Positions 1 through 64,000 of a DNA stretch of 64,000 bases are shown here, piece after piece. Source of the stretch: Agaribacillus aureus. GTDB taxonomy: Bacteria > Bacteroidota > Bacteroidia > Cytophagales > Cyclobacteriaceae. Every line of letters starts with the position of its first letter. Position 1 is the first letter of the stretch. The translations under genes were made by a program, and so were the position numbers. Below the pieces are notes generated by a model. That model was not told the origin of the DNA. It made no database searches and worked only from the letters and a program-made list of their open reading frames with translations. The stretch is from contig JAUJEB010000001.1 in the NCBI GenBank assembly GCA_030442055.1, positions 2,914,001-2,978,000 of the forward strand. The letters run 5' to 3'.

Positions 1-8
1 AAATAAAC

Positions 9-3000
9 TTAACTCTTCTTAAGCTTAAATTGATTAACTCCGGATTGGAGCTCGGTAGCAATGGAAGCCAGTTGGGTGCTAGCCTCTGAAATATCTTCCA
101 TTCCGGCATCCAATTCCTGCGAGCTGCTGGCTACTTCCTGCGTTCCCGCCGCGGTCTCTTCCGCCACGACTACAATCTGTTCAATATTTTTCACCACCTT
201 ATCGATAGATTGTTTCTGACCACCGGAAGCTTCTTGGATTTCCTGAGAATAGGTAAATGTTTCGTCACTCGAGCTGGCAATTTCCTGGAAGATACTTTCG
301 GCTTCAGTGGAAGCGGTACTACCTTGCCTGACACTGCCCTCCATAGTTTCGATAGCTTTACTGGCCGATTGTGTATCTTTTTGCACATCGCCAATAATCT
401 TTTCTATGTCCACCGCTGATTTGCGGGAATCTTCCGCCAGCTTTCTGATTTCTTCGGCCACTACCGCAAATCCTCTTCCGGCCTCTCCTGCCCTGGCCGC
501 TTCTATAGCAGCATTTAGCGCCAATAAGTTGGTTTGAGCGGCTATATCGGTTATTACATTCAACGTTCTGGCAATTTCATCGGCGCGCTCAGTCAGTACT
601 TTGATGGAGTCTGAGGTCAGATTGGCTGAAGATCCGATTCCTTCCATGTTCTCTACCAGATTTTTGATGATCTTTAAACCGCTTTCGGAGCTCTTTTTTC
701 CGCTCTCGGCAGCCTTATTGATAAGGTTGGCCTTTTTCTCCATTTCAACGGACGATTTCATGACTTCTTCGGCCAGTTTTGAAGATTCGTCCGTTTTTGC
801 TGCCTGATCCTGAGCACCTTTGGACATTTGTGATATCGCTGAAGCCACTTCATTTGTGTTGTTCTTCATGTTCTTGCTTCTATCCATCATGCTGTCAGCA
901 GCGTTGGCCACTTGAAGCGCGCTATCGTCAATGGTACCAAGCAGGCTATTAAGATTTTCCAACGCTTCGTTCAAGGCATCTCCCATTTCTTTAACATAGC
1001 CCTCAGCTACCATATCAAACTTCATGGTCAAGTTACCCTGCGCCATTTCGTTTATTATTTCGTTTACGCTCAGTACCGGAAATTTTACCTTTGAAATATC
1101 TGCCGCTATTTTAATCACCCGGGTAACCTTACCATTAACATCTTTAATGGGGGTATAAGCTGCTTGCAACCACACCGGCTGACCATCCTTTTTGACACGG
1201 GAATATTCCCCGTTTTGTGCAATGCCATTGGCCAGGTCTTTCCAGAATTTAGAGTATTCAGCACTGGCGGCATAGGATGTATCACAGAAAATCCGGTGGT
1301 GTTGCCCTTGAAATTCAGATAAGCTGTTGTAGCCCATGGCGCTGACAAAATTACTGTTGGCCGAGATAATCGTTCCGTCCGGTTCAAACTCTATATAAGC
1401 CCAGCCTGTATCGATCGCTGCCTGACTGTTTTCACCTTTTATACGCCCTGCCACCATATCTGTAATATCAGCGGCGATTTTAATGACTTTTACCACTTTA
1501 CCGCTTTCATCTTTTATCGGCGTGTAGGAAGCGTTAATCCACACTTCTTCACCGTCCTGTGTAAGGCGCTTAAATTCACCGGCCCGGACCAAACCCCTGG
1601 CTAACTCTTCCCAAAACATTTTGTACTCGGCAGAGGAAGCATACTCATTTTCACAGAAAATCCGGTGATGCTTTCCTACTATTTCCTGCTCACTATCATA
1701 ACCCAGTGTTTTGACAAAATTTTCATTGGCCGTAAGTATTGTACCATCCGGTTTAAATTCTATGGATGCCCAGCCTGTGTTTACAGCCGACAGCAGGTGT
1801 TCCCCGGTCAGACGCGCCTCCACCATGCCGGTAATATCAGCAGCAATTTTAATGACTTTTACCACTTTGCCGCTTTCATCTTTTATTGGTGTGTACGAAG
1901 CGTTGATCCACACTTCTTCACCGTCCTGTGTAAGCCGCTTAAATTCACCGGCCCGGACCAAACCCCTGGCTAACTCTTCCCAAAACATTTTGTACTCGGC
2001 AGAGGAAGCATACTCGTCTTCACAGAAAATCCTATGGTGCTTTCCTGCTATTTCCTGCTCACTGTCATAACCCAGTGTTTTGACAAAATTTTCATTGGCC
2101 GTAAGTATTGTACCATCCGGTTTAAATTCTATAGATGCCCAGCCCGTATCAACTGCGGCTTGCAAGTGTTCTCCGGTCAGGCGCGCCTCCACCATGTCGG
2201 TAATATCAGCCGCTATTTTAATGACTTTTACCACTTTACCGCTTTCATCTTTTATTGGTGTGTACGAAGCGTTAATCCATACGTCCTCTCCTTCCTGCGT
2301 AAGCCGCTTAAATTCGCCGGCCCGGATCACGCCTCCCGCCAGGTCTTCCCAGAACATTTTGTATTCAGTAGAGGACGCGTACTCATTTTCACAAAAGATG
2401 CTATGATGTTTTCCAACTACTTCACTTTCATTGTGATAACCCAGTGCTTTGACAAAATTCTCGTTGGCTGAAAGTATTGTGCCGTCTGGCTTAAATTCTA
2501 TGGATGCCCAACCTGTATTTACCGCAGCATGCATGTGCTCTCCCATCAGACGTGCCTGTACCATATCGGTGATGTCTGCGGCTATTTTGACCACTCTTTT
2601 TACGGTACCATTTGTATCTTTAACCGGCGCATAGGAAGCATTTATCCATACAGGACTACCGTCTTTGCGCTGGCGCTTAAATTCTCCGGATTTTTCTATG
2701 CCATTAGCCAGGTCTTTCCAAAAATTTAGATATTCTTGTGATTCAGCAAACGCATCATCGCAAAATATCTTGTGATGCAACCCATCAATCCTGTCTCCTT
2801 TGCCATACCCCATAGCGCTCATAAATTTATCATTGGCTGATATTATGGTGCCATCAGGTTCAAATTCTATAACTGCCCAACCATTCATAACGGCAGTTTC
2901 TATGCTGCTTGCCTTTCCGTTGTCTAGCTTACCATTCGTCGACTTGCCATTGCCTGTCGCACTACCATTTGACCTCTTTGCAGAAGTCGTGGTGGAAGCC

Positions 3001-3020
3001 CCATTTTTTCCTAGTGCCAT
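9..3020 (-). CDS. Soluble methyl-accepting chemotaxis protein with five tandem PAS domains
   Basis: A 1003-residue protein. Residues 1-36 are low-complexity Gly/Asn/Ser/Thr/Lys. Five PAS domains follow with an exact 123-residue period (the conserved Gly-Trp pair falls near residues 47, 170, 293, 416 and 539). Each has the HH-x-IFC and ADIT signatures of the Aer/BdlA-type PAS group. A short HAMP-like linker (about 655-715) leads to the MCP signalling coiled coil, whose conserved hairpin tip ([20 protein letters not shown]) lies near residue 840. There is no transmembrane segment or signal peptide, so it should be a cytoplasmic receptor for an intracellular or redox cue, acting through CheA/CheW. 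No che genes are in view. PAS 2-4 are close to identical even in DNA, which indicates recent tandem duplication. The start is the only Met before the first PAS domain; the stop is 9 bases from the window edge. Function as an MCP is secure; the ligand is unknown. Confidence 0.93.
1230..2530 (-). repeat. 369-bp in-frame tandem repeats encoding PAS domains 2-4
   Basis: Inside the chemotaxis gene the PAS units repeat with a 369-bp (123-codon) period. For example, the same 35-base stretch beginning caaaacattttgtactcggc occurs at 1612 and again at 1981. Units 3 and 4 differ at few positions, while units 1 and 5 are clearly more diverged. This points to recent in-frame duplication of the central units. 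The limits given are approximate. Confidence 0.8.
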
Positions 3021-3431
3021 TTTAGTTTATTTTTATTATCTATTGGTTACAATGTTGATTTGATTGTATCAATTAGTCATTGGAGCAATGATCTCCATGC
3101 AAATTTTTATAAAAAAGCAGTCAATAATATTGTTATCAACTCCAGCAAAAATCAGGTGGTTCTGCCTGATTGCCTGTCAGCTTTTACCAAAAATTTTGAA
3201 GACTTTAAATTTTCTTAGTGCCTGAATAAAGGCTTTGGTCTATCAAGACTTTTGTTGTTACACGTTCATTGCGTCAATCACACACTCATATTTCCGGATC
3301 CAAACTTGAGGGTTTCTCCGGCAATCAGGCCTTAAAATATCAAGGCCAACGTAAGCTCCCGGCGCCGGGGATACTTTTCTTACGAAACTAATTTAAAGCG
3401 TATTCTATTCTTCAAATGTATTTATTATCCC

Positions 3432-3445
3432 AAACACTAGTGTTT
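3432..3445. promoter_or_regulatory. 14-bp perfect palindrome (possible operator)
   Basis: AAACACTAGTGTTT reads identically on both strands, about 410 bp upstream of the chemotaxis receptor start. It could be a dimeric regulator site. No neighbouring regulator gene points to it, so the function is a guess. Confidence 0.25.
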
Positions 3446-4342
3446 CCAAAGTGACCCTGAAAAAAATTGATGTAATGTTTTTAAAAAATCAAATTTTTAT
3501 TTGTCTGATTATCATAACAAAAGCTGTAATCTTTTATCAATGATCAAACGATGCACTTACCAGTTGAACACGGTGATATTAAAGTCCATAGCCCAATAAA
3601 GAACCGGATTTTTTTTATCTGTTATTTCATCGAAAATCAAATACTTCTATTCATTTTTCTTTAGGATATCTTATAAAATATAGGTCACAAAGCCAAAAAT
3701 GGTGGTTTTCATCGCCCGGGCCAGTTTCCTAAGGACCTGCATAAAGATACAACGGCAATGGTAGCTATCGAAGCAAGATATTAGAATTGTTCAATTTGTA
3801 CAGGCAAAAAATAGCTCCCGGATCTACTAAGCCGCTTCGCTCAAAACAGATTTTTGATTTTTTCCCGGTTAATTTAAGAAAATAGGTATAAGTACTCAGT
3901 AATGAAATCAGCCTCTTCTGTAAATTCGCAAAATGTAAAATCAAAAATTTCACTAAACATCTCATCTCCGAGACTTCAACATCTGCTCTCCTTTCAGGCA
4001 TTTTTGATAATACCGATCAAAAACCCGGGTTAATCAAGAAGGTTACCCTAACGGGTAGAATATACTTATTTCTCCAAAATTGATGGTTTCCAACATATTT
4101 TACCCATTCGGGAGACCCCTTTGTAGCTAATTATAAATACTGTTTAAAATTCCTGATAAACGACCAAATCCAAATGTATTCAGAACGTAGTTTATAGCTA
4201 CTATCAATAGTTGCCATCAACTGGAACTTCATCCTCCATCACCTGACATTTAGCCATTAATATTATTGCTTTATTGTGTAATTTTGTTTGTAAAAATTTT
4301 CAAAGTCGTGTTTGGCCGGAGAGCGTATTGAGGCAATAAAAC

Positions 4343-4399
4343 GTATAAATACCTATTAAAAAATAGTATAAACACCTCTATGAAAACAAGTATTTATAC
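4343..4399. repeat. GTATAAATAC repeat cluster upstream of DUF1080 gene
   Basis: GTATAAATAC at 4343-4352 has its exact reverse complement GTATTTATAC at 4390-4399. A near-direct copy (GTATAAACAC) lies between them at about 4367-4376. The cluster is about 270 bp before the DUF1080 start and may be a regulator-binding array or simply AT-rich sequence. Confidence 0.25.
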
Positions 4400-4667
4400 C
4401 TACAAGATTTTATTATTAAATACCGGGCTGCAAAAAGTGATTCCATTCGCCATCTTCTTAAAATACCTTTTTTTAATCCCCTTGAAATGTGCAGGTTCCG
4501 GTTCATAAAACACGCGAGTTTTAAGCTTTTTTGATGGAAGTTCAATCATGTGTTTTATTTCACATTTTGTTGAAATCGGTAGAAAAGACTGGATATAATG
4601 AAGCTTACTTTGTAGATTACATTTCGAATAAAACTAAACCCCTTTTTTAACCTTAAATTCTACAGAA

Positions 4668-5264
4668 ATGAGATCTAAGTTACTGGCATTTACCATAGCG
4701 TTTATGATGTCGGGTCTTTTGGTTCAGGCCCAAAATGTTAAAATGAAAAAAATCTTTGACGGAAAGAGTTTCCGGGGCTGGGTCGAGCCAGACAACAATA
4801 TTTGGTGGAAAGCTGAAAATGGGGTGCTTTCGGCAAAAAGTGGTCCCGAAAGAAAAGGATCTATTTTGTGGACGGAAAAACCGTATGAAGACTTTATTGT
4901 TCAAGCCGACTTCAAGTTTGGGGAAGGTACAGTTGATTCAGGGATATTTTTAAGGACCGACAAACAGCAGATCCAGATTGGCATTTCCGGATCGTTAAAA
5001 CGAGACATGACCTGCTCGCCATATATTCCGGGAAAAGGATATCCTGTAGAAGCGGAGGGTGTGAAAGAACTGCTGAAACACAATGACTGGAACACCATGA
5101 AAGTTCAGGCGAAAGGAAGCGTTTACACCGTATGGCTCAACGAGCAAAAGGTTATGACCTACACTTCCGACAACGCCATTGAAAAAGGACCGATAGGTTT
5201 ACAATTACATCCTAAAAATGAAATGTCCATTAGTTTTCGGAATATTAAGGTTGCCAGCCTATAA
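4668..5264 (+). CDS. Secreted DUF1080 (3-keto-glycoside hydrolase-like) protein
   Basis: A 198-residue protein starting with a cleavable signal peptide (hydrophobic residues 5-20, then AQA before QNVKM). The rest is one DUF1080 domain with a concanavalin-like jelly-roll fold. Typical motifs are the FDGKS-FRGW segment near residue 31, W-x-ENGVL, the DSGIFLR segment and the C-terminal IGLQLHPKNE-ISFRNIKV. DUF1080 proteins in Bacteroidota are periplasmic or secreted, and characterised members act on 3-keto-glycosides. This one is compact compared with the 321-residue paralogue at 57.6 kb. The next gene is 57 bp downstream and co-transcription is possible. The family call is firm; the substrate is not known. 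Confidence 0.8.
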   Translation: MRSKLLAFTIAFMMSGLLVQAQNVKMKKIFDGKSFRGWVEPDNNIWWKAENGVLSAKSGPERKGSILWTEKPYEDFIVQADFKFGEGTVDSGIFLRTDKQQIQIGISGSLKRDMTCSPYIPGKGYPVEAEGVKELLKHNDWNTMKVQAKGSVYTVWLNEQKVMTYTSDNAIEKGPIGLQLHPKNEMSISFRNIKVASL

Positions 5265-5321
5265 CATTTTTAAAGCGAGCAAGGTGGTATCCGCTGCCGG
5301 CGGCAATAAGAAAATCGATAT

Positions 5322-5705
5322 ATGACAACGGAAATAACAGAAATCCGGGGGCAGCTGAAGGATTTGTTAATGGAATATTCAGGACCCTTGAGGGTTAGGG
5401 TAGATAAGGAAACAAATTTCGAAGTTAACGGTACCGTAGAAGCGCCGCAAGGTAAAAAGATGGTTCAGGGAATATATTTTTCAAGTATTGTTCCAAAACA
5501 AAAAGATGTACGTTTCTATTTTTATCCTGCCTACACTCATCCGGACAGTTTTGAAGACATATCGGAGGAACTAAAAAAATTCAAAAAAGGTAAATCCTGT
5601 TTTCACGTTAAATATTTAAATAACGAACTGGAAGAGGAAATCAGAAATATAATCGGAAAAGCCGTTGCAATCTATAAAAGTGAAGGATGGCTGGAGAATG
5701 ATTAA
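5322..5705 (+). CDS. Small conserved-looking cytoplasmic protein, function unknown
   Basis: 127 residues with no signal peptide or membrane segment. Residues 40-120 read as a compact alpha/beta domain, with a FYFYPAYTHPD strand-turn, a KKGKSCFHVKYL segment and a C-terminal helix ending YKSEGWLEND. The GKSCFH...YKxxGW pattern recalls small DUF1801/YdhG-like proteins, but I cannot confirm that membership. It follows the DUF1080 gene by 57 bp on the same strand and ends at a strong terminator. Confidence 0.6.
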   Translation: MTTEITEIRGQLKDLLMEYSGPLRVRVDKETNFEVNGTVEAPQGKKMVQGIYFSSIVPKQKDVRFYFYPAYTHPDSFEDISEELKKFKKGKSCFHVKYLNNELEEEIRNIIGKAVAIYKSEGWLEND

Positions 5706-5736
5706 ATGTTTTGTTCCACGCGGAAAAGGTTTAAAA

Positions 5737-5771
5737 AGCAAAATCAAGTCTTTTGAAGACTTAATTTTGCT
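5737..5771. terminator. Bidirectional rho-independent terminator
   Basis: A 14-bp stem (AGCAAAATCAAGTC with GACTTAATTTTGCT, one mismatch) around a 7-base loop, with A-rich and T-rich flanks on the two sides. It sits between the convergent 127-residue protein gene (ends 5705) and the pirin gene (ends 5782), so it can serve both. Confidence 0.8.
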
Positions 5772-5781
5772 TTAATTGTAT

Positions 5782-6492
5782 TCAGCCCATCGGCACTTCC
5801 ATCAGTAAGATTTTTGTATTGCCACTGGTGGTAATACTCAGCTGTTCGGTATCCCAAATACCAAGACCATCACGTCGCTGCAATGCTTCACCATTAACGG
5901 TTGCCTCCCCTTCCAGTACAAATACATAAACGCCATTGCCTTTTCTTTTTAAATGATAGGAAGTTTCTACTCCCTTGTCAAAGTCGCCCAGATGAAACCA
6001 GGCATCCTGGTACACCCACACGCCGTCATCATCCGGGTTGGGACTCAGCACCTGATAAAACTGGTTCCTCTTTTTAAGGTTTTCAATAGATATCTGGTCA
6101 TAGCGCGGCTGAACATTTTTCTGATTTGGAAATAACCAGATCTGTAAAAACCGGACCTCTTTATCCTGGTTTTTATTATACTCGCTGTGATATATGCCCG
6201 TTCCGGCACTCATTACCTGTACGTCCCCTTCCTTGATCACGGTGCTGTTCCCTACACTATCCCGGTGCTCCAAATCGCCAAACAGTGGAATAGAGATAAT
6301 TTCCATATTATCATGTCTGTGTTTACCAAATCCCATTCCCTGTGCAACTACATCATCATTCAGAACACGTAATACCCCAAAATTCATTCGCTCCGGATTG
6401 TGATAACCGCCGAAACTAAAAGAGTGGTGCGAATCCAACCAGCCATGATTGGCGTGGCCCCTGGTATCTGCTTTATGCAATATTGTTTTCAT
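5782..6492 (-). CDS. Pirin family protein (YhhW-type cupin)
   Basis: 236 residues, the normal length for bacterial pirins. The N-terminal cupin has the hallmark HSFSFGGYHNPERMNFG segment and metal-site residues His58, His60 (KHRHDNMEI) and His102, Glu104 (GIYHSEYN). The C-terminal cupin is the usual degenerate one. Bacterial pirins are cytoplasmic iron-type cupins; some oxidise quercetin in vitro, and their physiological roles vary. The gene lies 160 bp downstream of the AraC-type regulator on the same strand, suggesting that regulator controls it. The start ATG is followed by the conserved KTILHKADTRG N-terminus. Confidence 0.9.
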   Translation of the reverse strand: MKTILHKADTRGHANHGWLDSHHSFSFGGYHNPERMNFGVLRVLNDDVVAQGMGFGKHRHDNMEIISIPLFGDLEHRDSVGNSTVIKEGDVQVMSAGTGIYHSEYNKNQDKEVRFLQIWLFPNQKNVQPRYDQISIENLKKRNQFYQVLSPNPDDDGVWVYQDAWFHLGDFDKGVETSYHLKRKGNGVYVFVLEGEATVNGEALQRRDGLGIWDTEQLSITTSGNTKILLMEVPMG

Positions 6493-6652
6493 TTTTTTCT
6501 CCTTATTTGAAAGTATGTTTATACATTAAAATACGTTATATCAGCCACCAGGAGCCATACAAAAATGGCTGGTTCGCATGTGAAAATGTTGGAAAATGTG
6601 CTTTAGAAGATTGCCTTCCCGTTTCGGTGAACTACCGCAAGGGGTTTAATCT

Positions 6653-7537
6653 TTATTGGGTTGTGCTGTTTCTAAATTCAGTTGGTGACAGACCTGTGCT
6701 TTTTTTGAAAAACGCACTAAAATGTAGTGGTTCTTTAAACCCGAGTTCGGCGGCTATCTGCTTTGCCGAATTGGTCGAGTATAATAACATTCGTTTGGCC
6801 TCCATAGAAATACGATCGAGTATATATTCCTTGGCGGTGCAGCCAATCGCATTTTTGATGACCGTATTAAGGTGTTTGGGAGTCACAAAGAGTAATTCTG
6901 CGTATTCTTTCACTTTATGCCATTGGCGGAAGTGTACTTCGACCAAATGCCTGAAGTCCTGTAAAACCGGTGAGACCTCATTCATCTCCTTTGGCCTTTC
7001 AAGGTTACATACCTTGTTACAATGAATGAGAAAGAGTTTCATCAAAGCCCCCAACGCCTGGTACTTAAAACTTTCGTCGGTGTTAAAAAACTCCTGCATT
7101 TCCTTCATGATAGCCTTTATCCTGGCAACAACGTCGGAGGTAAGCGCCAACGGCGGAGATTCGCTGTATGGTTTGAACAAATTAATATTGGTAATAAATT
7201 CCGTTGATATATTACTCCTGACCAAAAAATCATTGGAGAAGGTGATGATGTAACCCTTTGGCTTCGCGGTGGTATCTATCTGATGTATCTGTCCGGGGCT
7301 AACAAAAAACACCAGGTTATCACTGATGGGATAGCTATTGAAATCAATGAGGTGCCGCCCCTCACCTTTTCCCACCCAGACGATGGTATAGAAGTCATGA
7401 CGATGTGGCTTGTTGGTTTTCCCATTTGTACGCTCATAAATAGCTTCCATGCTATCTATGTTGAAAAATCGTTTTGGAAATGCTTCATTGGCCAGGCGAT
7501 AAACTTTAATTCCATGAGCGTTTTTCATGATCAACAA
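6653..7537 (-). CDS. AraC family transcriptional regulator with cupin sensor domain
   Basis: 294 residues. Residues 30-110 form an AraC-type cupin sensor (HRHDFYTIVWVGKGEGRHLIDF, then FFVSPGQIHQID). Residues 190-290 form the double helix-turn-helix, including FVTPKHLNTVIKNAIG and ELGFKEPLHFSAFFKKSTGLSPTEFR. An alternative start is Met4. It is encoded upstream of pirin on the same strand and divergently from the isomerase gene at 7722, with a 184-bp shared promoter region. The family call is firm. The inducer is unknown, and the pirin and isomerase genes are the obvious candidate targets. Confidence 0.9.
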   Translation of the reverse strand: MLIMKNAHGIKVYRLANEAFPKRFFNIDSMEAIYERTNGKTNKPHRHDFYTIVWVGKGEGRHLIDFNSYPISDNLVFFVSPGQIHQIDTTAKPKGYIITFSNDFLVRSNISTEFITNINLFKPYSESPPLALTSDVVARIKAIMKEMQEFFNTDESFKYQALGALMKLFLIHCNKVCNLERPKEMNEVSPVLQDFRHLVEVHFRQWHKVKEYAELLFVTPKHLNTVIKNAIGCTAKEYILDRISMEAKRMLLYSTNSAKQIAAELGFKEPLHFSAFFKKSTGLSPTEFRNSTTQ

Positions 7538-7721
7538 GACTTTGATTTAAACCCTATAAAATTAGCGATTTTTTTCTGTCGGCTGCATAAGCAAGAGACT
7601 GACATTACCGCTGAATTGACATGATAAGAAAGTTGTCAATTCCATGAATCCAAATTAAATTAGTACCTGGATTCTGCGGTAGACCTTTTCGGATAACTTC
7701 ACTACAAATAAATTAGAGACT

Positions 7722-8066
7722 ATGCCACACTTTATTATAGATTGCTCAGAGAATATATTAAACCTGAAGCCCGCCGAGGAAATAATCAGGGAAGTGCATG
7801 ATACTGCGGATGCTACAGGCCTTTTTGCCAAGGGAGATATCAAGGTTCGCATCAACCCGTTTAACCTTTTTACAGTGGGTAATTCCAAAGACGATTTTAT
7901 CCACATCATCGCACATATCATGGGAGGCCGAAGCTCGACACAAAAGAAAAATCTCTCTACACAGATAATAAAGAAACTAAAAACCTTCTTCCCCGACGTT
8001 CCCATTATTTCGATGGATGTAAGGGATATCGACAAGACCACCTATAGTAACAGGAAAATGGTCTGA
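7722..8066 (+). CDS. 5-carboxymethyl-2-hydroxymuconate isomerase family protein (tautomerase superfamily)
   Basis: 114 residues beginning Met-Pro-His-Phe-Ile-Ile-Asp-Cys-Ser-Glu-Asn. That is the characteristic N-terminus of CHMI (HpaF-type) enzymes, whose Pro becomes residue 1 after Met removal and acts as catalytic base. The remaining alpha/beta tautomerase pattern is also present. CHMI isomerises a carboxymethyl-hydroxymuconate in homoprotocatechuate degradation. No other hpa genes are in view, so the real substrate may be another 2-hydroxymuconate-type acid. It is divergent from the AraC regulator and convergent with the UnbV lipoprotein gene. Confidence 0.8.
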   Translation: MPHFIIDCSENILNLKPAEEIIREVHDTADATGLFAKGDIKVRINPFNLFTVGNSKDDFIHIIAHIMGGRSSTQKKNLSTQIIKKLKTFFPDVPIISMDVRDIDKTTYSNRKMV

Positions 8067-8100
8067 CCGCACCAGCATACTTTTATACTGCTCTTCGGGT

Positions 8101-11100
8101 TTATTGGCTTGAGGCCATCGCATTCAGGTTAATTTCATCACCTTTAAAATTGTAAATAATAACCTGCTCCTCCTCACCGGTCAATTCTAAAAACCGGGAA
8201 CTTTGTGATAAATAGGATGAGCCGTAATAGAATTCATGGATACGCTCCGAACCGTCCTGCAAGACTATCTTAGCCTTTAAGGCCTCTTTTGGAATCTTAA
8301 TCAGGTTTACGGGTTTACCCTCTTTCCGGTAAGTTTTCAGATCTTCCGAATTTCGCGAAAATATATGGGTCAGTTCCTTCCCGGTCATAACCACGGCGGA
8401 TCCCTTTACGTCACCATCGACCATCAAACCACTTTCAGCAGGGCTTACAGGCTTAAATTTTCCGGTTCCGTCACCGATCATCAATAGCCCGATGGAGGCA
8501 TCGTAACGACCAATCAATACTTCGGTACTGTAGTTATTACCTGTTATCAATACATCCTGAAAACCATCCAGATTAAAATCCCGGATACTGATTCCAAAAA
8601 TGGTGGAAAACTGTGCCTGTACAGGCAACCTGCTAATGGCGAAACGACCTTGCCCCAGGTTCTCAAGGTAGCACGAGGCTAATTGGTAAGCTTTCAAAGA
8701 CAGTGCATTATCCATTTGTTCTTTTGACAAAACATCTGAAATATCAGCTTTCGCATAAGCGGCATAACTTGCATACTTTTTCTTAAAATGCGGTACCTGA
8801 CGCAACAAATCATCCCTGGCATGGACCGGATATTCAACACCATCCACAAAGTAGGTAAGAATAGGATCTATGAATCCGTTCTGATCATAATCGGCGGCGT
8901 ATACATTAATTGGTTGTTCAGGCGAAGCACGGTATTTACTGTTGAGTCCCAGATTTCCGATGATGTAATCGGTGTCGCCATCATTATCAAAATCCGCTCC
9001 CGCGATGCTGTTCCACCAGCCGTTGGTTTGCGGAAGGCCGGTTTCAGCAGTTATATTCTCGAGTTTTCCATTGTTATTTCTAAAAAACTGAACAGGCATA
9101 AACTCCCCAACTACCAGCAGGTCGGTATCAAAATCATTATCAAAATCAGTCCAGATGGCGTCAGTCACCATACCTACCTCTCTTAATCCTTTAGCCAGTA
9201 CATCTGTTTGATCTGTAAATTTGCCGCCTTCATTTATCAGCAACTTGCTTGCTCCCGGAAAGGGATAGGCCAAGGGAGATAATCGGCCACCAACAAACAG
9301 ATCCAGGTCACCGTCCTGGTCAAAGTCGGAAGCCCTGACACAGGAACCGGAGGAACGCAAATCCGGCAAGGCATCGGATGCCAACGTAAAATTTCCGTGG
9401 CCATCGTTAAAATATAACCTGTCGCAATAATATTCCGAATCCGGCAAAAATTCATTGCTGCCGCTGACCACGTAGAGGTCATTATCATGATCATTATCCG
9501 CATCAAAAAACAAAACCCCGGTGTCCTCTTCATACTTATCTTCATCGGAGGTCAAAGGTACAATCCAGAAGCTGTTATTGCCGGTTTGTAAAAAAAGCCG
9601 GCCGGCATACTGATAACCACCGCCTACAAAAAAATCATCCTGGCCATCGCCATTAACATCACCAACTGCGATACCCGGTCCTTGCCGGGAGTGTTTATGA
9701 GGCAATAAAAACTGCCGGCTGAAGTCGTTATAGAATTTATCAACATGTTTATAACTTGAAACTAAAGACTGACTGGTTTCAGTCAATACGGTAGGTTTTG
9801 GTATTATTGTCTGGTCAGGTGATGCAGGTGTGGACTTTTTGTCAATAATCAATACCTGATCACTTTTTACCTGGTACCTCCATTGTATAGCGCCGTCTGG
9901 CCAAAGAATCCGGATGCTGTCGACAACTTCTACGTCTCCAAGACCAAAATGCAACGGGATATCAACCGATGACTGGTATCCGCGGCTTGGCGCCACTCTT
10001 TTTAGCTGAATTTGTCCCGAAGCATACAACGCAGCCGTGGCCCCTATAGCCAACGGGTTTAATGAATCTCCCCGTAAAGTCAGCTGAAGAAAATGATGTT
10101 CCAATTGCTCATTGGCAAGATTCTCATAAATAAAGGCGGGTGCATTGATATTATTAATCACCACCTCCAGATCACCATCAAGATCGAGATCCCCATAGGC
10201 GACCCCATTGGAAAGGGACGGCTCATCAAACCCCCAGGAGGTGGATACATCGTTGAAAGTAAGGTCCCGGTTATTTTGAAAAAGAAAATTAGATACTTTG
10301 AGCGACGGCATTTCTTTGGCTTTTTGTTTGATAATTGCATCAATACTGTCGGGGTTGAGTTTTCCCGAAAGTGTCGCGGTATAATTGATAAAATCCAAAT
10401 CAGTAATATCTCTCAGGTAACCATTGGTTATCAACAAGTCTTTCCATCCGTCATTGTCAAGATCAGCCCAAAGCGGCGCCCAACTCCAGTCTGTGGCATG
10501 TATGCCGGACAGCTGACTGATTTCGCAGTACACGGGATGTCCATTTTTTGTGGCACCACTGTTGTACTGCAGGGTGTTTCTCATGTATTGTGGCATATAT
10601 CCCTGCTCCAGCGTATATTCAAAGAGATTATAATTTAGAGGCCCGGCCATTTTTTTGAAATGATAATTATCCGGAGGCAACATGTCCAGGGTCACTACAT
10701 CTGTCAGTCCATCGTTATTAAAATCCGAAAGATCGTTGCCCATACCAAACTGGCTGAGATGTTTAAAATAAAGACTGGCGCTTTCCGAAAAAGTGCCGTC
10801 CTGATTATTAATGTAAAGAAAATCATTGGCAATAAAATCATTGCTAACATATACATCTTCCCATCCGTCGTTGTTAAAGTCGCTGATGCCAATGCCGAGG
10901 CCAAAACCATCAAACAATATTCCCGCCGGCTTTGTAACATCTGAAAAAGTAAGATCCCCGTTATTTCGGTACAAGCGGTCGTTGGCCGGTCCGCTGCCAT
11001 CATTGATGATCGCACTTACCTTGTTCGGGTTTCTGACTTCATTGGTATGATTGAGCAAATAGAGGTCTAGATCACCGTCTTTATCGTAATCAAAAAACGC

Positions 11101-11649
11101 TGCCTGGGTGGAATAGCTTTCGTCCGCCAACCCATAGCTTTCTGCCTTATCTGAAAATGTGAGATCTCCGTTATTTATCCACAGGTGATTTTTTCTTTTT
11201 CCCGGAGGATTGTTGCCGGACTGACAAACATAGAAGTCAAGCCACCCGTCGTTATTGATATCGACGGAGGTGACGCCGGTTGACCAGCCGCGATTCTCGA
11301 TCCCGCTTTTCCCGGTGATATCTTCAAATTCTAAATTCCCCTTATTCAAATAAAGCCTGTCCGGAACCATATTACCCGTAAAATAAATATCGGGCAAGCC
11401 ATCATTATTTATATCCGCAACAGCTACACCCCCACCGTTATATACATACATATGATCCACCATATTGAACGTATCATCTTCTATAATTGTATTGCTAAAA
11501 CCAACCCCGGTACGCTCAGGTGATAGCAGGCGCAATAATGAGGGTGGCTCCTGCTGGGTGTTTTGTTGGCCTGTATGACAATTGGCCAACAAAAATGGCA
11601 TGATAAAAAATAAGCAAATGGTGGGTTTATGTGTCAGGGCTATTAGCAT
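8101..11649 (-). CDS. VCBS/FG-GAP repeat lipoprotein with UnbV/ASPIC domain (uptake locus 1)
   Basis: 1182 residues. The signal peptide ends in a lipobox (LLANC, Cys24), so it is probably an outer-membrane lipoprotein. Two blocks of FG-GAP/VCBS repeats (calcium-type motifs such as DINNDGLPDIYF, DFNNDGWEDVYV, DFDNDGDTDY) at about 70-450 and 640-1090 flank a UnbV/ASPIC domain near 520-600 (RGYQSSVDIPLHFGLG ... IRILWPDG). Such proteins are predicted beta-propellers often encoded next to susCD; the RNA-binding label sometimes given to them is unsupported. It follows susD by 138 bp across a hairpin. A paralogue (20615-24040) holds the same position in locus 2. The molecular function is not established. 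Confidence 0.88.
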   Translation of the reverse strand: MLIALTHKPTICLFFIMPFLLANCHTGQQNTQQEPPSLLRLLSPERTGVGFSNTIIEDDTFNMVDHMYVYNGGGVAVADINNDGLPDIYFTGNMVPDRLYLNKGNLEFEDITGKSGIENRGWSTGVTSVDINNDGWLDFYVCQSGNNPPGKRKNHLWINNGDLTFSDKAESYGLADESYSTQAAFFDYDKDGDLDLYLLNHTNEVRNPNKVSAIINDGSGPANDRLYRNNGDLTFSDVTKPAGILFDGFGLGIGISDFNNDGWEDVYVSNDFIANDFLYINNQDGTFSESASLYFKHLSQFGMGNDLSDFNNDGLTDVVTLDMLPPDNYHFKKMAGPLNYNLFEYTLEQGYMPQYMRNTLQYNSGATKNGHPVYCEISQLSGIHATDWSWAPLWADLDNDGWKDLLITNGYLRDITDLDFINYTATLSGKLNPDSIDAIIKQKAKEMPSLKVSNFLFQNNRDLTFNDVSTSWGFDEPSLSNGVAYGDLDLDGDLEVVINNINAPAFIYENLANEQLEHHFLQLTLRGDSLNPLAIGATAALYASGQIQLKRVAPSRGYQSSVDIPLHFGLGDVEVVDSIRILWPDGAIQWRYQVKSDQVLIIDKKSTPASPDQTIIPKPTVLTETSQSLVSSYKHVDKFYNDFSRQFLLPHKHSRQGPGIAVGDVNGDGQDDFFVGGGYQYAGRLFLQTGNNSFWIVPLTSDEDKYEEDTGVLFFDADNDHDNDLYVVSGSNEFLPDSEYYCDRLYFNDGHGNFTLASDALPDLRSSGSCVRASDFDQDGDLDLFVGGRLSPLAYPFPGASKLLINEGGKFTDQTDVLAKGLREVGMVTDAIWTDFDNDFDTDLLVVGEFMPVQFFRNNNGKLENITAETGLPQTNGWWNSIAGADFDNDGDTDYIIGNLGLNSKYRASPEQPINVYAADYDQNGFIDPILTYFVDGVEYPVHARDDLLRQVPHFKKKYASYAAYAKADISDVLSKEQMDNALSLKAYQLASCYLENLGQGRFAISRLPVQAQFSTIFGISIRDFNLDGFQDVLITGNNYSTEVLIGRYDASIGLLMIGDGTGKFKPVSPAESGLMVDGDVKGSAVVMTGKELTHIFSRNSEDLKTYRKEGKPVNLIKIPKEALKAKIVLQDGSERIHEFYYGSSYLSQSSRFLELTGEEEQVIIYNFKGDEINLNAMASSQ

Positions 11650-11709
11650 CGATAGTAAGCGTCAAAAAAGATTCAAAAACTAAGCAATAAGCTACATCTT
11701 CATGGAAAA

Positions 11710-11740
11710 ATTAAAAACCTGCCGGTAGCAGGTTTTTAAT
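11710..11740 (-). terminator. Hairpin between susD and UnbV gene (terminator or attenuator)
   Basis: A perfect 13-bp stem (ATTAAAAACCTGC with GCAGGTTTTTAAT) and a 5-base loop with its own A/T tracts. It lies 48 bp beyond the susD stop and 60 bp before the UnbV start, so it probably attenuates read-through within the locus 1 operon. Confidence 0.75.
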
Positions 11741-11787
11741 TGTCAGCCATTCAATATAATAAAAATAGATTTCAACTCTATTTCATT

Positions 11788-13368
11788 TTATCTGTATGGT
11801 TCATTTTGTTGCACGTTGGGATTTCCCAAAATCTCGTTTTGAGGAATCGGCAACACGTAGTCTTTGGCAGTTAGCTGCCTATCGACATTGTAGGTAGTAA
11901 TGAAATTATTGATGAAATCACCCAGGTAATCCGGAGACCCACCGAAAGTGCTTTTTCTTTTCAGCTCCGGGTAGGTTTCCTGTTCAAAAGCAAATTCCTG
12001 AACTCTTTCATTGACAATAGCATCTCTCAGGTCTGATTGACTTAAACCAGCTAGTGGTGTCAAACCTGCTCTTTCTCTAACGAGGTTAATACCGAAGAGT
12101 GGATCTCCGGTGCCACTTTCATTGGCCGCTTCAGAATGTCCCAGCAATACGTCGGCGTATCTGAGGTAGACCACATTTCTCTCCGTATTGTTAAAATTAT
12201 CTACCGCTTCGACCCATTTCGCTGTCCAGGCTGTCCCAAATATCAGGTTGTCGGTATCGTCCGGGTCGACATCGGCGCGGACCATGCCACCAAACCTGCT
12301 AAGATCATAAGCAGCATCAGGGCTCCACGTTACCTTGGGCAATTCGCCGGCTGTATTTTCGCCCAGACGTGTAGTGGTATATTCACCAATAAATGTGGCA
12401 GGAATACGTTTGTCATCGTCATCATAGCTTTTCCTGAATTCCTGGGTTCCATTCAGCCAGTGCCAACCCACACCGCCTTCACTGTTCGGGAGGTCGCCGG
12501 GAACAAAGTGAGCATGATGATTCGTAAATTCAGCGGAGTTAGCCGATGCGGATACCTGGGCTTCGAAGATCCGTTCGCCGGAGTTTTCATGGGCCACGTC
12601 AAAATTATGACTGAAATCATCAAAGAGACTAATATTAGCATTCGTGACAATATCATCTGCTGTTGTTAATGCCTGTGTCCATTTTTCATCCTGCAGATAT
12701 GCTTTTACCAAAAGTGCTTTGGCTGCCCAGCTGGTAGCCCTTCCTACATCTGCTCCTTCATAAACCTCCGGTAATACACCTGCGGCGGCGGTTAGATCAT
12801 TTTCTATTAACTCCAACGCCACTTGTTTACCGTTTTCATTAGAGGGTAGATCCTGATCACTTACAGTTCTTTGGGTCGTTACAGGAACATTATCAAAATA
12901 CCTGACCAGGTTAAAGTAATAAAAAGCCCTCAGAAACATGGCCTCTGCCTTTACGCGCTCAATAAGAGCCCCGTTAGGTGTACCGGCGGCTGTCAATTCA
13001 TCTGCCTTTTCGATAACGGAATTCGCCCGGTTAATATTCTCATAGGAAATCCTCCAATAGGTTGAGATGTAAGCATCTCCCGGGTCCACATTACCGTTCT
13101 GAAAATCAAGGGGGCCTTTTTCCCATCCCACCTGATAACCAACGCGGCATTCAAACACATACCTGTTATAAAAGTGATTAAACCAATCACGGCCTTCGCC
13201 CAGTCCGTCGTAAACGGCATTCACACCCTGCACCAGTTGTTCGGCAGTTGTAAAAAAGTTATCCTGGGTGATGAAATCGGGATTTTCCTCTAAATCCTCA
13301 CACCCCATTGGCATTATTAAAATACATACCAACACGAGCTTTGAAATATTATTTACTATCGTATTCAT
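11788..13368 (-). CDS. SusD/RagB-type outer-membrane lipoprotein (locus 1)
   Basis: 526 residues with a lipobox signal peptide (LIMPMGC, Cys23). It has the SusD superfamily layout: N-terminal TPR-like helices (FYYFNLVRYFDNVPVTT near residue 150 is the diagnostic segment) and a C-terminal segment with RYADVLLGHSEAANE and NERVQEFAFEQETYPELKR. SusD proteins cap the partner SusC barrel on the cell surface and bind substrate. The gene starts 22 bp after the susC stop, so the pair is co-transcribed. The ligand cannot be inferred from sequence. Confidence 0.95.
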   Translation of the reverse strand: MNTIVNNISKLVLVCILIMPMGCEDLEENPDFITQDNFFTTAEQLVQGVNAVYDGLGEGRDWFNHFYNRYVFECRVGYQVGWEKGPLDFQNGNVDPGDAYISTYWRISYENINRANSVIEKADELTAAGTPNGALIERVKAEAMFLRAFYYFNLVRYFDNVPVTTQRTVSDQDLPSNENGKQVALELIENDLTAAAGVLPEVYEGADVGRATSWAAKALLVKAYLQDEKWTQALTTADDIVTNANISLFDDFSHNFDVAHENSGERIFEAQVSASANSAEFTNHHAHFVPGDLPNSEGGVGWHWLNGTQEFRKSYDDDDKRIPATFIGEYTTTRLGENTAGELPKVTWSPDAAYDLSRFGGMVRADVDPDDTDNLIFGTAWTAKWVEAVDNFNNTERNVVYLRYADVLLGHSEAANESGTGDPLFGINLVRERAGLTPLAGLSQSDLRDAIVNERVQEFAFEQETYPELKRKSTFGGSPDYLGDFINNFITTYNVDRQLTAKDYVLPIPQNEILGNPNVQQNEPYR

Positions 13369-13390
13369 AGTTTACGTATTTTATTTTTTA

Positions 13391-16300
13391 TTAAAGGCCC
13401 AAATTCACGCCTACTGTAAAGATTCTTGCCCTGGGATAGGCATCGTAGTCATCAGCTCTGTTCAGATTAGCCTGCCCCTGGTTATTGACTTCAGGGTCAA
13501 ATCCGGAATAGTCGGTGATTACGAAGGGATTTTGAGCGCTGATATAAACTCTGGCATTGCGAATAAATGTTGAGTTGGTAGGTAAAGAGTATCCAATTAA
13601 AACATTTTGCAGCCTGATAAACGAACCGTCTTCTATAAAGAAGTCGGAATCCCGGTAAGAGTTGGCAAAATCCCGGTTGGCATCAATAATAGCGCGTGAG
13701 GCGCCGGTGTTGCTAGGTGACCAGGAATCCGTGAGGATATTTGATAGCTGGTTGATCTTTTGCACGCCATCACCTAATTCGGAGGCCTGTAGATTTCTTA
13801 CATCATTGCCATGAACACCTCTGAAAAAGAAACTGAAATCAAAGTTTTTATACCTTAAAGTTGAATTCAATCCCCATGTAAAGTCAGGGTTTGGATCTCC
13901 GAGAATGACAAAATCATCTGGGGTAATCTCGCCGTTGCCGTCTGTATCCTGGTACCTTGGGTAGCCGGGTTTGTCACCGGATCTAGAAGGGTTGGTATCA
14001 ATTTCCTCCTGGCTTTGGAAGATACCGGTGTACTTGTATCCTCTCCAAACGCCAATCGGGTTACCTGCCTCGACCCAGCTACCGTCTACACCCAGGTGTC
14101 CGCTGGTGGAATTTGAAAAGAAAGGTGTGCTGCTACCCAGGTCAGTAATTTCATTTCTAAGTACCGAAACGTTGCCGGAAACGTCCCATTTCAAATCCTG
14201 CCTATCCAATACTACATAATTCAAACCGAGCTCAAACCCTTTGTTCTCCAATGAACCTGAGTTTTTCAACACCTCTTCAAAGCCGAGACTTGGCGGAATA
14301 GAAACTTTTAGCAACAGGTCCTCTGTCTTATTAAAGAAGTAATCCGCATTTAAAGTCAGGCGGTTTTCCAGGAGGGAAATATCGAGACCAATGTTAAACA
14401 TTTTGGTCGTTTCCCACTTCAGATCCGAGTTGCCCAGCCTTTCATCCGCCAGGCCCAGGATCAGCTGACCACCGAAGACATAGTTATATTCATTAAGGTT
14501 TGGCAATGAGTTGAAAACCGGGAGTTCCGAGTTACCGGTAATTCCCCAGCTTGTTCGCAATTTTAAATCACTGATCGTGTTTGACAAACCGGAGCTTTGA
14601 AAGAAGTCCTCCTCAATAATTCGCCAGCCCAGAGCAAAGGAAGGAAAGTTTGCCCATTTATTTTCCTCTCCAAATCTCGAAGAGCCGTCTCTGCGAAATG
14701 TAAAAGTGAAAAGGTAGCGCTCTTTGAAATTGTAGTTAACCCTGCCCAGATAGGACTTAAGAATCCATTCCCGCCGGTTGGAATTTGGTATTTGCACGTT
14801 GGCACCGCCCTGAAGTGTTGCCTGGTCGGGCGTAGCAGCGGGTATACCTCTGGTAGAAGCTATGCTAAACCGATTGACTTCTTTCTGAAATGTATAGCCG
14901 GCTACCACATCGATGAAGTGATCCGGATGTAGCTGCTTGTTGAAAGACAGGATATTTTCATTTAATATATTAGCCGAATTTCTGGAAGCATTGGTGATTT
15001 CCCCTTCCCTTTCTCTACCTAACCTGGTATTATTCACAGGAAAGAAGGTAATCCTGTTCGCATTCAATAAATCAGCGCCAATGCTGGTTTTGAAATTCAA
15101 TCCCTCCAGGAGTTTAAAAGTAAAACCGGTATTGCCCAGCACCCGGTTTGTAAAATCCTGGTCTGTCACAAAGTTTAACTCCTGCACCGGGTTGATAAAG
15201 AAGCGGCCGTCGTAGGAAGCCAGATTAAATTCTCCATCGGCATTCCTGACGGGAATGGTTGGATCAAGCCCCAAAGCCGTGATAATAATTCCTCCCGGCC
15301 CACCTCTATCGGTAGGTGCATTATTAGAGGTCGTTCGGTTAAAAGACCAGCTGGAGCTGATCGTTAGCCGATCATTGAGCACCTGGTTATCCAGGTTAAG
15401 CCTAATACCAAATCTCCTGAAATCCGTTTCTTTGATGATCCCTTCATTTTGGTGAAAATTACCGATAAGCGCGTAACGCGTCTTTTCACTGCCGCCGGAA
15501 AAGCTCAGTTGATGATTGTGAATCATCCCTGTCTGCAAAATTTCATCCAGCCAGTCAGTTCCTTCTCCAATGGCATCGATCTCAGCAGGTGTATAAATCG
15601 GCGCACCGCCCTGACTTTCCTCCAACGTGTTTAGGTAAGTGGCAAATTCTCGTCCGTTCAGGCGATCAATTTTATTGGCAATACTTTGGAAAGAGACCGA
15701 ACCGTCATAATCGATCCTACTTTCACCCGATTTTCCTCTTTTGGTAGTGATGAGCACTACGCCGTTAGATCCCCTGGACCCGTAAATAGCGGTGCCGGAG
15801 GCATCTTTTAAAATTTCAATGGACTCTATATCGTTAGGGTTGATTGAAGCCAGGACATTGCCGGGCCTGCGGCTGCCGTTGATACCGCTGTCGGCGTCGT
15901 CGGTTCCGTATACACCGTTGTTGGGATAAATGGGGAATCCATCGATGACATAGAGGGGTTCGCTACCGCTGTTAATCGAGTTAGATCCTCTAATTCTGAC
16001 AGAAACACCGCCGCCAGGCGCAGAAGAAGCCTGCGTAACCTGTACCCCCGGCGCCCGTGATTGAATAGCCTGGTCGACAGAAGTCACCGGAAATTCTTTT
16101 ACGGACTCCCCTTTAATAGAGGCTACAGAGCCCGTAAGATCGCTCTTTTTGACCGTTCCGTATCCAACTACCACTACCTCCTCCAGGGCCTTGGTATCAA
16201 TCCTCAGGCTGACATCAATGACCGTTCTTTGGCCGACAACCTCTTCTATCGGTTCATAACCTATAAAAGAAAAAACCAGTATTGAATTCTCACCGGGGAC

Positions 16301-16840
16301 GTTAATCTGATATTCACCATTGACATCAGCCACCGTACCCAGGGAGGAACCCTTGACGAGTACATTCACTCCGGGTAATGGTTCATTATTCTCACCGGTA
16401 ATTTTGCCCCGTACCAGGATTTCGTTGATTAATACTTCAATGGACGGGTTTTCATCGGTTTCCCTTTTGGGGATTTTCTTAACACTTATATTTCGGTTTA
16501 CCTGCTTAAACTTCAGGTTTTCCTGCCTGGAAATATCAGTCAGGATCATAGCCACAGTCGCGTTTCTTTCTTTCAGTATGACCTCCTTACCGAGTTTTCT
16601 GCCCAGCTCATTTTCATCATAAGAGAAAATAAGCCCTGTTTCTTTCTCAATTTCCCTGAAAATGGATTTGAGCGGCATGGCTTTTTGCGTAAGCTCTGCA
16701 CGAAGTGTCTTCACGCTCTTCACCTTCTGGGCATTAAGGTCTGCTGCAATAAGGATATTCAGAAAGAAAATCTGTATTAGAACACCATATGCAACATATT
16801 TGGAAAACATAATGATTTCTTGTAATAGTTTTAATTTCAT
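13391..16840 (-). CDS. SusC/RagA TonB-dependent transporter with STN signalling domain (locus 1)
   Basis: 1149 residues. The signal peptide ends near residue 38. The STN (secretin/TonB N-terminal) domain is at about 45-115, a CarboxypepD_reg-like beta-sandwich at about 140-225 (GNVLVKG/VNGEY region), the TonB box ALEEVVVVGYG around 217, and the plug at 230-345 with the LYVIDGFPI and GSRGSNGVVLITTKRG motifs. The rest is the 22-strand barrel. The STN domain marks a transducer type that signals to a FecR; the fecR and sigma genes lie directly upstream. Substrate and energy source follow the family: ligand import driven by TonB. A candidate antisense promoter overlaps its start codon. Confidence 0.95.
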   Translation of the reverse strand: MKLKLLQEIIMFSKYVAYGVLIQIFFLNILIAADLNAQKVKSVKTLRAELTQKAMPLKSIFREIEKETGLIFSYDENELGRKLGKEVILKERNATVAMILTDISRQENLKFKQVNRNISVKKIPKRETDENPSIEVLINEILVRGKITGENNEPLPGVNVLVKGSSLGTVADVNGEYQINVPGENSILVFSFIGYEPIEEVVGQRTVIDVSLRIDTKALEEVVVVGYGTVKKSDLTGSVASIKGESVKEFPVTSVDQAIQSRAPGVQVTQASSAPGGGVSVRIRGSNSINSGSEPLYVIDGFPIYPNNGVYGTDDADSGINGSRRPGNVLASINPNDIESIEILKDASGTAIYGSRGSNGVVLITTKRGKSGESRIDYDGSVSFQSIANKIDRLNGREFATYLNTLEESQGGAPIYTPAEIDAIGEGTDWLDEILQTGMIHNHQLSFSGGSEKTRYALIGNFHQNEGIIKETDFRRFGIRLNLDNQVLNDRLTISSSWSFNRTTSNNAPTDRGGPGGIIITALGLDPTIPVRNADGEFNLASYDGRFFINPVQELNFVTDQDFTNRVLGNTGFTFKLLEGLNFKTSIGADLLNANRITFFPVNNTRLGREREGEITNASRNSANILNENILSFNKQLHPDHFIDVVAGYTFQKEVNRFSIASTRGIPAATPDQATLQGGANVQIPNSNRREWILKSYLGRVNYNFKERYLFTFTFRRDGSSRFGEENKWANFPSFALGWRIIEEDFFQSSGLSNTISDLKLRTSWGITGNSELPVFNSLPNLNEYNYVFGGQLILGLADERLGNSDLKWETTKMFNIGLDISLLENRLTLNADYFFNKTEDLLLKVSIPPSLGFEEVLKNSGSLENKGFELGLNYVVLDRQDLKWDVSGNVSVLRNEITDLGSSTPFFSNSTSGHLGVDGSWVEAGNPIGVWRGYKYTGIFQSQEEIDTNPSRSGDKPGYPRYQDTDGNGEITPDDFVILGDPNPDFTWGLNSTLRYKNFDFSFFFRGVHGNDVRNLQASELGDGVQKINQLSNILTDSWSPSNTGASRAIIDANRDFANSYRDSDFFIEDGSFIRLQNVLIGYSLPTNSTFIRNARVYISAQNPFVITDYSGFDPEVNNQGQANLNRADDYDAYPRARIFTVGVNLGL

Positions 16841-16853
16841 ATCTTTGAAATGA

Positions 16854-16956
16854 TTTAGTTCAACATATTTTCACTTGGTTCAAAGCGTCTGCAAACACTT
16901 TGAAATTACCAAGGGGAAATCTAAGCCAGTAATTCTATTGCTGGCTTTCTCTTTGT
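16854..16956 (+). ncRNA. Candidate cis-antisense RNA over susC leader (locus 1)
   Basis: On the plus strand (antisense to susC) a TATCTTTG box at 16840-16847 matches the Bacteroidota TAnnTTTG -7 element, with TTG 17 bp upstream at 16820-16822. About 75 bp further on, a hairpin at 16923-16947 (AAGCCAG / CTGGCTT) is followed on the same strand by TTCTCTTTG. Predicted RNA is about 100 nt. The pattern recurs at the other uptake loci. No expression evidence is available from sequence alone, and a sense-strand role for the hairpin is possible. Confidence 0.4.
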
Positions 16957-16996
16957 CAGGAAGTGTCAAATATCATAGGTTTCTTGGTTACAATTT

Positions 16997-18052
16997 TTAA
17001 AAAACTATCGTCACTGTATTATCTTCTATTTTGAATTTAAACTCTTTGACGAAGCTGATGCTTTTCAAGACATTTTCCAGGTTCTCGTTGTGAAATTGAC
17101 TGCTGTATTTCCATTCGTCAATTTTGTGCCGGTTGACTACTATAAACTCCACATTATACCATCTTTCAAGTTTATGAATGACCTCTTCAAAGGAAGCATC
17201 CTTGAAAAAAATAAATCCCTCTTTCCATCCGGTCACCTCCCGCAAATCAAAAAAACCGCGGTCAATGGAGTTGTCTATTTTAGAAAAACGGATAGATTGT
17301 AAGGGGTCAAGAAAAAATTCCGCCTCTGCTTCTTCGGTAGCAATTCCTTTGGTGTGTTCCACCTTAACCCTACCCTCAGTTAATGCCACTTCTACGTGTT
17401 TGTCTTCCTCAAAAGCTTTGACGTTAAAAGCCGTACCCAATGCGGTTACCTCCACATCATGTGTCATCACGATAAAAGGCCGCCCGGGATCTTTTTCTAC
17501 TTCAAAAAATGCTTCTCCGCTTAATTTTACTATTCTAACGGTGTCCGAAAATTTTCTTGGGATCTCTATTTTACTGTCTGCATTCAGCCAGACCACTGAG
17601 TTATCGGGCAAAACAATCGTTGACTTCCGCCCCTTTGGGTTTTCCTTGATGATCGGCTTTACCTCCACAACCTGCGGCACCTCAGCCGGTTCTTTTTTTT
17701 GAAGCAGCAGGTAAACCATCACCATCGCCAATACGGCTGAAGCGGCAAATTTGAATACATTCAGGCGAACGGAGGAGGGGCGTTTCTCGCTATATCCCAA
17801 CAGGGATTTACTTTTGTTTTCCTTTAAAATATTGTCGAGTACTTTGTCGCTGGCATCAACGTCCTGGGGGATCTTTTCAAATTCAATACTCTCGATGATC
17901 TCTTTGGCGAGAAACAAAACTTCCCTTTTATCGGGATTACTTTTCAGCCATGCCGACCAATATTGCTGGGCCTGGGGGCTGGGGTTAATCACCCATTTTT
18001 TGAATTCCTCGTCGGCTAAAAAATCCTCTACATTGATATACTTTTCTCTCAT
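16997..18052 (-). CDS. FecR-family anti-sigma factor (locus 1)
   Basis: 351 residues. A cytoplasmic N-terminal anti-sigma region (1-95) is followed by one transmembrane helix (about 99-117) and then a periplasmic FecR domain (about 145-240, with NPKGRKSTIVLPDNSVVWLNA, LSGEAFFEV, TALGTAFNVKAF). The C-terminal DUF4974 domain (about 270-351, ending FKIEDNTVTIVF) has a fold related to the STN domain of its SusC partner. In this family it holds the sigma factor inactive until the SusC signals. It lies 90 bp downstream of the sigma gene and 156 bp upstream of susC. Confidence 0.93.
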   Translation of the reverse strand: MREKYINVEDFLADEEFKKWVINPSPQAQQYWSAWLKSNPDKREVLFLAKEIIESIEFEKIPQDVDASDKVLDNILKENKSKSLLGYSEKRPSSVRLNVFKFAASAVLAMVMVYLLLQKKEPAEVPQVVEVKPIIKENPKGRKSTIVLPDNSVVWLNADSKIEIPRKFSDTVRIVKLSGEAFFEVEKDPGRPFIVMTHDVEVTALGTAFNVKAFEEDKHVEVALTEGRVKVEHTKGIATEEAEAEFFLDPLQSIRFSKIDNSIDRGFFDLREVTGWKEGFIFFKDASFEEVIHKLERWYNVEFIVVNRHKIDEWKYSSQFHNENLENVLKSISFVKEFKFKIEDNTVTIVF

Positions 18053-18141
18053 AGAGATTGGTTAATTCCTCACAGTGTTCATGAGTATAAGGAGAGAAAA
18101 CCCGAAACTCCATCACTAATTTTTAAAAAAATTTTAAAAAC

Positions 18142-18777
18142 TTATCTTAAGGCACTTTTTAGTGAGTCTATAGCCCTGTAGATGAGGTTTCTGGCAGAGT
18201 TAATATTTTTGAAATCCATGAATTCCTTGATTTCGGCATAGGTCATGTTTTCATAATAGAAGTAGTAAATAGCTTCCCGCTGGTGTGCCGTCAGGTTCTT
18301 GAGCGCCTGATCCAGCTTTTTTCTTCGCTCACTTTCGATCTGGCGGTTAATGATGAATTGCTCTACTGAGAGGCTGATTTTGAAGGTAAGATCGTCTGCG
18401 GCTCTGGCAACCCGCATCGTTTTGTTTTGCCTTTCCAGGTAGTAGATAAGCCGTCTCCTCAGGGATTTGTACAGGTAGAACTTGATACTATTGGTGGCAG
18501 AGAGCCGCTGATGATTTCGATTTAAATCAATAAAAAGGTCCTGGATGGCATCTTCTACCAGCTGTATCCCGCCGGCAAAATGATAACCGTATTGACGGAG
18601 GCTTTGAAAATAACTTTTGTAAATAAAAATAAATGCCGATTTGTCGCCTGCTCTAAACTTATCCCAAATGACTGCGTCCTCTAAATTTTCAAAATACCCG
18701 TTCTCAACGTGTTGCTTTGGTGAGGCAACCTCGGCATTGATAGGGGCAGTATTATCATTGAGAACAAATTTTCCCAT
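18142..18777 (-). CDS. FecI-type ECF RNA polymerase sigma factor (locus 1)
   Basis: 211 residues. Sigma region 2 lies at about 38-105 (DKFRAGDKSAFIFIYKSYF, LVEDAIQDLFIDL). Sigma region 4 lies at about 145-205 (LTAHQREAIYYFYYENMTYAEIKEFM, then NSARNLIYRAIDSLK). The unusual N-terminal extension of about 35 residues is also present in the locus 3 sigma factor, so these two belong to one subgroup. Expected role: transcription of the locus 1 susCD operon once released by the adjacent FecR. Confidence 0.92.
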   Translation of the reverse strand: MGKFVLNDNTAPINAEVASPKQHVENGYFENLEDAVIWDKFRAGDKSAFIFIYKSYFQSLRQYGYHFAGGIQLVEDAIQDLFIDLNRNHQRLSATNSIKFYLYKSLRRRLIYYLERQNKTMRVARAADDLTFKISLSVEQFIINRQIESERRKKLDQALKNLTAHQREAIYYFYYENMTYAEIKEFMDFKNINSARNLIYRAIDSLKSALR

Positions 18778-19092
18778 CGCTAATTTCTTAAAAACAGACG
18801 CTTTTTAGGAGCCGTAAATTTTAAATTAGTAAAGTATGGTACTTCAAATTAGTTATTTATTAATTCTTTACAAAATAAAAGCTCATCAGATCGAACGGTC
18901 AGGAGGGAATCAACGCCGGTTATATACCTATTTACGGTATAAAAGAAAATGGCTTGTATCAAAAGCGATAAGCGTCACACCAACCCGCTGGTGGAAAATT
19001 TATAGGGTAACTGTTACGGCAAATGAAGGCCCATTGATCTTATATTTTAACCCAATCAGACTGGTCGAGGGTTTATCGGACAGTTTTTCCGC
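18778..19092. other. Intergenic region between locus 2 oxidoreductase and locus 1 sigma gene
   Basis: This 315-bp stretch separates the 3' end of the Gfo/Idh/MocA gene from the start of the locus 1 sigma gene on the minus strand. Only a weak 5-bp stem (CACCA/TGGTG, around 18979-18994) is visible. I found no clean TAnnTTTG box and no believable gene. Confidence 0.5.
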
Positions 19093-20373
19093 CTACTTTG
19101 GATACTCCCAAGCTCCGCGATATTGCCGGCTTAGTAATTTATTGGCTTCAGGATCGTCAGGTACTATTTCACGTTCACCGTCCCATACAATGCTTCTTCC
19201 CAATTTGTATGAAATCATGCCTAACAAACTTATGTTGCTGGCCAGGTGACCAGTCTCAATATCACAAACCGGCAGGTTATCCTGCGCTATCGCCTGGATA
19301 AAGTCGGCCCAGCACTCTTTGATATTTTGGTGATCCGGATCATGCAGTACAGGTTTTGTCGTCAGGGTACTTTTACTTTTTCCTTTAGGATAGAAAGTCC
19401 AGCCATCGAGCCAACCGAGGTGCAAAGTACCTTCAGTACCGTAAAAATAGCATCCGACGTTATGTGCTTCGTTCAGGTTACCGGTGCATAGTTTATGTTC
19501 CCATTCCAGTGTAAAGGATTCAAACTGAAATATGGCTAATTGCGTGTCAGGCGCATCCGAACCATCCTGCTTGATGTATCTGTCGCCATAAGAATAAATG
19601 TGTTTTGGAGATTTTTCCTCTGTCCACCACAATACCTGATCAAACCAGTGGATTCCCCAGTCGGCCATAGTGCCGTTGGCAAAATCCAAATATTGACGGA
19701 ATCCTTTTGGGTGGATCCGCGGATTATAATTTCGCTCGGGTGCCGGTCCGAGCCACATGTTCCAATCCAGCCCTTCGGGAGGGTCAGAATCCGGAGCGGA
19801 AATGCCAGGGCCCTGTTGATAGTTGACAAAGGCTTTTACCTGTACAATTTTGCCGGCCTTGCCTGAGCGCAGAAATTCCATGGCGGAGATGTTGTGCGAT
19901 GACAATCGCCTGTGTGTGCCCACCTGCACCTTTCGGTCATAAGTCCTTGCCGCCTTTAAAACTGCCTGGCCTTCCCCGATTGTGTGGCCAATGGGTTTTT
20001 CTATATAAACGTGGGCTCCATTTTTAATGGCCATAATCGCCGGAAGTGCGTGCCAATGGTCCGGCGTGGCTACAATGGCAATATCGGGTTTTTCACGGGT
20101 AATCAATTCGCGATAATCACCATATATTTTTGGCGTATTTCCGTTTAATCGCCCCACTTCTTCCTTCGCGGCCACCATTGACTTTTGGTCCACGTCACAA
20201 AGCCCCACAACCCGGCACTGTCCGTAAGCTATGGCTTCTCTGAGAATGTTCATTCCCCACCATCCACAGCCAATTAGCGCGACTTTATAAGTTTGGTTTT
20301 GAAAGGTGGCACTGTAAAGCGGCAAAGCCGAAATGGCCAGCCCGGTATTTTTAATGAAGGTTCTGCGTCTCAT
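19093..20373 (-). CDS. Exported Gfo/Idh/MocA family oxidoreductase (locus 2)
   Basis: 426 residues. The N-terminus RRRTFIKNTGLAISALPLYSA is a twin-arginine-type signal, predicting export of a folded, cofactor-loaded enzyme. A Rossmann domain follows, with the nucleotide motif GCGWWG at 35-40 and the family catalytic EKP motif at 125-127, then the C-terminal alpha/beta domain (HKLCTGNLNEAH). Members are NAD(P)-dependent sugar or polyol dehydrogenases; periplasmic ones can oxidise glycosides to 3-keto forms, which fits DUF1080 hydrolases elsewhere in the window. It follows the UnbV gene by 241 bp with a terminator between, so it may or may not belong to the locus 2 operon. Confidence 0.88.
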   Translation of the reverse strand: MRRRTFIKNTGLAISALPLYSATFQNQTYKVALIGCGWWGMNILREAIAYGQCRVVGLCDVDQKSMVAAKEEVGRLNGNTPKIYGDYRELITREKPDIAIVATPDHWHALPAIMAIKNGAHVYIEKPIGHTIGEGQAVLKAARTYDRKVQVGTHRRLSSHNISAMEFLRSGKAGKIVQVKAFVNYQQGPGISAPDSDPPEGLDWNMWLGPAPERNYNPRIHPKGFRQYLDFANGTMADWGIHWFDQVLWWTEEKSPKHIYSYGDRYIKQDGSDAPDTQLAIFQFESFTLEWEHKLCTGNLNEAHNVGCYFYGTEGTLHLGWLDGWTFYPKGKSKSTLTTKPVLHDPDHQNIKECWADFIQAIAQDNLPVCDIETGHLASNISLLGMISYKLGRSIVWDGEREIVPDDPEANKLLSRQYRGAWEYPK

Positions 20374-20508
20374 GGCAATAGGTTATAGCAAAGGCATTAG
20401 TCAGCCGGAAATTAGCAATCAGATTTTTACAACTTATTATGGCAACAATATAATAAATTGTTTATTCATCCTTCAAACATTCGGAGGGGTTTATTTATCC
20501 TCAAAAGC

Positions 20509-20539
20509 GGCGGACAAAGCTGTCTTTGCTTTATCCGCC
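20509..20539 (-). terminator. Hairpin after locus 2 UnbV gene
   Basis: A 12-bp GC-rich stem (GGCGGACAAAGC with GCTTTATCCGCC, one mismatch) and a 7-base loop. It lies 76 bp beyond the UnbV stop on the minus strand, before the oxidoreductase gene. The downstream U-tract (GCTTTTGAGG) is short, so it may terminate only partially. Confidence 0.6.
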
Positions 20540-20614
20540 CTGGGGACTCCTGAAGAAGTCTTAGGCAGTAACATGTATAAAAAAATACTTTCCCCTCTAT
20601 CTTCAATAAAGCTA

Positions 20615-23600
20615 TTAAAGATTCTTAATTTTTAAAACTTTAAATATTTGCAGGTCATCATTGTTTATTCCCAATAATACCATTTTATCTTTGCCCGCGT
20701 GCATAACTTCCATATTTTTTACGTCATACGGTGCATAAAAACCACTTTTGGCAGGTGAAACGGCTTCAAAATTATTCTTCCCATCTCCGCGCATCAGAAG
20801 ACCGACACTTGCATCATTTCTTGGCGTTTCGACTTCTGATCCATAAAAATTGCCCGCCAACAAGGCATCCAGGTTTCCATCACTATCAAAGTCGTCGATC
20901 ACCACATCGTTAATGGTCGACAGTTGGGCCTCGTTGGGAAGCTTTGAAAGCTTAAATTTCCCGCCCAGGTTTTCGATGAAAACACTGGCAAAAGTTTTTG
21001 CAGAGTAATGTAATGCCTTATCGAGATTTTCGGCGCCATAAATGCTGTTGAGGTCCGAGGAGGCAAATAAGTCGTAGGTTTTGAATTTTTTACGCAATTG
21101 CGGGATCTGCTGGGACGAACAGGACTTACCGCGTACCGGATAAAGGTTCCCGAAATTGTAGTAGCTTAATACAATATCTTTTGACCCGTTATGATCAAAA
21201 TCGTCGTAATGCACCTGAAATGGTTCGTCTTCGCTAGCTTTGTATTTGGAGTTGGTGCCTAAATTCCCAACAATATAGTCATCATCGCCATCCCCGTCGA
21301 AATCACCTTTGGCAATATCAAACCACCAGCCGGTCATTTCTTTGAACCCCAAATCATCAGTTACGTTTTGAAAGCTGCCGTTTACATTTTTAAAAAAACT
21401 GATCGGCATCCACTCCCCAACCACAATGAGGTCCTGCCGCCCATCAACATCAAAATCTGTCCAGACGGCATCGGTGACCATGCCAATACCGGTCAATTCA
21501 GCGGCGACCTCTGCGGTAACATCACGAAACTTGCCATTGTTATTGTTAAGCAGGTGGCTTGAACCGGGCATTGGATAGGAATGCGGTGTTAGTCTGCCTC
21601 CTAAAAATAAGTCAATATCTCCATCACTATCATAATCACCGGGAATTACTTTTGATCCGCTTTCTGTTATGACCGGTAAAATGCCTTCTGATTTTTCGAA
21701 TATTTTACCGGTATTGATATATAGTCGATCCTGATAACGCCCATCACCGGGTACAAACTCATTGCCACCGCTCACCACGTATAAATCCTGATCACCATCT
21801 CCGTCCACATCAAAAAACAGGGCATCTACATCTTCGCAGGCTTTGTCGTTCTCCCATGGGGCCTGCGCCATTTTAATGAATTTCCGGTCCGGATATTGTA
21901 AATACAGTGCTCCGACAAAGCCAGCTGCGCCTCCCACAAAAACGTCGTCCAAACCGTTGCCATCGACATCCGCCACCGCCAAGCCAGGGCCAAACTGGGA
22001 CATCTTATGGGGTAGCAATATTTGTTTTGCAAAGTCGTCAAACTCATTTTCGCGATGGCTGAATTTGATTCCTGCCTTATGGGTATAATTTTGAAATAAT
22101 CGCTGTTTCTTTTGGGCTACCGCCGATCCGGAAGATGACCGGCTCTTTTTGTTGATGCTTATTAATTGGTTTGCCTTGATATTGTTTTTGATGGTTACTG
22201 ACTGGTCGGGCCAGGTAATTATTATTTTATCGACCTTGTTATCCTTTCCGAGCCCAAAATGTGCTATTTGCTCTGAGTTAGAGAACATGCCCCGGGCATT
22301 GGTCACCTCAAAAAATTGCCGGTTTGCTTGATGTTCAATTGCTAATTTTGTGCCTATAACACTACGATTATCATCCACCAGCTTAATCCGCAGGAAGTTA
22401 TTGGCCGTGAGCTTCTCCGCATTGTTTCTATAAATGAAAGCGGGATCATTGGTGTTGTTGACGATGAGGTCAAGGTCTCCATCGTTATCCAGGTCAGCAA
22501 AAGCCGAACCATTTGAAAATGTTTGCTGGTCTAAACCCCAGTCTTTACTCTTTTTTGTAAATGTCAGATCGCCCTCATTTTTAAAGGCGTAGTTGGATAA
22601 TTTTTGCGAAGGCAAAAGCGCCAGAACACTATCCAGGTTCACCACATCCCAAATATTTAATCCACTTACGCCGGGATTTTTTCTGCGAAAATCATTGGCC
22701 ACCGCCTTTACGTAAGCCGGTATTCTAAGGAAGGCATCGGTATTTCTTATTTCTCTCATGATACCATTGGTGACAAAAATATCTTTGTGTCCATCATTGT
22801 CCAGGTCGACAATAAGGTTTGACCAGCTCCAGTCGGTGGAAGAAACGCCGCTAAGCTGTGCAATGTCGCTAAAGTGATTGTCACCCTGGTTAAGTTGCAG
22901 GGTGTTAAACATATACTGAAAATGGCCACCTTCATTGACCACCTGCCAAAATGCCTGTGGATTCATGCCGCTCATGTTGGCTTTGGACCGGTAATTGTCC
23001 TCCGCCGCCATGTCGAGCACGAAAATATCCAACAACCCGTCGTTATTGATATCGCCTACGTCAACGCCCATGCTAAAATTTGAGATGTGCCTGGCGGCCT
23101 GATCAATAACGTTTGTAAATGTACCATCGCCATTGTTCAGGTACAGAAAGTCAGGTGCCCTGAAATCATTGGCCACATAAAGGTCTGGCCAACCGTCGCC
23201 ATTAAAGTCGCCTGAAGATGCGCTGTTAGGAAAGCCGGCCTTTAAAACACCTGCTTTCTGACTCACATCTATAAAGCCCTCACCGGTATTCTGATACAAT
23301 CTTGGGCTATACTTTTCAATCATAAGATTATCCCATGATTTGCCGGAATATTTTCCGGGTTCAGGTGGCGAGTTGAGAAGAAAAAGATCAATGTCCCGGT
23401 CACCGTCGTAATCAAAAAAAATAGCCTGCCTCGACCTTTCGGCATCGGCGACACCGTATTTTTCGGCGCTTTCGGTAAACGTCAGGTCTCCATTGTTAAT
23501 ATATAATTTATTTTTCCTCAGCTCAGGTGCATTGTCGTACATTTCGTTACAAACGTAAATGTCATCCCACCCGTCCCCATTTACATCGGCAACCGCAACA

Positions 23601-24040
23601 CCCGAGGACCAGGCGCCGTTGTCTTTAATTCCGGCCGAAGTGGTAATATCTTTAAATTGCATTTCTCCCTGATTGATATATAGCCGGTCGCCCACAAGGT
23701 TGCCCGTAAAATAAATATCGGCCAGGCCATCGCGGTTAAAGTCTCCGATTCCTACGCCGCCCCCACTGTAATAATTTTCGTAAAGAAAAATATTGTGCTC
23801 TCTTTCATCCGATACGGTATTTTCAAAATTAATATTGGTTTGGCGGCTATTCAGTAGGGTAAAAAGCTTCGGCTGATCCTGCGCCAATGTCTGGGAAGGA
23901 AAAAAAATGGCCGGGATAAAAAATATGAATGCATAAAAAATTGATAAATTAAGTTTAGCAATATCCGACCATGTTGTTAGAGGGGTCCACAAAATGTGGA
24001 CCCTTTTATTACAAATTATGCTTGATAAGCTTTTAAACAT
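20615..24040 (-). CDS. VCBS/FG-GAP repeat protein with UnbV/ASPIC domain (locus 2)
   Basis: 1141 residues and paralogous to the locus 1 protein throughout. It has calcium-type FG-GAP repeats in two blocks (for example DFNGDGWPDLYV, DINNDGLLDIFVLDM, DFDGDGDDDYIVGN) around a UnbV/ASPIC segment (ARGMFSNSEQIAHFGLG, IIITWPDQS). Unlike its paralogue it has no lipobox; the hydrophobic signal segment (about 34-53, ending QTLAQ) is preceded by an unusual tail of about 30 residues. No alternative ATG starts that signal, and the tail's codons contain a perfect hairpin. The start is 15 nt after the susD stop. Surface or periplasmic location is likely; the function is not established. Confidence 0.87.
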   Translation of the reverse strand: MFKSLSSIICNKRVHILWTPLTTWSDIAKLNLSIFYAFIFFIPAIFFPSQTLAQDQPKLFTLLNSRQTNINFENTVSDEREHNIFLYENYYSGGGVGIGDFNRDGLADIYFTGNLVGDRLYINQGEMQFKDITTSAGIKDNGAWSSGVAVADVNGDGWDDIYVCNEMYDNAPELRKNKLYINNGDLTFTESAEKYGVADAERSRQAIFFDYDGDRDIDLFLLNSPPEPGKYSGKSWDNLMIEKYSPRLYQNTGEGFIDVSQKAGVLKAGFPNSASSGDFNGDGWPDLYVANDFRAPDFLYLNNGDGTFTNVIDQAARHISNFSMGVDVGDINNDGLLDIFVLDMAAEDNYRSKANMSGMNPQAFWQVVNEGGHFQYMFNTLQLNQGDNHFSDIAQLSGVSSTDWSWSNLIVDLDNDGHKDIFVTNGIMREIRNTDAFLRIPAYVKAVANDFRRKNPGVSGLNIWDVVNLDSVLALLPSQKLSNYAFKNEGDLTFTKKSKDWGLDQQTFSNGSAFADLDNDGDLDLIVNNTNDPAFIYRNNAEKLTANNFLRIKLVDDNRSVIGTKLAIEHQANRQFFEVTNARGMFSNSEQIAHFGLGKDNKVDKIIITWPDQSVTIKNNIKANQLISINKKSRSSSGSAVAQKKQRLFQNYTHKAGIKFSHRENEFDDFAKQILLPHKMSQFGPGLAVADVDGNGLDDVFVGGAAGFVGALYLQYPDRKFIKMAQAPWENDKACEDVDALFFDVDGDGDQDLYVVSGGNEFVPGDGRYQDRLYINTGKIFEKSEGILPVITESGSKVIPGDYDSDGDIDLFLGGRLTPHSYPMPGSSHLLNNNNGKFRDVTAEVAAELTGIGMVTDAVWTDFDVDGRQDLIVVGEWMPISFFKNVNGSFQNVTDDLGFKEMTGWWFDIAKGDFDGDGDDDYIVGNLGTNSKYKASEDEPFQVHYDDFDHNGSKDIVLSYYNFGNLYPVRGKSCSSQQIPQLRKKFKTYDLFASSDLNSIYGAENLDKALHYSAKTFASVFIENLGGKFKLSKLPNEAQLSTINDVVIDDFDSDGNLDALLAGNFYGSEVETPRNDASVGLLMRGDGKNNFEAVSPAKSGFYAPYDVKNMEVMHAGKDKMVLLGINNDDLQIFKVLKIKNL
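23983..24003 (+). terminator. Perfect hairpin with plus-strand T-tract inside first codons of UnbV gene
   Basis: GGGTCCACA-AAA-TGTGGACCC is followed on the plus strand by TTTTATT, the opposite direction from the genes around it. It covers codons 13-19 of the locus 2 UnbV gene. It may end an antisense transcript, limit translation or attenuate the mRNA. A TAAGTTTA sequence at 23950-23957 is a weak antisense promoter candidate. Confidence 0.5.
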
Positions 24041-24055
24041 TCGATGATTAAATTA

Positions 24056-25570
24056 CTAATCCACATCCCACCATACTCTTGCCGCTGTATTGAAATCATT
24101 GGCATTTCCATAATTTGGCAGCACCGCTCTTACATTATCTGCATTGCTGACAAATTCGGCCTGTGGATAAGGGAGTTTCCTGGGTATCCTGCCAGGTGAA
24201 TCACTATTAACAGCCTGATCGAGCGTATTAGGATTAGGTGTTAAATCGGGAAATCCTGTCCTTTTCCAGTTATTCCATGCTTCATCTGCATCAAACAGGA
24301 AGGCGGATACCCAAAATTCCGTGGCTATTTTATTTATTTGCGCCTCTTCGGTATCGTCTGAGGGATCGCCCGGATCATCCAATGGATTGGCCATCAGGTA
24401 ATCTGAAATCTCTTGTGCGGTCACCGTGGGGCTGGTTGGTAGCCGGCTAAGCGACTCCATATGCGCTCTTATTCCCGCTTCATAGTGTGCTGCCGGATCA
24501 TCGCCGATAAGCCCTCTTACCGCTGCTTCAGCCAATAAAAACTCTACCTGAGCATAGTTGAAGTGGAAAAAAGGCGTTTCCTGGTTTCGGTAGATACTGA
24601 ATGTCACCCTGGCGGTTTCATCAGGATCATCTACATCGAAGCTCCATCCTATATACTCGGTCGTATCTGTTGAAATAACCTGGCCTCTGGCTTCATTATG
24701 AACCGCCGCGTAGATATTAAGTCTCGGGTCTCCTTTAACTTTCATATGATTAACCAGGGTCTTATGCACAAAAAAGTGCTGATCTCCCAGGGTAAATTCA
24801 AAAGCATTCGGCTCATTATCCGTGTGCCGGAGTATTGGCATATCGTCATTATTGGCCATAACACCGACCCCTGACAACGCCTCATTAATAAGACTTTGCG
24901 CCTGGGTAGCGTCGACTTTCAATATTCTCATGCCAATACGTAGCAGCAGGGAGTTGGCCAGTTTCTGCCATTTTTCGATATCTCCGGAATAAAACTGATC
25001 ACCCCGCACACCGTCTTTATCTGGGTTAAAGGCTGCTTTTGCCTCTCTTAGCTCCTTAATGAGGTCCGCGTAAATTGCCTCCTGGCTGTCATAAGTAGGC
25101 GTAAAATCCCTGGTTTCAAGCGATCTGCCCGATTCAAAATAAGGGATATCGCCGTAAACATCGGTCACTTTCTGAAACAGGAAGGCCTTCCAGATTCTGG
25201 CAGCGGCAACCGTATTGACGGCCACGGTATCCTCTTTAAACTCCTCAATAAGAAATACTATATTCTTTATGGGGCTTGTATACATACCATTGAAGTAACG
25301 GGAAACAATACCGTCACTGATATTGTAGTTGGTACCAGACCAAAATCCTGAAAACCCATATTGCATGAAGGCATGGAAATAATTGGTTCTGGGTTCCATA
25401 TCAACCCTCGAGCTACTTATCAATGCCTTGGAAAGAAGCTGACCGGGCGTAACACTTGTAACAGCATCGGGATCCAGGTTCAATTCATCAAAGCCATCAT
25501 CACATGAGGACACTACACCCAAGGCTATTAATACTACAAAGAACAATTTTATATTTATAAATTTTTTCAT
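24056..25570 (-). CDS. SusD/RagB-type outer-membrane lipoprotein (locus 2)
   Basis: 504 residues from the chosen ATG at 25570, giving a proper lipoprotein signal (KKFINIKLFF ... VVSSC). An upstream in-frame ATG at 25603 would overlap the susC stop by one base (TGATG) but adds 11 residues before the signal. It belongs to the SusD_2-like branch (NLDPDAVTSVTPGQLLSKAL start; WKAFLFQKVTDVYGDIPYFE; ANSLLLRIGMRI; VEFLLAEAAVRGLIG). It should be the surface lid and binding partner of the SusC encoded 32 bp upstream. The ligand is unknown. Confidence 0.92.
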   Translation of the reverse strand: MKKFINIKLFFVVLIALGVVSSCDDGFDELNLDPDAVTSVTPGQLLSKALISSSRVDMEPRTNYFHAFMQYGFSGFWSGTNYNISDGIVSRYFNGMYTSPIKNIVFLIEEFKEDTVAVNTVAAARIWKAFLFQKVTDVYGDIPYFESGRSLETRDFTPTYDSQEAIYADLIKELREAKAAFNPDKDGVRGDQFYSGDIEKWQKLANSLLLRIGMRILKVDATQAQSLINEALSGVGVMANNDDMPILRHTDNEPNAFEFTLGDQHFFVHKTLVNHMKVKGDPRLNIYAAVHNEARGQVISTDTTEYIGWSFDVDDPDETARVTFSIYRNQETPFFHFNYAQVEFLLAEAAVRGLIGDDPAAHYEAGIRAHMESLSRLPTSPTVTAQEISDYLMANPLDDPGDPSDDTEEAQINKIATEFWVSAFLFDADEAWNNWKRTGFPDLTPNPNTLDQAVNSDSPGRIPRKLPYPQAEFVSNADNVRAVLPNYGNANDFNTAARVWWDVD

Positions 25571-25602
25571 TGCAAAATCATTTAAATTAAAAACACCTTT
25601 CA

Positions 25603-28600
25603 TCAAAGTCTGATATTCAAGTTAAATCCTAGTGTCAGACTGGCTGGGAGTGAGAATTGCTCGAAGCCAAACCCATTGCCAACTGTTGTACTTGAATCAG
25701 GATCAACCAACGGTACCTTCTTGGTAATAAAGAATAAATTCCTTGCAACAAACGAAAGCGTAGCTGACTGAAAAGGGGTACTTTCCAGCAGGCTTTTGGA
25801 AAATGTGTAGCCAAGGCTCAGCTGACGGAATTTTACAAATGAGTTGTCGAATACAAATAACTCATCAATTAACAACCCGGGATTACCGTTGATGTAGGTA
25901 TTTTCAGGGCTAAAAGGAACATTGTTAGTTACAAAATTAGGGTTCTCCAATGTACCGGTATTTATCACGCCGTCTGGAATATACTCATCGGTTTGTCTCC
26001 CTCTTTCAGTGGCCTTGGTGATACCCAGTAGTGATGCCATACGGTAACTACTGGAGAATACTTTACCTCCCCATTGCGCATCGATGACGGTATTAAGCGT
26101 AAATCCTTTATAAGTGAAAGTATTGGTAATACCTCCTATCCAGTCCGGGTTGGGACTTCCGAGGAATACCTCATTTTCTATAATAGCATTTCCATTTTCA
26201 TCAGTCTCGATCTCTCCGTTCGGTCCGAATATGTAGCTACCCTCATCCGGTACGACCCTGTCGACTGTCTCGCCGGCTATGTCGTCCTGGATAACTCTGT
26301 AAACAATGTTTCCATTCTGATCTCTTCTTAAAGGTGTGCCAAAAATAGAAGCAAACGGATAACCTACTTTAGATCTGATAAGGTTACCGTGTGATACACC
26401 AGACTCTTCCAACTCCGGATTCAGGTCTGTCACCTCATTTCTGTTTTTGGCCCAATTCACAGCTACGTTCCAGCTAAATCCTCCAGGCCTTTTCGCCTCA
26501 ACCGGTGTTCCGGTAAGTAAAACTTCAATTCCTTTGTTCACCATAGATCCCGCGTTCAAAAACGCTCCGGTGAATCCGGTGGATCTCGAAATACTTTGCG
26601 ACAAGAGAAAATCTCTTGTTTCCTGTCTATAGACGGCTACGTCCAGTCCTATACGATTCTCCAGAAATCTCAAATCCAAGCCCGCTTCCAAACCATCGGT
26701 CTCTTCAGGCCTGATGGTGGTCGGCGGTAAGCTGCCACCGTTAATTTGGGCACCTGAAAGTCCATTTGTTTCCGGGGTAAGTAAAAAAGTAAGTTCGGTT
26801 CGATGAGGATCCGCGTCACTACCTACCTGAGCCCATGAAGCACGTACTTTTCCGAATGATAAGATATTGGTGCCAATATCAAAGGCATCAGTAAACGCAA
26901 AGCTTAAGCTAACAGAAGGATAGAACAGACTGTTGTCAGATGACCCAGGCCTGATAGAGGTCAGAGAAGATGACCAGTCATTTCTGGCAGTTGCTTCAAG
27001 AAATAAATAGTTTTTATAACCGAGCTGCAAGGCACCGAAAAATGAATTCACTTCCCTGATAGTACGATTGAAGCCCGGAAGATTTCTTACTTTTAGATTA
27101 CTAAGGCTAAGTAAACTGGGATCAACGAAGTCTCTTCCTGAAATAGAGGTACGATTAAATTTAGCACTTCTGTGATTTCCTCCAAAAGTACCTGACAGGT
27201 TAAACGACTCCGAAAGATCTTTATCCAGCAACAGCAGGAAGTCGACATTAGCTTCCTCTACAACAGTTCTCGATTCGCTGTAGTTACCGCCACCATCAGC
27301 ATTAGGGTTTGGTCTCACGCCAAAAAATTCATCAATATTTGACCTGTCAAGACCACCTCTTACCTGTAGTGCCAGCCAATCGGTAAAATCATATTTGACA
27401 CTCAAAAAACCGTTGATCCTATTTCTGATGTCACCCTGGCCTACTCTTTCAGCAGCAAACCATGGATTAGGTGTACCACTACCGGCAAATATGAAATTAC
27501 CGTTATCGTCTCTTTGATCTAAATCAAGAACGTTGGTAGTGTTGGTAAGTCTGAAAAACGTCAGCCCGAAAGCCCCTCTGCCATCTCCCTGGAGCAATTG
27601 CCGGTTTTCGGCATCGGTTCTCGATAAATCTATCTTAACATCGGTCGACAGCTTTTCGCCAAACTTGGAAGTAGCCCGCAAGGATATGTTGTACCTGTCA
27701 AGATTAGCGCTGTTTGGAAATGGAGATTCCGTGTGTGTCTGACTTAATGAGAGCCGGTAAGTACTATTTTCATTTCCTCCGGAAACAGCCAAAGAATTAG
27801 TGGTACTTAATCCGGTTTCAAAAAACCGGTCAAAATTGTCGTTAATTGTGTTGAGTTCATATGGTTTTTCGATACCGTCAAAATCTACATAAGTATCTGT
27901 AGTATCGATTCTCGCACCCCAGGACCAGCCGTTGTTAACACTACTACCCGTTGCCTGGTCGCCAAAAAGACCGCCGCCAAAACCTCCACCATAGGTGGTT
28001 TGGAGATCATCTTCAGTGTAAGATCTGACTTTTTCAAAAACAGTATTGCTATTAAATTCAACGCCAACACCGTTGCCGCTTCTACCTTTTTTGGTAGTAA
28101 TCAGCACCACTCCGTTTTGCGCACGGTTACCATACAAAGCGCCAGCCGCAGGGCCTTTTAGAACTGACATAGACTCGATATCATCGGGGTTAATGGAAAT
28201 CAGCCCATCGCCCCTGTCGACGCCGCCAAATGTACCGGCTTCTCCCTGAAGGGTGTTGTCTATCGGAACACCGTCAATTACATACAACGGTTGATTATTA
28301 TTAAATGAGGCATTTCCACGAATAATTACCCTGGTAGAACCCGCCAGGCCGTTGTTGGCAGATTGAATAGCCACACCAGCTATCTTACCGGCAAGCGCAT
28401 TGATAAATACCGGCTCCCTGGTTTCAGTAACTTCCTTACCTGCAATCTCGGTAACTGAATAACCAAGACGCTTGGTTTCTTTTTCAATACCAAACGCGGT
28501 CACTACCACTTCCTGAAGCTCGGTAATATTTGGAAGTAACGTTACGTTGACAGTGGTCTGACCGGCAGGAACCTCCTGTTCTTCAGAAAAATACCCAATG

Positions 28601-29163
28601 TATGAGAAAACCAGCGTGGTGGTTTCGTCTGGAATATCGATGGCAAAGTTTCCATCCACATCTGTAACCGAACCTACTGTCGATCCCTTAATCAGAACGT
28701 TTACACCTGGCAGGCCTGCTCCGCTCTCATCGCTCACCTTACCACGCACAGTTCTTAAGACCTCCACCGGCTGGCTTGTCCGCAATTTCCGGATGCCCGA
28801 CATGCGGAAGACACCAATTTGATTATTAACCTGCTTAAATTTTAATTTCGATAATTTTGAGATTTCGGTAAGAATATCCGCTACCGTCTGATCATCCTTC
28901 GCAGTAAAATTGAGCTTTCTCAATTTATTCAAATCATCGCCATGGTAGTAAAACTTAAAATCGGTTTTAGACTCTATTTTCTCAAAAGCCTGTACCAATG
29001 TCAGACCCTTAAATGAGTCGTCCAATTTAACTTCCCTAACGCTCTTGTACTGAGCGGTAACATCAGAAGCTGCTACAACTGACATAAAGGCGCATTGCAG
29101 CAATAAAACATAACATGAGTACTTTGACGCCATTTTAATAAGTTGTATAAATTTATATTTCAT
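25603..29163 (-). CDS. SusC/RagA TonB-dependent transporter with STN signalling domain (locus 2)
   Basis: 1186 residues. The signal peptide ends near residue 38 (SDVTAQ). The STN domain is at about 45-120, CarboxypepD_reg at about 140-215, the TonB box LQEVVVTAFG near 222, and the plug with NQPLYVIDGVPI and GALYGNRAQNGVVLITTKKG. The rest is barrel. It pairs with the SusD just downstream and should signal to the FecR encoded 284 bp upstream. An opposite-strand promoter-like box overlaps its start codon, with a hairpin in the leader. Confidence 0.95.
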   Translation of the reverse strand: MKYKFIQLIKMASKYSCYVLLLQCAFMSVVAASDVTAQYKSVREVKLDDSFKGLTLVQAFEKIESKTDFKFYYHGDDLNKLRKLNFTAKDDQTVADILTEISKLSKLKFKQVNNQIGVFRMSGIRKLRTSQPVEVLRTVRGKVSDESGAGLPGVNVLIKGSTVGSVTDVDGNFAIDIPDETTTLVFSYIGYFSEEQEVPAGQTTVNVTLLPNITELQEVVVTAFGIEKETKRLGYSVTEIAGKEVTETREPVFINALAGKIAGVAIQSANNGLAGSTRVIIRGNASFNNNQPLYVIDGVPIDNTLQGEAGTFGGVDRGDGLISINPDDIESMSVLKGPAAGALYGNRAQNGVVLITTKKGRSGNGVGVEFNSNTVFEKVRSYTEDDLQTTYGGGFGGGLFGDQATGSSVNNGWSWGARIDTTDTYVDFDGIEKPYELNTINDNFDRFFETGLSTTNSLAVSGGNENSTYRLSLSQTHTESPFPNSANLDRYNISLRATSKFGEKLSTDVKIDLSRTDAENRQLLQGDGRGAFGLTFFRLTNTTNVLDLDQRDDNGNFIFAGSGTPNPWFAAERVGQGDIRNRINGFLSVKYDFTDWLALQVRGGLDRSNIDEFFGVRPNPNADGGGNYSESRTVVEEANVDFLLLLDKDLSESFNLSGTFGGNHRSAKFNRTSISGRDFVDPSLLSLSNLKVRNLPGFNRTIREVNSFFGALQLGYKNYLFLEATARNDWSSSLTSIRPGSSDNSLFYPSVSLSFAFTDAFDIGTNILSFGKVRASWAQVGSDADPHRTELTFLLTPETNGLSGAQINGGSLPPTTIRPEETDGLEAGLDLRFLENRIGLDVAVYRQETRDFLLSQSISRSTGFTGAFLNAGSMVNKGIEVLLTGTPVEAKRPGGFSWNVAVNWAKNRNEVTDLNPELEESGVSHGNLIRSKVGYPFASIFGTPLRRDQNGNIVYRVIQDDIAGETVDRVVPDEGSYIFGPNGEIETDENGNAIIENEVFLGSPNPDWIGGITNTFTYKGFTLNTVIDAQWGGKVFSSSYRMASLLGITKATERGRQTDEYIPDGVINTGTLENPNFVTNNVPFSPENTYINGNPGLLIDELFVFDNSFVKFRQLSLGYTFSKSLLESTPFQSATLSFVARNLFFITKKVPLVDPDSSTTVGNGFGFEQFSLPASLTLGFNLNIRL

Positions 29164-29176
29164 ATATTTATATGTT

Positions 29177-29312
29177 TTTGTGAAACTTCAGTTTTCATAA
29201 AAATGGAGTGCTCTTGCTTTTTGAATAATATTAAATTGGACCTTAAGCTTATTCGAATCTAAAGTAAGAGCATAATGGCCCCTGGTAATACTTTACTACC
29301 GGGGGTTTTTTG
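29177..29312 (+). ncRNA. Candidate cis-antisense RNA over susC leader (locus 2)
   Basis: On the plus strand, TATATTTA at 29163-29170 (one base off TAnnTTTG) has TTG 17 bp upstream (29143-29145), the same geometry as locus 1. A GC-rich hairpin at 29279-29305 (CCCCTGGTA with TACCGGGG, allowing G-U) is followed by six Ts at 29306-29311. That is a textbook terminator, but only in the antisense direction. Predicted length is about 135 nt, spanning the susC leader. Confidence 0.45.
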
Positions 29313-29447
29313 TATTAGCTTGTATCAAATTTTTTCATTTAGGGTTATTTTGATTTTGAAATGTTTATTTAAGATTTGTTCACTATTCCCTTTAGAGTGG
29401 TAAGACTATCAAGGATTGTATATAACAATTTTTTCAGCCACATAATT

Positions 29448-30551
29448 TCAAAGCTTAATCACCACCTTCTTACCTGTAATACTGTAGGTAAAGCCTTTCG
29501 CAAAGCTCATGACCTTAAGTACATTGGACAGGCTTTCATTTTTGAATTCTCCATTGATATTGTTATAGTCTGTATCAGCTTTCTCCGGGTTAAGCACCTC
29601 GAATTCAACGCCGTACCACTTTTCAAGCACTTCTACGGCCTCAAAGAGATCGCTTTCGTGAAAGTAGATGATACCGTCTTTCCAGGATAGTCTTTCCTTG
29701 AAGTCGAAAAGCGTTTTATTAAACCCTTCCTGCTCGCCCGCAAACACCAATTCCTCCCCGGGAACCAACAGGTGGGCACTGTCTTTTTCGTCTTCATGCC
29801 ATATTTTGACCTTCCCGGTGGCAAGCGATGCCCTGAACATATTGGTCTGGGGGTTGGCCATTATGTTAAAGGAGGTCCCTAGCGCTACGGTGGTAATATT
29901 ATTCGCTGTTACCCTAAAAGGTTTCTCCGGATTTTCTGCCACCTCAAAAAAGGCTTCCCCTTCTAATATCAAGTCTCTTGACGTTTCCCCATAATCATCA
30001 CTATACCTAAGTGAGCTATTTGAATTTAAAATCACTTTGGAGCCATCCTTTAGAAAAAGCGTGTATTTTTGACCATCGAGGGTCGTTTTTACCGTATAAG
30101 CAGGCGCTGTTGTCTCTTGCGCATTTCCCAGATAATGATAAGCGGCAAAGGCGACGATTTCGAGAATTATAATGACGGCCGCTACTCTCAACCAGCTAAA
30201 TCCAATTTTTGGCTTAAATACCGGTGCCGCCGGATTTTTAAAATCATTGTTTTCAGATGTAAGGGGATTCGCTTCAAATATGGGTTTTTCCGTTCCCTGT
30301 AAAGAAAATTCCTCATCATAAACCTCCTGGTGGTTTTCAGTAAGATCAAGCTTCTCGAGGATCCGGTATCTCAATTTTTCCATATCAGTATCAGCCTGCG
30401 CCTTGCTGTCAGACGCACGATGCCAACTGTTTTTTAGCAGCGCGGTGACCTCTTCATTATTCTTGGGATCATGGAGCCAGGCATAAACCTGCTGAAGCTC
30501 TTCTTCATTACATTGTTTCTTAAAAAATTTTCTTATAAGAAGTTTATTCAT
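29448..30551 (-). CDS. FecR-family anti-sigma factor (locus 2)
   Basis: 367 residues. A cytoplasmic anti-sigma part (KKQCNEEELQQVYAWLHDP near the N-terminus) is followed by a transmembrane helix at about 120-139. The periplasmic FecR domain (KTTLDGQKYTLFLKDGSKVILN, LEGEAFFEVAENPEKPF, TTVALGTSFNI) and C-terminal DUF4974 (LEKWYGVEFEVL to the end) complete it. It belongs to a different subgroup from FecR of loci 1 and 3 and resembles locus 4. The gene is 84 bp after its sigma factor. Confidence 0.93.
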   Translation of the reverse strand: MNKLLIRKFFKKQCNEEELQQVYAWLHDPKNNEEVTALLKNSWHRASDSKAQADTDMEKLRYRILEKLDLTENHQEVYDEEFSLQGTEKPIFEANPLTSENNDFKNPAAPVFKPKIGFSWLRVAAVIIILEIVAFAAYHYLGNAQETTAPAYTVKTTLDGQKYTLFLKDGSKVILNSNSSLRYSDDYGETSRDLILEGEAFFEVAENPEKPFRVTANNITTVALGTSFNIMANPQTNMFRASLATGKVKIWHEDEKDSAHLLVPGEELVFAGEQEGFNKTLFDFKERLSWKDGIIYFHESDLFEAVEVLEKWYGVEFEVLNPEKADTDYNNINGEFKNESLSNVLKVMSFAKGFTYSITGKKVVIKL

Positions 30552-30635
30552 TTTAGTATATCAATAATGCGCCTTTGACTACATTATATTAATACACAAA
30601 AATTTGAGCTAACCGTTACTGTAGCTAAAAATTAT

Positions 30636-31190
30636 TTACATCAAGACAAAAATCAGAGACAAATTGATGATCTCGATGTAGCTTCTGAGGTATTTAATGG
30701 CCTTTCTCATTTGGCCTTCCACAGTATTCACTGAAATATCCAAATGATCGGCAATTTCTTGATTTGAGAGCCCTTTTTGGCGACTAAGTTTAAAAATTAA
30801 TTGTCTTTTTGGCGGGAGGGCTTCTATGGCCTCTTCGAGCAATTGCTCCATTTCATGAAGCAATATGTCATTCTCAGTTTTATTTTGATAGATATTACAT
30901 TTATTGATGGAAACGAAGCTGGAAGGTTCGTGAACTCTTTTCCTTAATTTATTTAAGACCTGATTCTTGGTAATTCTGAAAATATAACCATTTAAGGAAT
31001 ATCTCTCGTCAAGCTTGTGTCGGTTTTGCCAGATTTTACAAAAAACATCCTGGACAACTTCCTCAGCTTCCTCCCTGGAATTGAGATACATCAATGAAAA
31101 GTTTAACAGCTTTATGCTATAAAGATTATATAATTCATTGAATGCCTCAACATCACCATTTTTAATATTTCTTAAAAGCGTCAACCCCAT
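30636..31190 (-). CDS. FecI-type ECF RNA polymerase sigma factor (locus 2)
   Basis: 184 residues. Region 2 (IKNGDVEAFNELYNLYS, EAEEVVQDVFCKIWQNR) is near 8-75. Region 4 (LPPKRQLIFKLSRQKGLSNQEIADHLDISVNTVEGQMRKA) is near 120-170. The LSRQKGLSN segment places it with the locus 4 sigma factor in a subgroup separate from loci 1 and 3. Expected target: the locus 2 operon. A candidate TTG/TAnnTTTG promoter lies about 100 bp upstream. Confidence 0.93.
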   Translation of the reverse strand: MGLTLLRNIKNGDVEAFNELYNLYSIKLLNFSLMYLNSREEAEEVVQDVFCKIWQNRHKLDERYSLNGYIFRITKNQVLNKLRKRVHEPSSFVSINKCNIYQNKTENDILLHEMEQLLEEAIEALPPKRQLIFKLSRQKGLSNQEIADHLDISVNTVEGQMRKAIKYLRSYIEIINLSLIFVLM

Positions 31191-31498
31191 TTGGCAAAGT
31201 GATAACGGCGAGTATGTACCGTTGAATATAAAGGACAGCGTGCGTTCTCTACCATGAAAATATAAATTATTTCTAAATTACCTACTATATAACCAAAAGT
31301 ATTACCTAATAATTCCCCAAGTTTGCGGTAGATATTCAAGAGATTTTTTTAGATTTTACATAAAATACCAGCCATTAATTAGAAATCTTACCGAAGAAGG
31401 CATAAAACGTGTACCATATAAATTTGTAAACAGGCGAGAATAAATAGCATCTGCCATCATTTATCAACAATACCCGGCAGATCTTTGGCAGATTATTT
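31191..31498. other. Intergenic region upstream of locus 2 sigma gene
   Basis: 308 AT-rich bases between the locus 2 sigma start and the 3' end of the alpha/beta-hydrolase gene. Apart from the promoter candidate at 31294-31320 I see no gene or strong hairpin. A frame overlapping the hydrolase 3' end (31375-31611) is a shadow. Confidence 0.5.
31294..31320 (-). promoter_or_regulatory. Candidate housekeeping-type promoter for locus 2 sigma-fecR
   Basis: Read on the minus strand: TTG, 16 bp, then TACTTTTG at 31301-31294, a perfect match to TAnnTTTG. This would give a leader of about 97 nt before the sigma start at 31190. The spacing is one base short of the usual 17-23. Confidence 0.4.
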
Positions 31499-32818
31499 TC
31501 AGAGCCATTTGTCAAACCAGGCGGCGGCATCCTTTTGCATTTGCTCATCGAATTTATGGCCACCGGGATGAAAGCCACTTTTGTAACGATCAGCAGCATT
31601 TGCCTTGTCATAAATCTCCCGCAGGATCTTATCGGCCTGCTTCATCTCCGACAAGGTAAAAAGTGAATCTTCATTGTTATTCAGGACCATGGTTGGAAGT
31701 GGCACTCGCAGGCCCAATATCTCCGGAAAATCAAGATAATTTGGTAGCAACGGCGTGTAGGTCATCCAGGTGTGCGTATAAGATTTGTAAAGCAGAAAAT
31801 CCTGCCAGGTAGACATGAAACCAACGCAGATGGCACATTTTATCCTGGCATCCATACCTCCCAAATAAACCGTTCGCAAGCCACCACCGGATAATCCGGC
31901 ACAGCCTATCCGCCTGGCATCCACGTCGCCGCGGGCGCTGAGTATATCCAGGGCTACTTTGTCTTCAGCAAAAAAAACGCCTGGCCAGGTGGTACCGGCG
32001 CAAAAAAGGGACTTAGCCATTTCGGACTCATGATAAGCGGCCCAGGTGTTGTATCTGGCAATATTCTCCGGATCTTCAGGATTTTCGTCTGTGTGGTCAG
32101 TTATCTTAAGGTCGCCCCAGGCAATTTCAGAGACATCCTGATAAAGGATCCTTCGGCTGGCAAAGGCAAATGCATCGTGCACCAACACTACATAGCCACG
32201 TTTTGCCATTTCATTAGCCCAGGCCAAATCTTCGTAATAGTCCTCCTGATGTTTGGACATTAAAGGATGGGGGTCACTGGAGGTACATGTTATTTTCCGT
32301 CTTCCGAAATACTTGTTGCCGCTATGGTCGTGAAGGCCAAGTATGGCGGGTAACGGATTTTTCGCTCCCTGAGGTTTTAACAAGGTAGCCTCCGTAGGCC
32401 TTCCGTAAGGAAGTTGCCAGCTAAGTTCCTCGATATCCAGTCCATCAAAGGTATATTGAGCTTTTAAGGTTACCTCAGGCGCCATCCCCATCTCCGGAAC
32501 GGACATTAATTCCAGCGTTTTCGATTGCGCTTCGCTCCGCCATGCATCCGGATTGTCCCAATGGCTGTTTCTAAAAGACAGTTTTGGCGGGTTGTTAGGT
32601 AAAGTAGCCGCCCAGGAGCCGTATTGCCCAATGACGCTGGGCCGGGGGTCGGTAAAGTCAGTAGATTTCATATCTTCTATTGGCGCAGTTTTTATATAGT
32701 TTGAAAACACAGAAAAAGGGCCCGGAAAAATCGGAACACAGCCCGCTGTGCCTGTCATTTTTATAAATGCTCTTCTTGAGGTGGAGAAGGCTTTCGGTTT
32801 GTCGGCTTCGTCAGACAT
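31499..32818 (-). CDS. Exported alpha/beta-hydrolase (dienelactone hydrolase / acetyl-esterase-like)
   Basis: 439 residues. A twin-arginine-type motif (SRRAFIKMTG at 14-23) begins the export signal. The alpha/beta-hydrolase core shows the oxyanion segment PAILGLHDHSGNKYFG, nucleophile elbow GLSGGG with Ser310, acid Asp384 (NNNEDSLF) and histidine His417 or His421 near the end. The enlarged family (plant-cell-wall acetyl esterases and DLH-like proteins) usually deacylates carbohydrates or small esters. It stands alone, between the kynurenine operon's 3' end and locus 2. It is not an obvious kynurenine formamidase, since export would separate it from a cytoplasmic substrate. Confidence 0.8.
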   Translation of the reverse strand: MSDEADKPKAFSTSRRAFIKMTGTAGCVPIFPGPFSVFSNYIKTAPIEDMKSTDFTDPRPSVIGQYGSWAATLPNNPPKLSFRNSHWDNPDAWRSEAQSKTLELMSVPEMGMAPEVTLKAQYTFDGLDIEELSWQLPYGRPTEATLLKPQGAKNPLPAILGLHDHSGNKYFGRRKITCTSSDPHPLMSKHQEDYYEDLAWANEMAKRGYVVLVHDAFAFASRRILYQDVSEIAWGDLKITDHTDENPEDPENIARYNTWAAYHESEMAKSLFCAGTTWPGVFFAEDKVALDILSARGDVDARRIGCAGLSGGGLRTVYLGGMDARIKCAICVGFMSTWQDFLLYKSYTHTWMTYTPLLPNYLDFPEILGLRVPLPTMVLNNNEDSLFTLSEMKQADKILREIYDKANAADRYKSGFHPGGHKFDEQMQKDAAAWFDKWL

Positions 32819-33085
32819 AATTAAGGCATTTTCCGTATGGTGAAGTTTTTAGTTCACATGCTGCTAATTTTCAATGCTACTCATTATCTCGGGCAGTCAT
32901 GAAAATTAATATAATAAATTTAGACGTATATAGAACTATCTCGTATTGATTTGCCATTGTGATTAATGAATAAACCAGGAAAAAGAATTCGAGGCCTGAG
33001 TGGTTAAGCACATTGGAGAAAGGTGATTAACGGGAATTGCAAATTCCAACCCAGGGCATCCGCATTAGGCTTGAGCCGGGCAACG

Positions 33086-33529
33086 CTAAAATGCGGACGA
33101 TGGGGTTTTCTGGTCGGGACTCGCTTTTTTATAGGCGATTGCTTTAATCTCTATCAACAGATTAGGATGGGGGAGTTGATGGACGGCTACAGTGGTTCTC
33201 GTTGGGCCGGTGTGATCAAAAAACTGACTATAAACCTCGTTATAGGCTTTAAAATCTTTCATGTCAACCAAAAAAGTAGTAATGTCGACGATGTCCGACA
33301 GGCTGGCATCCATCGTTGAAAGCAGCGCCTCTATGTTTCTGATCACTGCCTCGGTCTGTAGCCGGATATCCAGGTGCCAGGCGCCGTTTTCATCTTGCGT
33401 AGCACCGGCATGGGTATTATCCGGCCTTCGGCTGCTGGTTCCCGATACGTAAATGAAATCTCCTGCCTGTTTCAGGTGAGGATAGTTACCCAATGGCTGG
33501 GCTTTGTCTCTAAGAACTCTACTTTTCAA
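33086..33529 (-). CDS. RidA/YjgF family, probable 2-aminomuconate deaminase
   Basis: About 147 residues from a TTG at 33529. This gives the N-terminus (M)KSRVLRDKAQPLGNYPHLK expected for aminomuconate-deaminase-type RidA proteins. Other motifs are FIYVSGTSSRRPDNT and the C-terminal TTVAVHQLPHPNLLIEIKAIAYK. There is no in-frame ATG. An upstream TTG (33595) is 8 nt after the kmo stop but would add about 22 non-homologous residues, and an AGGAGG sequence lies in that stretch. Reaction by family and context: hydrolytic deamination of 2-aminomuconate to 4-oxalocrotonate. It is the last gene of the kynurenine operon. Confidence 0.82.
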   Translation of the reverse strand: MKSRVLRDKAQPLGNYPHLKQAGDFIYVSGTSSRRPDNTHAGATQDENGAWHLDIRLQTEAVIRNIEALLSTMDASLSDIVDITTFLVDMKDFKAYNEVYSQFFDHTGPTRTTVAVHQLPHPNLLIEIKAIAYKKASPDQKTPSSAF

Positions 33530-33603
33530 TTTTTTGATATTTAATGTGTTAATTCCGTACCGGCCACCTCCTCGTAAGCAAGGCACGTGGCACAAGCACC
33601 AAT

Positions 33604-34962
33604 TTATCCTTGCATATTCTTGAGTTCCTGGTAAACCTTCTCCAGCGATATATCCTCCACCTCACGTTCGGCGCATACCTTTAAAAGAAAATCATCCTGC
33701 ATTCTCCCTATTTTCATAGCTTCCGCATAGGGCAATCCCGGCTTAAAAGTAACCAATGAATATTTGGAATAGTAGTCTTTATAGGTCCGTTCCAGCTGCA
33801 TTTCCAGTTGTCGCTTTCTGATAAACGGAATATCATCGACTTTATCGCGCATTTCCTGAAAGTTGTCAACAGCGAGATCCGCAATGGCATTTGTATTGCC
33901 TACCCTTTCGTCCTGAAAAACCTTAAAGATTTTTTCCCAGTCCCCTTCAAAACGTTCCACCGTTTCATCAAATACCCTCACATCTTCAAAGGAGGCATTC
34001 ATACCCTGTCCGTAAAACGGCACAATCGCATGGGCAGCATCTCCCAGCAGTAGGGCTTTACCAAAAGCCTGCCAGGGATAGCATTTTATAGTCCCCAGCA
34101 CGCCAACAGGATGATTGAAATAATCCTCGGTCAATGTCGGCAGGTGTACAAGGAGATCCGGGTAATGTTGCTCAAAAAAAGCATTGAGCCGGTCGCTGGA
34201 ATTGAGGGTGTTAAACCCCGCTTCCCCTTCAAATGGGTGGAACATGGTAACCGTAAAACTACCGTCTAAATTTGGTAAGGCGATGGTCATAAACGCGCCT
34301 CTTGGCCAGATATGAAGCGCATTTTTGTCAATACGGTGAGTGCCTCCATCCCCCGGAGGAATGCAAAGCTCTTTGTAGCCCGTCCGGAGAAAATCCTGAG
34401 AATAATTAAATAACAAATCCGGTGTTCTGTCCATCATACTTCTCCGAACCGCAGAACCCGCCCCATCCGTACCAATAACTACGTCAGCTTCTACGCGCTC
34501 AGTCTCCCCTGCCTTGTTTTGAAAAAAGGCTACACCGCTCTCCAGCTCAACATGGCTGCATTTTGATTGAAAAGTAAGGGTCAAATTGTCAAAAGATTCC
34601 GCTTTATCCAGCAAAGTCATATTTAATCCTCCCCTTGAGACAGAATTGATATATTCCCCCTCGCGGCCGCTATATTTTGACAAGCGCAAATCACCATCTA
34701 CTCCATGGATCATACGGCCATGCATAGGGATACACGCTTCCAGAACCTGCTCCTTTAAGCCCGCTGACGCCAATGCCTGTAGTCCCCTGTCTGACAATGC
34801 CAGGTTGATGGATCGTCCACCGGCTACCTCCATGGTTCTCATATCGGACAATCTTTCATGCAGTGCTACTTCATATCCTCTTTGGGCCATCCGTACAGCT
34901 AACAAGGTGCCACACAGGCCTGCGCCAATAATTAAAATCCTGTCGTTTGTAGTTTTTGCCAT
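33604..34962 (-). CDS. kmo: Kynurenine 3-monooxygenase
   Basis: 452 residues. The FAD-binding N-terminus has the dinucleotide motif GAGLCG at about 14-19 and the KMO-typical AGGRSINLALSDRGLQAL segment. The second FAD motif is LLGDAAHAIVPFYGQGMNASFEDV, and the C-terminal region is FKPGLPYAEAMK-like. It hydroxylates L-kynurenine to 3-hydroxykynurenine with NADPH and O2. It starts 32 bp after kynU and is followed by the RidA gene. The length and motifs match bacterial KMO, so the call is very secure. Confidence 0.96.
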   Translation of the reverse strand: MAKTTNDRILIIGAGLCGTLLAVRMAQRGYEVALHERLSDMRTMEVAGGRSINLALSDRGLQALASAGLKEQVLEACIPMHGRMIHGVDGDLRLSKYSGREGEYINSVSRGGLNMTLLDKAESFDNLTLTFQSKCSHVELESGVAFFQNKAGETERVEADVVIGTDGAGSAVRRSMMDRTPDLLFNYSQDFLRTGYKELCIPPGDGGTHRIDKNALHIWPRGAFMTIALPNLDGSFTVTMFHPFEGEAGFNTLNSSDRLNAFFEQHYPDLLVHLPTLTEDYFNHPVGVLGTIKCYPWQAFGKALLLGDAAHAIVPFYGQGMNASFEDVRVFDETVERFEGDWEKIFKVFQDERVGNTNAIADLAVDNFQEMRDKVDDIPFIRKRQLEMQLERTYKDYYSKYSLVTFKPGLPYAEAMKIGRMQDDFLLKVCAEREVEDISLEKVYQELKNMQG

Positions 34963-34994
34963 AATTTAATCTATCGGTGGAATAAGTTTTCTTT

Positions 34995-36260
34995 TCATTT
35001 GAGGCGGTTTTTCAGGATGCTGACAAAATCAAAAACATCCTCGAAGGAGTTGTATAATGGAACAGGTGCTACCCGTATCACGTCAGGCTCCCGCCAATCG
35101 GCAATAACCCCGTCTCGTGAAATCCCCTCAAAAAGAGATCGACCTTCCGTTGCGACCTGGATAGAAAGTTGGCAACCGCGTTCCACGGGATTTGCCGGGG
35201 TGATAATCCGGATCCTGTCATCGTGTATCTGATTCATCAAGTGCTCCAGGTAGCCCGTGAGTTTGACTGACTTTTCTGAGAGCGATTCCATCCCCACCTC
35301 CTCAAAAATATCAAGGGAGGCCAAAATAGCGGCAAGTGACAATATCGGAGGATTGCTTAATTGCCATCCTTCAGCACCGGGAAGCGGATCAAAATCGTTT
35401 CTCATGCCAAACCTGGTGGCTTTGTTATGGCCCCACCAGCCGGTTAACCGTGGCAAATCAAACTGATAGGCATGTTTCTCATGAACAAAGCAACCGGCGA
35501 CGCTGCCGGGACCACCGTTCAGATATTTGTACGTACACCACACCGCGAAATCTATGGCTGTCTCATGGAGATCCAGCAAGAGATTTCCGGCACCATGGGC
35601 CACGTCAAATCCTACTACACAGCCTTGCTCATGACCCAGTGCTGCTATGTGTTTCATATCAAAGACCTGGCCGGTATAGTAATTGGGACAACCCAGCAGT
35701 ATTAAAGCTATTTGCTCACCTTCCCGCCCGATGGTGGCTTCAATATCCTCGTGTCGAATGAGGGTTTCTCCGGCCCTGGGCGTGAGTTCCAGCAAGCCAT
35801 TTTCAAAACCGTGAAACTTCAGCTGGGACTCCACGGCATATTTATCTGAGGGGAAAGCATCGGATTCTATCAGAATTTTATACCTGTCAGCGGTAGGTCG
35901 GTAAAAGGAAGCCATTAGCAGGTGAAGGTTGGTAGTCAGTGAATTCATCACACCCACCTCAATGGGTTTAGCCCCAACAATATTCGCCATTTTACCAACC
36001 AGGAATTCATGATAAGGCATCCAGGGATTTTTGGCTTCGGTATGACCTTTAACCCCCAAATTTCTCCAGTCCTCCAACTCCTGTTTTATGTATTTTTCAA
36101 CACTTTTGGGTTGAAGCCCCAGGGAATTCCCGCAGAAATAGATGTATGGCTTGCCATTGGCTTGCTTCGGGAGGTGGAACCGGTCCCTGTAACCCTTTAG
36201 CGGATCCTGTTCGTCGAGGGTGATTGCTTCATTTAAGGTCTTTTCCATAAATGCCGACAA
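34995..36260 (-). CDS. kynU: Kynureninase
   Basis: 421 residues of a fold-type I PLP enzyme. Signatures: YFCGNSLGLQPKSVEKYI near 40, ESDAFPSDKYAVESQ near 132, the GFDVAHGAGN aspartate region, and the PLP lysine in CTYKYLNGGPGS (Lys245). It cleaves 3-hydroxykynurenine (and kynurenine) to 3-hydroxyanthranilate (or anthranilate) plus alanine. It lies 3 bp after the ACMSD gene and is clearly co-transcribed. Confidence 0.97.
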   Translation of the reverse strand: MSAFMEKTLNEAITLDEQDPLKGYRDRFHLPKQANGKPYIYFCGNSLGLQPKSVEKYIKQELEDWRNLGVKGHTEAKNPWMPYHEFLVGKMANIVGAKPIEVGVMNSLTTNLHLLMASFYRPTADRYKILIESDAFPSDKYAVESQLKFHGFENGLLELTPRAGETLIRHEDIEATIGREGEQIALILLGCPNYYTGQVFDMKHIAALGHEQGCVVGFDVAHGAGNLLLDLHETAIDFAVWCTYKYLNGGPGSVAGCFVHEKHAYQFDLPRLTGWWGHNKATRFGMRNDFDPLPGAEGWQLSNPPILSLAAILASLDIFEEVGMESLSEKSVKLTGYLEHLMNQIHDDRIRIITPANPVERGCQLSIQVATEGRSLFEGISRDGVIADWREPDVIRVAPVPLYNSFEDVFDFVSILKNRLK

Positions 36261-36263
36261 TTG

Positions 36264-37340
36264 TTATTGTTGTTTAATTCTTTTTAGAAATTCCTCGCTG
36301 TCATCCCCGCACAACCATCTGATTACATTGTCATACCAGATTTCCTTATGTTGCTTTGATGTGATAATCTCCTCCTGTTCCGCCAGGTCCAATAACTTTC
36401 CCGGAAAGGAGGATTGCTGATCACTTTGCATTTCCCCTAAAGGATAGGGATCATCGAGTCCCATAAGAATTTGGTCTGTACCTTTCTGGCGTTTGATCAT
36501 TAGTTCCAGTGAATAGGTGTCATGCACCAGGGTATCAAAATAGATATTCGGGTGCCCTATTGCCTTTCGCGGTCTTTGTTTTCCTTCAAATAAATCGGGG
36601 CGACCGTCAAAACCCTGAACCCGCCTCCCAATATTTACATGGTTGAGCTGACCACCATGGGCAAAACAAACCCTGATGTTAGGGTACTTTTCATAATAGC
36701 CGTTCAAGGTGTAAAAATGGTAAGCATCTGCACATTGCGCCAGCATCCAAATCAGATGGAACCGCCATGCTACGTTTTCCAAAAGGATAAATTTTTCGCC
36801 ATCGTAAGGATGGATCTCTATGGCCAGCTTATACTGATTGGCCAGCTCCATGATGGGCTCGGTCTCCTCATTGAATATTCCTTTCCAACTTCCAACCGTA
36901 TCCATATAGTGTGTCGGAAGACAAAGGACTTTTAAATCCAGCGTTTCAACACAACGTTCAATTTCCCATAACGCTCCTTGCGTAAACCCGGCATGAACCA
37001 CAAAGCCACAGGTAAACTTGCACGGATAATCACGCTGAATTCTGCCGTTAAAGTCATTCTGAAAACGCAATGCCTGCTTCATATCTCCCCAGCTTAATCC
37101 ATTGCCGTACAATTGAGACAGGTTTAATACGACAGCATGGTCAATATTGCTGCGGTCCATCCATTCCAGTTTTTCGTTCAGAAAAAAACTGGAGTCGGTA
37201 ACCGGTCGTTTCCAGTCTTTTTGATGCATAAATTTCCTGTCAGGATCAACCCAGAATATCTCCTTTTTTTTCATAAATTCCGGAATTTCCTCCGGATAAG
37301 GGAGTAAGTGGGAATGGCCGTTGACTCTAAAGGTGTTCAT
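36264..37340 (-). CDS. 2-amino-3-carboxymuconate-6-semialdehyde decarboxylase (ACMSD)
   Basis: 358 residues of an amidohydrolase-superfamily decarboxylase. The metal ligands are visible: H9-x-H11, His177 (AIEIHPYD), His228 (VCFAHGG) and Asp296 (MGLDDPYPLG). It is slightly longer than typical ACMSD (about 335). Reaction: zinc-dependent decarboxylation of ACMS to 2-aminomuconate semialdehyde, which diverts the pathway from quinolinate to catabolism. It sits between the dehydrogenase and kynU genes. The dioxygenase that should supply its substrate is not encoded in this window. Confidence 0.93.
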   Translation of the reverse strand: MNTFRVNGHSHLLPYPEEIPEFMKKKEIFWVDPDRKFMHQKDWKRPVTDSSFFLNEKLEWMDRSNIDHAVVLNLSQLYGNGLSWGDMKQALRFQNDFNGRIQRDYPCKFTCGFVVHAGFTQGALWEIERCVETLDLKVLCLPTHYMDTVGSWKGIFNEETEPIMELANQYKLAIEIHPYDGEKFILLENVAWRFHLIWMLAQCADAYHFYTLNGYYEKYPNIRVCFAHGGQLNHVNIGRRVQGFDGRPDLFEGKQRPRKAIGHPNIYFDTLVHDTYSLELMIKRQKGTDQILMGLDDPYPLGEMQSDQQSSFPGKLLDLAEQEEIITSKQHKEIWYDNVIRWLCGDDSEEFLKRIKQQ

Positions 37341-37404
37341 TATTCTATTTTTTGAAACTTATACTACACAATACGTTTGACATTCTGCCAATTTTACAGG
37401 TTTA

Positions 37405-38847
37405 CTAATATTCTATACAAACATTTTTTGCTTCTGTAAAAAATCTTAGTGCTTCATATCCACCCTCCCGGCCAACGCCAGAGTTCTTTACGCCTCCAAA
37501 GGGTGTTCTCAGGTCTCTTAACATCCAGGTATTCACCCACACAATACCCGACTCCAGTTTTGCCGCCAGCCGATGGGCCCGGCTCAGGTTTTCTGTCCAG
37601 ATCGTGGCAGACAGGCCATAACTGCTTTGATTGGCATAGCTAAGTACCTCAGCTTCTTTATCGAAAGGTGTAATGGTCACCACAGGTCCAAAAATTTCCT
37701 CCTGGTTGGTACGGCAATCAGGGCTAAGCCCCTCAATAACAGCTGGCTCTATGTACCATCCATTTTCAAAGCCAGGTGGTTGGACCGGGTTACCGCCGCA
37801 GCTTATGGTTCCACCTTCGGTCTTTGCGAGGGTAATGTAGGATAATATTTTATCAAAATGCTGCTTTGAAACTACCGCGCCAACACTTGTTGTATCCTCC
37901 AATGGATTCCCGATTTTCAGGCCCCGGGTCCGGTCGATAAAATCTGATCTGAATTTATCGAAAACAGCTCTTTCAACAAATATCCTGGATCCACATAAAC
38001 ATATTTGTCCCTGATTGCTGAAAGATGACCTGATTGTGGTTTCCAGTGCCTTTTCATAGTTACAATCCGCGAAGATAATGTTCGGATTCTTGCCGCCCAT
38101 CTCCAGCGAAAGCTTTTTAAACAGCGGCGCTGCCCTGCCGGCAATATCGGCACCTACCTTGGTGCTGCCGGTAAACGAAATGGCTTTGATATCCCGATGG
38201 CTGCTAATGGCGGTTCCGGTCTTATGTCCCAAACCATGCACTACATTTAAAACCCCTGCCGGCAAACCGGCTTCAGCACACAGCTTTGAAAGTAAATAGG
38301 CGGTCATTGGCGTTATCTCCGATGGTTTGGCAACAACGGTGTTACCGGCGGCCAAGGCTGGTGCGATCTTCCAGGTAAAGAGGTAAAGTGGTAAATTCCA
38401 GGGTGAAATACACCCGACCACGCCCAGCGGTTGCCGCAACGTATAATTGATTGCCTTACCGGACATCTCGTGTGACTCTGAGGCAAATTGCATAATGGCC
38501 GTAGCAAAATACCGGAAATTGCTGGCCGCCCGGGGAATATCCACCGATTGCGCAAGCCAGAGCGGTTTTCCACAATCAACAGACTCTGCCAGGGCCAATT
38601 CCTGCAAATTTTCGGTGATGCGTTTTGAAATGCTTATCAGGTAATCATATCGCTGTTCAAGGTTTGTCGCTGACCATTCCGGAAGTGCTTTTTGTCCCGC
38701 TTCCACGGCGTCGGTTATGTCAGAATCGTCAGAATCCGGCGCCTGTGCATAGATCTCACCCTTTGCAGGGTTAAAAACGTCCAGGTATGCACCGCAGTTT
38801 GGTTCCCTGAATTCTCCGCCTATATAATTTAATACTTTTTGAAGCAT
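37405..38847 (-). CDS. 2-aminomuconate-6-semialdehyde dehydrogenase
   Basis: 480 residues, a standard aldehyde dehydrogenase. Asn151 is in SPWNLP, the general base Glu249 in LEMGGKNPNIIF and the catalytic Cys283 in NQGQICLCGSR. It resembles the 2-hydroxymuconate/2-aminomuconate semialdehyde dehydrogenase branch, and its position between TDO and ACMSD genes supports NAD-dependent oxidation of aminomuconate semialdehyde to 2-aminomuconate. It starts 12 bp after kynA. Confidence 0.9.
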   Translation of the reverse strand: MLQKVLNYIGGEFREPNCGAYLDVFNPAKGEIYAQAPDSDDSDITDAVEAGQKALPEWSATNLEQRYDYLISISKRITENLQELALAESVDCGKPLWLAQSVDIPRAASNFRYFATAIMQFASESHEMSGKAINYTLRQPLGVVGCISPWNLPLYLFTWKIAPALAAGNTVVAKPSEITPMTAYLLSKLCAEAGLPAGVLNVVHGLGHKTGTAISSHRDIKAISFTGSTKVGADIAGRAAPLFKKLSLEMGGKNPNIIFADCNYEKALETTIRSSFSNQGQICLCGSRIFVERAVFDKFRSDFIDRTRGLKIGNPLEDTTSVGAVVSKQHFDKILSYITLAKTEGGTISCGGNPVQPPGFENGWYIEPAVIEGLSPDCRTNQEEIFGPVVTITPFDKEAEVLSYANQSSYGLSATIWTENLSRAHRLAAKLESGIVWVNTWMLRDLRTPFGGVKNSGVGREGGYEALRFFTEAKNVCIEY

Positions 38848-38859
38848 CTTTTTGACCGT

Positions 38860-39954
38860 CTAATTTTGCGTAAAATAGAAACTTAACTGCTTCGTCAAAC
38901 TTTCAGGCAGTGCCGGCAATGCGGAACGAGGTATAAGCAGCGTAGAAACACTATGCAAATCCGTAAAGATGTGGTGTTTCGCTGCAGTTGCCTGCAGGTA
39001 TTCGTGACCCGACGATCCGCCGGTTCCCATTTTCCTTCCCAGCATACGCAAAACCATCTGGGCGTGTCGTTGTCTCCAGGAAGTTAACAACTCATCAATA
39101 TCCATCAGATTAACCAACAGCCGGAACGGCAAATGCAAAATCGGCTCATCGCGGTACAGATTAATAAACAAAGCTGCGACCGTAGCATCGTAAGACAGCC
39201 TCAATTTGCCATTTGCCTTCAGGGCGGCATGTGCATCTTTACTTAACACTGATTGAAAGTACGTATCCGTATTTCCCAGCATAGCTAGTCGCATTATTTT
39301 TTCCTTTTCGGTAAGGTATACGGATACTTTGATGGCTTCCTGCTCTTTTTCTATCATTTGTCGAACAGCCTGCTCATATTGCTTCAGGAAATCAAATTCC
39401 CCGTAATTGATAAAAGGCGTTCGCTCCAGCCAGCTCTCAACGGCATCAAACAATGTACCTGACCGGTAAATGTCAGCCAGCACCTGTTGTTGATCTTCGG
39501 GGAATACCGAGGCATAGTGGCCGCTGCTGTAAGTCAGCCTGTCTTGTTCCGATAGCCCCAGCATCGCTTCAACCATTCTGAATTGAAAACTTTGAAAACC
39601 GGAAGCCGGGAACAAATAACCCCTGAAATCAAGGAAATCAAGCGGCGTCATGGTTTCCATTATCCTGATTTGCTGAACAGCCAGCTTCAATATCTCGCTT
39701 ATCCTTCCCAGCCTGGCCACGGCGGTGCCGATGTTACGCTCGTCGACACTATCTTCCCGGAACATTTTGAGAATGGATTGCAACTCGTGAATAATCTGTT
39801 TGAACCAAAGCTCATAAGCCTGATGGATAATAATAAATAACATCTCCTCATGTGCCGGCTCCCCCAGCTCCACACTACGAAGCTGCTGGGCCTCGAGAAT
39901 TTTGTCTAATTTCAGATAGCTGTGGTAATGTATGGTGGAATATTTCTTTGACAT
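38860..39954 (-). CDS. kynA: Tryptophan 2,3-dioxygenase
   Basis: 364 residues. The active-site His44 is in IIHQAYELWFKQIIHEL. SASGFQSFQFR-type and PASGFQSFQFRMVE motifs form the substrate pocket, and the haem-ligand His297 lies in WRQRHAQMV ahead of GTGGSSGHEYL. It is an all-alpha cytoplasmic haem enzyme that opens the indole ring of L-tryptophan to N-formylkynurenine. It is 8 bp after the IclR gene. The family is certain, with length at the long end of the bacterial range. Confidence 0.96.
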   Translation of the reverse strand: MSKKYSTIHYHSYLKLDKILEAQQLRSVELGEPAHEEMLFIIIHQAYELWFKQIIHELQSILKMFREDSVDERNIGTAVARLGRISEILKLAVQQIRIMETMTPLDFLDFRGYLFPASGFQSFQFRMVEAMLGLSEQDRLTYSSGHYASVFPEDQQQVLADIYRSGTLFDAVESWLERTPFINYGEFDFLKQYEQAVRQMIEKEQEAIKVSVYLTEKEKIMRLAMLGNTDTYFQSVLSKDAHAALKANGKLRLSYDATVAALFINLYRDEPILHLPFRLLVNLMDIDELLTSWRQRHAQMVLRMLGRKMGTGGSSGHEYLQATAAKHHIFTDLHSVSTLLIPRSALPALPESLTKQLSFYFTQN

Positions 39955-39962
39955 GGTTCGTT

Positions 39963-40739
39963 TTATAATTTAAAAAATCCAATATTTTGTTGAATGGCCG
40001 TGGCGCCGGACCTTAAAATGGCTACATAGTTTTCAACCTCCTCCTCTTTGAAACGGTTAGCGGGACCTGATGCACTCAGGCTGGCGACTATCTCATTTTG
40101 CCGGTTAAAAATGGGTACGGCCACGCAAATCAGTCCTATTTCAAATTCCTCCCGGTCTATGGCATACCCTTGGCTTCTCACCTCAGCCAATTCTCTCAAG
40201 AGACTTTCAGTATCGGTAATAGTATGCTCCGTGTAAGCCTGTAAAGTTGTATCGGCCAACATATTGTTCCTCCGAAAATCGTCATGCTCGGGTAAGGTGA
40301 ATGCCAACAATACCTTTCCCAGACTTGTGGCATGGGCCGGACCGTAGGTTCCGATGTGGTTGCTCATTTTCAAACCCTGAGGACTTTCCACTTTGTCAAC
40401 ATAAAAAACCTGGTTGCTTTTTAATATGGCGAGGTGTACCGTTTCTGTGATCTCCAGCGCTACCTTGGCTAATTCCGGGTGGGTTTTCTCCACAAAGGCC
40501 GATTGAATATGGACCCTGTTGCCAAGCTCAAAGAGCTTTAAACCCAGGCTATACTTCTCAGATGCCGGATCCTGTCGTAGTATGCCAAGCTGTTGCATAT
40601 CGGATAGAAAGCGGTATACCGTACTCTTATTAGCGCCAAGTACCTTTGCCAGTTCGGTCACCCCCCACTCCGATTTTTGGGGTGTGAAGTGTTCCAGAAT
40701 GGTAAACGTTTTTTTTATTGACCCATTTAGTGCTTTCAT
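39963..40739 (-). CDS. IclR family transcriptional regulator of the kynurenine operon
   Basis: 258 residues. An N-terminal winged helix-turn-helix (WGVTELAKVLGANKSTVYRFLSDMQQLGIL, about 22-52) is followed by the IclR effector domain (IGTYGPAHATSLGKVLLAF; REEFEIGLICVAVPIF). It is the first gene of the operon, with only 8 bp before kynA, so it likely autoregulates and controls the pathway. The effector is plausibly tryptophan, kynurenine or a downstream intermediate. Inverted repeats in the 5' region are candidate operators. Confidence 0.93.
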   Translation of the reverse strand: MKALNGSIKKTFTILEHFTPQKSEWGVTELAKVLGANKSTVYRFLSDMQQLGILRQDPASEKYSLGLKLFELGNRVHIQSAFVEKTHPELAKVALEITETVHLAILKSNQVFYVDKVESPQGLKMSNHIGTYGPAHATSLGKVLLAFTLPEHDDFRRNNMLADTTLQAYTEHTITDTESLLRELAEVRSQGYAIDREEFEIGLICVAVPIFNRQNEIVASLSASGPANRFKEEEVENYVAILRSGATAIQQNIGFFKL

Positions 40740-40804
40740 TTAATTCTTTTCGGGATTTCAAAAACGCAGCTGATTACTTTCAAAACTTCAAATTCAGTAT
40801 ACTA

Positions 40805-40827
40805 GTCGAATCTGCATTTCATTCGAC
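40805..40827. promoter_or_regulatory. Candidate IclR operator (7-bp inverted repeat)
   Basis: GTCGAAT, 9 bp, ATTCGAC: perfect 7-bp arms, 66-88 bp upstream of the iclR start. The size and symmetry suit a dimeric IclR-type regulator. Confidence 0.45.
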
Positions 40828-40835
40828 AACTATTT

Positions 40836-40877
40836 GTTTTATATAATGAAACATTGTTTTATTTTTTTATATAAAAC
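40836..40877. promoter_or_regulatory. Nested inverted repeats in kynurenine promoter region
   Basis: GTTTTATATAA (40836-40846) and its exact reverse complement TTATATAAAAC (40867-40877) flank TGAAACATTGTTTT (40847-40860), itself nearly palindromic (AAAC-att-GTTT). This may be a second regulator site or a cruciform-prone promoter element. Confidence 0.4.
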
Positions 40878-41112
40878 TAGATCAAAAATGGGGAATAACA
40901 AAATCATTTACAATCGATTTCAGCTACAAGGAAACCTCAAATATTGTTTCTGAATCCCAAAAGTGCTAAATGTATAACGATAAGCGAATTATGAATAATA
41001 ATTCCATATGCTGGCAAAGCATCCGGTTCACTTCAAAAAAATTGGTCGTGTTTTTGGCGATGAAATATTTTCGCCGGGAGGGCAATAAAACATAAAAAGT
41101 TGCTTAGAATTC

Positions 41113-41270
41113 ATACTAGCGTTGTGTCAAGCCTGCCTTATCCGGCCAAACCTTGTTTTTTACACTCGCCCGGCGTTATACCCGGCTATAGCCATTGCAC
41201 ATATTTTTTTATTGGACGAGTAAAAAAACGGCGATTTACGGAAACAGCAGGCTTGAAGCGACACTAGTAT
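41113..41270. mobile_element. Candidate MITE-like element with ~58-bp imperfect terminal inverted repeats
   Basis: The left end (ATACTAGCGTTGTGTCAAGC...) and the reverse complement of the right end (ATACTAGTGTCGCTTCAAGC...) align without gaps for about 48 positions and share a T-rich tract and TCG-CC beyond, at roughly three quarters identity. About 40 bp lie between the arms. No reading frame is inside, so it would be non-autonomous. The right end supplies the TAG stop codon of the locus 3 susD (41264-41266). An unusually long hairpin terminator is the alternative. Confidence 0.5.
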
Positions 41271-43063
41271 CCAGGATTCTCTACGAGGTTAGGATTGTCT
41301 GCAATTCTTTCAAGACCAAGAGCATAATAGTAATTACGCTCCGGATGTGATCTTACCCTTCCCTTGTCGCCATCTGCTATTTGAATGGTGTACTGGCCTG
41401 CATCAAAATCGTAGTCAAATCGCATTCTATGTCTCATTACGAGGTCTAATTCCTCAACTGCAATTCGCCATCGCCTTAAATCCCAAAAAACCTGAGATTC
41501 AAAAGCCAGTTCCACTCTTCTTTCTTGTCGAATCTTATCTTCTGTGATCTCAGCAACAGCGAGTGATGGCATACCCGCCCGATCTCTTAGTGCATTCATT
41601 CTGGCCAGCATGTCTCCATTGGGATCTGTTAAATAAAAAGCAGCCTCCACGTAATTGAGATATATCTCACCAAGCCTGAAAATAATATAATCCGTACTCG
41701 ATAGCTCACCGGGCCCGGGCTCAGGAAGAGATTCATCCATTCGCTTCCTGATTTGAAGAGACGTAGGATTTCCACCTGCATCAATATTTCGAGCCGGGGC
41801 TTTGGCCAACCAGCCATCCGAGCCGGGAATAACAAATGTTGGGCTTTCAGATGTTTCTCTTAGACCGGTTTCCGGGTTCGTGAATGTCGTGCTATGATGA
41901 TAGAAAGTCAATTTGCCTCTTAAAGGCATACCAGGGTAGGAAATAGAAGCGCGCATCCGAGGATCTCTGTTCCCAAAATAGTCTTCAGGATCGAATAAAT
42001 TGACGCCATCATACAACGTACGATCTATCTTGCCGGAACGACCATCCACAAAATCGAAGAGTTCCAGCGTTTCCAGGTATACGGGAAAATTTGAATTCCA
42101 TTCATAACCGAATCCATCAGGGTGTGCAAACCGGTCCCAGTTGTGACCTTTTCCGGCAGCAGCATCAAAATGTTCAGCGAAAATCACTTCCTGATTGCCA
42201 TTTTCATCGACAAAAAGATCTATAAAGTTTCTTACTTTATCATCCGGAAGTTTGTTATATAAAGCAAAAGGACCACTTGTTAATATCTCATTGGAAGCGT
42301 CCAATGATTGCTGATAGTAGGAACTGGCCTCTGAAGCGGGAAATCCCAGGAGCCCGTCGAGTTGCTGGTTGCCAAAATTAGCTACAGAAGCAGCATATAA
42401 CATGGCCCTGCTTTTTAAGGCAAGCGCAACCCATCTTGATACCCTTCCTAATTCTAATGGTTGAGATGGTAAGATGGTAGCAATTTCATCCATCTCTGAT
42501 CCAATAAAATCATAAATCTCCTTTTCCGAATTCCTGGGCACCAATAGTTCTTCATCGCTCGCATTTGAAGGCAAAGCGACTGTCACTAAAGGAACCCCTC
42601 CATATCTTTTAACCATCTCAAAATATGCCCACGCTCTCAGGAAGCGTGCTTCAGAAGTACGAACCGAAACAAAGTCTTCACTAAGACTGGTCGAAAGTGA
42701 TAAACTTTCTATGAATACATTAGCTTCTCTTATTAGTTGATATGGCCAATAATTCAGACTTCCGGCACCCTGTTCATTAAAAACAGGTCCTATTACACTC
42801 CCGAAGGGACCTTGCCATGGAGCAAAGTTTCTTGCCTCACCACCAAATGAGTTTATAAGATTTACATCATTATCTGCAAATCCCCCTTTAAGCTGAAACA
42901 AGGACCGTTCATACAGGTCTGCCAGAAATGCATTCGCTAATGTCTCATCTTCAAAAACTACATCTTCAGTAATTATGTCATTTCTTGTTAATTCAAAAGG
43001 ATCCTGACACGACACGGTTAATGCCAGAATCAATACGTATATATATTTATAAGTACTTTTCAT
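41264..43063 (-). CDS. SusD/RagB-type outer-membrane lipoprotein (locus 3)
   Basis: 599 residues, long for the family. The lipobox signal is YIYVLILALTVSC (Cys19). SusD landmarks: ARFLRAWAYFEMVKRYGGVPLVT near 130-155, a central substrate-facing region, and the C-terminal RLGEIYLNYVEAAFYL plus ERRVELAFESQVFWDLRRWRIA. The chain ends NPNLVENPGY, a normal SusD terminus, immediately followed by a stop codon that lies inside the inverted-repeat element. It starts 19 bp after susC. No enzyme follows it, so its ligand is not hinted by context. Confidence 0.94.
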   Translation of the reverse strand: MKSTYKYIYVLILALTVSCQDPFELTRNDIITEDVVFEDETLANAFLADLYERSLFQLKGGFADNDVNLINSFGGEARNFAPWQGPFGSVIGPVFNEQGAGSLNYWPYQLIREANVFIESLSLSTSLSEDFVSVRTSEARFLRAWAYFEMVKRYGGVPLVTVALPSNASDEELLVPRNSEKEIYDFIGSEMDEIATILPSQPLELGRVSRWVALALKSRAMLYAASVANFGNQQLDGLLGFPASEASSYYQQSLDASNEILTSGPFALYNKLPDDKVRNFIDLFVDENGNQEVIFAEHFDAAAGKGHNWDRFAHPDGFGYEWNSNFPVYLETLELFDFVDGRSGKIDRTLYDGVNLFDPEDYFGNRDPRMRASISYPGMPLRGKLTFYHHSTTFTNPETGLRETSESPTFVIPGSDGWLAKAPARNIDAGGNPTSLQIRKRMDESLPEPGPGELSSTDYIIFRLGEIYLNYVEAAFYLTDPNGDMLARMNALRDRAGMPSLAVAEITEDKIRQERRVELAFESQVFWDLRRWRIAVEELDLVMRHRMRFDYDFDAGQYTIQIADGDKGRVRSHPERNYYYALGLERIADNPNLVENPGY

Positions 43064-43082
43064 AAGTCAAATCAATTATAAG

Positions 43083-46000
43083 TTAAAAGGTGGCTCTTAT
43101 TCCAAAAGCATAATTTCGATGCAGGGGATAAGTTCTCTGTGTGTCAGGCTCTCCCGGGCGACTAGTGGCCTCGGGATCAAAAGCATTTTTGTAAATACCT
43201 AAATTGGATAGGGTAAATAAGTTCTCTGCTGCCAGATAAACCTGTATTCTGTCCATTCCTATTTTTGAGATAACAGTAGTCGGAATATTATAGGCCAGAT
43301 TGATGTTCTTTAACCTCAAATAAGTAACATCTCTTCTCCAAAAGTCCGAACTTCTCTCATTGTTAGGACTAACTGTGGTACCTGCCGCAGGCAGCTTTGC
43401 ATTGGGATTGATGTTTACACCTGGATTATCAGGGTCAGGTTGCCACCTGTATTTGTAATGATAATCAAATGGAACAGAGGAATTTGAAAACATAGTGCGT
43501 GCACTTCCATTGATATCTATACTAAATCTGGAAGCTCCCTGAAACAGCACACTCAAGCTAAAGTTCTTATAAGTCGCATTGATGTTCAACCCATAAAGTA
43601 ACTCGGGTAATCTACTATCGAAAGCAATCACTCTTTGATCTCTGAAATTGATTGTATCGTTTCCGTCTAAATCCAAATATCGGATATCCCCAGGTCGAAT
43701 TGTACTATTTCGTTCAGTAGGGCTGGCTTCATCCTGGGCGACCGGATGACTCTCAATTTCTTCCTGACTCAGGAAAATTCCATCAGATACATAACCAAAA
43801 AATCTATTGATCCATTGACCTTCACGTCCAGATATTCTTTGCTGATCCGGATCAGTAAATTCCTCCTGATCAAAGACATCCTCCCATTTGGCCCTTACAA
43901 AGGTCATGTTAGGCGATACTTCCAATCGGAAATCTCCAAATACTTGCTGATAGGTAAGCTTAAGCTCTATACCCCTGTTGCTTTGACTATTCAAGTTTTC
44001 AAGAGGCAATGCAGCACCAAATGTTGATGGAGCTCCCTGGCTATTTCTAACCAAAATACCATTTCTTTTTCGGTAGAAATAATCGGCTTCAAAACCCAAT
44101 TTACCATCCAGAAATTCTGCTTCCACCCCAAAATTGTAGGTATTGGCAACTTCCCATGAGAGTTGAGGATTTGCCAATCCCAACGTTCGAATGCCGGGAG
44201 TCAGAGCGCCTCCTAATATATATCCGGGAATGTTATTGGCCGTATATCCGGCTAAGTAATCAAATCCATTTATCCCATTTGCTCTGTCATCCCCCAGTTG
44301 CGTATAAGATAACCTTAACTTGAGGAAATCAACCAAATTATTATTTTGCAGGAAACGTTCCTCTGAGAGTACCCAGCCTAAGGAAACGCTTGGGAAATAA
44401 CCCCATCGCTCTTCGGGCGAAAACAATACGTTACCATCAGCTCTAAGTGTGGCTTCTGCTAGTAGCTTATCTTTATATCTATAGTTGAATCTTGAAACGA
44501 AGCTTTTTCTTCCGATATCAGCACTTGATCTCCCATCTGTCGCATCCATATCCTGTGAAGCGTTAAAAATTTCTGGTACATCTGTTGATAGCAGGTTCGT
44601 CCTGCTTGCTCTGATAAAACTAGCTGTTCTTCTGATCTGCTCTCCCAAAACCAGGAATTTGAAATCGTGATTTCCTACTGATTTTTCATAATCAATAGCG
44701 AGAAGAGGATATACCTGGGATCTTCTAAATTCCTCATCACTAATTGCGGTCGATGCAAAACGGCTCCCCTGATCAATGTACTCTCCCGTCCCGGGATCAA
44801 ATTGGAAAACTTGATAATTGAACTGAGATATTTTTCTTGACCGGTTTAGTTGCACGACATTCAATTCAGTTCTTATGCTTAAGCCTTCAATTCCAGGTAT
44901 GTGATATTGAAGACCAAGCTTGCCTGTAAGTGTATAGTCTATCCTTGTATCGGATCCCATTAGATCACGATTGGTGCGTGCCACGGGGTTTCTTTGTGAA
45001 AACCCGGAAAAAGCTACACCCACATCTGGGTCGGGTAAAGATGTTGGGTATATTGGAGCCGCTGTAGTTAGATCATTGAATATTTCGCTCAGACCGCCTG
45101 TCGGGTAATCTCGTTTATCACGTCTGTAAGCAAGGTCCAGGTTGAAACTTAGGTTTTGATTTAAATCAACATCCAGGTTAGTTCGGACATTTCTTCTTTC
45201 ATAGTCGTGATCTCTTGCTGTGAAAAAGCTTTCCTGATCTGTAGCTCCAACTGAAGCAAAATATCTTACCGACTCGGTACCACCGGATATTTTTAAACTA
45301 TGCTGTTGCATCGGTGCAAAGTTGTCTATTAGCGCATCTACCCAATCTCCTCCCTCATAGCCCGGATCACCATTGCGGTACTTTTCTAAATCATCAGCAC
45401 TGAACTGAACATCAAAATTACCAACTTCGTTAAAATCCGCTTCACGCACCAGTTCAACAAATTCAGCGGCATTGACTCGTTCCTGAAATGCAGTTGCTGT
45501 CTGAAAAGTCCAGGAGCCGTCGTATGTGATTGTTGGCTTTCCTGTTGATCCTCTTTTTGTGGTAACAAGAATAACCCCATTCGCGGCTCTTGCTCCGTAT
45601 ACAGCGGCGGCGGCATCCTTTAATACCGAAACAGTCTCTATGTCATTAGGATCAATTCTAGACAACCCATCTTCTATTTGAACACCATCAACCAAAACCA
45701 ATGGTTCTCCAAACCCCCGAATGCTAAGGTTTGAATTGTCGGAACCAGGAAGTCCCGAGCTTTGCTTAGCCACCACTCCCGGCACTCGTCCGGATATCAG
45801 ATTTGACGTATTTGCTGTGGGCACCTGGGTCAGATCATCACTTTCCACAGTACTTACCGAACCAGTAAGGTTTGATTTCTTCTCAACACCATATCCTACT
45901 ACCACTACTTCTTCCAGGCCCTGAAGATCGGGGATCAATACAACCCGTAATGGTGATGCCGAATTGGCCGTTACCTCAACAGAATGGTAACCTACGTAGG

Positions 46001-46535
46001 AGACTACCAGCACCGATTTTTCGTCCGATACGCTTAAAGAAAAATTACCTTCGCTATCTGTGACAGTACCATTGGAAGTGCCTTTTTCCCGGACGGTAGC
46101 CCCAGGTAATGGTTCGTCTTCATTGTCTGTTACTACTCCGGTAACGTCAAATGCCTCCTGTGCAACAACTTCAAAAACGGGCTTTGATTTTACCAGAATG
46201 TCATTATTGATCCTTTTGAATTCCAGCTCTAACTTTTGTGCGATTTTCCTTAGCACATTTCCAAGGCTCTCTTTCCTGACTTTCAGGGAAATTTGCTTTC
46301 CATTCACCAAATTGTCATCATAAATAAATCTGAAATTAGTTTTTTCGCCAATCAGGCGAAATGTGGCAGGCAAATCTTTTCCCTTGACATTAAGGCTAAG
46401 ATATATCTCTTCTATACTTTTCTGAGCACTGGACGGACTGGCTGTTGATACGGCAAGTAGTACCGTCTGAGTATAGAAAATAATCAGTGCAATCCTTGAC
46501 ATTTTTACAATTGATCTTCGTATTTTTGTATTCAT
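43083..46535 (-). CDS. SusC/RagA TonB-dependent transporter with STN signalling domain (locus 3)
   Basis: 1150 residues. The signal peptide ends about residue 38 (PSSAQ). STN is at about 45-118, CarboxypepD_reg at about 128-205 and the TonB box GLEEVVVVGYG near 210. The plug has GEPLVLVDGVQI and AVYGARAANGVILVTTKRG, then the barrel. The fecR-susC gap here is only 89 bp, the shortest of the five loci. It lacks the start-codon antisense box seen at the others. Confidence 0.95.
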   Translation of the reverse strand: MNTKIRRSIVKMSRIALIIFYTQTVLLAVSTASPSSAQKSIEEIYLSLNVKGKDLPATFRLIGEKTNFRFIYDDNLVNGKQISLKVRKESLGNVLRKIAQKLELEFKRINNDILVKSKPVFEVVAQEAFDVTGVVTDNEDEPLPGATVREKGTSNGTVTDSEGNFSLSVSDEKSVLVVSYVGYHSVEVTANSASPLRVVLIPDLQGLEEVVVVGYGVEKKSNLTGSVSTVESDDLTQVPTANTSNLISGRVPGVVAKQSSGLPGSDNSNLSIRGFGEPLVLVDGVQIEDGLSRIDPNDIETVSVLKDAAAAVYGARAANGVILVTTKRGSTGKPTITYDGSWTFQTATAFQERVNAAEFVELVREADFNEVGNFDVQFSADDLEKYRNGDPGYEGGDWVDALIDNFAPMQQHSLKISGGTESVRYFASVGATDQESFFTARDHDYERRNVRTNLDVDLNQNLSFNLDLAYRRDKRDYPTGGLSEIFNDLTTAAPIYPTSLPDPDVGVAFSGFSQRNPVARTNRDLMGSDTRIDYTLTGKLGLQYHIPGIEGLSIRTELNVVQLNRSRKISQFNYQVFQFDPGTGEYIDQGSRFASTAISDEEFRRSQVYPLLAIDYEKSVGNHDFKFLVLGEQIRRTASFIRASRTNLLSTDVPEIFNASQDMDATDGRSSADIGRKSFVSRFNYRYKDKLLAEATLRADGNVLFSPEERWGYFPSVSLGWVLSEERFLQNNNLVDFLKLRLSYTQLGDDRANGINGFDYLAGYTANNIPGYILGGALTPGIRTLGLANPQLSWEVANTYNFGVEAEFLDGKLGFEADYFYRKRNGILVRNSQGAPSTFGAALPLENLNSQSNRGIELKLTYQQVFGDFRLEVSPNMTFVRAKWEDVFDQEEFTDPDQQRISGREGQWINRFFGYVSDGIFLSQEEIESHPVAQDEASPTERNSTIRPGDIRYLDLDGNDTINFRDQRVIAFDSRLPELLYGLNINATYKNFSLSVLFQGASRFSIDINGSARTMFSNSSVPFDYHYKYRWQPDPDNPGVNINPNAKLPAAGTTVSPNNERSSDFWRRDVTYLRLKNINLAYNIPTTVISKIGMDRIQVYLAAENLFTLSNLGIYKNAFDPEATSRPGEPDTQRTYPLHRNYAFGIRATF

Positions 46536-46578
46536 ATCATAATGGTTTGTTTAATAAACAATCAAATCATTAACATTA

Positions 46579-46619
46579 GGGGGTGTTCGACTTCTTTGGC
46601 GAGGGGTGAACACCTCCCC
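46579..46619. other. GC-rich hairpin in locus 3 fecR-susC gap
   Basis: GGTGTTC (46582-46588) pairs with GAACACC (46608-46614), extended by GGG/CCC with a bulged U; an alternative AGGGG/CCCCT stem overlaps it. Neither side has a strong U-tract. It occupies the same place as the antisense-oriented hairpins of the other loci. Confidence 0.45.
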
Positions 46620-46624
46620 TGTTA

Positions 46625-47644
46625 TTACTGTTTTAGTATTAGAATTTCCTTTCCATTTTTTTCATACTTTATGTTTAAAGAATAGGTTAACGCGTTCAAT
46701 ATATATTCAAGGCTTTTGTTGTCAAATCTCGCATTGAGCTTACCATAATCCGAAACCTTACCTTCCATTTTAATAGTTACACCGTACCAGGATTCAATGC
46801 GCTTAATTACCTCGGTTATTTCAGCAGACTGGAATGCCAGGATACCATGTATCCATGCTATGTCTCCATCATAATCCAGCCGCGACTTTTCAAGTTTCTT
46901 TGAGTGGGATTTGTATCGGGCAGTCTCGTTTGGTAACAAGTCCATTGAGTGGCCATCAGCCTCCACCCTCACCTTACCCGATACCAAGGCTACATCTACG
47001 TTTCGATTTTCCTTCATGGTGATAACAAAAGAAGTTCCGAATACGGAGGTTGTAAGTTTACCCGCTTCCACTACAAAAGCTTTTTTAGGATCTTTGTACA
47101 CATCAAAAAAAGCAGTTCCCGTCAGTTTTACCGAGCGTGTTTCGGCATTAAAGGAACTTGAATACTCAATACGGCTTTCCGGACCAAGTTTTACCTCTGA
47201 CCCATCAGGCAGAAATATTCTCGATGTCCTGCCGGCGGGATTACTTTTTACAACCAGCTGTGGCACCGTTACTGTCGACTTCTCAAATTGACTGAAATAC
47301 CAAATTCCCAAACTCAGGAGCACAATGATGGAGGCAGCAATGGAATAGTAGGCTTTACCTCGATCTCTCTTCTCGAATAATTTCCAATGACTATCGCTTT
47401 TACGGTTTTCCAGTACCTGCTCAAATATCTTATCCTTTTCCTTTGGATCTACCTTATATTCAGGTTCTCTGATCTTTATGGATAAAATATATTCCTTGGC
47501 TAAAACTATTTTCTCCCGATGTTCAGGGTGGTGCTTCAGCCAGCTTGTCCAAAAAAAGTTAGATTCCTCAGTTGGTTGTAGCACCCACTCGACGAACTGC
47601 TCATCCTTCAAAAAATCTTCGAATTCAAAATTATCGTATTTCAT
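46625..47644 (-). CDS. FecR-family anti-sigma factor (locus 3)
   Basis: 339 residues. The N-terminal cytoplasmic region (FLKDEQFVEWVLQPTEESNFFW) is close to that of the locus 1 FecR. A transmembrane helix (about 99-118) follows, then the periplasmic FecR domain (SNPAGRTSRIFLPDGSEVKLG, LTGTAFFDVYKDPKKAF, TSVFGTSFVI) and DUF4974 (IESWYGVTIKM to the end). It should gate the sigma factor encoded 106 bp upstream in response to the STN-bearing SusC. Confidence 0.93.
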   Translation of the reverse strand: MKYDNFEFEDFLKDEQFVEWVLQPTEESNFFWTSWLKHHPEHREKIVLAKEYILSIKIREPEYKVDPKEKDKIFEQVLENRKSDSHWKLFEKRDRGKAYYSIAASIIVLLSLGIWYFSQFEKSTVTVPQLVVKSNPAGRTSRIFLPDGSEVKLGPESRIEYSSSFNAETRSVKLTGTAFFDVYKDPKKAFVVEAGKLTTSVFGTSFVITMKENRNVDVALVSGKVRVEADGHSMDLLPNETARYKSHSKKLEKSRLDYDGDIAWIHGILAFQSAEITEVIKRIESWYGVTIKMEGKVSDYGKLNARFDNKSLEYILNALTYSLNIKYEKNGKEILILKQ

Positions 47645-47750
47645 GTGATGCCAATGGCATTTTGTTGTAACTATATATGCTCAACAAAACCAAAATGACA
47701 CCTCCATTCTGAAGATTTTTTTTAAATAAAGTATAAAGGGATACCGGCTG

Positions 47751-48401
47751 CTACCTTTCAAGTTGACGTTTCAGAGACTTGATAGCCTTGTAGAGAAGAT
47801 TTCTTGCGGACTTTACACTCCTTAATTTCATGATTGCCGCAATTTCCTTATATGAGAATCCCTGATAGTAAAAGTAATATATACACTCCTTCTGACGCGG
47901 CGCAATGTCATTCATGATCTGTGATAATTTGCTGCGCCTATCAGATTCCAATTGATGGTTGATCAGCCTGAATTCATGCGATACTTCAAATGTCAGAATG
48001 GCTGTATGTTTGTCTGCCAATGATACAAAAGACTGGCTTTTCCGGATGTATTTTGCCAGTTTCCATTTCAGACCTTTTAGAAGATAGAATTTAATAGAGT
48101 CAGTATCCGAAAGGTTCCTGCTACTTCTGAGATCTATAAAAAGATCCTGGATACAATCCTTAATAAGTTCTTTGTCATGGGTAAAGATATGACCATAAGA
48201 AACCATAATATCAAAAAAATTATTGTAAATGATACTAAATGCTCCTTCATGCCCCTTTTTAAACATTTGCCAGAGCTCAAGATCTGAATATCTGTTTCCG
48301 CTCTCCTTACTTTCAGGTTGATGCTGCTTGTCGCTAAATTTGCCCCGATTAGTTTCTGCTGTGATCAATTTATTGATTTTAATCACTGAATGTAATTTCA
48401 A
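47751..48401 (-). CDS. FecI-type ECF RNA polymerase sigma factor (locus 3)
   Basis: 216 residues with an N-terminal extension of about 40 residues like the locus 1 factor. Region 2 (LWQMFKKGHEGAFSIIYNNFF, LIKDCIQDLFIDL) is near 43-105. Region 4 (IAPRQKECIYYFYYQGFSYKEIAAIM, SARNLLYKAIKSLKR) is near 150-212. A TAAATTTG box at 48422-48415 (minus) lies only 14 bp before the ATG, so either the leader is very short or the true start is further in. Confidence 0.92.
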   Translation of the reverse strand: MKLHSVIKINKLITAETNRGKFSDKQHQPESKESGNRYSDLELWQMFKKGHEGAFSIIYNNFFDIMVSYGHIFTHDKELIKDCIQDLFIDLRSSRNLSDTDSIKFYLLKGLKWKLAKYIRKSQSFVSLADKHTAILTFEVSHEFRLINHQLESDRRSKLSQIMNDIAPRQKECIYYFYYQGFSYKEIAAIMKLRSVKSARNLLYKAIKSLKRQLER

Positions 48402-48774
48402 AAACAGTTTTTTCCAAATTTATCAATAATTCCAATATTTTGACTTTTATTACAAACTTCTCTGACCAATAGCTTTTTTCTCACCGCAATCGTTAAGGCT
48501 TCTGTGGCCGTTAACATTCCCAGTACTAAACCCACGACCACCACTAAAAGCGGAAGCAAGCTAAAAAAGGCATTTGAAATGTATAAGTAAGTATCTCTTT
48601 TAAAGACGTTACTTCTCCCTTTGAGTTTTTTTTCTTTATGATTAGGTAACCAACAGTCAACATAGCCAGAAAAAACTCATAGAAAGACATAAAAAAGCGG
48701 TGGAAAGCGAGAAGGATGAATTTTTGTTTACGTTGTTTAGATAAAAATGGTATCTTCAAGTTGAATAAAAAAGT
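48402..48774. other. Divergent intergenic region between locus 3 and locus 4 sigma genes
   Basis: This 373-bp region separates two back-to-back ECF sigma genes and must carry both promoters. Its middle holds a fossil of a transporter gene (see the pseudogene entry). The spacer before the plus-strand sigma contains TATCTTCA about 20 bp before the ATG, a weak -7 resemblance. Confidence 0.6.
48440..48690 (-). pseudogene. Fragment of TRAP transporter large permease (DctM-like), frameshifted
   Basis: On the minus strand one frame (about 48680-48575) reads AMLTVGYLIIKKKNSKGE and continues TSLKEILTYTFQ. The next frame (about 48580-48450) then reads FFSLLPLLVVVVGLVLGMLT and continues ATEALTIAV. Together these reproduce the C-terminal DctM pattern: a loop with SLKE, then a hydrophobic helix ending GxxTATEA. 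The rest of the gene is absent and a frameshift joins the two parts. TRAP permeases often import hexuronates in pectin loci, which fits the GH28-like gene nearby. Limits are approximate, and identification is by motif only. Confidence 0.5.
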
Positions 48775-49362
48775 ATGAGTTCGGAGGAAGTAAATATTAT
48801 TAAGTCTATCAGGTCTGGTGATATAAATTTGTTCCAAAAGCTTTTCGACAACTACCACAAGAAAATCTATAATGTTTCCAGGAACATGGGTATGTCTCGA
48901 GAAGACGCCGAAGGAATAGTCCAGGAAGTATTTTTGAACATTTGGAAGAACCGGACCACACTTGACGAAACCCTATCCATAAATGCCTTACTTATCACCA
49001 TAACCAAAAGGCTGGTCTTCAAAAAAATTCGAAGAAGAGCTTACAATATCATTCATCGGGATTACGTCAGAAATACGAAAAGCAACAGAAGCAACGTCAC
49101 CGAAGATGAGGTGATCTATACGGATATTAAGCGATTCGCAGAAGAGGGTATCAACCGGTTATCCCCTATTAGAAAACAGGTCTTCATCATGAGCCGACAG
49201 AAAGGTTTAAGCAATGATGAAATTGCCAAAAAGCTGGACGTTTCGAAAAGAACTGTTGAAAATCACATCTACCGGGCAGTCATATCTATCAGGAAATTCA
49301 TGCAAAGGGAAGGGGTTGATATTGGACTTTCACTCATTTTGCTCGCTTCCGGCCTCATTTAA
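48775..49362 (+). CDS. FecI-type ECF RNA polymerase sigma factor (locus 4)
   Basis: 195 residues. Region 2 (SIRSGDINLFQKLFDNYHKKIY, EDAEGIVQEVFLNIWKNR) is at about 8-75. Region 4 (LSPIRKQVFIMSRQKGLSNDEIAKKLDVSKRTVENHIYRA) is at about 122-170. It shares the SRQKGLSN element with the locus 2 factor. It should direct the susCD-GH28-DUF1080-GH92 operon downstream. It is divergent from the locus 3 sigma gene. Confidence 0.93.
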   Translation: MSSEEVNIIKSIRSGDINLFQKLFDNYHKKIYNVSRNMGMSREDAEGIVQEVFLNIWKNRTTLDETLSINALLITITKRLVFKKIRRRAYNIIHRDYVRNTKSNRSNVTEDEVIYTDIKRFAEEGINRLSPIRKQVFIMSRQKGLSNDEIAKKLDVSKRTVENHIYRAVISIRKFMQREGVDIGLSLILLASGLI

Positions 49363-49565
49363 TTTTTTGGCTATTAAGCACTGATAACCAGTTAGTTTGC
49401 AAGATAAAATTGCTAACGTTAAACTCATTTTAATTTTTTTTTTTAAATGAAGTGAGTAATTCAATTGGGTTGTGGCAACCTATTATTAAATCGGGAAATT
49501 ACAAGGTGAGGATTTGACTGAGAAATAAACCTCTTCCCATATGCCTAATATTAATAGTATGTCCA

Positions 49566-50609
49566 ATGCAAATGAATGAAACCATTCTTAAAAAAATCCT
49601 GGAGGGTAATTGCACCGAAACGGAGAAGAAAGAAATCCTGGCCTGGATTAAAGCTGAAGATGCCGAGCAATCCTTACAGAAAATCTTCGATAAATATTGG
49701 CAAAAGAACGGTGGCAGAGATTTTTCTGCCGAATTGGAATCTGCCTCCCTTTGGGAAAAGTTAAAAGATGAAATTGCTCAAATGTATGTTGAGCAATCTA
49801 TGAGTAACTTTTCTTTGAAAGAAGATAAAAAACGTAAGGTCATACAATTGAGGGTATTTAAATATGCAGCTTCAATTGCCGTCATCTTTTTTGCCGCTTT
49901 TTTTCTCTTCAAAAATTTTAAAGAAGACCAGCCTCCAAAACTAGTGCTGGCTACTACTACAATCACTAAATCCACAAAACAGGGTCAAAAACTGACTATA
50001 AAACTGAAAGATGGAAGTACTATAGTTTTGAATTCGAACAGTTCTGTGAGTTATCCGGAAACTTTTGATAAAGAGCGTAGAATGATAGAACTAAAGGGTG
50101 AGGCATTTTTTGAGGTGGCGGAGGATCATTTACGGCCTTTTTCTGTTCAGGCCGGCCATACAACCACCACCGCATTGGGCACTTCATTTGACATCAATTC
50201 ATATGATCCTGATAACATTAAAATATCATTGGCAACCGGAAAAGTAAAGGTGTCTACCAATGTTAAAGGTACGGCAAAGGATCAAACCTTAAAGCCGGGT
50301 GATGCCATCACCTATTTATCAAAGAGTCAGCAATTTAAAATGACTGAATTTGACTATAAAAAAGACTTTCTGTGGAAAGAGGGTATTTTATACTTCGAGG
50401 ACGCCCCTTTCAACGAAGTCATCAAAAGATTGGAAATGTGGTACGGAGTGGAGTTTGAAACCAATGCCAACGATTCATCCATCAAGTCCTACACCGGAAA
50501 ATTCGATAATGAAACCCTCGAAAACGCTTTGAAAAGTATGTCATATTCATTGGACTTTGACTATTCAATCAATAAAAAAAATATAAAAATAGTGTTTAAC
50601 AAAAACTGA
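49566..50609 (+). CDS. FecR-family anti-sigma factor (locus 4)
   Basis: 347 residues. The N-terminus (ILEGNCTETEKKEILAWIKAED) is the short anti-sigma type shared with locus 2. A transmembrane helix at about 98-116 is followed by the FecR domain (TKQGQKLTIKLKDGSTIVLNS, LKGEAFFEVAEDHLRPF, TTALGTSFDI) and the C-terminal DUF4974 (LEMWYGVEFETN to the end). Met3 is an equally possible start. The gene is 203 bp after its sigma factor and 171 bp before susC. Confidence 0.93.
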   Translation: MQMNETILKKILEGNCTETEKKEILAWIKAEDAEQSLQKIFDKYWQKNGGRDFSAELESASLWEKLKDEIAQMYVEQSMSNFSLKEDKKRKVIQLRVFKYAASIAVIFFAAFFLFKNFKEDQPPKLVLATTTITKSTKQGQKLTIKLKDGSTIVLNSNSSVSYPETFDKERRMIELKGEAFFEVAEDHLRPFSVQAGHTTTTALGTSFDINSYDPDNIKISLATGKVKVSTNVKGTAKDQTLKPGDAITYLSKSQQFKMTEFDYKKDFLWKEGILYFEDAPFNEVIKRLEMWYGVEFETNANDSSIKSYTGKFDNETLENALKSMSYSLDFDYSINKKNIKIVFNKN

Positions 50610-50639
50610 CCATGCCAATGAGAATAGCAATATGATAGT

Positions 50640-50767
50640 AAAAGTAAATAAATAAAGCAATGCCGTAATAGTTACGGCATCGCTCCAATTTGTTGTTTCG
50701 GCGCTTACACATTGGGGAATGGATAGGCCTACAACAACTCAGCCTTATTAATTTATTAATCAATAAA
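50640..50767 (-). ncRNA. Candidate cis-antisense RNA over susC leader (locus 4)
   Basis: On the minus strand a TATCTTTG box (50781-50774) perfectly matches TAnnTTTG; its first base pairs with the A of the susC ATG. A perfect 9-bp hairpin (ATGCCGTAA / TTACGGCAT, 50660-50680) is followed in the minus direction by a T-rich tract (GCTTTATTTATTTACTTTTA). The sense side is not T-rich. Predicted RNA is about 125 nt. The nearest TTG is 24 bp upstream, slightly too far. Confidence 0.45.
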
Positions 50768-50780
50768 ACCATACAAAGAT

Positions 50781-53700
50781 ATGTATTTTAAACCTTTACG
50801 AATAACAATATCAGTAATGAAATACTCTTTCTACGGCGTTTTAATTCAGTGTATGCTATTGAATATGCTATGGGCACACGATACTGATGCCCAAAAGGTG
50901 AAAAGTATTAAGGAGGTATACATAACAATGAAGTTGGAGAACACTTCACTCCTGGAGGTATTTGATGCCATTGAATCTAAAAGCAATTTTACATTTAACT
51001 ATAGCAAAGCAGATTTAAGTAGCGAGAAATTAATCAATAAAGACTATAAAAATGTGACGGTGGCAGATATTTTGACCGATCTCTCAAAAGAAGCCCGGTT
51101 GAAGTTCAAGCAAGTGAATAAAAACATTAACGTAAATAAACTTCCCCGACGGGTATTAAATAGCAGACCGCTTGAGATCAAAATTCTGGCGGTGACGATA
51201 TCTGGTACAGTTACTGATGAAAATGGTCAGGGACTTCCCGGCGCCTCCATCATAGAAAAGGGGACTACAAACGGTACGACCGCGGACAGTGAAGGAAAAT
51301 ATAGACTGACCGTTTCGGATGGTGCTATTCTAACATTTAGTTTCATCGGCTACAAAGCACAGGAAATACCGGTAGAAAACAGAAGTGTAATCGATGTTCA
51401 AATGGTCGCTGACATAGGCGAACTTGAAGAAATTGTGGTGGTTGGATATGGTACCCAAAAGAAAGTGAACCAAACAGGATCTGTAGCTTCCGTCGATTTT
51501 GAGGAAATGGGAGCAACCAGGCCAATTACGAACATTGCACAAGGGCTTGCCGGACAAGCTGCCGGAGTGTCTGTATCACAGTCGTCTGGAAAGCCAGGCG
51601 ATGATGCTGGCCAAATCTTGATTAGAGGAGTTGGGACACTAAATAATTCGAGTCCTTTAGTGGTCATCGACGGCCTGGTGGGTAGTTTGTCAGACGTTGT
51701 TCCTGAAAATATACAAAGTATATCGGTATTAAAAGATGCGGCCTCTGCTTCTATATATGGCTCTAGGGCGGCAAATGGCGTTATTCTAATAACTACAAAA
51801 AAAGGATCTAATGGAAAGGTAAACTTCTCTTACAATGCATACATGGGTACACAAAGCCCGACACTCGATGTGGACATGGTTTGGGATTACCCAACACATA
51901 TGGAATTGATAAATCAATCCAGAGAGAATGTTGGCAAATCTGCCATCTTTGATCAGGCTACTATCGATGATTACCGAGCTGGGACTGATCCGATCCTTTA
52001 TCCCAATACAAATTGGTTTAAAGTGGCTTTTCGTGATGCATTTCTTCAGAGACATAATTTGTCGGCAACAGGAGGAAACGATAAAATACGATACATGTTC
52101 TCAGCTAATATTTTGGATAACAGGGGGAATTTGAAAGAAACAGATTATAAGCGGTATTCTTTCAGATCAAATGTAGAGGCGGAGCTAAATAGTTGGTTGA
52201 CCGCTGGAGCAAATGTTTTTGGCTATTGGTCGGACGAAGGTACACCCGGTAACACTGTTTCGACTTACTTGGGGTACATAGGTAGTTCTGTGCCTGGAGT
52301 GTTGCCAAGAGACCCACTAGGACGAGCTGGTGGACCGTGGGTTGACGGAGAAAATGCTTCTGTAAATAACATAGAGACGAATTTTGATAATGGAGAGTCG
52401 TCTCAAAATATTACCAAGATATTGGCAAAGGTTTACACAGAGGTGAACTTTCTTAATGACTTCACTTTAACCACTAGCTTTCAGCCTGCCATTCAATATG
52501 ATTACAATATTACGCAGCAATTTTTTGCGGATGTCTGGAATCTGAGAGATAATACCATCATCAGACAAAGCAATAACAAAACGGCATTGGAGGAAGAGTA
52601 CAGGAAATATTACCGGTTGATTTTTGATTCCTATTTGACATATAACAAAACGATTGCCAATGATCACAATATCAATGTAATATTGGGTTATAATCAAGAG
52701 TATGAGACTGCCAGAAATTTGAGGGCTTTCAAACTGGATGTACTCGCCGATGAAACCACGGTCATGGATGCTGTCTCAGGAGCAGATCCTGTGGTTAGAG
52801 GAAATTTTGCGGACAGGTCGATACGTTCTTTCTTTGGTAGAGTCAATTACAATTTCCAGGAAAAATACCTGTTTGAAGCTAATTTAAGGTATGATGGTTC
52901 GTCCAAGTTTTCGGAAGGTGATCGCTGGGGACTTTTTCCTGCCGTATCTGTTGGTTGGGTAATGTCGAATGAAGATTTTTTTGCAGACATTCAACCAATA
53001 AGTAGCTTAAAGATAAGGGGTTCCTGGGGGCGATTGGGTAACAATCAGGTATCTGACTATGGAACTCAGCCATTGTACAATTTAAGTAGTTATGTCTTTG
53101 GGGGAACAATTGTTCCAGGAGCCGCTCCAGGGGCGATTCCTAATAACATTCTCAGATGGGAAACCACTACACAAACCAATATTGGAATTGAAGCCTCAAT
53201 GCTGGATGGAAGATTAGGCATGGAGTTCGACTGGTTTGCCAGAAGGACAGACGACATCTTAATTGATTTACCGATCCCCGGAGTGAATGGAGGGCTTACC
53301 GCCCCACCTCAAAATGCTGGAATCGTTGATAATAATGGTGTTGAACTAACACTTAGCTGGAGAGGTAATATCGGTAATGATTTTAGCTACGGGTTCAGCG
53401 GCAACATTACTTATGTAAAGAACGAAGTTGTCAAATATCTCGGAGGTGCAGGCACAAGAAGTAATAACCAAATACTTCAGGAGGGATTACCTATGGGTTC
53501 TTGGTATGTACGTGAAGTGGAAAGTATAGCAACCCAAGAAAGAATTGACGAGATGTTAGCTGATGGATATACCTTTTCTCCAATGCCTTCCCCGGGTGAT
53601 TTTATTTACAAAGACCAGCAAAGCGAAGGCGAAGAGGGGTACAAAGTAATCAATGATGATGACCGTGTTGCCAAAGGATCGCAGATTCCTAGTCACACCT

Positions 53701-54158
53701 TTGGTTTTTCATTGGACTTAGGGTATAAAAATTTCGATCTGAATATTTTAGGTCAGGGTTTAGCAGGTGTTGATACCTATTTCAATAATGTCTGGTACAC
53801 TTCAGATCTGCGAAATGGCAGATTAGTTTCTGCTGCGGCTTTAGATGCCTGGACTCCTGAAAATCCAAATGCCGACTTTCCGCGTCTGACTGCAGATGGG
53901 GTGGCAAACAACACTGTAACGAACGATTTTTGGTTGATGAATGCCTCATTTTTGAGGATTAAAAATATTACCTTGGGATATTCACTTCCGAATAAGCTTA
54001 TTGAAAAGATTGGTGTGGAAAGGTTTAGGGCATACTTAAGTGCTGAAAACTTCTTTACGATCAAATCTTCCGAATTCAAGGGATTTGATCCCGAAATGAC
54101 AGGCGTGAATTATCCGATTATGAAAAGATTCACGGTAGGACTGAACATGAACTTTTAA
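50781..54158 (+). CDS. SusC/RagA TonB-dependent transporter with STN signalling domain (locus 4)
   Basis: 1125 residues. The signal peptide ends near residue 38 (DTDAQ). STN is at about 45-115, CarboxypepD_reg at about 136-207 (GTVTDENGQGLPGASIIEKG) and the TonB box ELEEIVVVGYG near 215. The plug has SSPLVVIDGLVG and SIYGSRAANGVILITTKKG, then the barrel. It imports an oligosaccharide if it serves the adjacent GH28-like/DUF1080/GH92 genes. Partner susD starts 11 bp downstream. Confidence 0.95.
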   Translation: MYFKPLRITISVMKYSFYGVLIQCMLLNMLWAHDTDAQKVKSIKEVYITMKLENTSLLEVFDAIESKSNFTFNYSKADLSSEKLINKDYKNVTVADILTDLSKEARLKFKQVNKNINVNKLPRRVLNSRPLEIKILAVTISGTVTDENGQGLPGASIIEKGTTNGTTADSEGKYRLTVSDGAILTFSFIGYKAQEIPVENRSVIDVQMVADIGELEEIVVVGYGTQKKVNQTGSVASVDFEEMGATRPITNIAQGLAGQAAGVSVSQSSGKPGDDAGQILIRGVGTLNNSSPLVVIDGLVGSLSDVVPENIQSISVLKDAASASIYGSRAANGVILITTKKGSNGKVNFSYNAYMGTQSPTLDVDMVWDYPTHMELINQSRENVGKSAIFDQATIDDYRAGTDPILYPNTNWFKVAFRDAFLQRHNLSATGGNDKIRYMFSANILDNRGNLKETDYKRYSFRSNVEAELNSWLTAGANVFGYWSDEGTPGNTVSTYLGYIGSSVPGVLPRDPLGRAGGPWVDGENASVNNIETNFDNGESSQNITKILAKVYTEVNFLNDFTLTTSFQPAIQYDYNITQQFFADVWNLRDNTIIRQSNNKTALEEEYRKYYRLIFDSYLTYNKTIANDHNINVILGYNQEYETARNLRAFKLDVLADETTVMDAVSGADPVVRGNFADRSIRSFFGRVNYNFQEKYLFEANLRYDGSSKFSEGDRWGLFPAVSVGWVMSNEDFFADIQPISSLKIRGSWGRLGNNQVSDYGTQPLYNLSSYVFGGTIVPGAAPGAIPNNILRWETTTQTNIGIEASMLDGRLGMEFDWFARRTDDILIDLPIPGVNGGLTAPPQNAGIVDNNGVELTLSWRGNIGNDFSYGFSGNITYVKNEVVKYLGGAGTRSNNQILQEGLPMGSWYVREVESIATQERIDEMLADGYTFSPMPSPGDFIYKDQQSEGEEGYKVINDDDRVAKGSQIPSHTFGFSLDLGYKNFDLNILGQGLAGVDTYFNNVWYTSDLRNGRLVSAAALDAWTPENPNADFPRLTADGVANNTVTNDFWLMNASFLRIKNITLGYSLPNKLIEKIGVERFRAYLSAENFFTIKSSEFKGFDPEMTGVNYPIMKRFTVGLNMNF

Positions 54159-54169
54159 ACTTATTCCAC

Positions 54170-55855
54170 ATGAAAACGCATAAAATATTAATACTTGTTA
54201 TTATTTTCTTAGCTTTTGGTTGTGAGCAGGATTTCCTTGAAACTTCCCCTCAAAATGCAATAGGGGGCAATGACTTTTGGAAGACAGAAGATCATGCTCT
54301 TCTTGGCGTTAATGCGATCTACAACGTCATGAGAAGGCAGCCTTATATTAATGAGATGGGAATGGATGATGTGCTTACTCCTATGGCTTATCGTTACGGT
54401 GGAAGCGCAAACTGGGATACCTGGGCATTGTACAGTATTGTTTCTGGTAATTCCAATAGCAGAACCAGACTTTATAATGATCGTTGGGAAACGTTGTATC
54501 GCGGAATAAACAGAGCAAACGAGGCCATAGCAAACATTCCGGGGATCGAGACGGCTAATGAAGCTACCAGGAATCAATTGCTCGGAGAGGCTCAATTTTT
54601 AAGAGCTTTATTCTATTTTGATCTATTGAATTATTATGGCGGGCAGGACGACTCAAAATATGATGGAGTCCCATTATATACTGAGCCTACTTCCTTTTCT
54701 GAGACTTACTTACCGAGGAGCAAGCCTTCTGTGGTTAGAGCAGTGATGATCGAGGATCTAAATAGTGCTATTGCTAATCTGGCAGGTACAGGGGGAGCAA
54801 TTTCGGATGGCCGAGCCTCTAAAGGAGCTGCAATGGCTTTGCTGGGAAAGGTCTACCTGTATAACAAACAATATTCTGAAGCTGCGGATATGTTCAGGCA
54901 GGTCATAGATCTGGATGATTATCAGTTGCACGACGATTACGGTAGCATGTTTCAAACATCTGGAGATAGGAATAGCGGCGTAATTTTTGCTCTTCAAAAT
55001 GAAGGAATCCAGGATTTTGGAGGTTGGCGCGATCTGCGATATGGCAATGCGTCAAGTCGCAGCAATGCTAAAAACAGTTCCATTCCGACTAATTTCTTCG
55101 TGAATACCTACAGATGGCAAGATGGTACTAAGTTTGACATGGATCAGTTCTTAGCGGATTTTGAGACAACTAATGGCAGGGCATTTGATTGGTCGAATAG
55201 AGATGATGTAAACCAGATGTTTGACGGTAGAGATCCTCGGTTGGAAGCTAGTATAATTCGGCCCTTCGCATTGTTTGTAGGTCGTGGAGATAGGACTTAT
55301 GAATATCGATATCCAAGGGATACGGAGACCGATCCATATGAGTGTATGAGAACTGTCAATAACACAAATGATCATTATTGCTGGCGTAAATTTGTAAATG
55401 TGGGAGAAGAGAGTCCGGTTCGTCGGCATTCAGCCATTGATTATCCTATTATTCGATATGCGGATGTATTATTAATGTATGCAGAAGCAAGGAATGAAGC
55501 CAACGCCGGTAATGCCGGTAATGCTGGCGATGATCTGTATTGGGCCGTCAATCAAGTGAGAAACCGGGTCGACATGCCTGATATTCCGGTTGGTACTCAA
55601 GCTGAGGTGAGAGAATTGATCAGGGAAGAAAGAATGCTGGAATTCGCAGCTGAGGGAATTTTTTACTCGGACTTTCGAAGGTGGTATGATGGCGATCCTT
55701 CATTTGATACACAATCATTGAATGAAGATATTATGGATTTTACCGGAACCGAACTGCTTGATACACGCAGATTCTATCCTGGCTATTTTCTATGGCCAAT
55801 ACCTGAGACTGAAAGAGATTTGAATCAAGACTTAACCCAGAACCCAGGTTGGTGA
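54170..55855 (+). CDS. SusD/RagB-type outer-membrane lipoprotein (locus 4)
   Basis: 561 residues with lipobox signal LVIIFLAFGC (Cys18). SusD landmarks: AQFLRALFYFDLLNYYGG near 140-155, RASKGAAMALLGKVYLYNKQYSEAADMFRQV near 220-250, and the C-terminal RYADVLLMYAEARNEAN and REERMLEFAAEGIFYSDFRRW. Between these last two, a small 9-bp coding repeat (55500-55527) gives NAGNAGNAGDD. It binds the substrate imported by its SusC. A strong hairpin follows before the enzyme genes. Confidence 0.95.
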   Translation: MKTHKILILVIIFLAFGCEQDFLETSPQNAIGGNDFWKTEDHALLGVNAIYNVMRRQPYINEMGMDDVLTPMAYRYGGSANWDTWALYSIVSGNSNSRTRLYNDRWETLYRGINRANEAIANIPGIETANEATRNQLLGEAQFLRALFYFDLLNYYGGQDDSKYDGVPLYTEPTSFSETYLPRSKPSVVRAVMIEDLNSAIANLAGTGGAISDGRASKGAAMALLGKVYLYNKQYSEAADMFRQVIDLDDYQLHDDYGSMFQTSGDRNSGVIFALQNEGIQDFGGWRDLRYGNASSRSNAKNSSIPTNFFVNTYRWQDGTKFDMDQFLADFETTNGRAFDWSNRDDVNQMFDGRDPRLEASIIRPFALFVGRGDRTYEYRYPRDTETDPYECMRTVNNTNDHYCWRKFVNVGEESPVRRHSAIDYPIIRYADVLLMYAEARNEANAGNAGNAGDDLYWAVNQVRNRVDMPDIPVGTQAEVRELIREERMLEFAAEGIFYSDFRRWYDGDPSFDTQSLNEDIMDFTGTELLDTRRFYPGYFLWPIPETERDLNQDLTQNPGW

Positions 55856-55898
55856 GCTGGTGGTTGATGGATTTGGAGGAAAATCTAAATTAATAAAT

Positions 55899-55939
55899 AT
55901 ACCCGCTGTAATTAAGTTTTTAAAAATTGCAGCGGGTAT
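55899..55939 (+). terminator. Hairpin after locus 4 susD (terminator or attenuator)
   Basis: A perfect 10-bp stem ATACCCGCTG / CAGCGGGTAT, extended inward by AATT pairing, is followed by TAATTTCTCC. It lies 44 bp after the susD stop and about 120 bp before the GH28-like gene. Partial termination would give more susCD than enzyme mRNA. Confidence 0.65.
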
Positions 55940-56056
55940 TAATTTCTCCAATCAAATACCCAGCCCTTCGGAGCTGTTTCGAAGGTTTCAATACAACCCC
56001 ACTTTCAATTGACAAGAAGGGGGCAAATCAACAAACATTTAACATTTAATAGAATA

Positions 56057-57592
56057 ATGAAGACATCATTACTTACATTTCTTCTCATTTATACTACGCT
56101 TATTTCTTGTATGAGCCAGAATACAGTGGATATAAGAAAATTTGGTGCGGTTGGAGACGCAAGAACACTCAATACGGAATCTATTCAAGCTGCTATTGAT
56201 CAAGTAGCTGCTTCTGGCGGAGGGAGCGTTATTATTCCCAAGGGCAATTTTGTAACAGGAAGCATAATGCTTAAAGATGACGTAGAATTGAAATTAGAAG
56301 AAGGCGCTGTCCTGTTAGGTAGCACGGATTTCAATCACTACAAACAGGGGAGTCATTGGTATGCGCTAGTTCTTTCCCTGGATGCCAAAAATGTGCGCAT
56401 TTCCGGAGAAGGTGTTATTGATGGACAAGCATTGGATTTAGTCGATGATGTCATGACAAAGCTCACACGTGGAGAAATTGAAGCATCCCAATACAGGCGC
56501 AACCGTCCCAATGAAGCTGTTCGTCCGCAGCTAATTGAATTTACCAATGTTTCCAATGTAACTATTCAGGATGTCACCTTACGAAATGCATCAGGATGGA
56601 CGCAAACGTACATCAATTGTGATTCTCTATTGCTGAAAGGAGTCAAAGTAAGATGTACCAAATATTGGAACAATGACGGTTTGGATCTCGTTGACTGCAC
56701 TAACGTCGTTGTTGAAGATTGTGATATCATTAGCGAAGACGATGGGATATGTTTGAAATCTCATGACAGTTCACGCATCTGTGAAAATATTGTGATCAGA
56801 AATTGCAAAGTCAGCTCAGGTTCAAGTGCTTTTAAGTTAGGGACAGCTTCTCATGGAGGTTTTAAAAATATAAGGGTTGATAACCTTTATATATATGATA
56901 CCTTTCGTTCTGCCATTGCACTAATGGTCGTAGATGGCGGTTACATGAAAGATGTAGAAATATCTAATGTCACGGTCAAAAACTCTTCCGGCTCATTTTT
57001 TATCGATATTGGTCATCGTAATCAGAAAGCTGACATCGGTACAATTGAAAATATTCGTCTGAACAATATCGATATGGAAGTCAATTTAGATGGGAAAAAC
57101 ATAAATTATCACCGCCCGAATTTTCATTTTCCTCCTCGAGGAGAGAGGCCTGCTCCACACAATCCCTATCCTTCAACAATATCCGGATTACCGGGTCATC
57201 CGATCAAAAATATAAGCTTTACAGATGTTACGGTCAAATATTTCGGTGGAGGGAAAAAACAAGTAGCACATATCTCTACCGATTCATTGTTTCAGGTGCC
57301 TTATAATGAAAAAAAATATCCTGAGTTTCACATGTTCGGTGAATTGCCTGCTTCAGCTTTTTTTGTTAGAAATGTAGAAGGAATACAATTCAAAAATTTG
57401 AATATAACCTACTTGGAACCAGACTACAGGCCTGCATTTATTTTCGATAAGGTAAGAGACTTAACCATCAATGAACTTGCTGTTACAAACATAGAGAATC
57501 TTCCTTTGGTTGTTTTGAACGAGGTTCAGGGCGAGAAGATCAAGAATATAAAAGCTTCTTTAAAGGGCGATATAATAAAAAAGCAAAATTGA
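56057..57592 (+). CDS. GH28-like right-handed beta-helix glycosidase (locus 4)
   Basis: 511 residues from the ATG at 56057, which gives a proper signal (KTSLLTFLLIYTTLISC, possible lipobox Cys18); a TTG 48 bp upstream is less likely. The polygalacturonase-type beta-helix has an N-terminal pectate-lyase-3-like part (FGAVGDARTLNTESIQAAID). Of the four GH28 motifs, N-x-D (N205, D207) and the DD pair (D228-D229) are present. The GHG histidine motif reads GSS (255-257) and the R-x-K motif lacks its Lys (FRSAI, R284). It is therefore a diverged member whose substrate may not be plain polygalacturonate. It is secreted or surface-attached, and the next gene starts 2 bp later. Confidence 0.82.
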   Translation: MKTSLLTFLLIYTTLISCMSQNTVDIRKFGAVGDARTLNTESIQAAIDQVAASGGGSVIIPKGNFVTGSIMLKDDVELKLEEGAVLLGSTDFNHYKQGSHWYALVLSLDAKNVRISGEGVIDGQALDLVDDVMTKLTRGEIEASQYRRNRPNEAVRPQLIEFTNVSNVTIQDVTLRNASGWTQTYINCDSLLLKGVKVRCTKYWNNDGLDLVDCTNVVVEDCDIISEDDGICLKSHDSSRICENIVIRNCKVSSGSSAFKLGTASHGGFKNIRVDNLYIYDTFRSAIALMVVDGGYMKDVEISNVTVKNSSGSFFIDIGHRNQKADIGTIENIRLNNIDMEVNLDGKNINYHRPNFHFPPRGERPAPHNPYPSTISGLPGHPIKNISFTDVTVKYFGGGKKQVAHISTDSLFQVPYNEKKYPEFHMFGELPASAFFVRNVEGIQFKNLNITYLEPDYRPAFIFDKVRDLTINELAVTNIENLPLVVLNEVQGEKIKNIKASLKGDIIKKQN

Positions 57593-57594
57593 TC

Positions 57595-58554
57595 ATGTTC
57601 CATCCGTTCACAATAAAATCGAATGCCAGGAACAGAATAGATATGGCTTTCAAAGGGCTAGTAGAAAAAAGCAGGAGTGTATGGGTTATATTTCTGGCTT
57701 TATTCTTCATATCTTGTAGTTCTAAAACATCAGAATCCGGAAATAATAGAGAAGATGGAGTTGGCTCCGGCGATAGTCCCAGATCTTTATTCAATGGAAA
57801 AGACCTGAGCGGCTGGTATTCCTATCTCAGAGCTCCTGAGCCCACTTCCATGGTAGAGGGTTTGAAAAAGGAGGGAGACCGGTATGTTGAACCCATTGGG
57901 CTGAATAGTGACCTTCTTAATGTATTCAGCGTGGTACAAGAAGATGGCCAGCCTGTGATTCGCATCAGTGGTGAAGTTCTCGGAGTTCTGATCACGGAGC
58001 AAGAATTCGAAAATTTTCATTTGAGTCTGGAATTCAAATGGGGAGAGAAAAAATACCCTCCCAGAGAGGACAAAAAAAGAGATAGTGGTGTGATGTACTA
58101 CGCTGTTGGCAAAGAAGGTGCAAAGGCTGGTGCCTGGATGCGTTCCATAGAGCTTCAAGTGCAAGAGGGAGATACAGGGGATATGTGGTGTATCGATTCC
58201 ACATCAACTCGGGTCAGAACTATTAAGGTGGATGGAGAAGAAAGCTTTCGGTACGATCCAAAAGCTCCATTTCACGTTCTAAACATGAGAGGTAACAGGT
58301 ATTGTCAAAAATCCGGGGATTTTGAAAAAGAATACGGAGAATGGAACCGTCTGGATATCTATGCCTATGGCCGAGAGAGCATTCATGTAGTGAATGATCA
58401 AAAAAATATGCATCTTACGGACATTGGTCAGATCGTCAATGGAGAAATCGAGCCTCTCACCAAAGGAAAGATTCAACTTCAGTCCGAAGGGGCAGAAATT
58501 TTCTACCGGGATATTACCATTCGACCAATACACGCATTACCACATTTTAAATGA
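57595..58554 (+). CDS. DUF1080 lipoprotein (3-keto-glycoside hydrolase-like; locus 4)
   Basis: 319 residues from the ATG at 57595; Met at 57643 is an alternative giving a tighter signal before the lipobox (ALFFISC). The DUF1080 domain begins SLFNGKDLSGWYSYL and carries the long-form insert (RAPEPTS, NVFSVVQEDGQPVIRISGE). DSGVMYYAVG, SIELQVQEGDTGD and the terminal GKIQLQSEGAEIFYRDITI motif follow. Role by family: periplasmic hydrolysis of keto-glycosides or binding of glycan. It is translationally coupled on both sides, 2 bp after the GH28-like gene and overlapping GH92 by 4 bp. Confidence 0.85.
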   Translation: MFHPFTIKSNARNRIDMAFKGLVEKSRSVWVIFLALFFISCSSKTSESGNNREDGVGSGDSPRSLFNGKDLSGWYSYLRAPEPTSMVEGLKKEGDRYVEPIGLNSDLLNVFSVVQEDGQPVIRISGEVLGVLITEQEFENFHLSLEFKWGEKKYPPREDKKRDSGVMYYAVGKEGAKAGAWMRSIELQVQEGDTGDMWCIDSTSTRVRTIKVDGEESFRYDPKAPFHVLNMRGNRYCQKSGDFEKEYGEWNRLDIYAYGRESIHVVNDQKNMHLTDIGQIVNGEIEPLTKGKIQLQSEGAEIFYRDITIRPIHALPHFK

Positions 58555-60860
58555 AAATAAAAGAGATGAATATTTTTGGCAGATGTCCGAAGTTAAAGAT
58601 CCAAATAACTTTAATGGTCTCCATTTTACCGCTGTTAACTAATTGTCAACATCATGAAAAGACCACAAAAAAAATGGATTATGTCCATATGGTCTATCCG
58701 TTGCTGGATACGGAGAACTCACGATGGTTTTTCTTTTCATCAGCATGCAGGCCATTTGGGATGGTTAATCTGAGTCCTGATACGGAAGTAGACGGTGCTT
58801 GGGGAAGCGGTTACCGCTACAATATTGATACGATTAAGGGATTCAGCCATATTCATGCCTGGCAGCTTTCCGGATTGTCAGTGATGCCGTTGGCATTGGA
58901 TAGACTTTCCGAAGGGGATATTTACGACTACTATTATTCTTCTTTTGATCATGAAAGGGAAAATGTATCACCCGGCTATCATCAGTTGTACCTGGATCGA
59001 TATGATATCAATGTAGAACTGACCAGCACAAAAAGGGTAGGTTTTCATAAGTACAGTTTTGAAACAACAAAACCTGCTATCCTTATCAATTTAAATGGTC
59101 AATTAGGTCCATCAAAAATTGTCGATGGTTCTATAAAGCAAGTCGAAGCTCGTGTGCTGGAAGGCAAATTGACCAATGCGCCTACCCGTCGGAGGCCTAA
59201 GCCCACCTCTATTTTTTTCAGGGTTGAACTGGATACAGATATTGAGGCTTTTACAGTTTCTCAAAACCTTGGAAAATGCCTTTTGGAGTTACCATCCAGC
59301 TCACGTGATGTCAAGATGAAAGTAGCTATTTCTTACACCTCAACGGAAAACGCTGCATTCAACCTCAATCATGAACTCCCCCATTGGGATTTTGAAAAGG
59401 TGGTTCAGGAATCAAAAGATGAATGGAATTCCTACCTAAGCAGGATAAAAGTAGAGGGTGGCACTCATGAGGAACAGCGCAGGTTTTATACGGATTTGTG
59501 GCATGCCCTGCAGGGCAGACGGATCATTAACGATGCTAACGGAGCCTATCCGGACAACACTGGCGAAACCTTCAGGATCGGGCAATTGCCACTCACAGAA
59601 GATGGCAAACCAAATTTTAATCATTACAATTCGGATTCCTTTTGGGGCGCCCAGTGGACCATCAACACACTTTGGCAATTGGTATACCCGGAGATAGCGG
59701 AAGAATTCTGCAATTCTCTTGTTCAATACTATAAAGACGGAGGTACCATTCCCAGGGGCCCGTCGGGTGGCAACTATACTTATGTCATGACAGGATCATC
59801 TGCAACCCCCTTTCTGGTATCTGCATGGCTCAAAGGGATCACTGGATTTGATATAAACAAAGCCTACGAAGGACTGAAGAAAGGACATATGCCCGGGGGT
59901 ATTATGTCGAAGGCAGGATACGAACACCGCTCAACAACCGGAGGAGGTTTGGAATATTATATAGAAAAAGGATACGTGCCCTATCCCTTACCAGAGGGTA
60001 ATGGCTTTGGATATCATCAGGATGGTGGTGGCATGACCATGGAATACGCCTTTCAGGATTGGACCTTAGCGCAATTGGCTAAACACTTAGACAAACAAGA
60101 GGATTACGAGTACTTTCATAAAAGATCAGATAATTACAAGAATATATTTGATACGAGTATCGGTTGGATCAGGCCTAAAGATGAAAATGGAGAATGGAAA
60201 ACCCCTTATGATCCTTTTGAATACAGGAAAGGATTTGTGGAGTCTAATGGTGCCCAGATGACCTGGTTTGTGCCACATGATCTGCATGGATTGGCTGAGT
60301 TGATGGGTGGCAAAGAAGCGGCTGTTGAAAAGCTGAATGAATCTTTTCAAATCGCTCAAAAACAAGGTTTTACCTCAGGGAAATCACACGATAAAGAAGA
60401 GGATGCGAGGAATCGGCGAACCCCTATTAACTATGGAAATCAGCCATCGATGCAAACAGCCTTTATTTTCAACAGGCTTGGACACCCGGATCTGACTCGA
60501 TACTGGGTAAAGCAGGTAATTGACAGTGTTTACACGGGCCTTTCAACACAGGAAGGTTTCAATGGAGATGAAGACCAGGGGCTGATGGGCAGCCTGTCCG
60601 TTTTGATGAAGCTGGGCCTGTTTCAAATGACCGGGGCAGAAGATGATCCCATTTATGACATAACTGTACCCGAATTTGATCAGATCAAAATAAAGTTAAA
60701 CAAGGACTATTATGCGGCTGATGAAATTGTGATTCAAAATAAGGTAGACCCATCAAACGTAAAATTTAAAGTCAGTCTTAATAATGTGGCTGTCGATAAA
60801 ATGCAGATTGGTCATTCGGAACTTGTGAAGGGAGGGCAATTGATTTTTGAGAATGAATGA
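58551..60860 (+). CDS. GH92 family glycosidase (alpha-mannosidase-type) lipoprotein (locus 4)
   Basis: 769 residues with lipobox LPLLTNC. The GH92 N-terminal beta-domain (VYPLLDTENSRWFFFSSACRPFGMVNLSPDT; GFSHIHAWQLSG) is followed by the (alpha/alpha)6 catalytic domain. The putative acid Glu564 lies in the EGN-type motif ESNGAQMTWFVPHD, and the base region is GDEDQG (Asp673, Asp675). The family's GNEPS motif reads GNQPS (Gln631). GH92 enzymes are calcium-dependent exo-alpha-mannosidases, mainly alpha-1,2; given the Glu-to-Gln change and the pectin-like neighbours, the actual linkage is uncertain. The start overlaps the DUF1080 stop (ATGA). Confidence 0.9.
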   Translation: MKIKEMNIFGRCPKLKIQITLMVSILPLLTNCQHHEKTTKKMDYVHMVYPLLDTENSRWFFFSSACRPFGMVNLSPDTEVDGAWGSGYRYNIDTIKGFSHIHAWQLSGLSVMPLALDRLSEGDIYDYYYSSFDHERENVSPGYHQLYLDRYDINVELTSTKRVGFHKYSFETTKPAILINLNGQLGPSKIVDGSIKQVEARVLEGKLTNAPTRRRPKPTSIFFRVELDTDIEAFTVSQNLGKCLLELPSSSRDVKMKVAISYTSTENAAFNLNHELPHWDFEKVVQESKDEWNSYLSRIKVEGGTHEEQRRFYTDLWHALQGRRIINDANGAYPDNTGETFRIGQLPLTEDGKPNFNHYNSDSFWGAQWTINTLWQLVYPEIAEEFCNSLVQYYKDGGTIPRGPSGGNYTYVMTGSSATPFLVSAWLKGITGFDINKAYEGLKKGHMPGGIMSKAGYEHRSTTGGGLEYYIEKGYVPYPLPEGNGFGYHQDGGGMTMEYAFQDWTLAQLAKHLDKQEDYEYFHKRSDNYKNIFDTSIGWIRPKDENGEWKTPYDPFEYRKGFVESNGAQMTWFVPHDLHGLAELMGGKEAAVEKLNESFQIAQKQGFTSGKSHDKEEDARNRRTPINYGNQPSMQTAFIFNRLGHPDLTRYWVKQVIDSVYTGLSTQEGFNGDEDQGLMGSLSVLMKLGLFQMTGAEDDPIYDITVPEFDQIKIKLNKDYYAADEIVIQNKVDPSNVKFKVSLNNVAVDKMQIGHSELVKGGQLIFENE

Positions 60861-61024
60861 TTAGATTCAGTGAAGGGAAATACGCAAGAAACTATTTATG
60901 CTTTGTTTAGTTGTCATCCTATGTTTGCAAAGAATGAATCAGTTAAATGTTTAACCTCGAAAAGGAAAGAGAAAGGTTAAGACTGTTGCTCATCATTTGT
61001 CAGAAAGAATTACGTCTAATTTAG

Positions 61025-61375
61025 GTGGGACCAAGACCGCCGGCCTTATTCTTTATGTCGTGCGCTTCTAACACATCACACGCCTACAAAGCGAGTGCTG
61101 ATGAAGTTGAGTCTAAAGATGGTCTCAGGTCATTATTCAATGGAAAGGATTTAAGTGGCTGGTACACCTATCTAAGGCCACCTGAACCCACATCAGAAGT
61201 AGATGGGTTAAAGGACCGTAAATATGTTAAACATATTGGTTTAAACGAAGATCCTCTTAATATATTCACTGTTGTACAGGAGGATGGATCGCCAGCCATT
61301 CGCATCTCAGGTGAAGTACCTGGTGTCTTGATTACCAAGGAAGAGTATGAAAACTTGAATTCAATGATTAACTAA
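61025..61375 (+). pseudogene. Truncated copy of the locus 4 DUF1080 gene
   Basis: The 116 codons, opening only with a GTG, match the first third of the protein at 57595-58554: ALFFMSC lipobox, SLFNGKDLSGWYTYL, PPEPTS, NIFTVVQEDGSPAIRISGE, GVLITKEEYEN. After that a small deletion and frame change end the frame at LNSMIN, and the remaining two thirds of the domain are missing. The start of the signal peptide is also lost. It looks like a decaying duplicate left between loci 4 and 5. Confidence 0.75.
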
Positions 61376-61975
61376 CCGTTCAAAACAAATTGACCTTTAG
61401 AAATCATTAAAACATCATAATTCATTATTCCCTAATTTGGGACTCGGTATTATGGAAATCAAGTGGAATGTGTAGCCATGAGCATTGTCTCACCTGGTTT
61501 TATATGATATTCTCTGTTGGGAGGACTTCAAACCTATCTTTGTTTCAATGATTTTTAATTATATTCCCCATCCTGGCAATTAAATTTGGGCAAACAAAGC
61601 ATAAAACCCTATATTGTTAGGCGCAACAAGACTAATACTGAGAATAGAGACTTCAATAGCATATTTTAGAAAGACTACCGGGTGCTTTTGGCGTTCCTTC
61701 AGGGAATTCACAGGCCAACTTCCCGCCACCCATAAAATGGAAATGATCAAAGATTTTTGCCATTGAAAGTAGTAGAGACAAAATTGTATCGGAATTCCTA
61801 CTCATTTAAAACTGAAATAAGGCACAACTAAAAATGAGTGAAAGAATAAATGAACTGGTGGAAATATAAAATGAGTTGTAGCTAGCGAAAGACATAAGCG
61901 ATAATGAATTTAATGATAGGCAATGATTGCTTCAAAAATTGAAGAATCATTTTGAATCAAATTTGAGTTTGCCAT
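61376..61975. other. Intergenic region before locus 5, with decayed sequence
   Basis: 600 bp with no intact gene. From 61834 to the sigma start one frame reads MSERINELVEI, then, across three stops, LAKDISDNEFNDRQ and LLQKLKNHFESNLSLPYG. This is helical-looking and may be a dead small gene. The minus strand has a 36-codon frame near 61656-61763 without recognisable similarity. The sigma promoter is presumably in the last 100 bp; I could not place it. Confidence 0.5.
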
Positions 61976-62509
61976 ATGGCGGAGGATTATAAAAATAAAT
62001 TACTTATTCTTTACCGCGATCACTACCGTACGTTATTTAATTATGGTCTAAAAATAATTAAGGACAAGGAAGTCGTCAGGGATTGTATCCAGGACGGTTT
62101 CTATAATTTGTGGACTGACCCCTCTAAACTTGAAAATGTAGTAGTCATCAAGAGTTACTTGATAGGTATTCTAAGAAATCTGATTCTGAAACATATTGCT
62201 TCCAACGGAAAAACAGACGGGTTAAAGGACTTTAACACCTTCGAAATATCGATCGAAGATACATTGATCGACAATGAAAATAAGGAGGCTACCAGCCAAC
62301 AGCTACAACGAGCTATTTCCAACCTGACGCCAAAACAAAAGGAAATTATCTATCTCCGGTTTTACGAAGGCCTGTCTTATGAAGAAATAGAAAAAATCAC
62401 CAACACCAATTATCAGTCGGTACGCAACCTTTTGTCAAAGGCTATTAAGAATCTAAGAAAGTACATTTTGAATTTTATTTTATTCTTTCAAATTTTTTTG
62501 ATTTTGTAG
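61976..62509 (+). CDS. FecI-type ECF RNA polymerase sigma factor (locus 5)
   Basis: 177 residues. Region 2 (LYRDHYRTLFNYGLKII, VRDCIQDGFYNLWTDP) is near 12-60. Region 4 (LTPKQKEIIYLRFYEGLSYEEIEKITNTNYQSVRNLLSKA) is near 112-160. A hydrophobic C-terminal tail (FILFFQIFLIL) is unusual for a soluble sigma factor. It should control the locus 5 susC that starts at 63732. Confidence 0.92.
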   Translation: MAEDYKNKLLILYRDHYRTLFNYGLKIIKDKEVVRDCIQDGFYNLWTDPSKLENVVVIKSYLIGILRNLILKHIASNGKTDGLKDFNTFEISIEDTLIDNENKEATSQQLQRAISNLTPKQKEIIYLRFYEGLSYEEIEKITNTNYQSVRNLLSKAIKNLRKYILNFILFFQIFLIL

Positions 62510-62563
62510 AGTACAAAACCAATTCTAAAAGAACTACTTATTACAACCCCCGATTAAGAAATT

Positions 62564-63568
62564 ATGGAGAGTAGTAAGTCTATTTTAGAAGAGTTAGTCC
62601 TGAATGAATCATTTCAGGACTATGTGATGCACAATAAGAATAAAACCGAATGGCAAGACTGGGTAGCGCAAAACCCAGACAAAAAGGATCAATTTGAAAA
62701 TGCGAAATCAATTATCAGGTCTTTAAGAATCAAGGAACAGGCCGTACCGGAATCTGAGATTGACAATGAAATAACCAAATTTGAGCAAAGGATCGAATAT
62801 TCAAAACAAAGCGGTTCTGTCAACGTGCTGCCTTTGTGGAAAATATTGTCAAGAATCGCAGCGATTTTGATTTTAGTGGGATCCATCACGCTCATTTATT
62901 ACAATGTTCCCAAAGAGCCACCCCCTGTATCCCAGGTTGATATGGTCACAAAGGAAACTCCGCTAGGAGCCAAGTTACAAATCAAATTGCCAGATGGGAC
63001 GAAAGTGAAGCTAAATGCCGGAAGCGTTTTAAAATATCCTTCTGTTTTTTCCAATGATTCAAGGGCTGTTGAATTAGTCGGAGAAGCTTTTTTTGAAGTG
63101 GTAACAGATCGATCAAGGCCATTTATAGTAAGCACACCTTATCTGCAAACCAGGGTTTTAGGAACTTCATTTACTATAAAATCTTTCACAAGCGAAATCT
63201 CGAAAGTATCATTAATGGAAGGAAGTATCAGGGTCTCAGCCGATGGATCAGATCAACTGTTGGAACCTGGAGAACAGGTTATACTGAAAAACAAATCAAT
63301 GGTAGTTCAACCATATGATTATAATGAGGAATTTGGATGGCGAGACGGCATCCTCAATTTTAAAGATGACAATGCCGAAAAGGTTTTCAACAAACTTAAG
63401 CTATGGTATGGCGTAGATTTTGATTTTGGGGAGCAAAAAATCCCTGTATTAAAATACTCAGGATATTATAAAAATGAGGATTTGGAAACTGTACTCGAGG
63501 GCCTTAGCTACTCTTTGAAATTTGATTACGAAATAAGTGATCGCACCATAAAAATAATGTTTAACTAA
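62564..63568 (+). CDS. FecR-family anti-sigma factor (locus 5)
   Basis: 334 residues. The N-terminal cytoplasmic region (LVLNESFQDYVMHNKNKTEWQDW) is followed by a transmembrane helix at about 96-114, the FecR domain (TPLGAKLQIKLPDGTKVKLN, LVGEAFFEVVTDRSRPF, TRVLGTSFTI) and DUF4974 (LKLWYGVDFDF to the end). It starts 54 bp after the sigma gene and should hold it inactive until SusC signals. Confidence 0.93.
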   Translation: MESSKSILEELVLNESFQDYVMHNKNKTEWQDWVAQNPDKKDQFENAKSIIRSLRIKEQAVPESEIDNEITKFEQRIEYSKQSGSVNVLPLWKILSRIAAILILVGSITLIYYNVPKEPPPVSQVDMVTKETPLGAKLQIKLPDGTKVKLNAGSVLKYPSVFSNDSRAVELVGEAFFEVVTDRSRPFIVSTPYLQTRVLGTSFTIKSFTSEISKVSLMEGSIRVSADGSDQLLEPGEQVILKNKSMVVQPYDYNEEFGWRDGILNFKDDNAEKVFNKLKLWYGVDFDFGEQKIPVLKYSGYYKNEDLETVLEGLSYSLKFDYEISDRTIKIMFN

Positions 63569-63596
63569 AAATATGTAAGCCTATAAATTTAACATT

Positions 63597-63718
63597 ACAA
63601 AAAATGAAGGTGGTACTGCCAGGCAATACCACCCTTGAGGATAAGTATTTATTGAAAATTTGACAGTCTTCGAAATACATTATCCAATTGAGTTTTAATA
63701 AATCTTAGAATTACTAAA
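63597..63718 (-). ncRNA. Candidate cis-antisense RNA over susC leader (locus 5)
   Basis: On the minus strand TAAATTTG (63732-63725) perfectly matches TAnnTTTG and its first base pairs with the A of the susC ATG. The hairpin at 63609-63633 (GGTGGTA / TACCACC plus inner pairs) is followed in the minus direction by TTCATTTTTTG. The sense direction has no U-tract. Predicted RNA is about 120 nt. No clear -33 TTG is visible at 17-23 bp. Confidence 0.5.
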
Positions 63719-63731
63719 ACATATCAAATTT

Positions 63732-64000
63732 ATGAAAAATAAAACTACACAGCTAGTAATATATGTAATGAAGTTGTCCGTTTACGTTTTTATTGCCCAG
63801 GTTTTAGCACTGAATTTCCTGTTTGCTGCGGAAACAAATGGCCAAAAATCCAAGAGCGTCAGGGAAACAGTTATTTCTGTCAATATTAAAAACTCCACGC
63901 TCAAAAATATTTTCAATCAATTGGAGGCCATATCCGACTACCATTTTAATTATGAACAGGTGGATATCAGGACAAACAAAAGAATTGATCTGAACTATGA
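63732..64000 (+). CDS. SusC/RagA TonB-dependent transporter, N-terminal part (locus 5, cut by window end)
   Basis: The first 89 codons are open to the window edge. They encode a signal peptide (MKNKTTQLVIYVMKLSVYVF, continuing to ETNGQ near residue 38) and the start of an STN domain (ISVNIKNSTLKNIFNQLEAI, then SDYHFNYE). This matches the opening of the four complete SusC proteins here residue pattern by residue pattern, and follows sigma and fecR as in the other loci. The CarboxypepD_reg, plug and barrel lie beyond the window. Confidence 0.88.
   Translation, partial: MKNKTTQLVIYVMKLSVYVFIAQVLALNFLFAAETNGQKSKSVRETVISVNIKNSTLKNIFNQLEAISDYHFNYEQVDIRTNKRIDLNY

Follow-up and report, generated by a model that had tools for sequence, protein, structure and literature searches.

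In the genome of Agaribacillus aureus, about 62 of the 74 FecR-controlled susC genes that we analysed probably possess a small antisense RNA gene of their own, whose sigma-A box would coincide with the susC start codon or fall a short way into the gene, and whose product would act as a brake of the DonS type. Regulators of this kind are already known; what is new is the genome-wide count, the link to FecR with FecR-less susC genes as a control, the position of the box on the start codon or at +15, and the reach of the trait beyond Bacteroides. The initial annotation of the window, i.e. the whole stretch of 64,000 nucleotides that was analysed, had predicted an antisense RNA family at susC starts; for FecR-linked susC genes the genomic evidence argues strongly in favour of this prediction, through opposite-strand terminators, folding, compensatory changes in the stems, a promoter consensus derived from tRNA genes, and the FecR-less control.

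Loci of the window

At locus 5, our reference, the gene for the FecR anti-sigma factor (ORF at 62564-63568, plus strand; PF04773 match at G000:C1:2976954) is followed by a susC gene of about 1090 codons that starts at 63732 on the plus strand and runs past the window end at 64000 (TIGR04057 match at G000:C1:2978659). On the minus strand, positions 63732-63725 spell TAAATTTG, a predicted sigma-A -7 box that is the best antisense promoter-matrix site here and that has the A of the susC ATG (63732) in common with the gene; the box had been described as ending on the ATG, and it does. A transcription start near 63718 on the minus strand had also been proposed; going by the available text of PMC9723704, which places TAnnTTTG at -12 to -5 in F. 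psychrophilum, it would instead be near 63720. The predicted RNA of about 120 nt (63599-63720, minus strand), its 5' end set by the distance from box to start, would contain an internal hairpin (63639-63685, minus strand) and an intrinsic terminator whose stem of 13 pairs (63607-63635, minus strand) is slightly longer than the 63609-63633 first reported; the six Ts of the T-run (63599-63604) lie 2 nt past this stem and, as had been noted, on the minus strand only. Folded from 63719 to 63599 (121 nt), the predicted RNA reaches -35.1 kcal/mol (z -5.8), a stability matched by none of 200 shuffles, and the G-U pairs of the stem, as read from the sequence, are A-C mismatches on the sense strand. 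No -33 TTG can be recognised in the sequence of this locus. On the plus strand, GCCTATAA (63579-63586) is a variant of the sense element gcCTATGA treated below and a candidate part of the susC ECF promoter.

The same layout had been claimed for loci 1 and 4 and is present at both. At locus 1, where susC is on the minus strand, a perfect box TATCTTTG covers the ATG at 16840-16847 (plus strand), and the predicted antisense RNA (16852-16956, plus strand) would end in a terminator hairpin at 16923-16947 (dG -13.0) with a weak T-tract, TCTTTGTCA; at locus 4 the equally perfect box TATCTTTG on the susC ATG is found at 50774-50781 on the minus strand, and the predicted RNA (50644-50769, minus strand; fold z -5.9) has its terminator hairpin at 50653-50687 (dG -21.3). 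Locus 2 is one base off, as annotated: its imperfect box TATATTTA (TAAATAT) occupies the susC ATG at 29163-29170 (plus strand), and the predicted RNA (29175-29312, plus strand; fold z -6.1) includes a terminator hairpin at 29278-29306 (dG -16.3). Locus 3 (46521-46625) is the odd one, with a gap of just 89 nt and a hairpin directly behind FecR. It has no start-codon box; CAAAAATA appears 15 nt downstream instead, the antisense box TATTTTTG at this alternative position (+8 to +15 of susC) lying at 46521-46528 on the plus strand. Its opposite-strand hairpin (46579-46619, plus strand) is strong, but the T-tract is poor and the hairpin is therefore not counted as a terminator by the rule used.

Placement of the box relative to start codons

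Within the window the bare motif CAAANNTATG occurs six times against 4.2 expected; it is thus not rare, and its placement was therefore tested genome-wide. The SusC set of the window's genome (G000) comprised 117 of 124 matches, namely 115 over the curated cut-off and two of the nine below it, the seven that were dropped all lying below; 76 of these genes stand behind a FecR and 41 are FecR-less. Six of the 88 FecR genes were dropped, no large ORF following them, which left 82 FecR-receptor pairs; the main sample is made up of the 74 whose receptor has 1000 aa or more and whose gap is 60 nt or longer, the eight with a short receptor or a short gap being counted apart. Starts were picked by their distance to the hydrophobic core, and some, especially in Bacteroidaceae, may be misplaced. 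The PUL equipment of this genome is very large, its 9.39 Mb holding 88 FecR and 124 matches to the SusC signature; its sister genome G001 has 82 FecR in 7.3 Mb.

A motif scan of susC starts against other starts had been suggested as a check, and its outcome is in keeping with the proposal: CAAAnnT immediately precedes the ATG of 28/74 FecR-linked susC genes but of only 2/548 unambiguous control starts (3/820 when all controls are taken) and of none of the 41 FecR-less susC genes, and the equal frequency at unrelated starts that would have weakened the case is not seen. The relaxed form YAAAnnT precedes the ATG in 51/74 FecR-linked cases, compared with 7/548 unambiguous controls, 9/820 controls in all and 4/41 FecR-less susC genes; neither form occurs among the eight excluded short pairs (0/8 each). 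The overlap of box and start codon had been called fixed. It is common in the relaxed form, but the exact CAAAnnT is confined to the 28 genes just mentioned, and an alternative site exists at +15: CAAAnnTA is found at +8 to +15 in 10/74 FecR-linked susC genes, as against 1/715 controls and 0/41 FecR-less ones. When G000 and G001 are combined, the +15 box is present in 11/42 loci without a start-codon box and in 3/86 with it (p=0.0003).

These counts also bear on another possibility, in which YAAAnnTATG serves on the sense strand to initiate translation of susC mRNAs and only mimics a promoter box. To our knowledge, Bacteroidota lack Shine-Dalgarno sequences. Their mRNAs are enriched in A at -3, -6 and -11 to -15 according to the accessible part of PMC7366714, the susC leaders studied here are strongly A-rich at -13 to -16, and T at -1, a less specific feature (68/74 FecR-linked susC, 190/548 controls), is common in FecR-less susC genes too (29/41), all of which would suit such a signal. 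However, the box itself is scarce in FecR-less susC genes and at other starts, and the conservation is highest elsewhere than at the known signal: A at -3 stands at 55% (41% in controls), compared with 85% at -4 and -5 and 88% for the pyrimidine at -7. Moreover, the box goes with opposite-strand terminators in other genomes (see below), and its apparent relocation 15 nt into the coding region, more frequent where the start-codon box is missing, is something that translation can hardly account for and promoter choice easily can. We therefore consider a translation signal improbable.

Likeness to sigma-A promoters

Sigma-A promoters of Bacteroidota are described, in the available text of PMC7366714, as having TAnnTTTG at -7 and TTTG near -33. 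The TAnnTTTG box is perfect at loci 1, 4 and 5, and it was confirmed on the tRNA genes of G000, where it occurs within 90 nt in 20/30 cases as against 1/30 on the opposite strand, with TTG mostly 19-20 nt upstream. The tRNA genes were used in place of 432 control genes, upstream of which TAnnTTTG is only weakly enriched (94 on the sense strand and 80 on the antisense strand, with a mean of 76 in shuffles). A promoter matrix was built from 17 of the tRNA genes; its instances were chosen by the pattern TAnn(T/A)TTG, and their constant last G is for this reason a matter of construction. Within a span of 250 nt, the best antisense matrix site falls exactly on the ATG in 30/74 FecR-linked susC genes, 1/41 FecR-less ones and 10/715 controls; the corresponding figure is 23/54 in G001, and in other genomes it is 7/34 for gaps with a terminator and 2/35 for gaps without.

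The susC antisense boxes nevertheless differ from ordinary sigma-A promoters in lying on an opposite-strand start codon, in often ending in A, and in having a mostly unrecognisable -33 region. In 23 of the 51 YAAAnnT boxes the antisense strand ends in TTTA rather than TTTG, which counts against reading them as promoters. It likewise counts against them that only 14/74 loci of G000 and 10/54 of G001 have a -33 TTG at spacer 20, a peak in both genomes that is confounded by conserved codons, Gln perhaps contributing; at spacer 19 there is none (0/74 in G000), although the tRNA genes favour 19. The n-region of FecR-linked SusC proteins, codons 2-14 (MKxKLLxxIxxMSKY-like), is conserved at the nucleotide level, and one reason may be that the antisense -33 region could lie there.

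Terminators, folding and selection on the RNA

When a terminator is defined as a hairpin of dG<=-10 plus a T-tract, the opposite strand carries one in 62/74 FecR-susC gaps, as compared with 11/74 on the sense strand and 8/74 in shuffled sequences; upstream of FecR-less susC genes terminators are few in either direction (5/41 antisense, 4/41 sense). A box at either position is combined with an antisense terminator in 53/74 gaps of G000; boxes and terminators are associated in this genome (p=0.003) and not in the sister genome (p=0.61). If transcription is taken to begin 12 nt before the ATG, the 65 predicted RNAs have a median length of 92 nt, 64 of them measuring 60-154 nt and one 33 (both ends being predicted).

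Hairpins are symmetric by nature, and the sense strand of the gaps is likewise structured beyond shuffles (mean z -3.24, with 55/74 below -2), as would befit a structured leader on that strand, be it an attenuator, a riboswitch or a fecR/susC processing site, with the opposite T-run incidental. The T-tracts, however, are on the antisense side, 62 to 11, and the antisense fold is the stabler one in 65/74 gaps of G000 (mean z -3.99) and in 45/54 of G001, compared with 19/41 FecR-less stretches. An Rfam search that covered the window and 20 related loci gave no family at its gathering score. The asymmetry extends to the way in which stems have changed: among 23 orthologous terminator hairpins of G000 and G001, compared where FecR identity was at least 55% and the hairpin was present, one-sided changes kept a G-U pair on the antisense strand 12 times, as against three that left an antisense A-C (a sense G-U), all of these in one weak hairpin. 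A sense-strand leader is thus very improbable in our estimation.

In the same 23 hairpins, 230 Watson-Crick pairs were unchanged and 13 had been replaced on both sides by another Watson-Crick pair, where about 1.2 would be expected, pair-breaking changes numbering 13 one-sided and five two-sided (including one A-C), with 13 further pairs in gaps. A search by k-mer enrichment for one RNA sequence common to all loci gave only weak loop signals (CGCCAA in 7/74 gaps against 0.9 expected), and the antisense RNAs accordingly look locus-specific.

Occurrence in related genomes

The samples from relatives consist of the best-scoring FecR matches and are not random; gaps outside 80-400 nt were treated apart or left out. 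Loci without a FecR or susC frame amounted to 5/78, 2/30, 11/97 and 2/38, and six further loci were left out. In the sister genome, where 70 of the 82 FecR loci were taken, 49 of the 54 gaps that measure 80-400 nt have an antisense terminator (sense 12, shuffled 5) and 35/54 have the box; the eight gaps shorter than 80 nt have neither (terminator 0/8, box 0/8). Sphingobacterium olei, with 30 of its 33 FecR taken, has terminators in 22/24 gaps (2 sense, 3 shuffled) and the box in 8/24; its five short gaps hold one terminator and two boxes, and the link to long gaps is consequently not absolute.

Farther away, a sample of genomes of the Mediterranea family (Bacteroidaceae) has terminators in 16/28 gaps (5 sense, 2 shuffled) and the box in 7/28, a Tannerellaceae MAG in 6/9 (0 sense, 1 shuffled) and 3/9, and a Mediterranea MAG in 3/4 (1 sense, 0 shuffled) and, at either position, 2/4. 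Outside the genus but still within its family or order, genomes have only 2/13 terminators and 3/13 boxes, family f27 has 1/10 and 0/10, and samples from elsewhere in the phylum have 3/9 and 1/9, which makes the trait patchy. Over 97 gaps from 30 other genomes, a terminator is present in 22/24 gaps with a box and in 31/73 without (p=1.5e-5).

The overlap had been put forward as a distinct way of encoding such RNAs. Its repetition across loci is borne out, but the same overlap in Bacteroidaceae and Tannerellaceae genomes suggests that it may be the general manner of encoding DonS-type RNAs rather than a separate one.

Sense element upstream of susC

An EM search of the stretches between the FecR stop and the antisense terminator (65 stretches of G000) yielded two sense elements, gcCTATGA in 52/65 and aATACnAGcTAA in 49/65, with scores of 112 and 128, whereas three shuffles gave no more than 20 and 38. 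Examples in the window are CCTATG on the minus strand at 16974-16979 and the variant GCCAATGA on the plus strand at 50614-50621. The core YTATG occurs in 35/66 gaps of G000 (5.2 shuffled), 26/51 of G001 (4.9 shuffled), 14/32 of other genomes (3.0 shuffled) and 9/41 FecR-less stretches. Outside the genus AGYTRA shows no enrichment (1/32 against 3.2 shuffled). Exact YTATG and AGYTRA at a spacing of 20 occur together five times in 66 gaps and twice in 51, and the pair is not firmly a promoter. gcCTATGA, and perhaps aATACnAGcTAA with it, may belong to the susC ECF sigma promoter. If it does, the susC leader would start near the end of the antisense RNA, and leader and antisense RNA would be near full-length complements.

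Proposed mechanism

In the scheme that we propose, the housekeeping sigma factor would recognise the TAnnTTTG-like box, placed either at the susC start codon or some 15 nt into the gene, and direct transcription away from susC. The resulting RNA would start some 12 nt before the ATG, form hairpins and, in most cases after 60-150 nt, stop at the intrinsic terminator that closely follows FecR. Once made, it would pair with the susC leader, possibly from end to end as the upstream gcCTATGA, perhaps an ECF sigma promoter, suggests, and such pairing would mask the A-rich region of ribosome entry or trigger decay; mutual hindrance of the facing promoters would add to this. The sugar-uptake operon would in this way stay off until release of the ECF sigma factor lets sense transcription overtake antisense transcription, as has been proposed for DonS in Bacteroides.

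Another account would dispense with the RNA altogether: polymerase loading on the susC start codon would itself block, or collide with, polymerase that arrives from the ECF promoter, and the RNA would be a by-product. The positions of the box and of the candidate ECF element give the required geometry of facing promoters, and the RNA sequences differ between loci, both of which are compatible with such interference. On the other side, hairpins beyond the terminator and the compensatory changes in stems indicate selection on the RNA, even if stems would be kept for termination alone too, and DonS is described as negative for its susC, with a mechanism that the available text of PMC7366714 and PMC11697453 leaves unsettled. 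Interference without a role for the RNA is, in our opinion, a somewhat unlikely explanation, and an RNA that acts on the susC leader is preferred.

A wider formulation, whose chances we regard as evenly balanced, holds that in the FecR-controlled PULs of several Bacteroidota lineages the start codon and the antisense -7 box are one DNA element, that the RNA spans the leader from the ECF start to a point just short of the ribosome site, and that nearly every such operon has a private RNA brake, about 60 per genome.

Relation to known antisense RNAs

The DonS family comprises, according to the accessible text of PMC7366714, cis-antisense RNAs of 78-128 nt that are divergent to the susC homologues of PULs. 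The RNAs predicted here are likewise short, antisense and divergent to the susC genes of PULs, in 62/74 FecR-susC gaps, and the gaps of Bacteroidaceae genomes have the same layout as those of the window's genome; 38 of the 65 predictions fall inside the DonS size range, 17 being shorter and 10 longer, with both ends predicted. PUL antisense RNAs have been described from B. fragilis and B. thetaiotaomicron, their mode of repression being unsettled in the available part of PMC11697453. For B. thetaiotaomicron, the corresponding part of PMC10994844 reports 32 of them, with correlations to the operon that are both negative and positive, the positive ones arguing against a simple brake everywhere. 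In contrast to these reported sets, ours covers 62/74 FecR-linked pairs and is a prediction, and the position of the box is here defined relative to the start codon. The available portions of PMC7366714, PMC11697453, PMC10994844, PMC9723704, PMC5635687 and PMC10861873 contain no mention of a promoter box on the start codon.

Regulators first known from Bacteroides of the gut thus appear to be more widespread and to follow a recognisable plan, the suggested reach including Sphingobacterium and the 9.4-Mb genome of the window. The sequence rule, i.e. a box on the start codon and a terminator behind FecR at FecR-linked susC genes, makes such antisense RNAs predictable from a genome. It also sets the 5' end of the RNA relative to the ribosome site, and translation block and transcription interference should therefore be separable by small mutations.

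Further observations in the gaps

A small protein encoded on the antisense strand was considered and rejected: ORFs of at least 15 aa occur in 5/65 predicted RNAs against 10.5 in shuffles, and 88/101 indels between orthologues are not multiples of three. A loop-like motif, TTGGCGA / TCGCCAA, lies in the middle of 8/74 gaps of G000 on either strand, against 0.6 expected, and is perhaps a protein site or an RNA loop.
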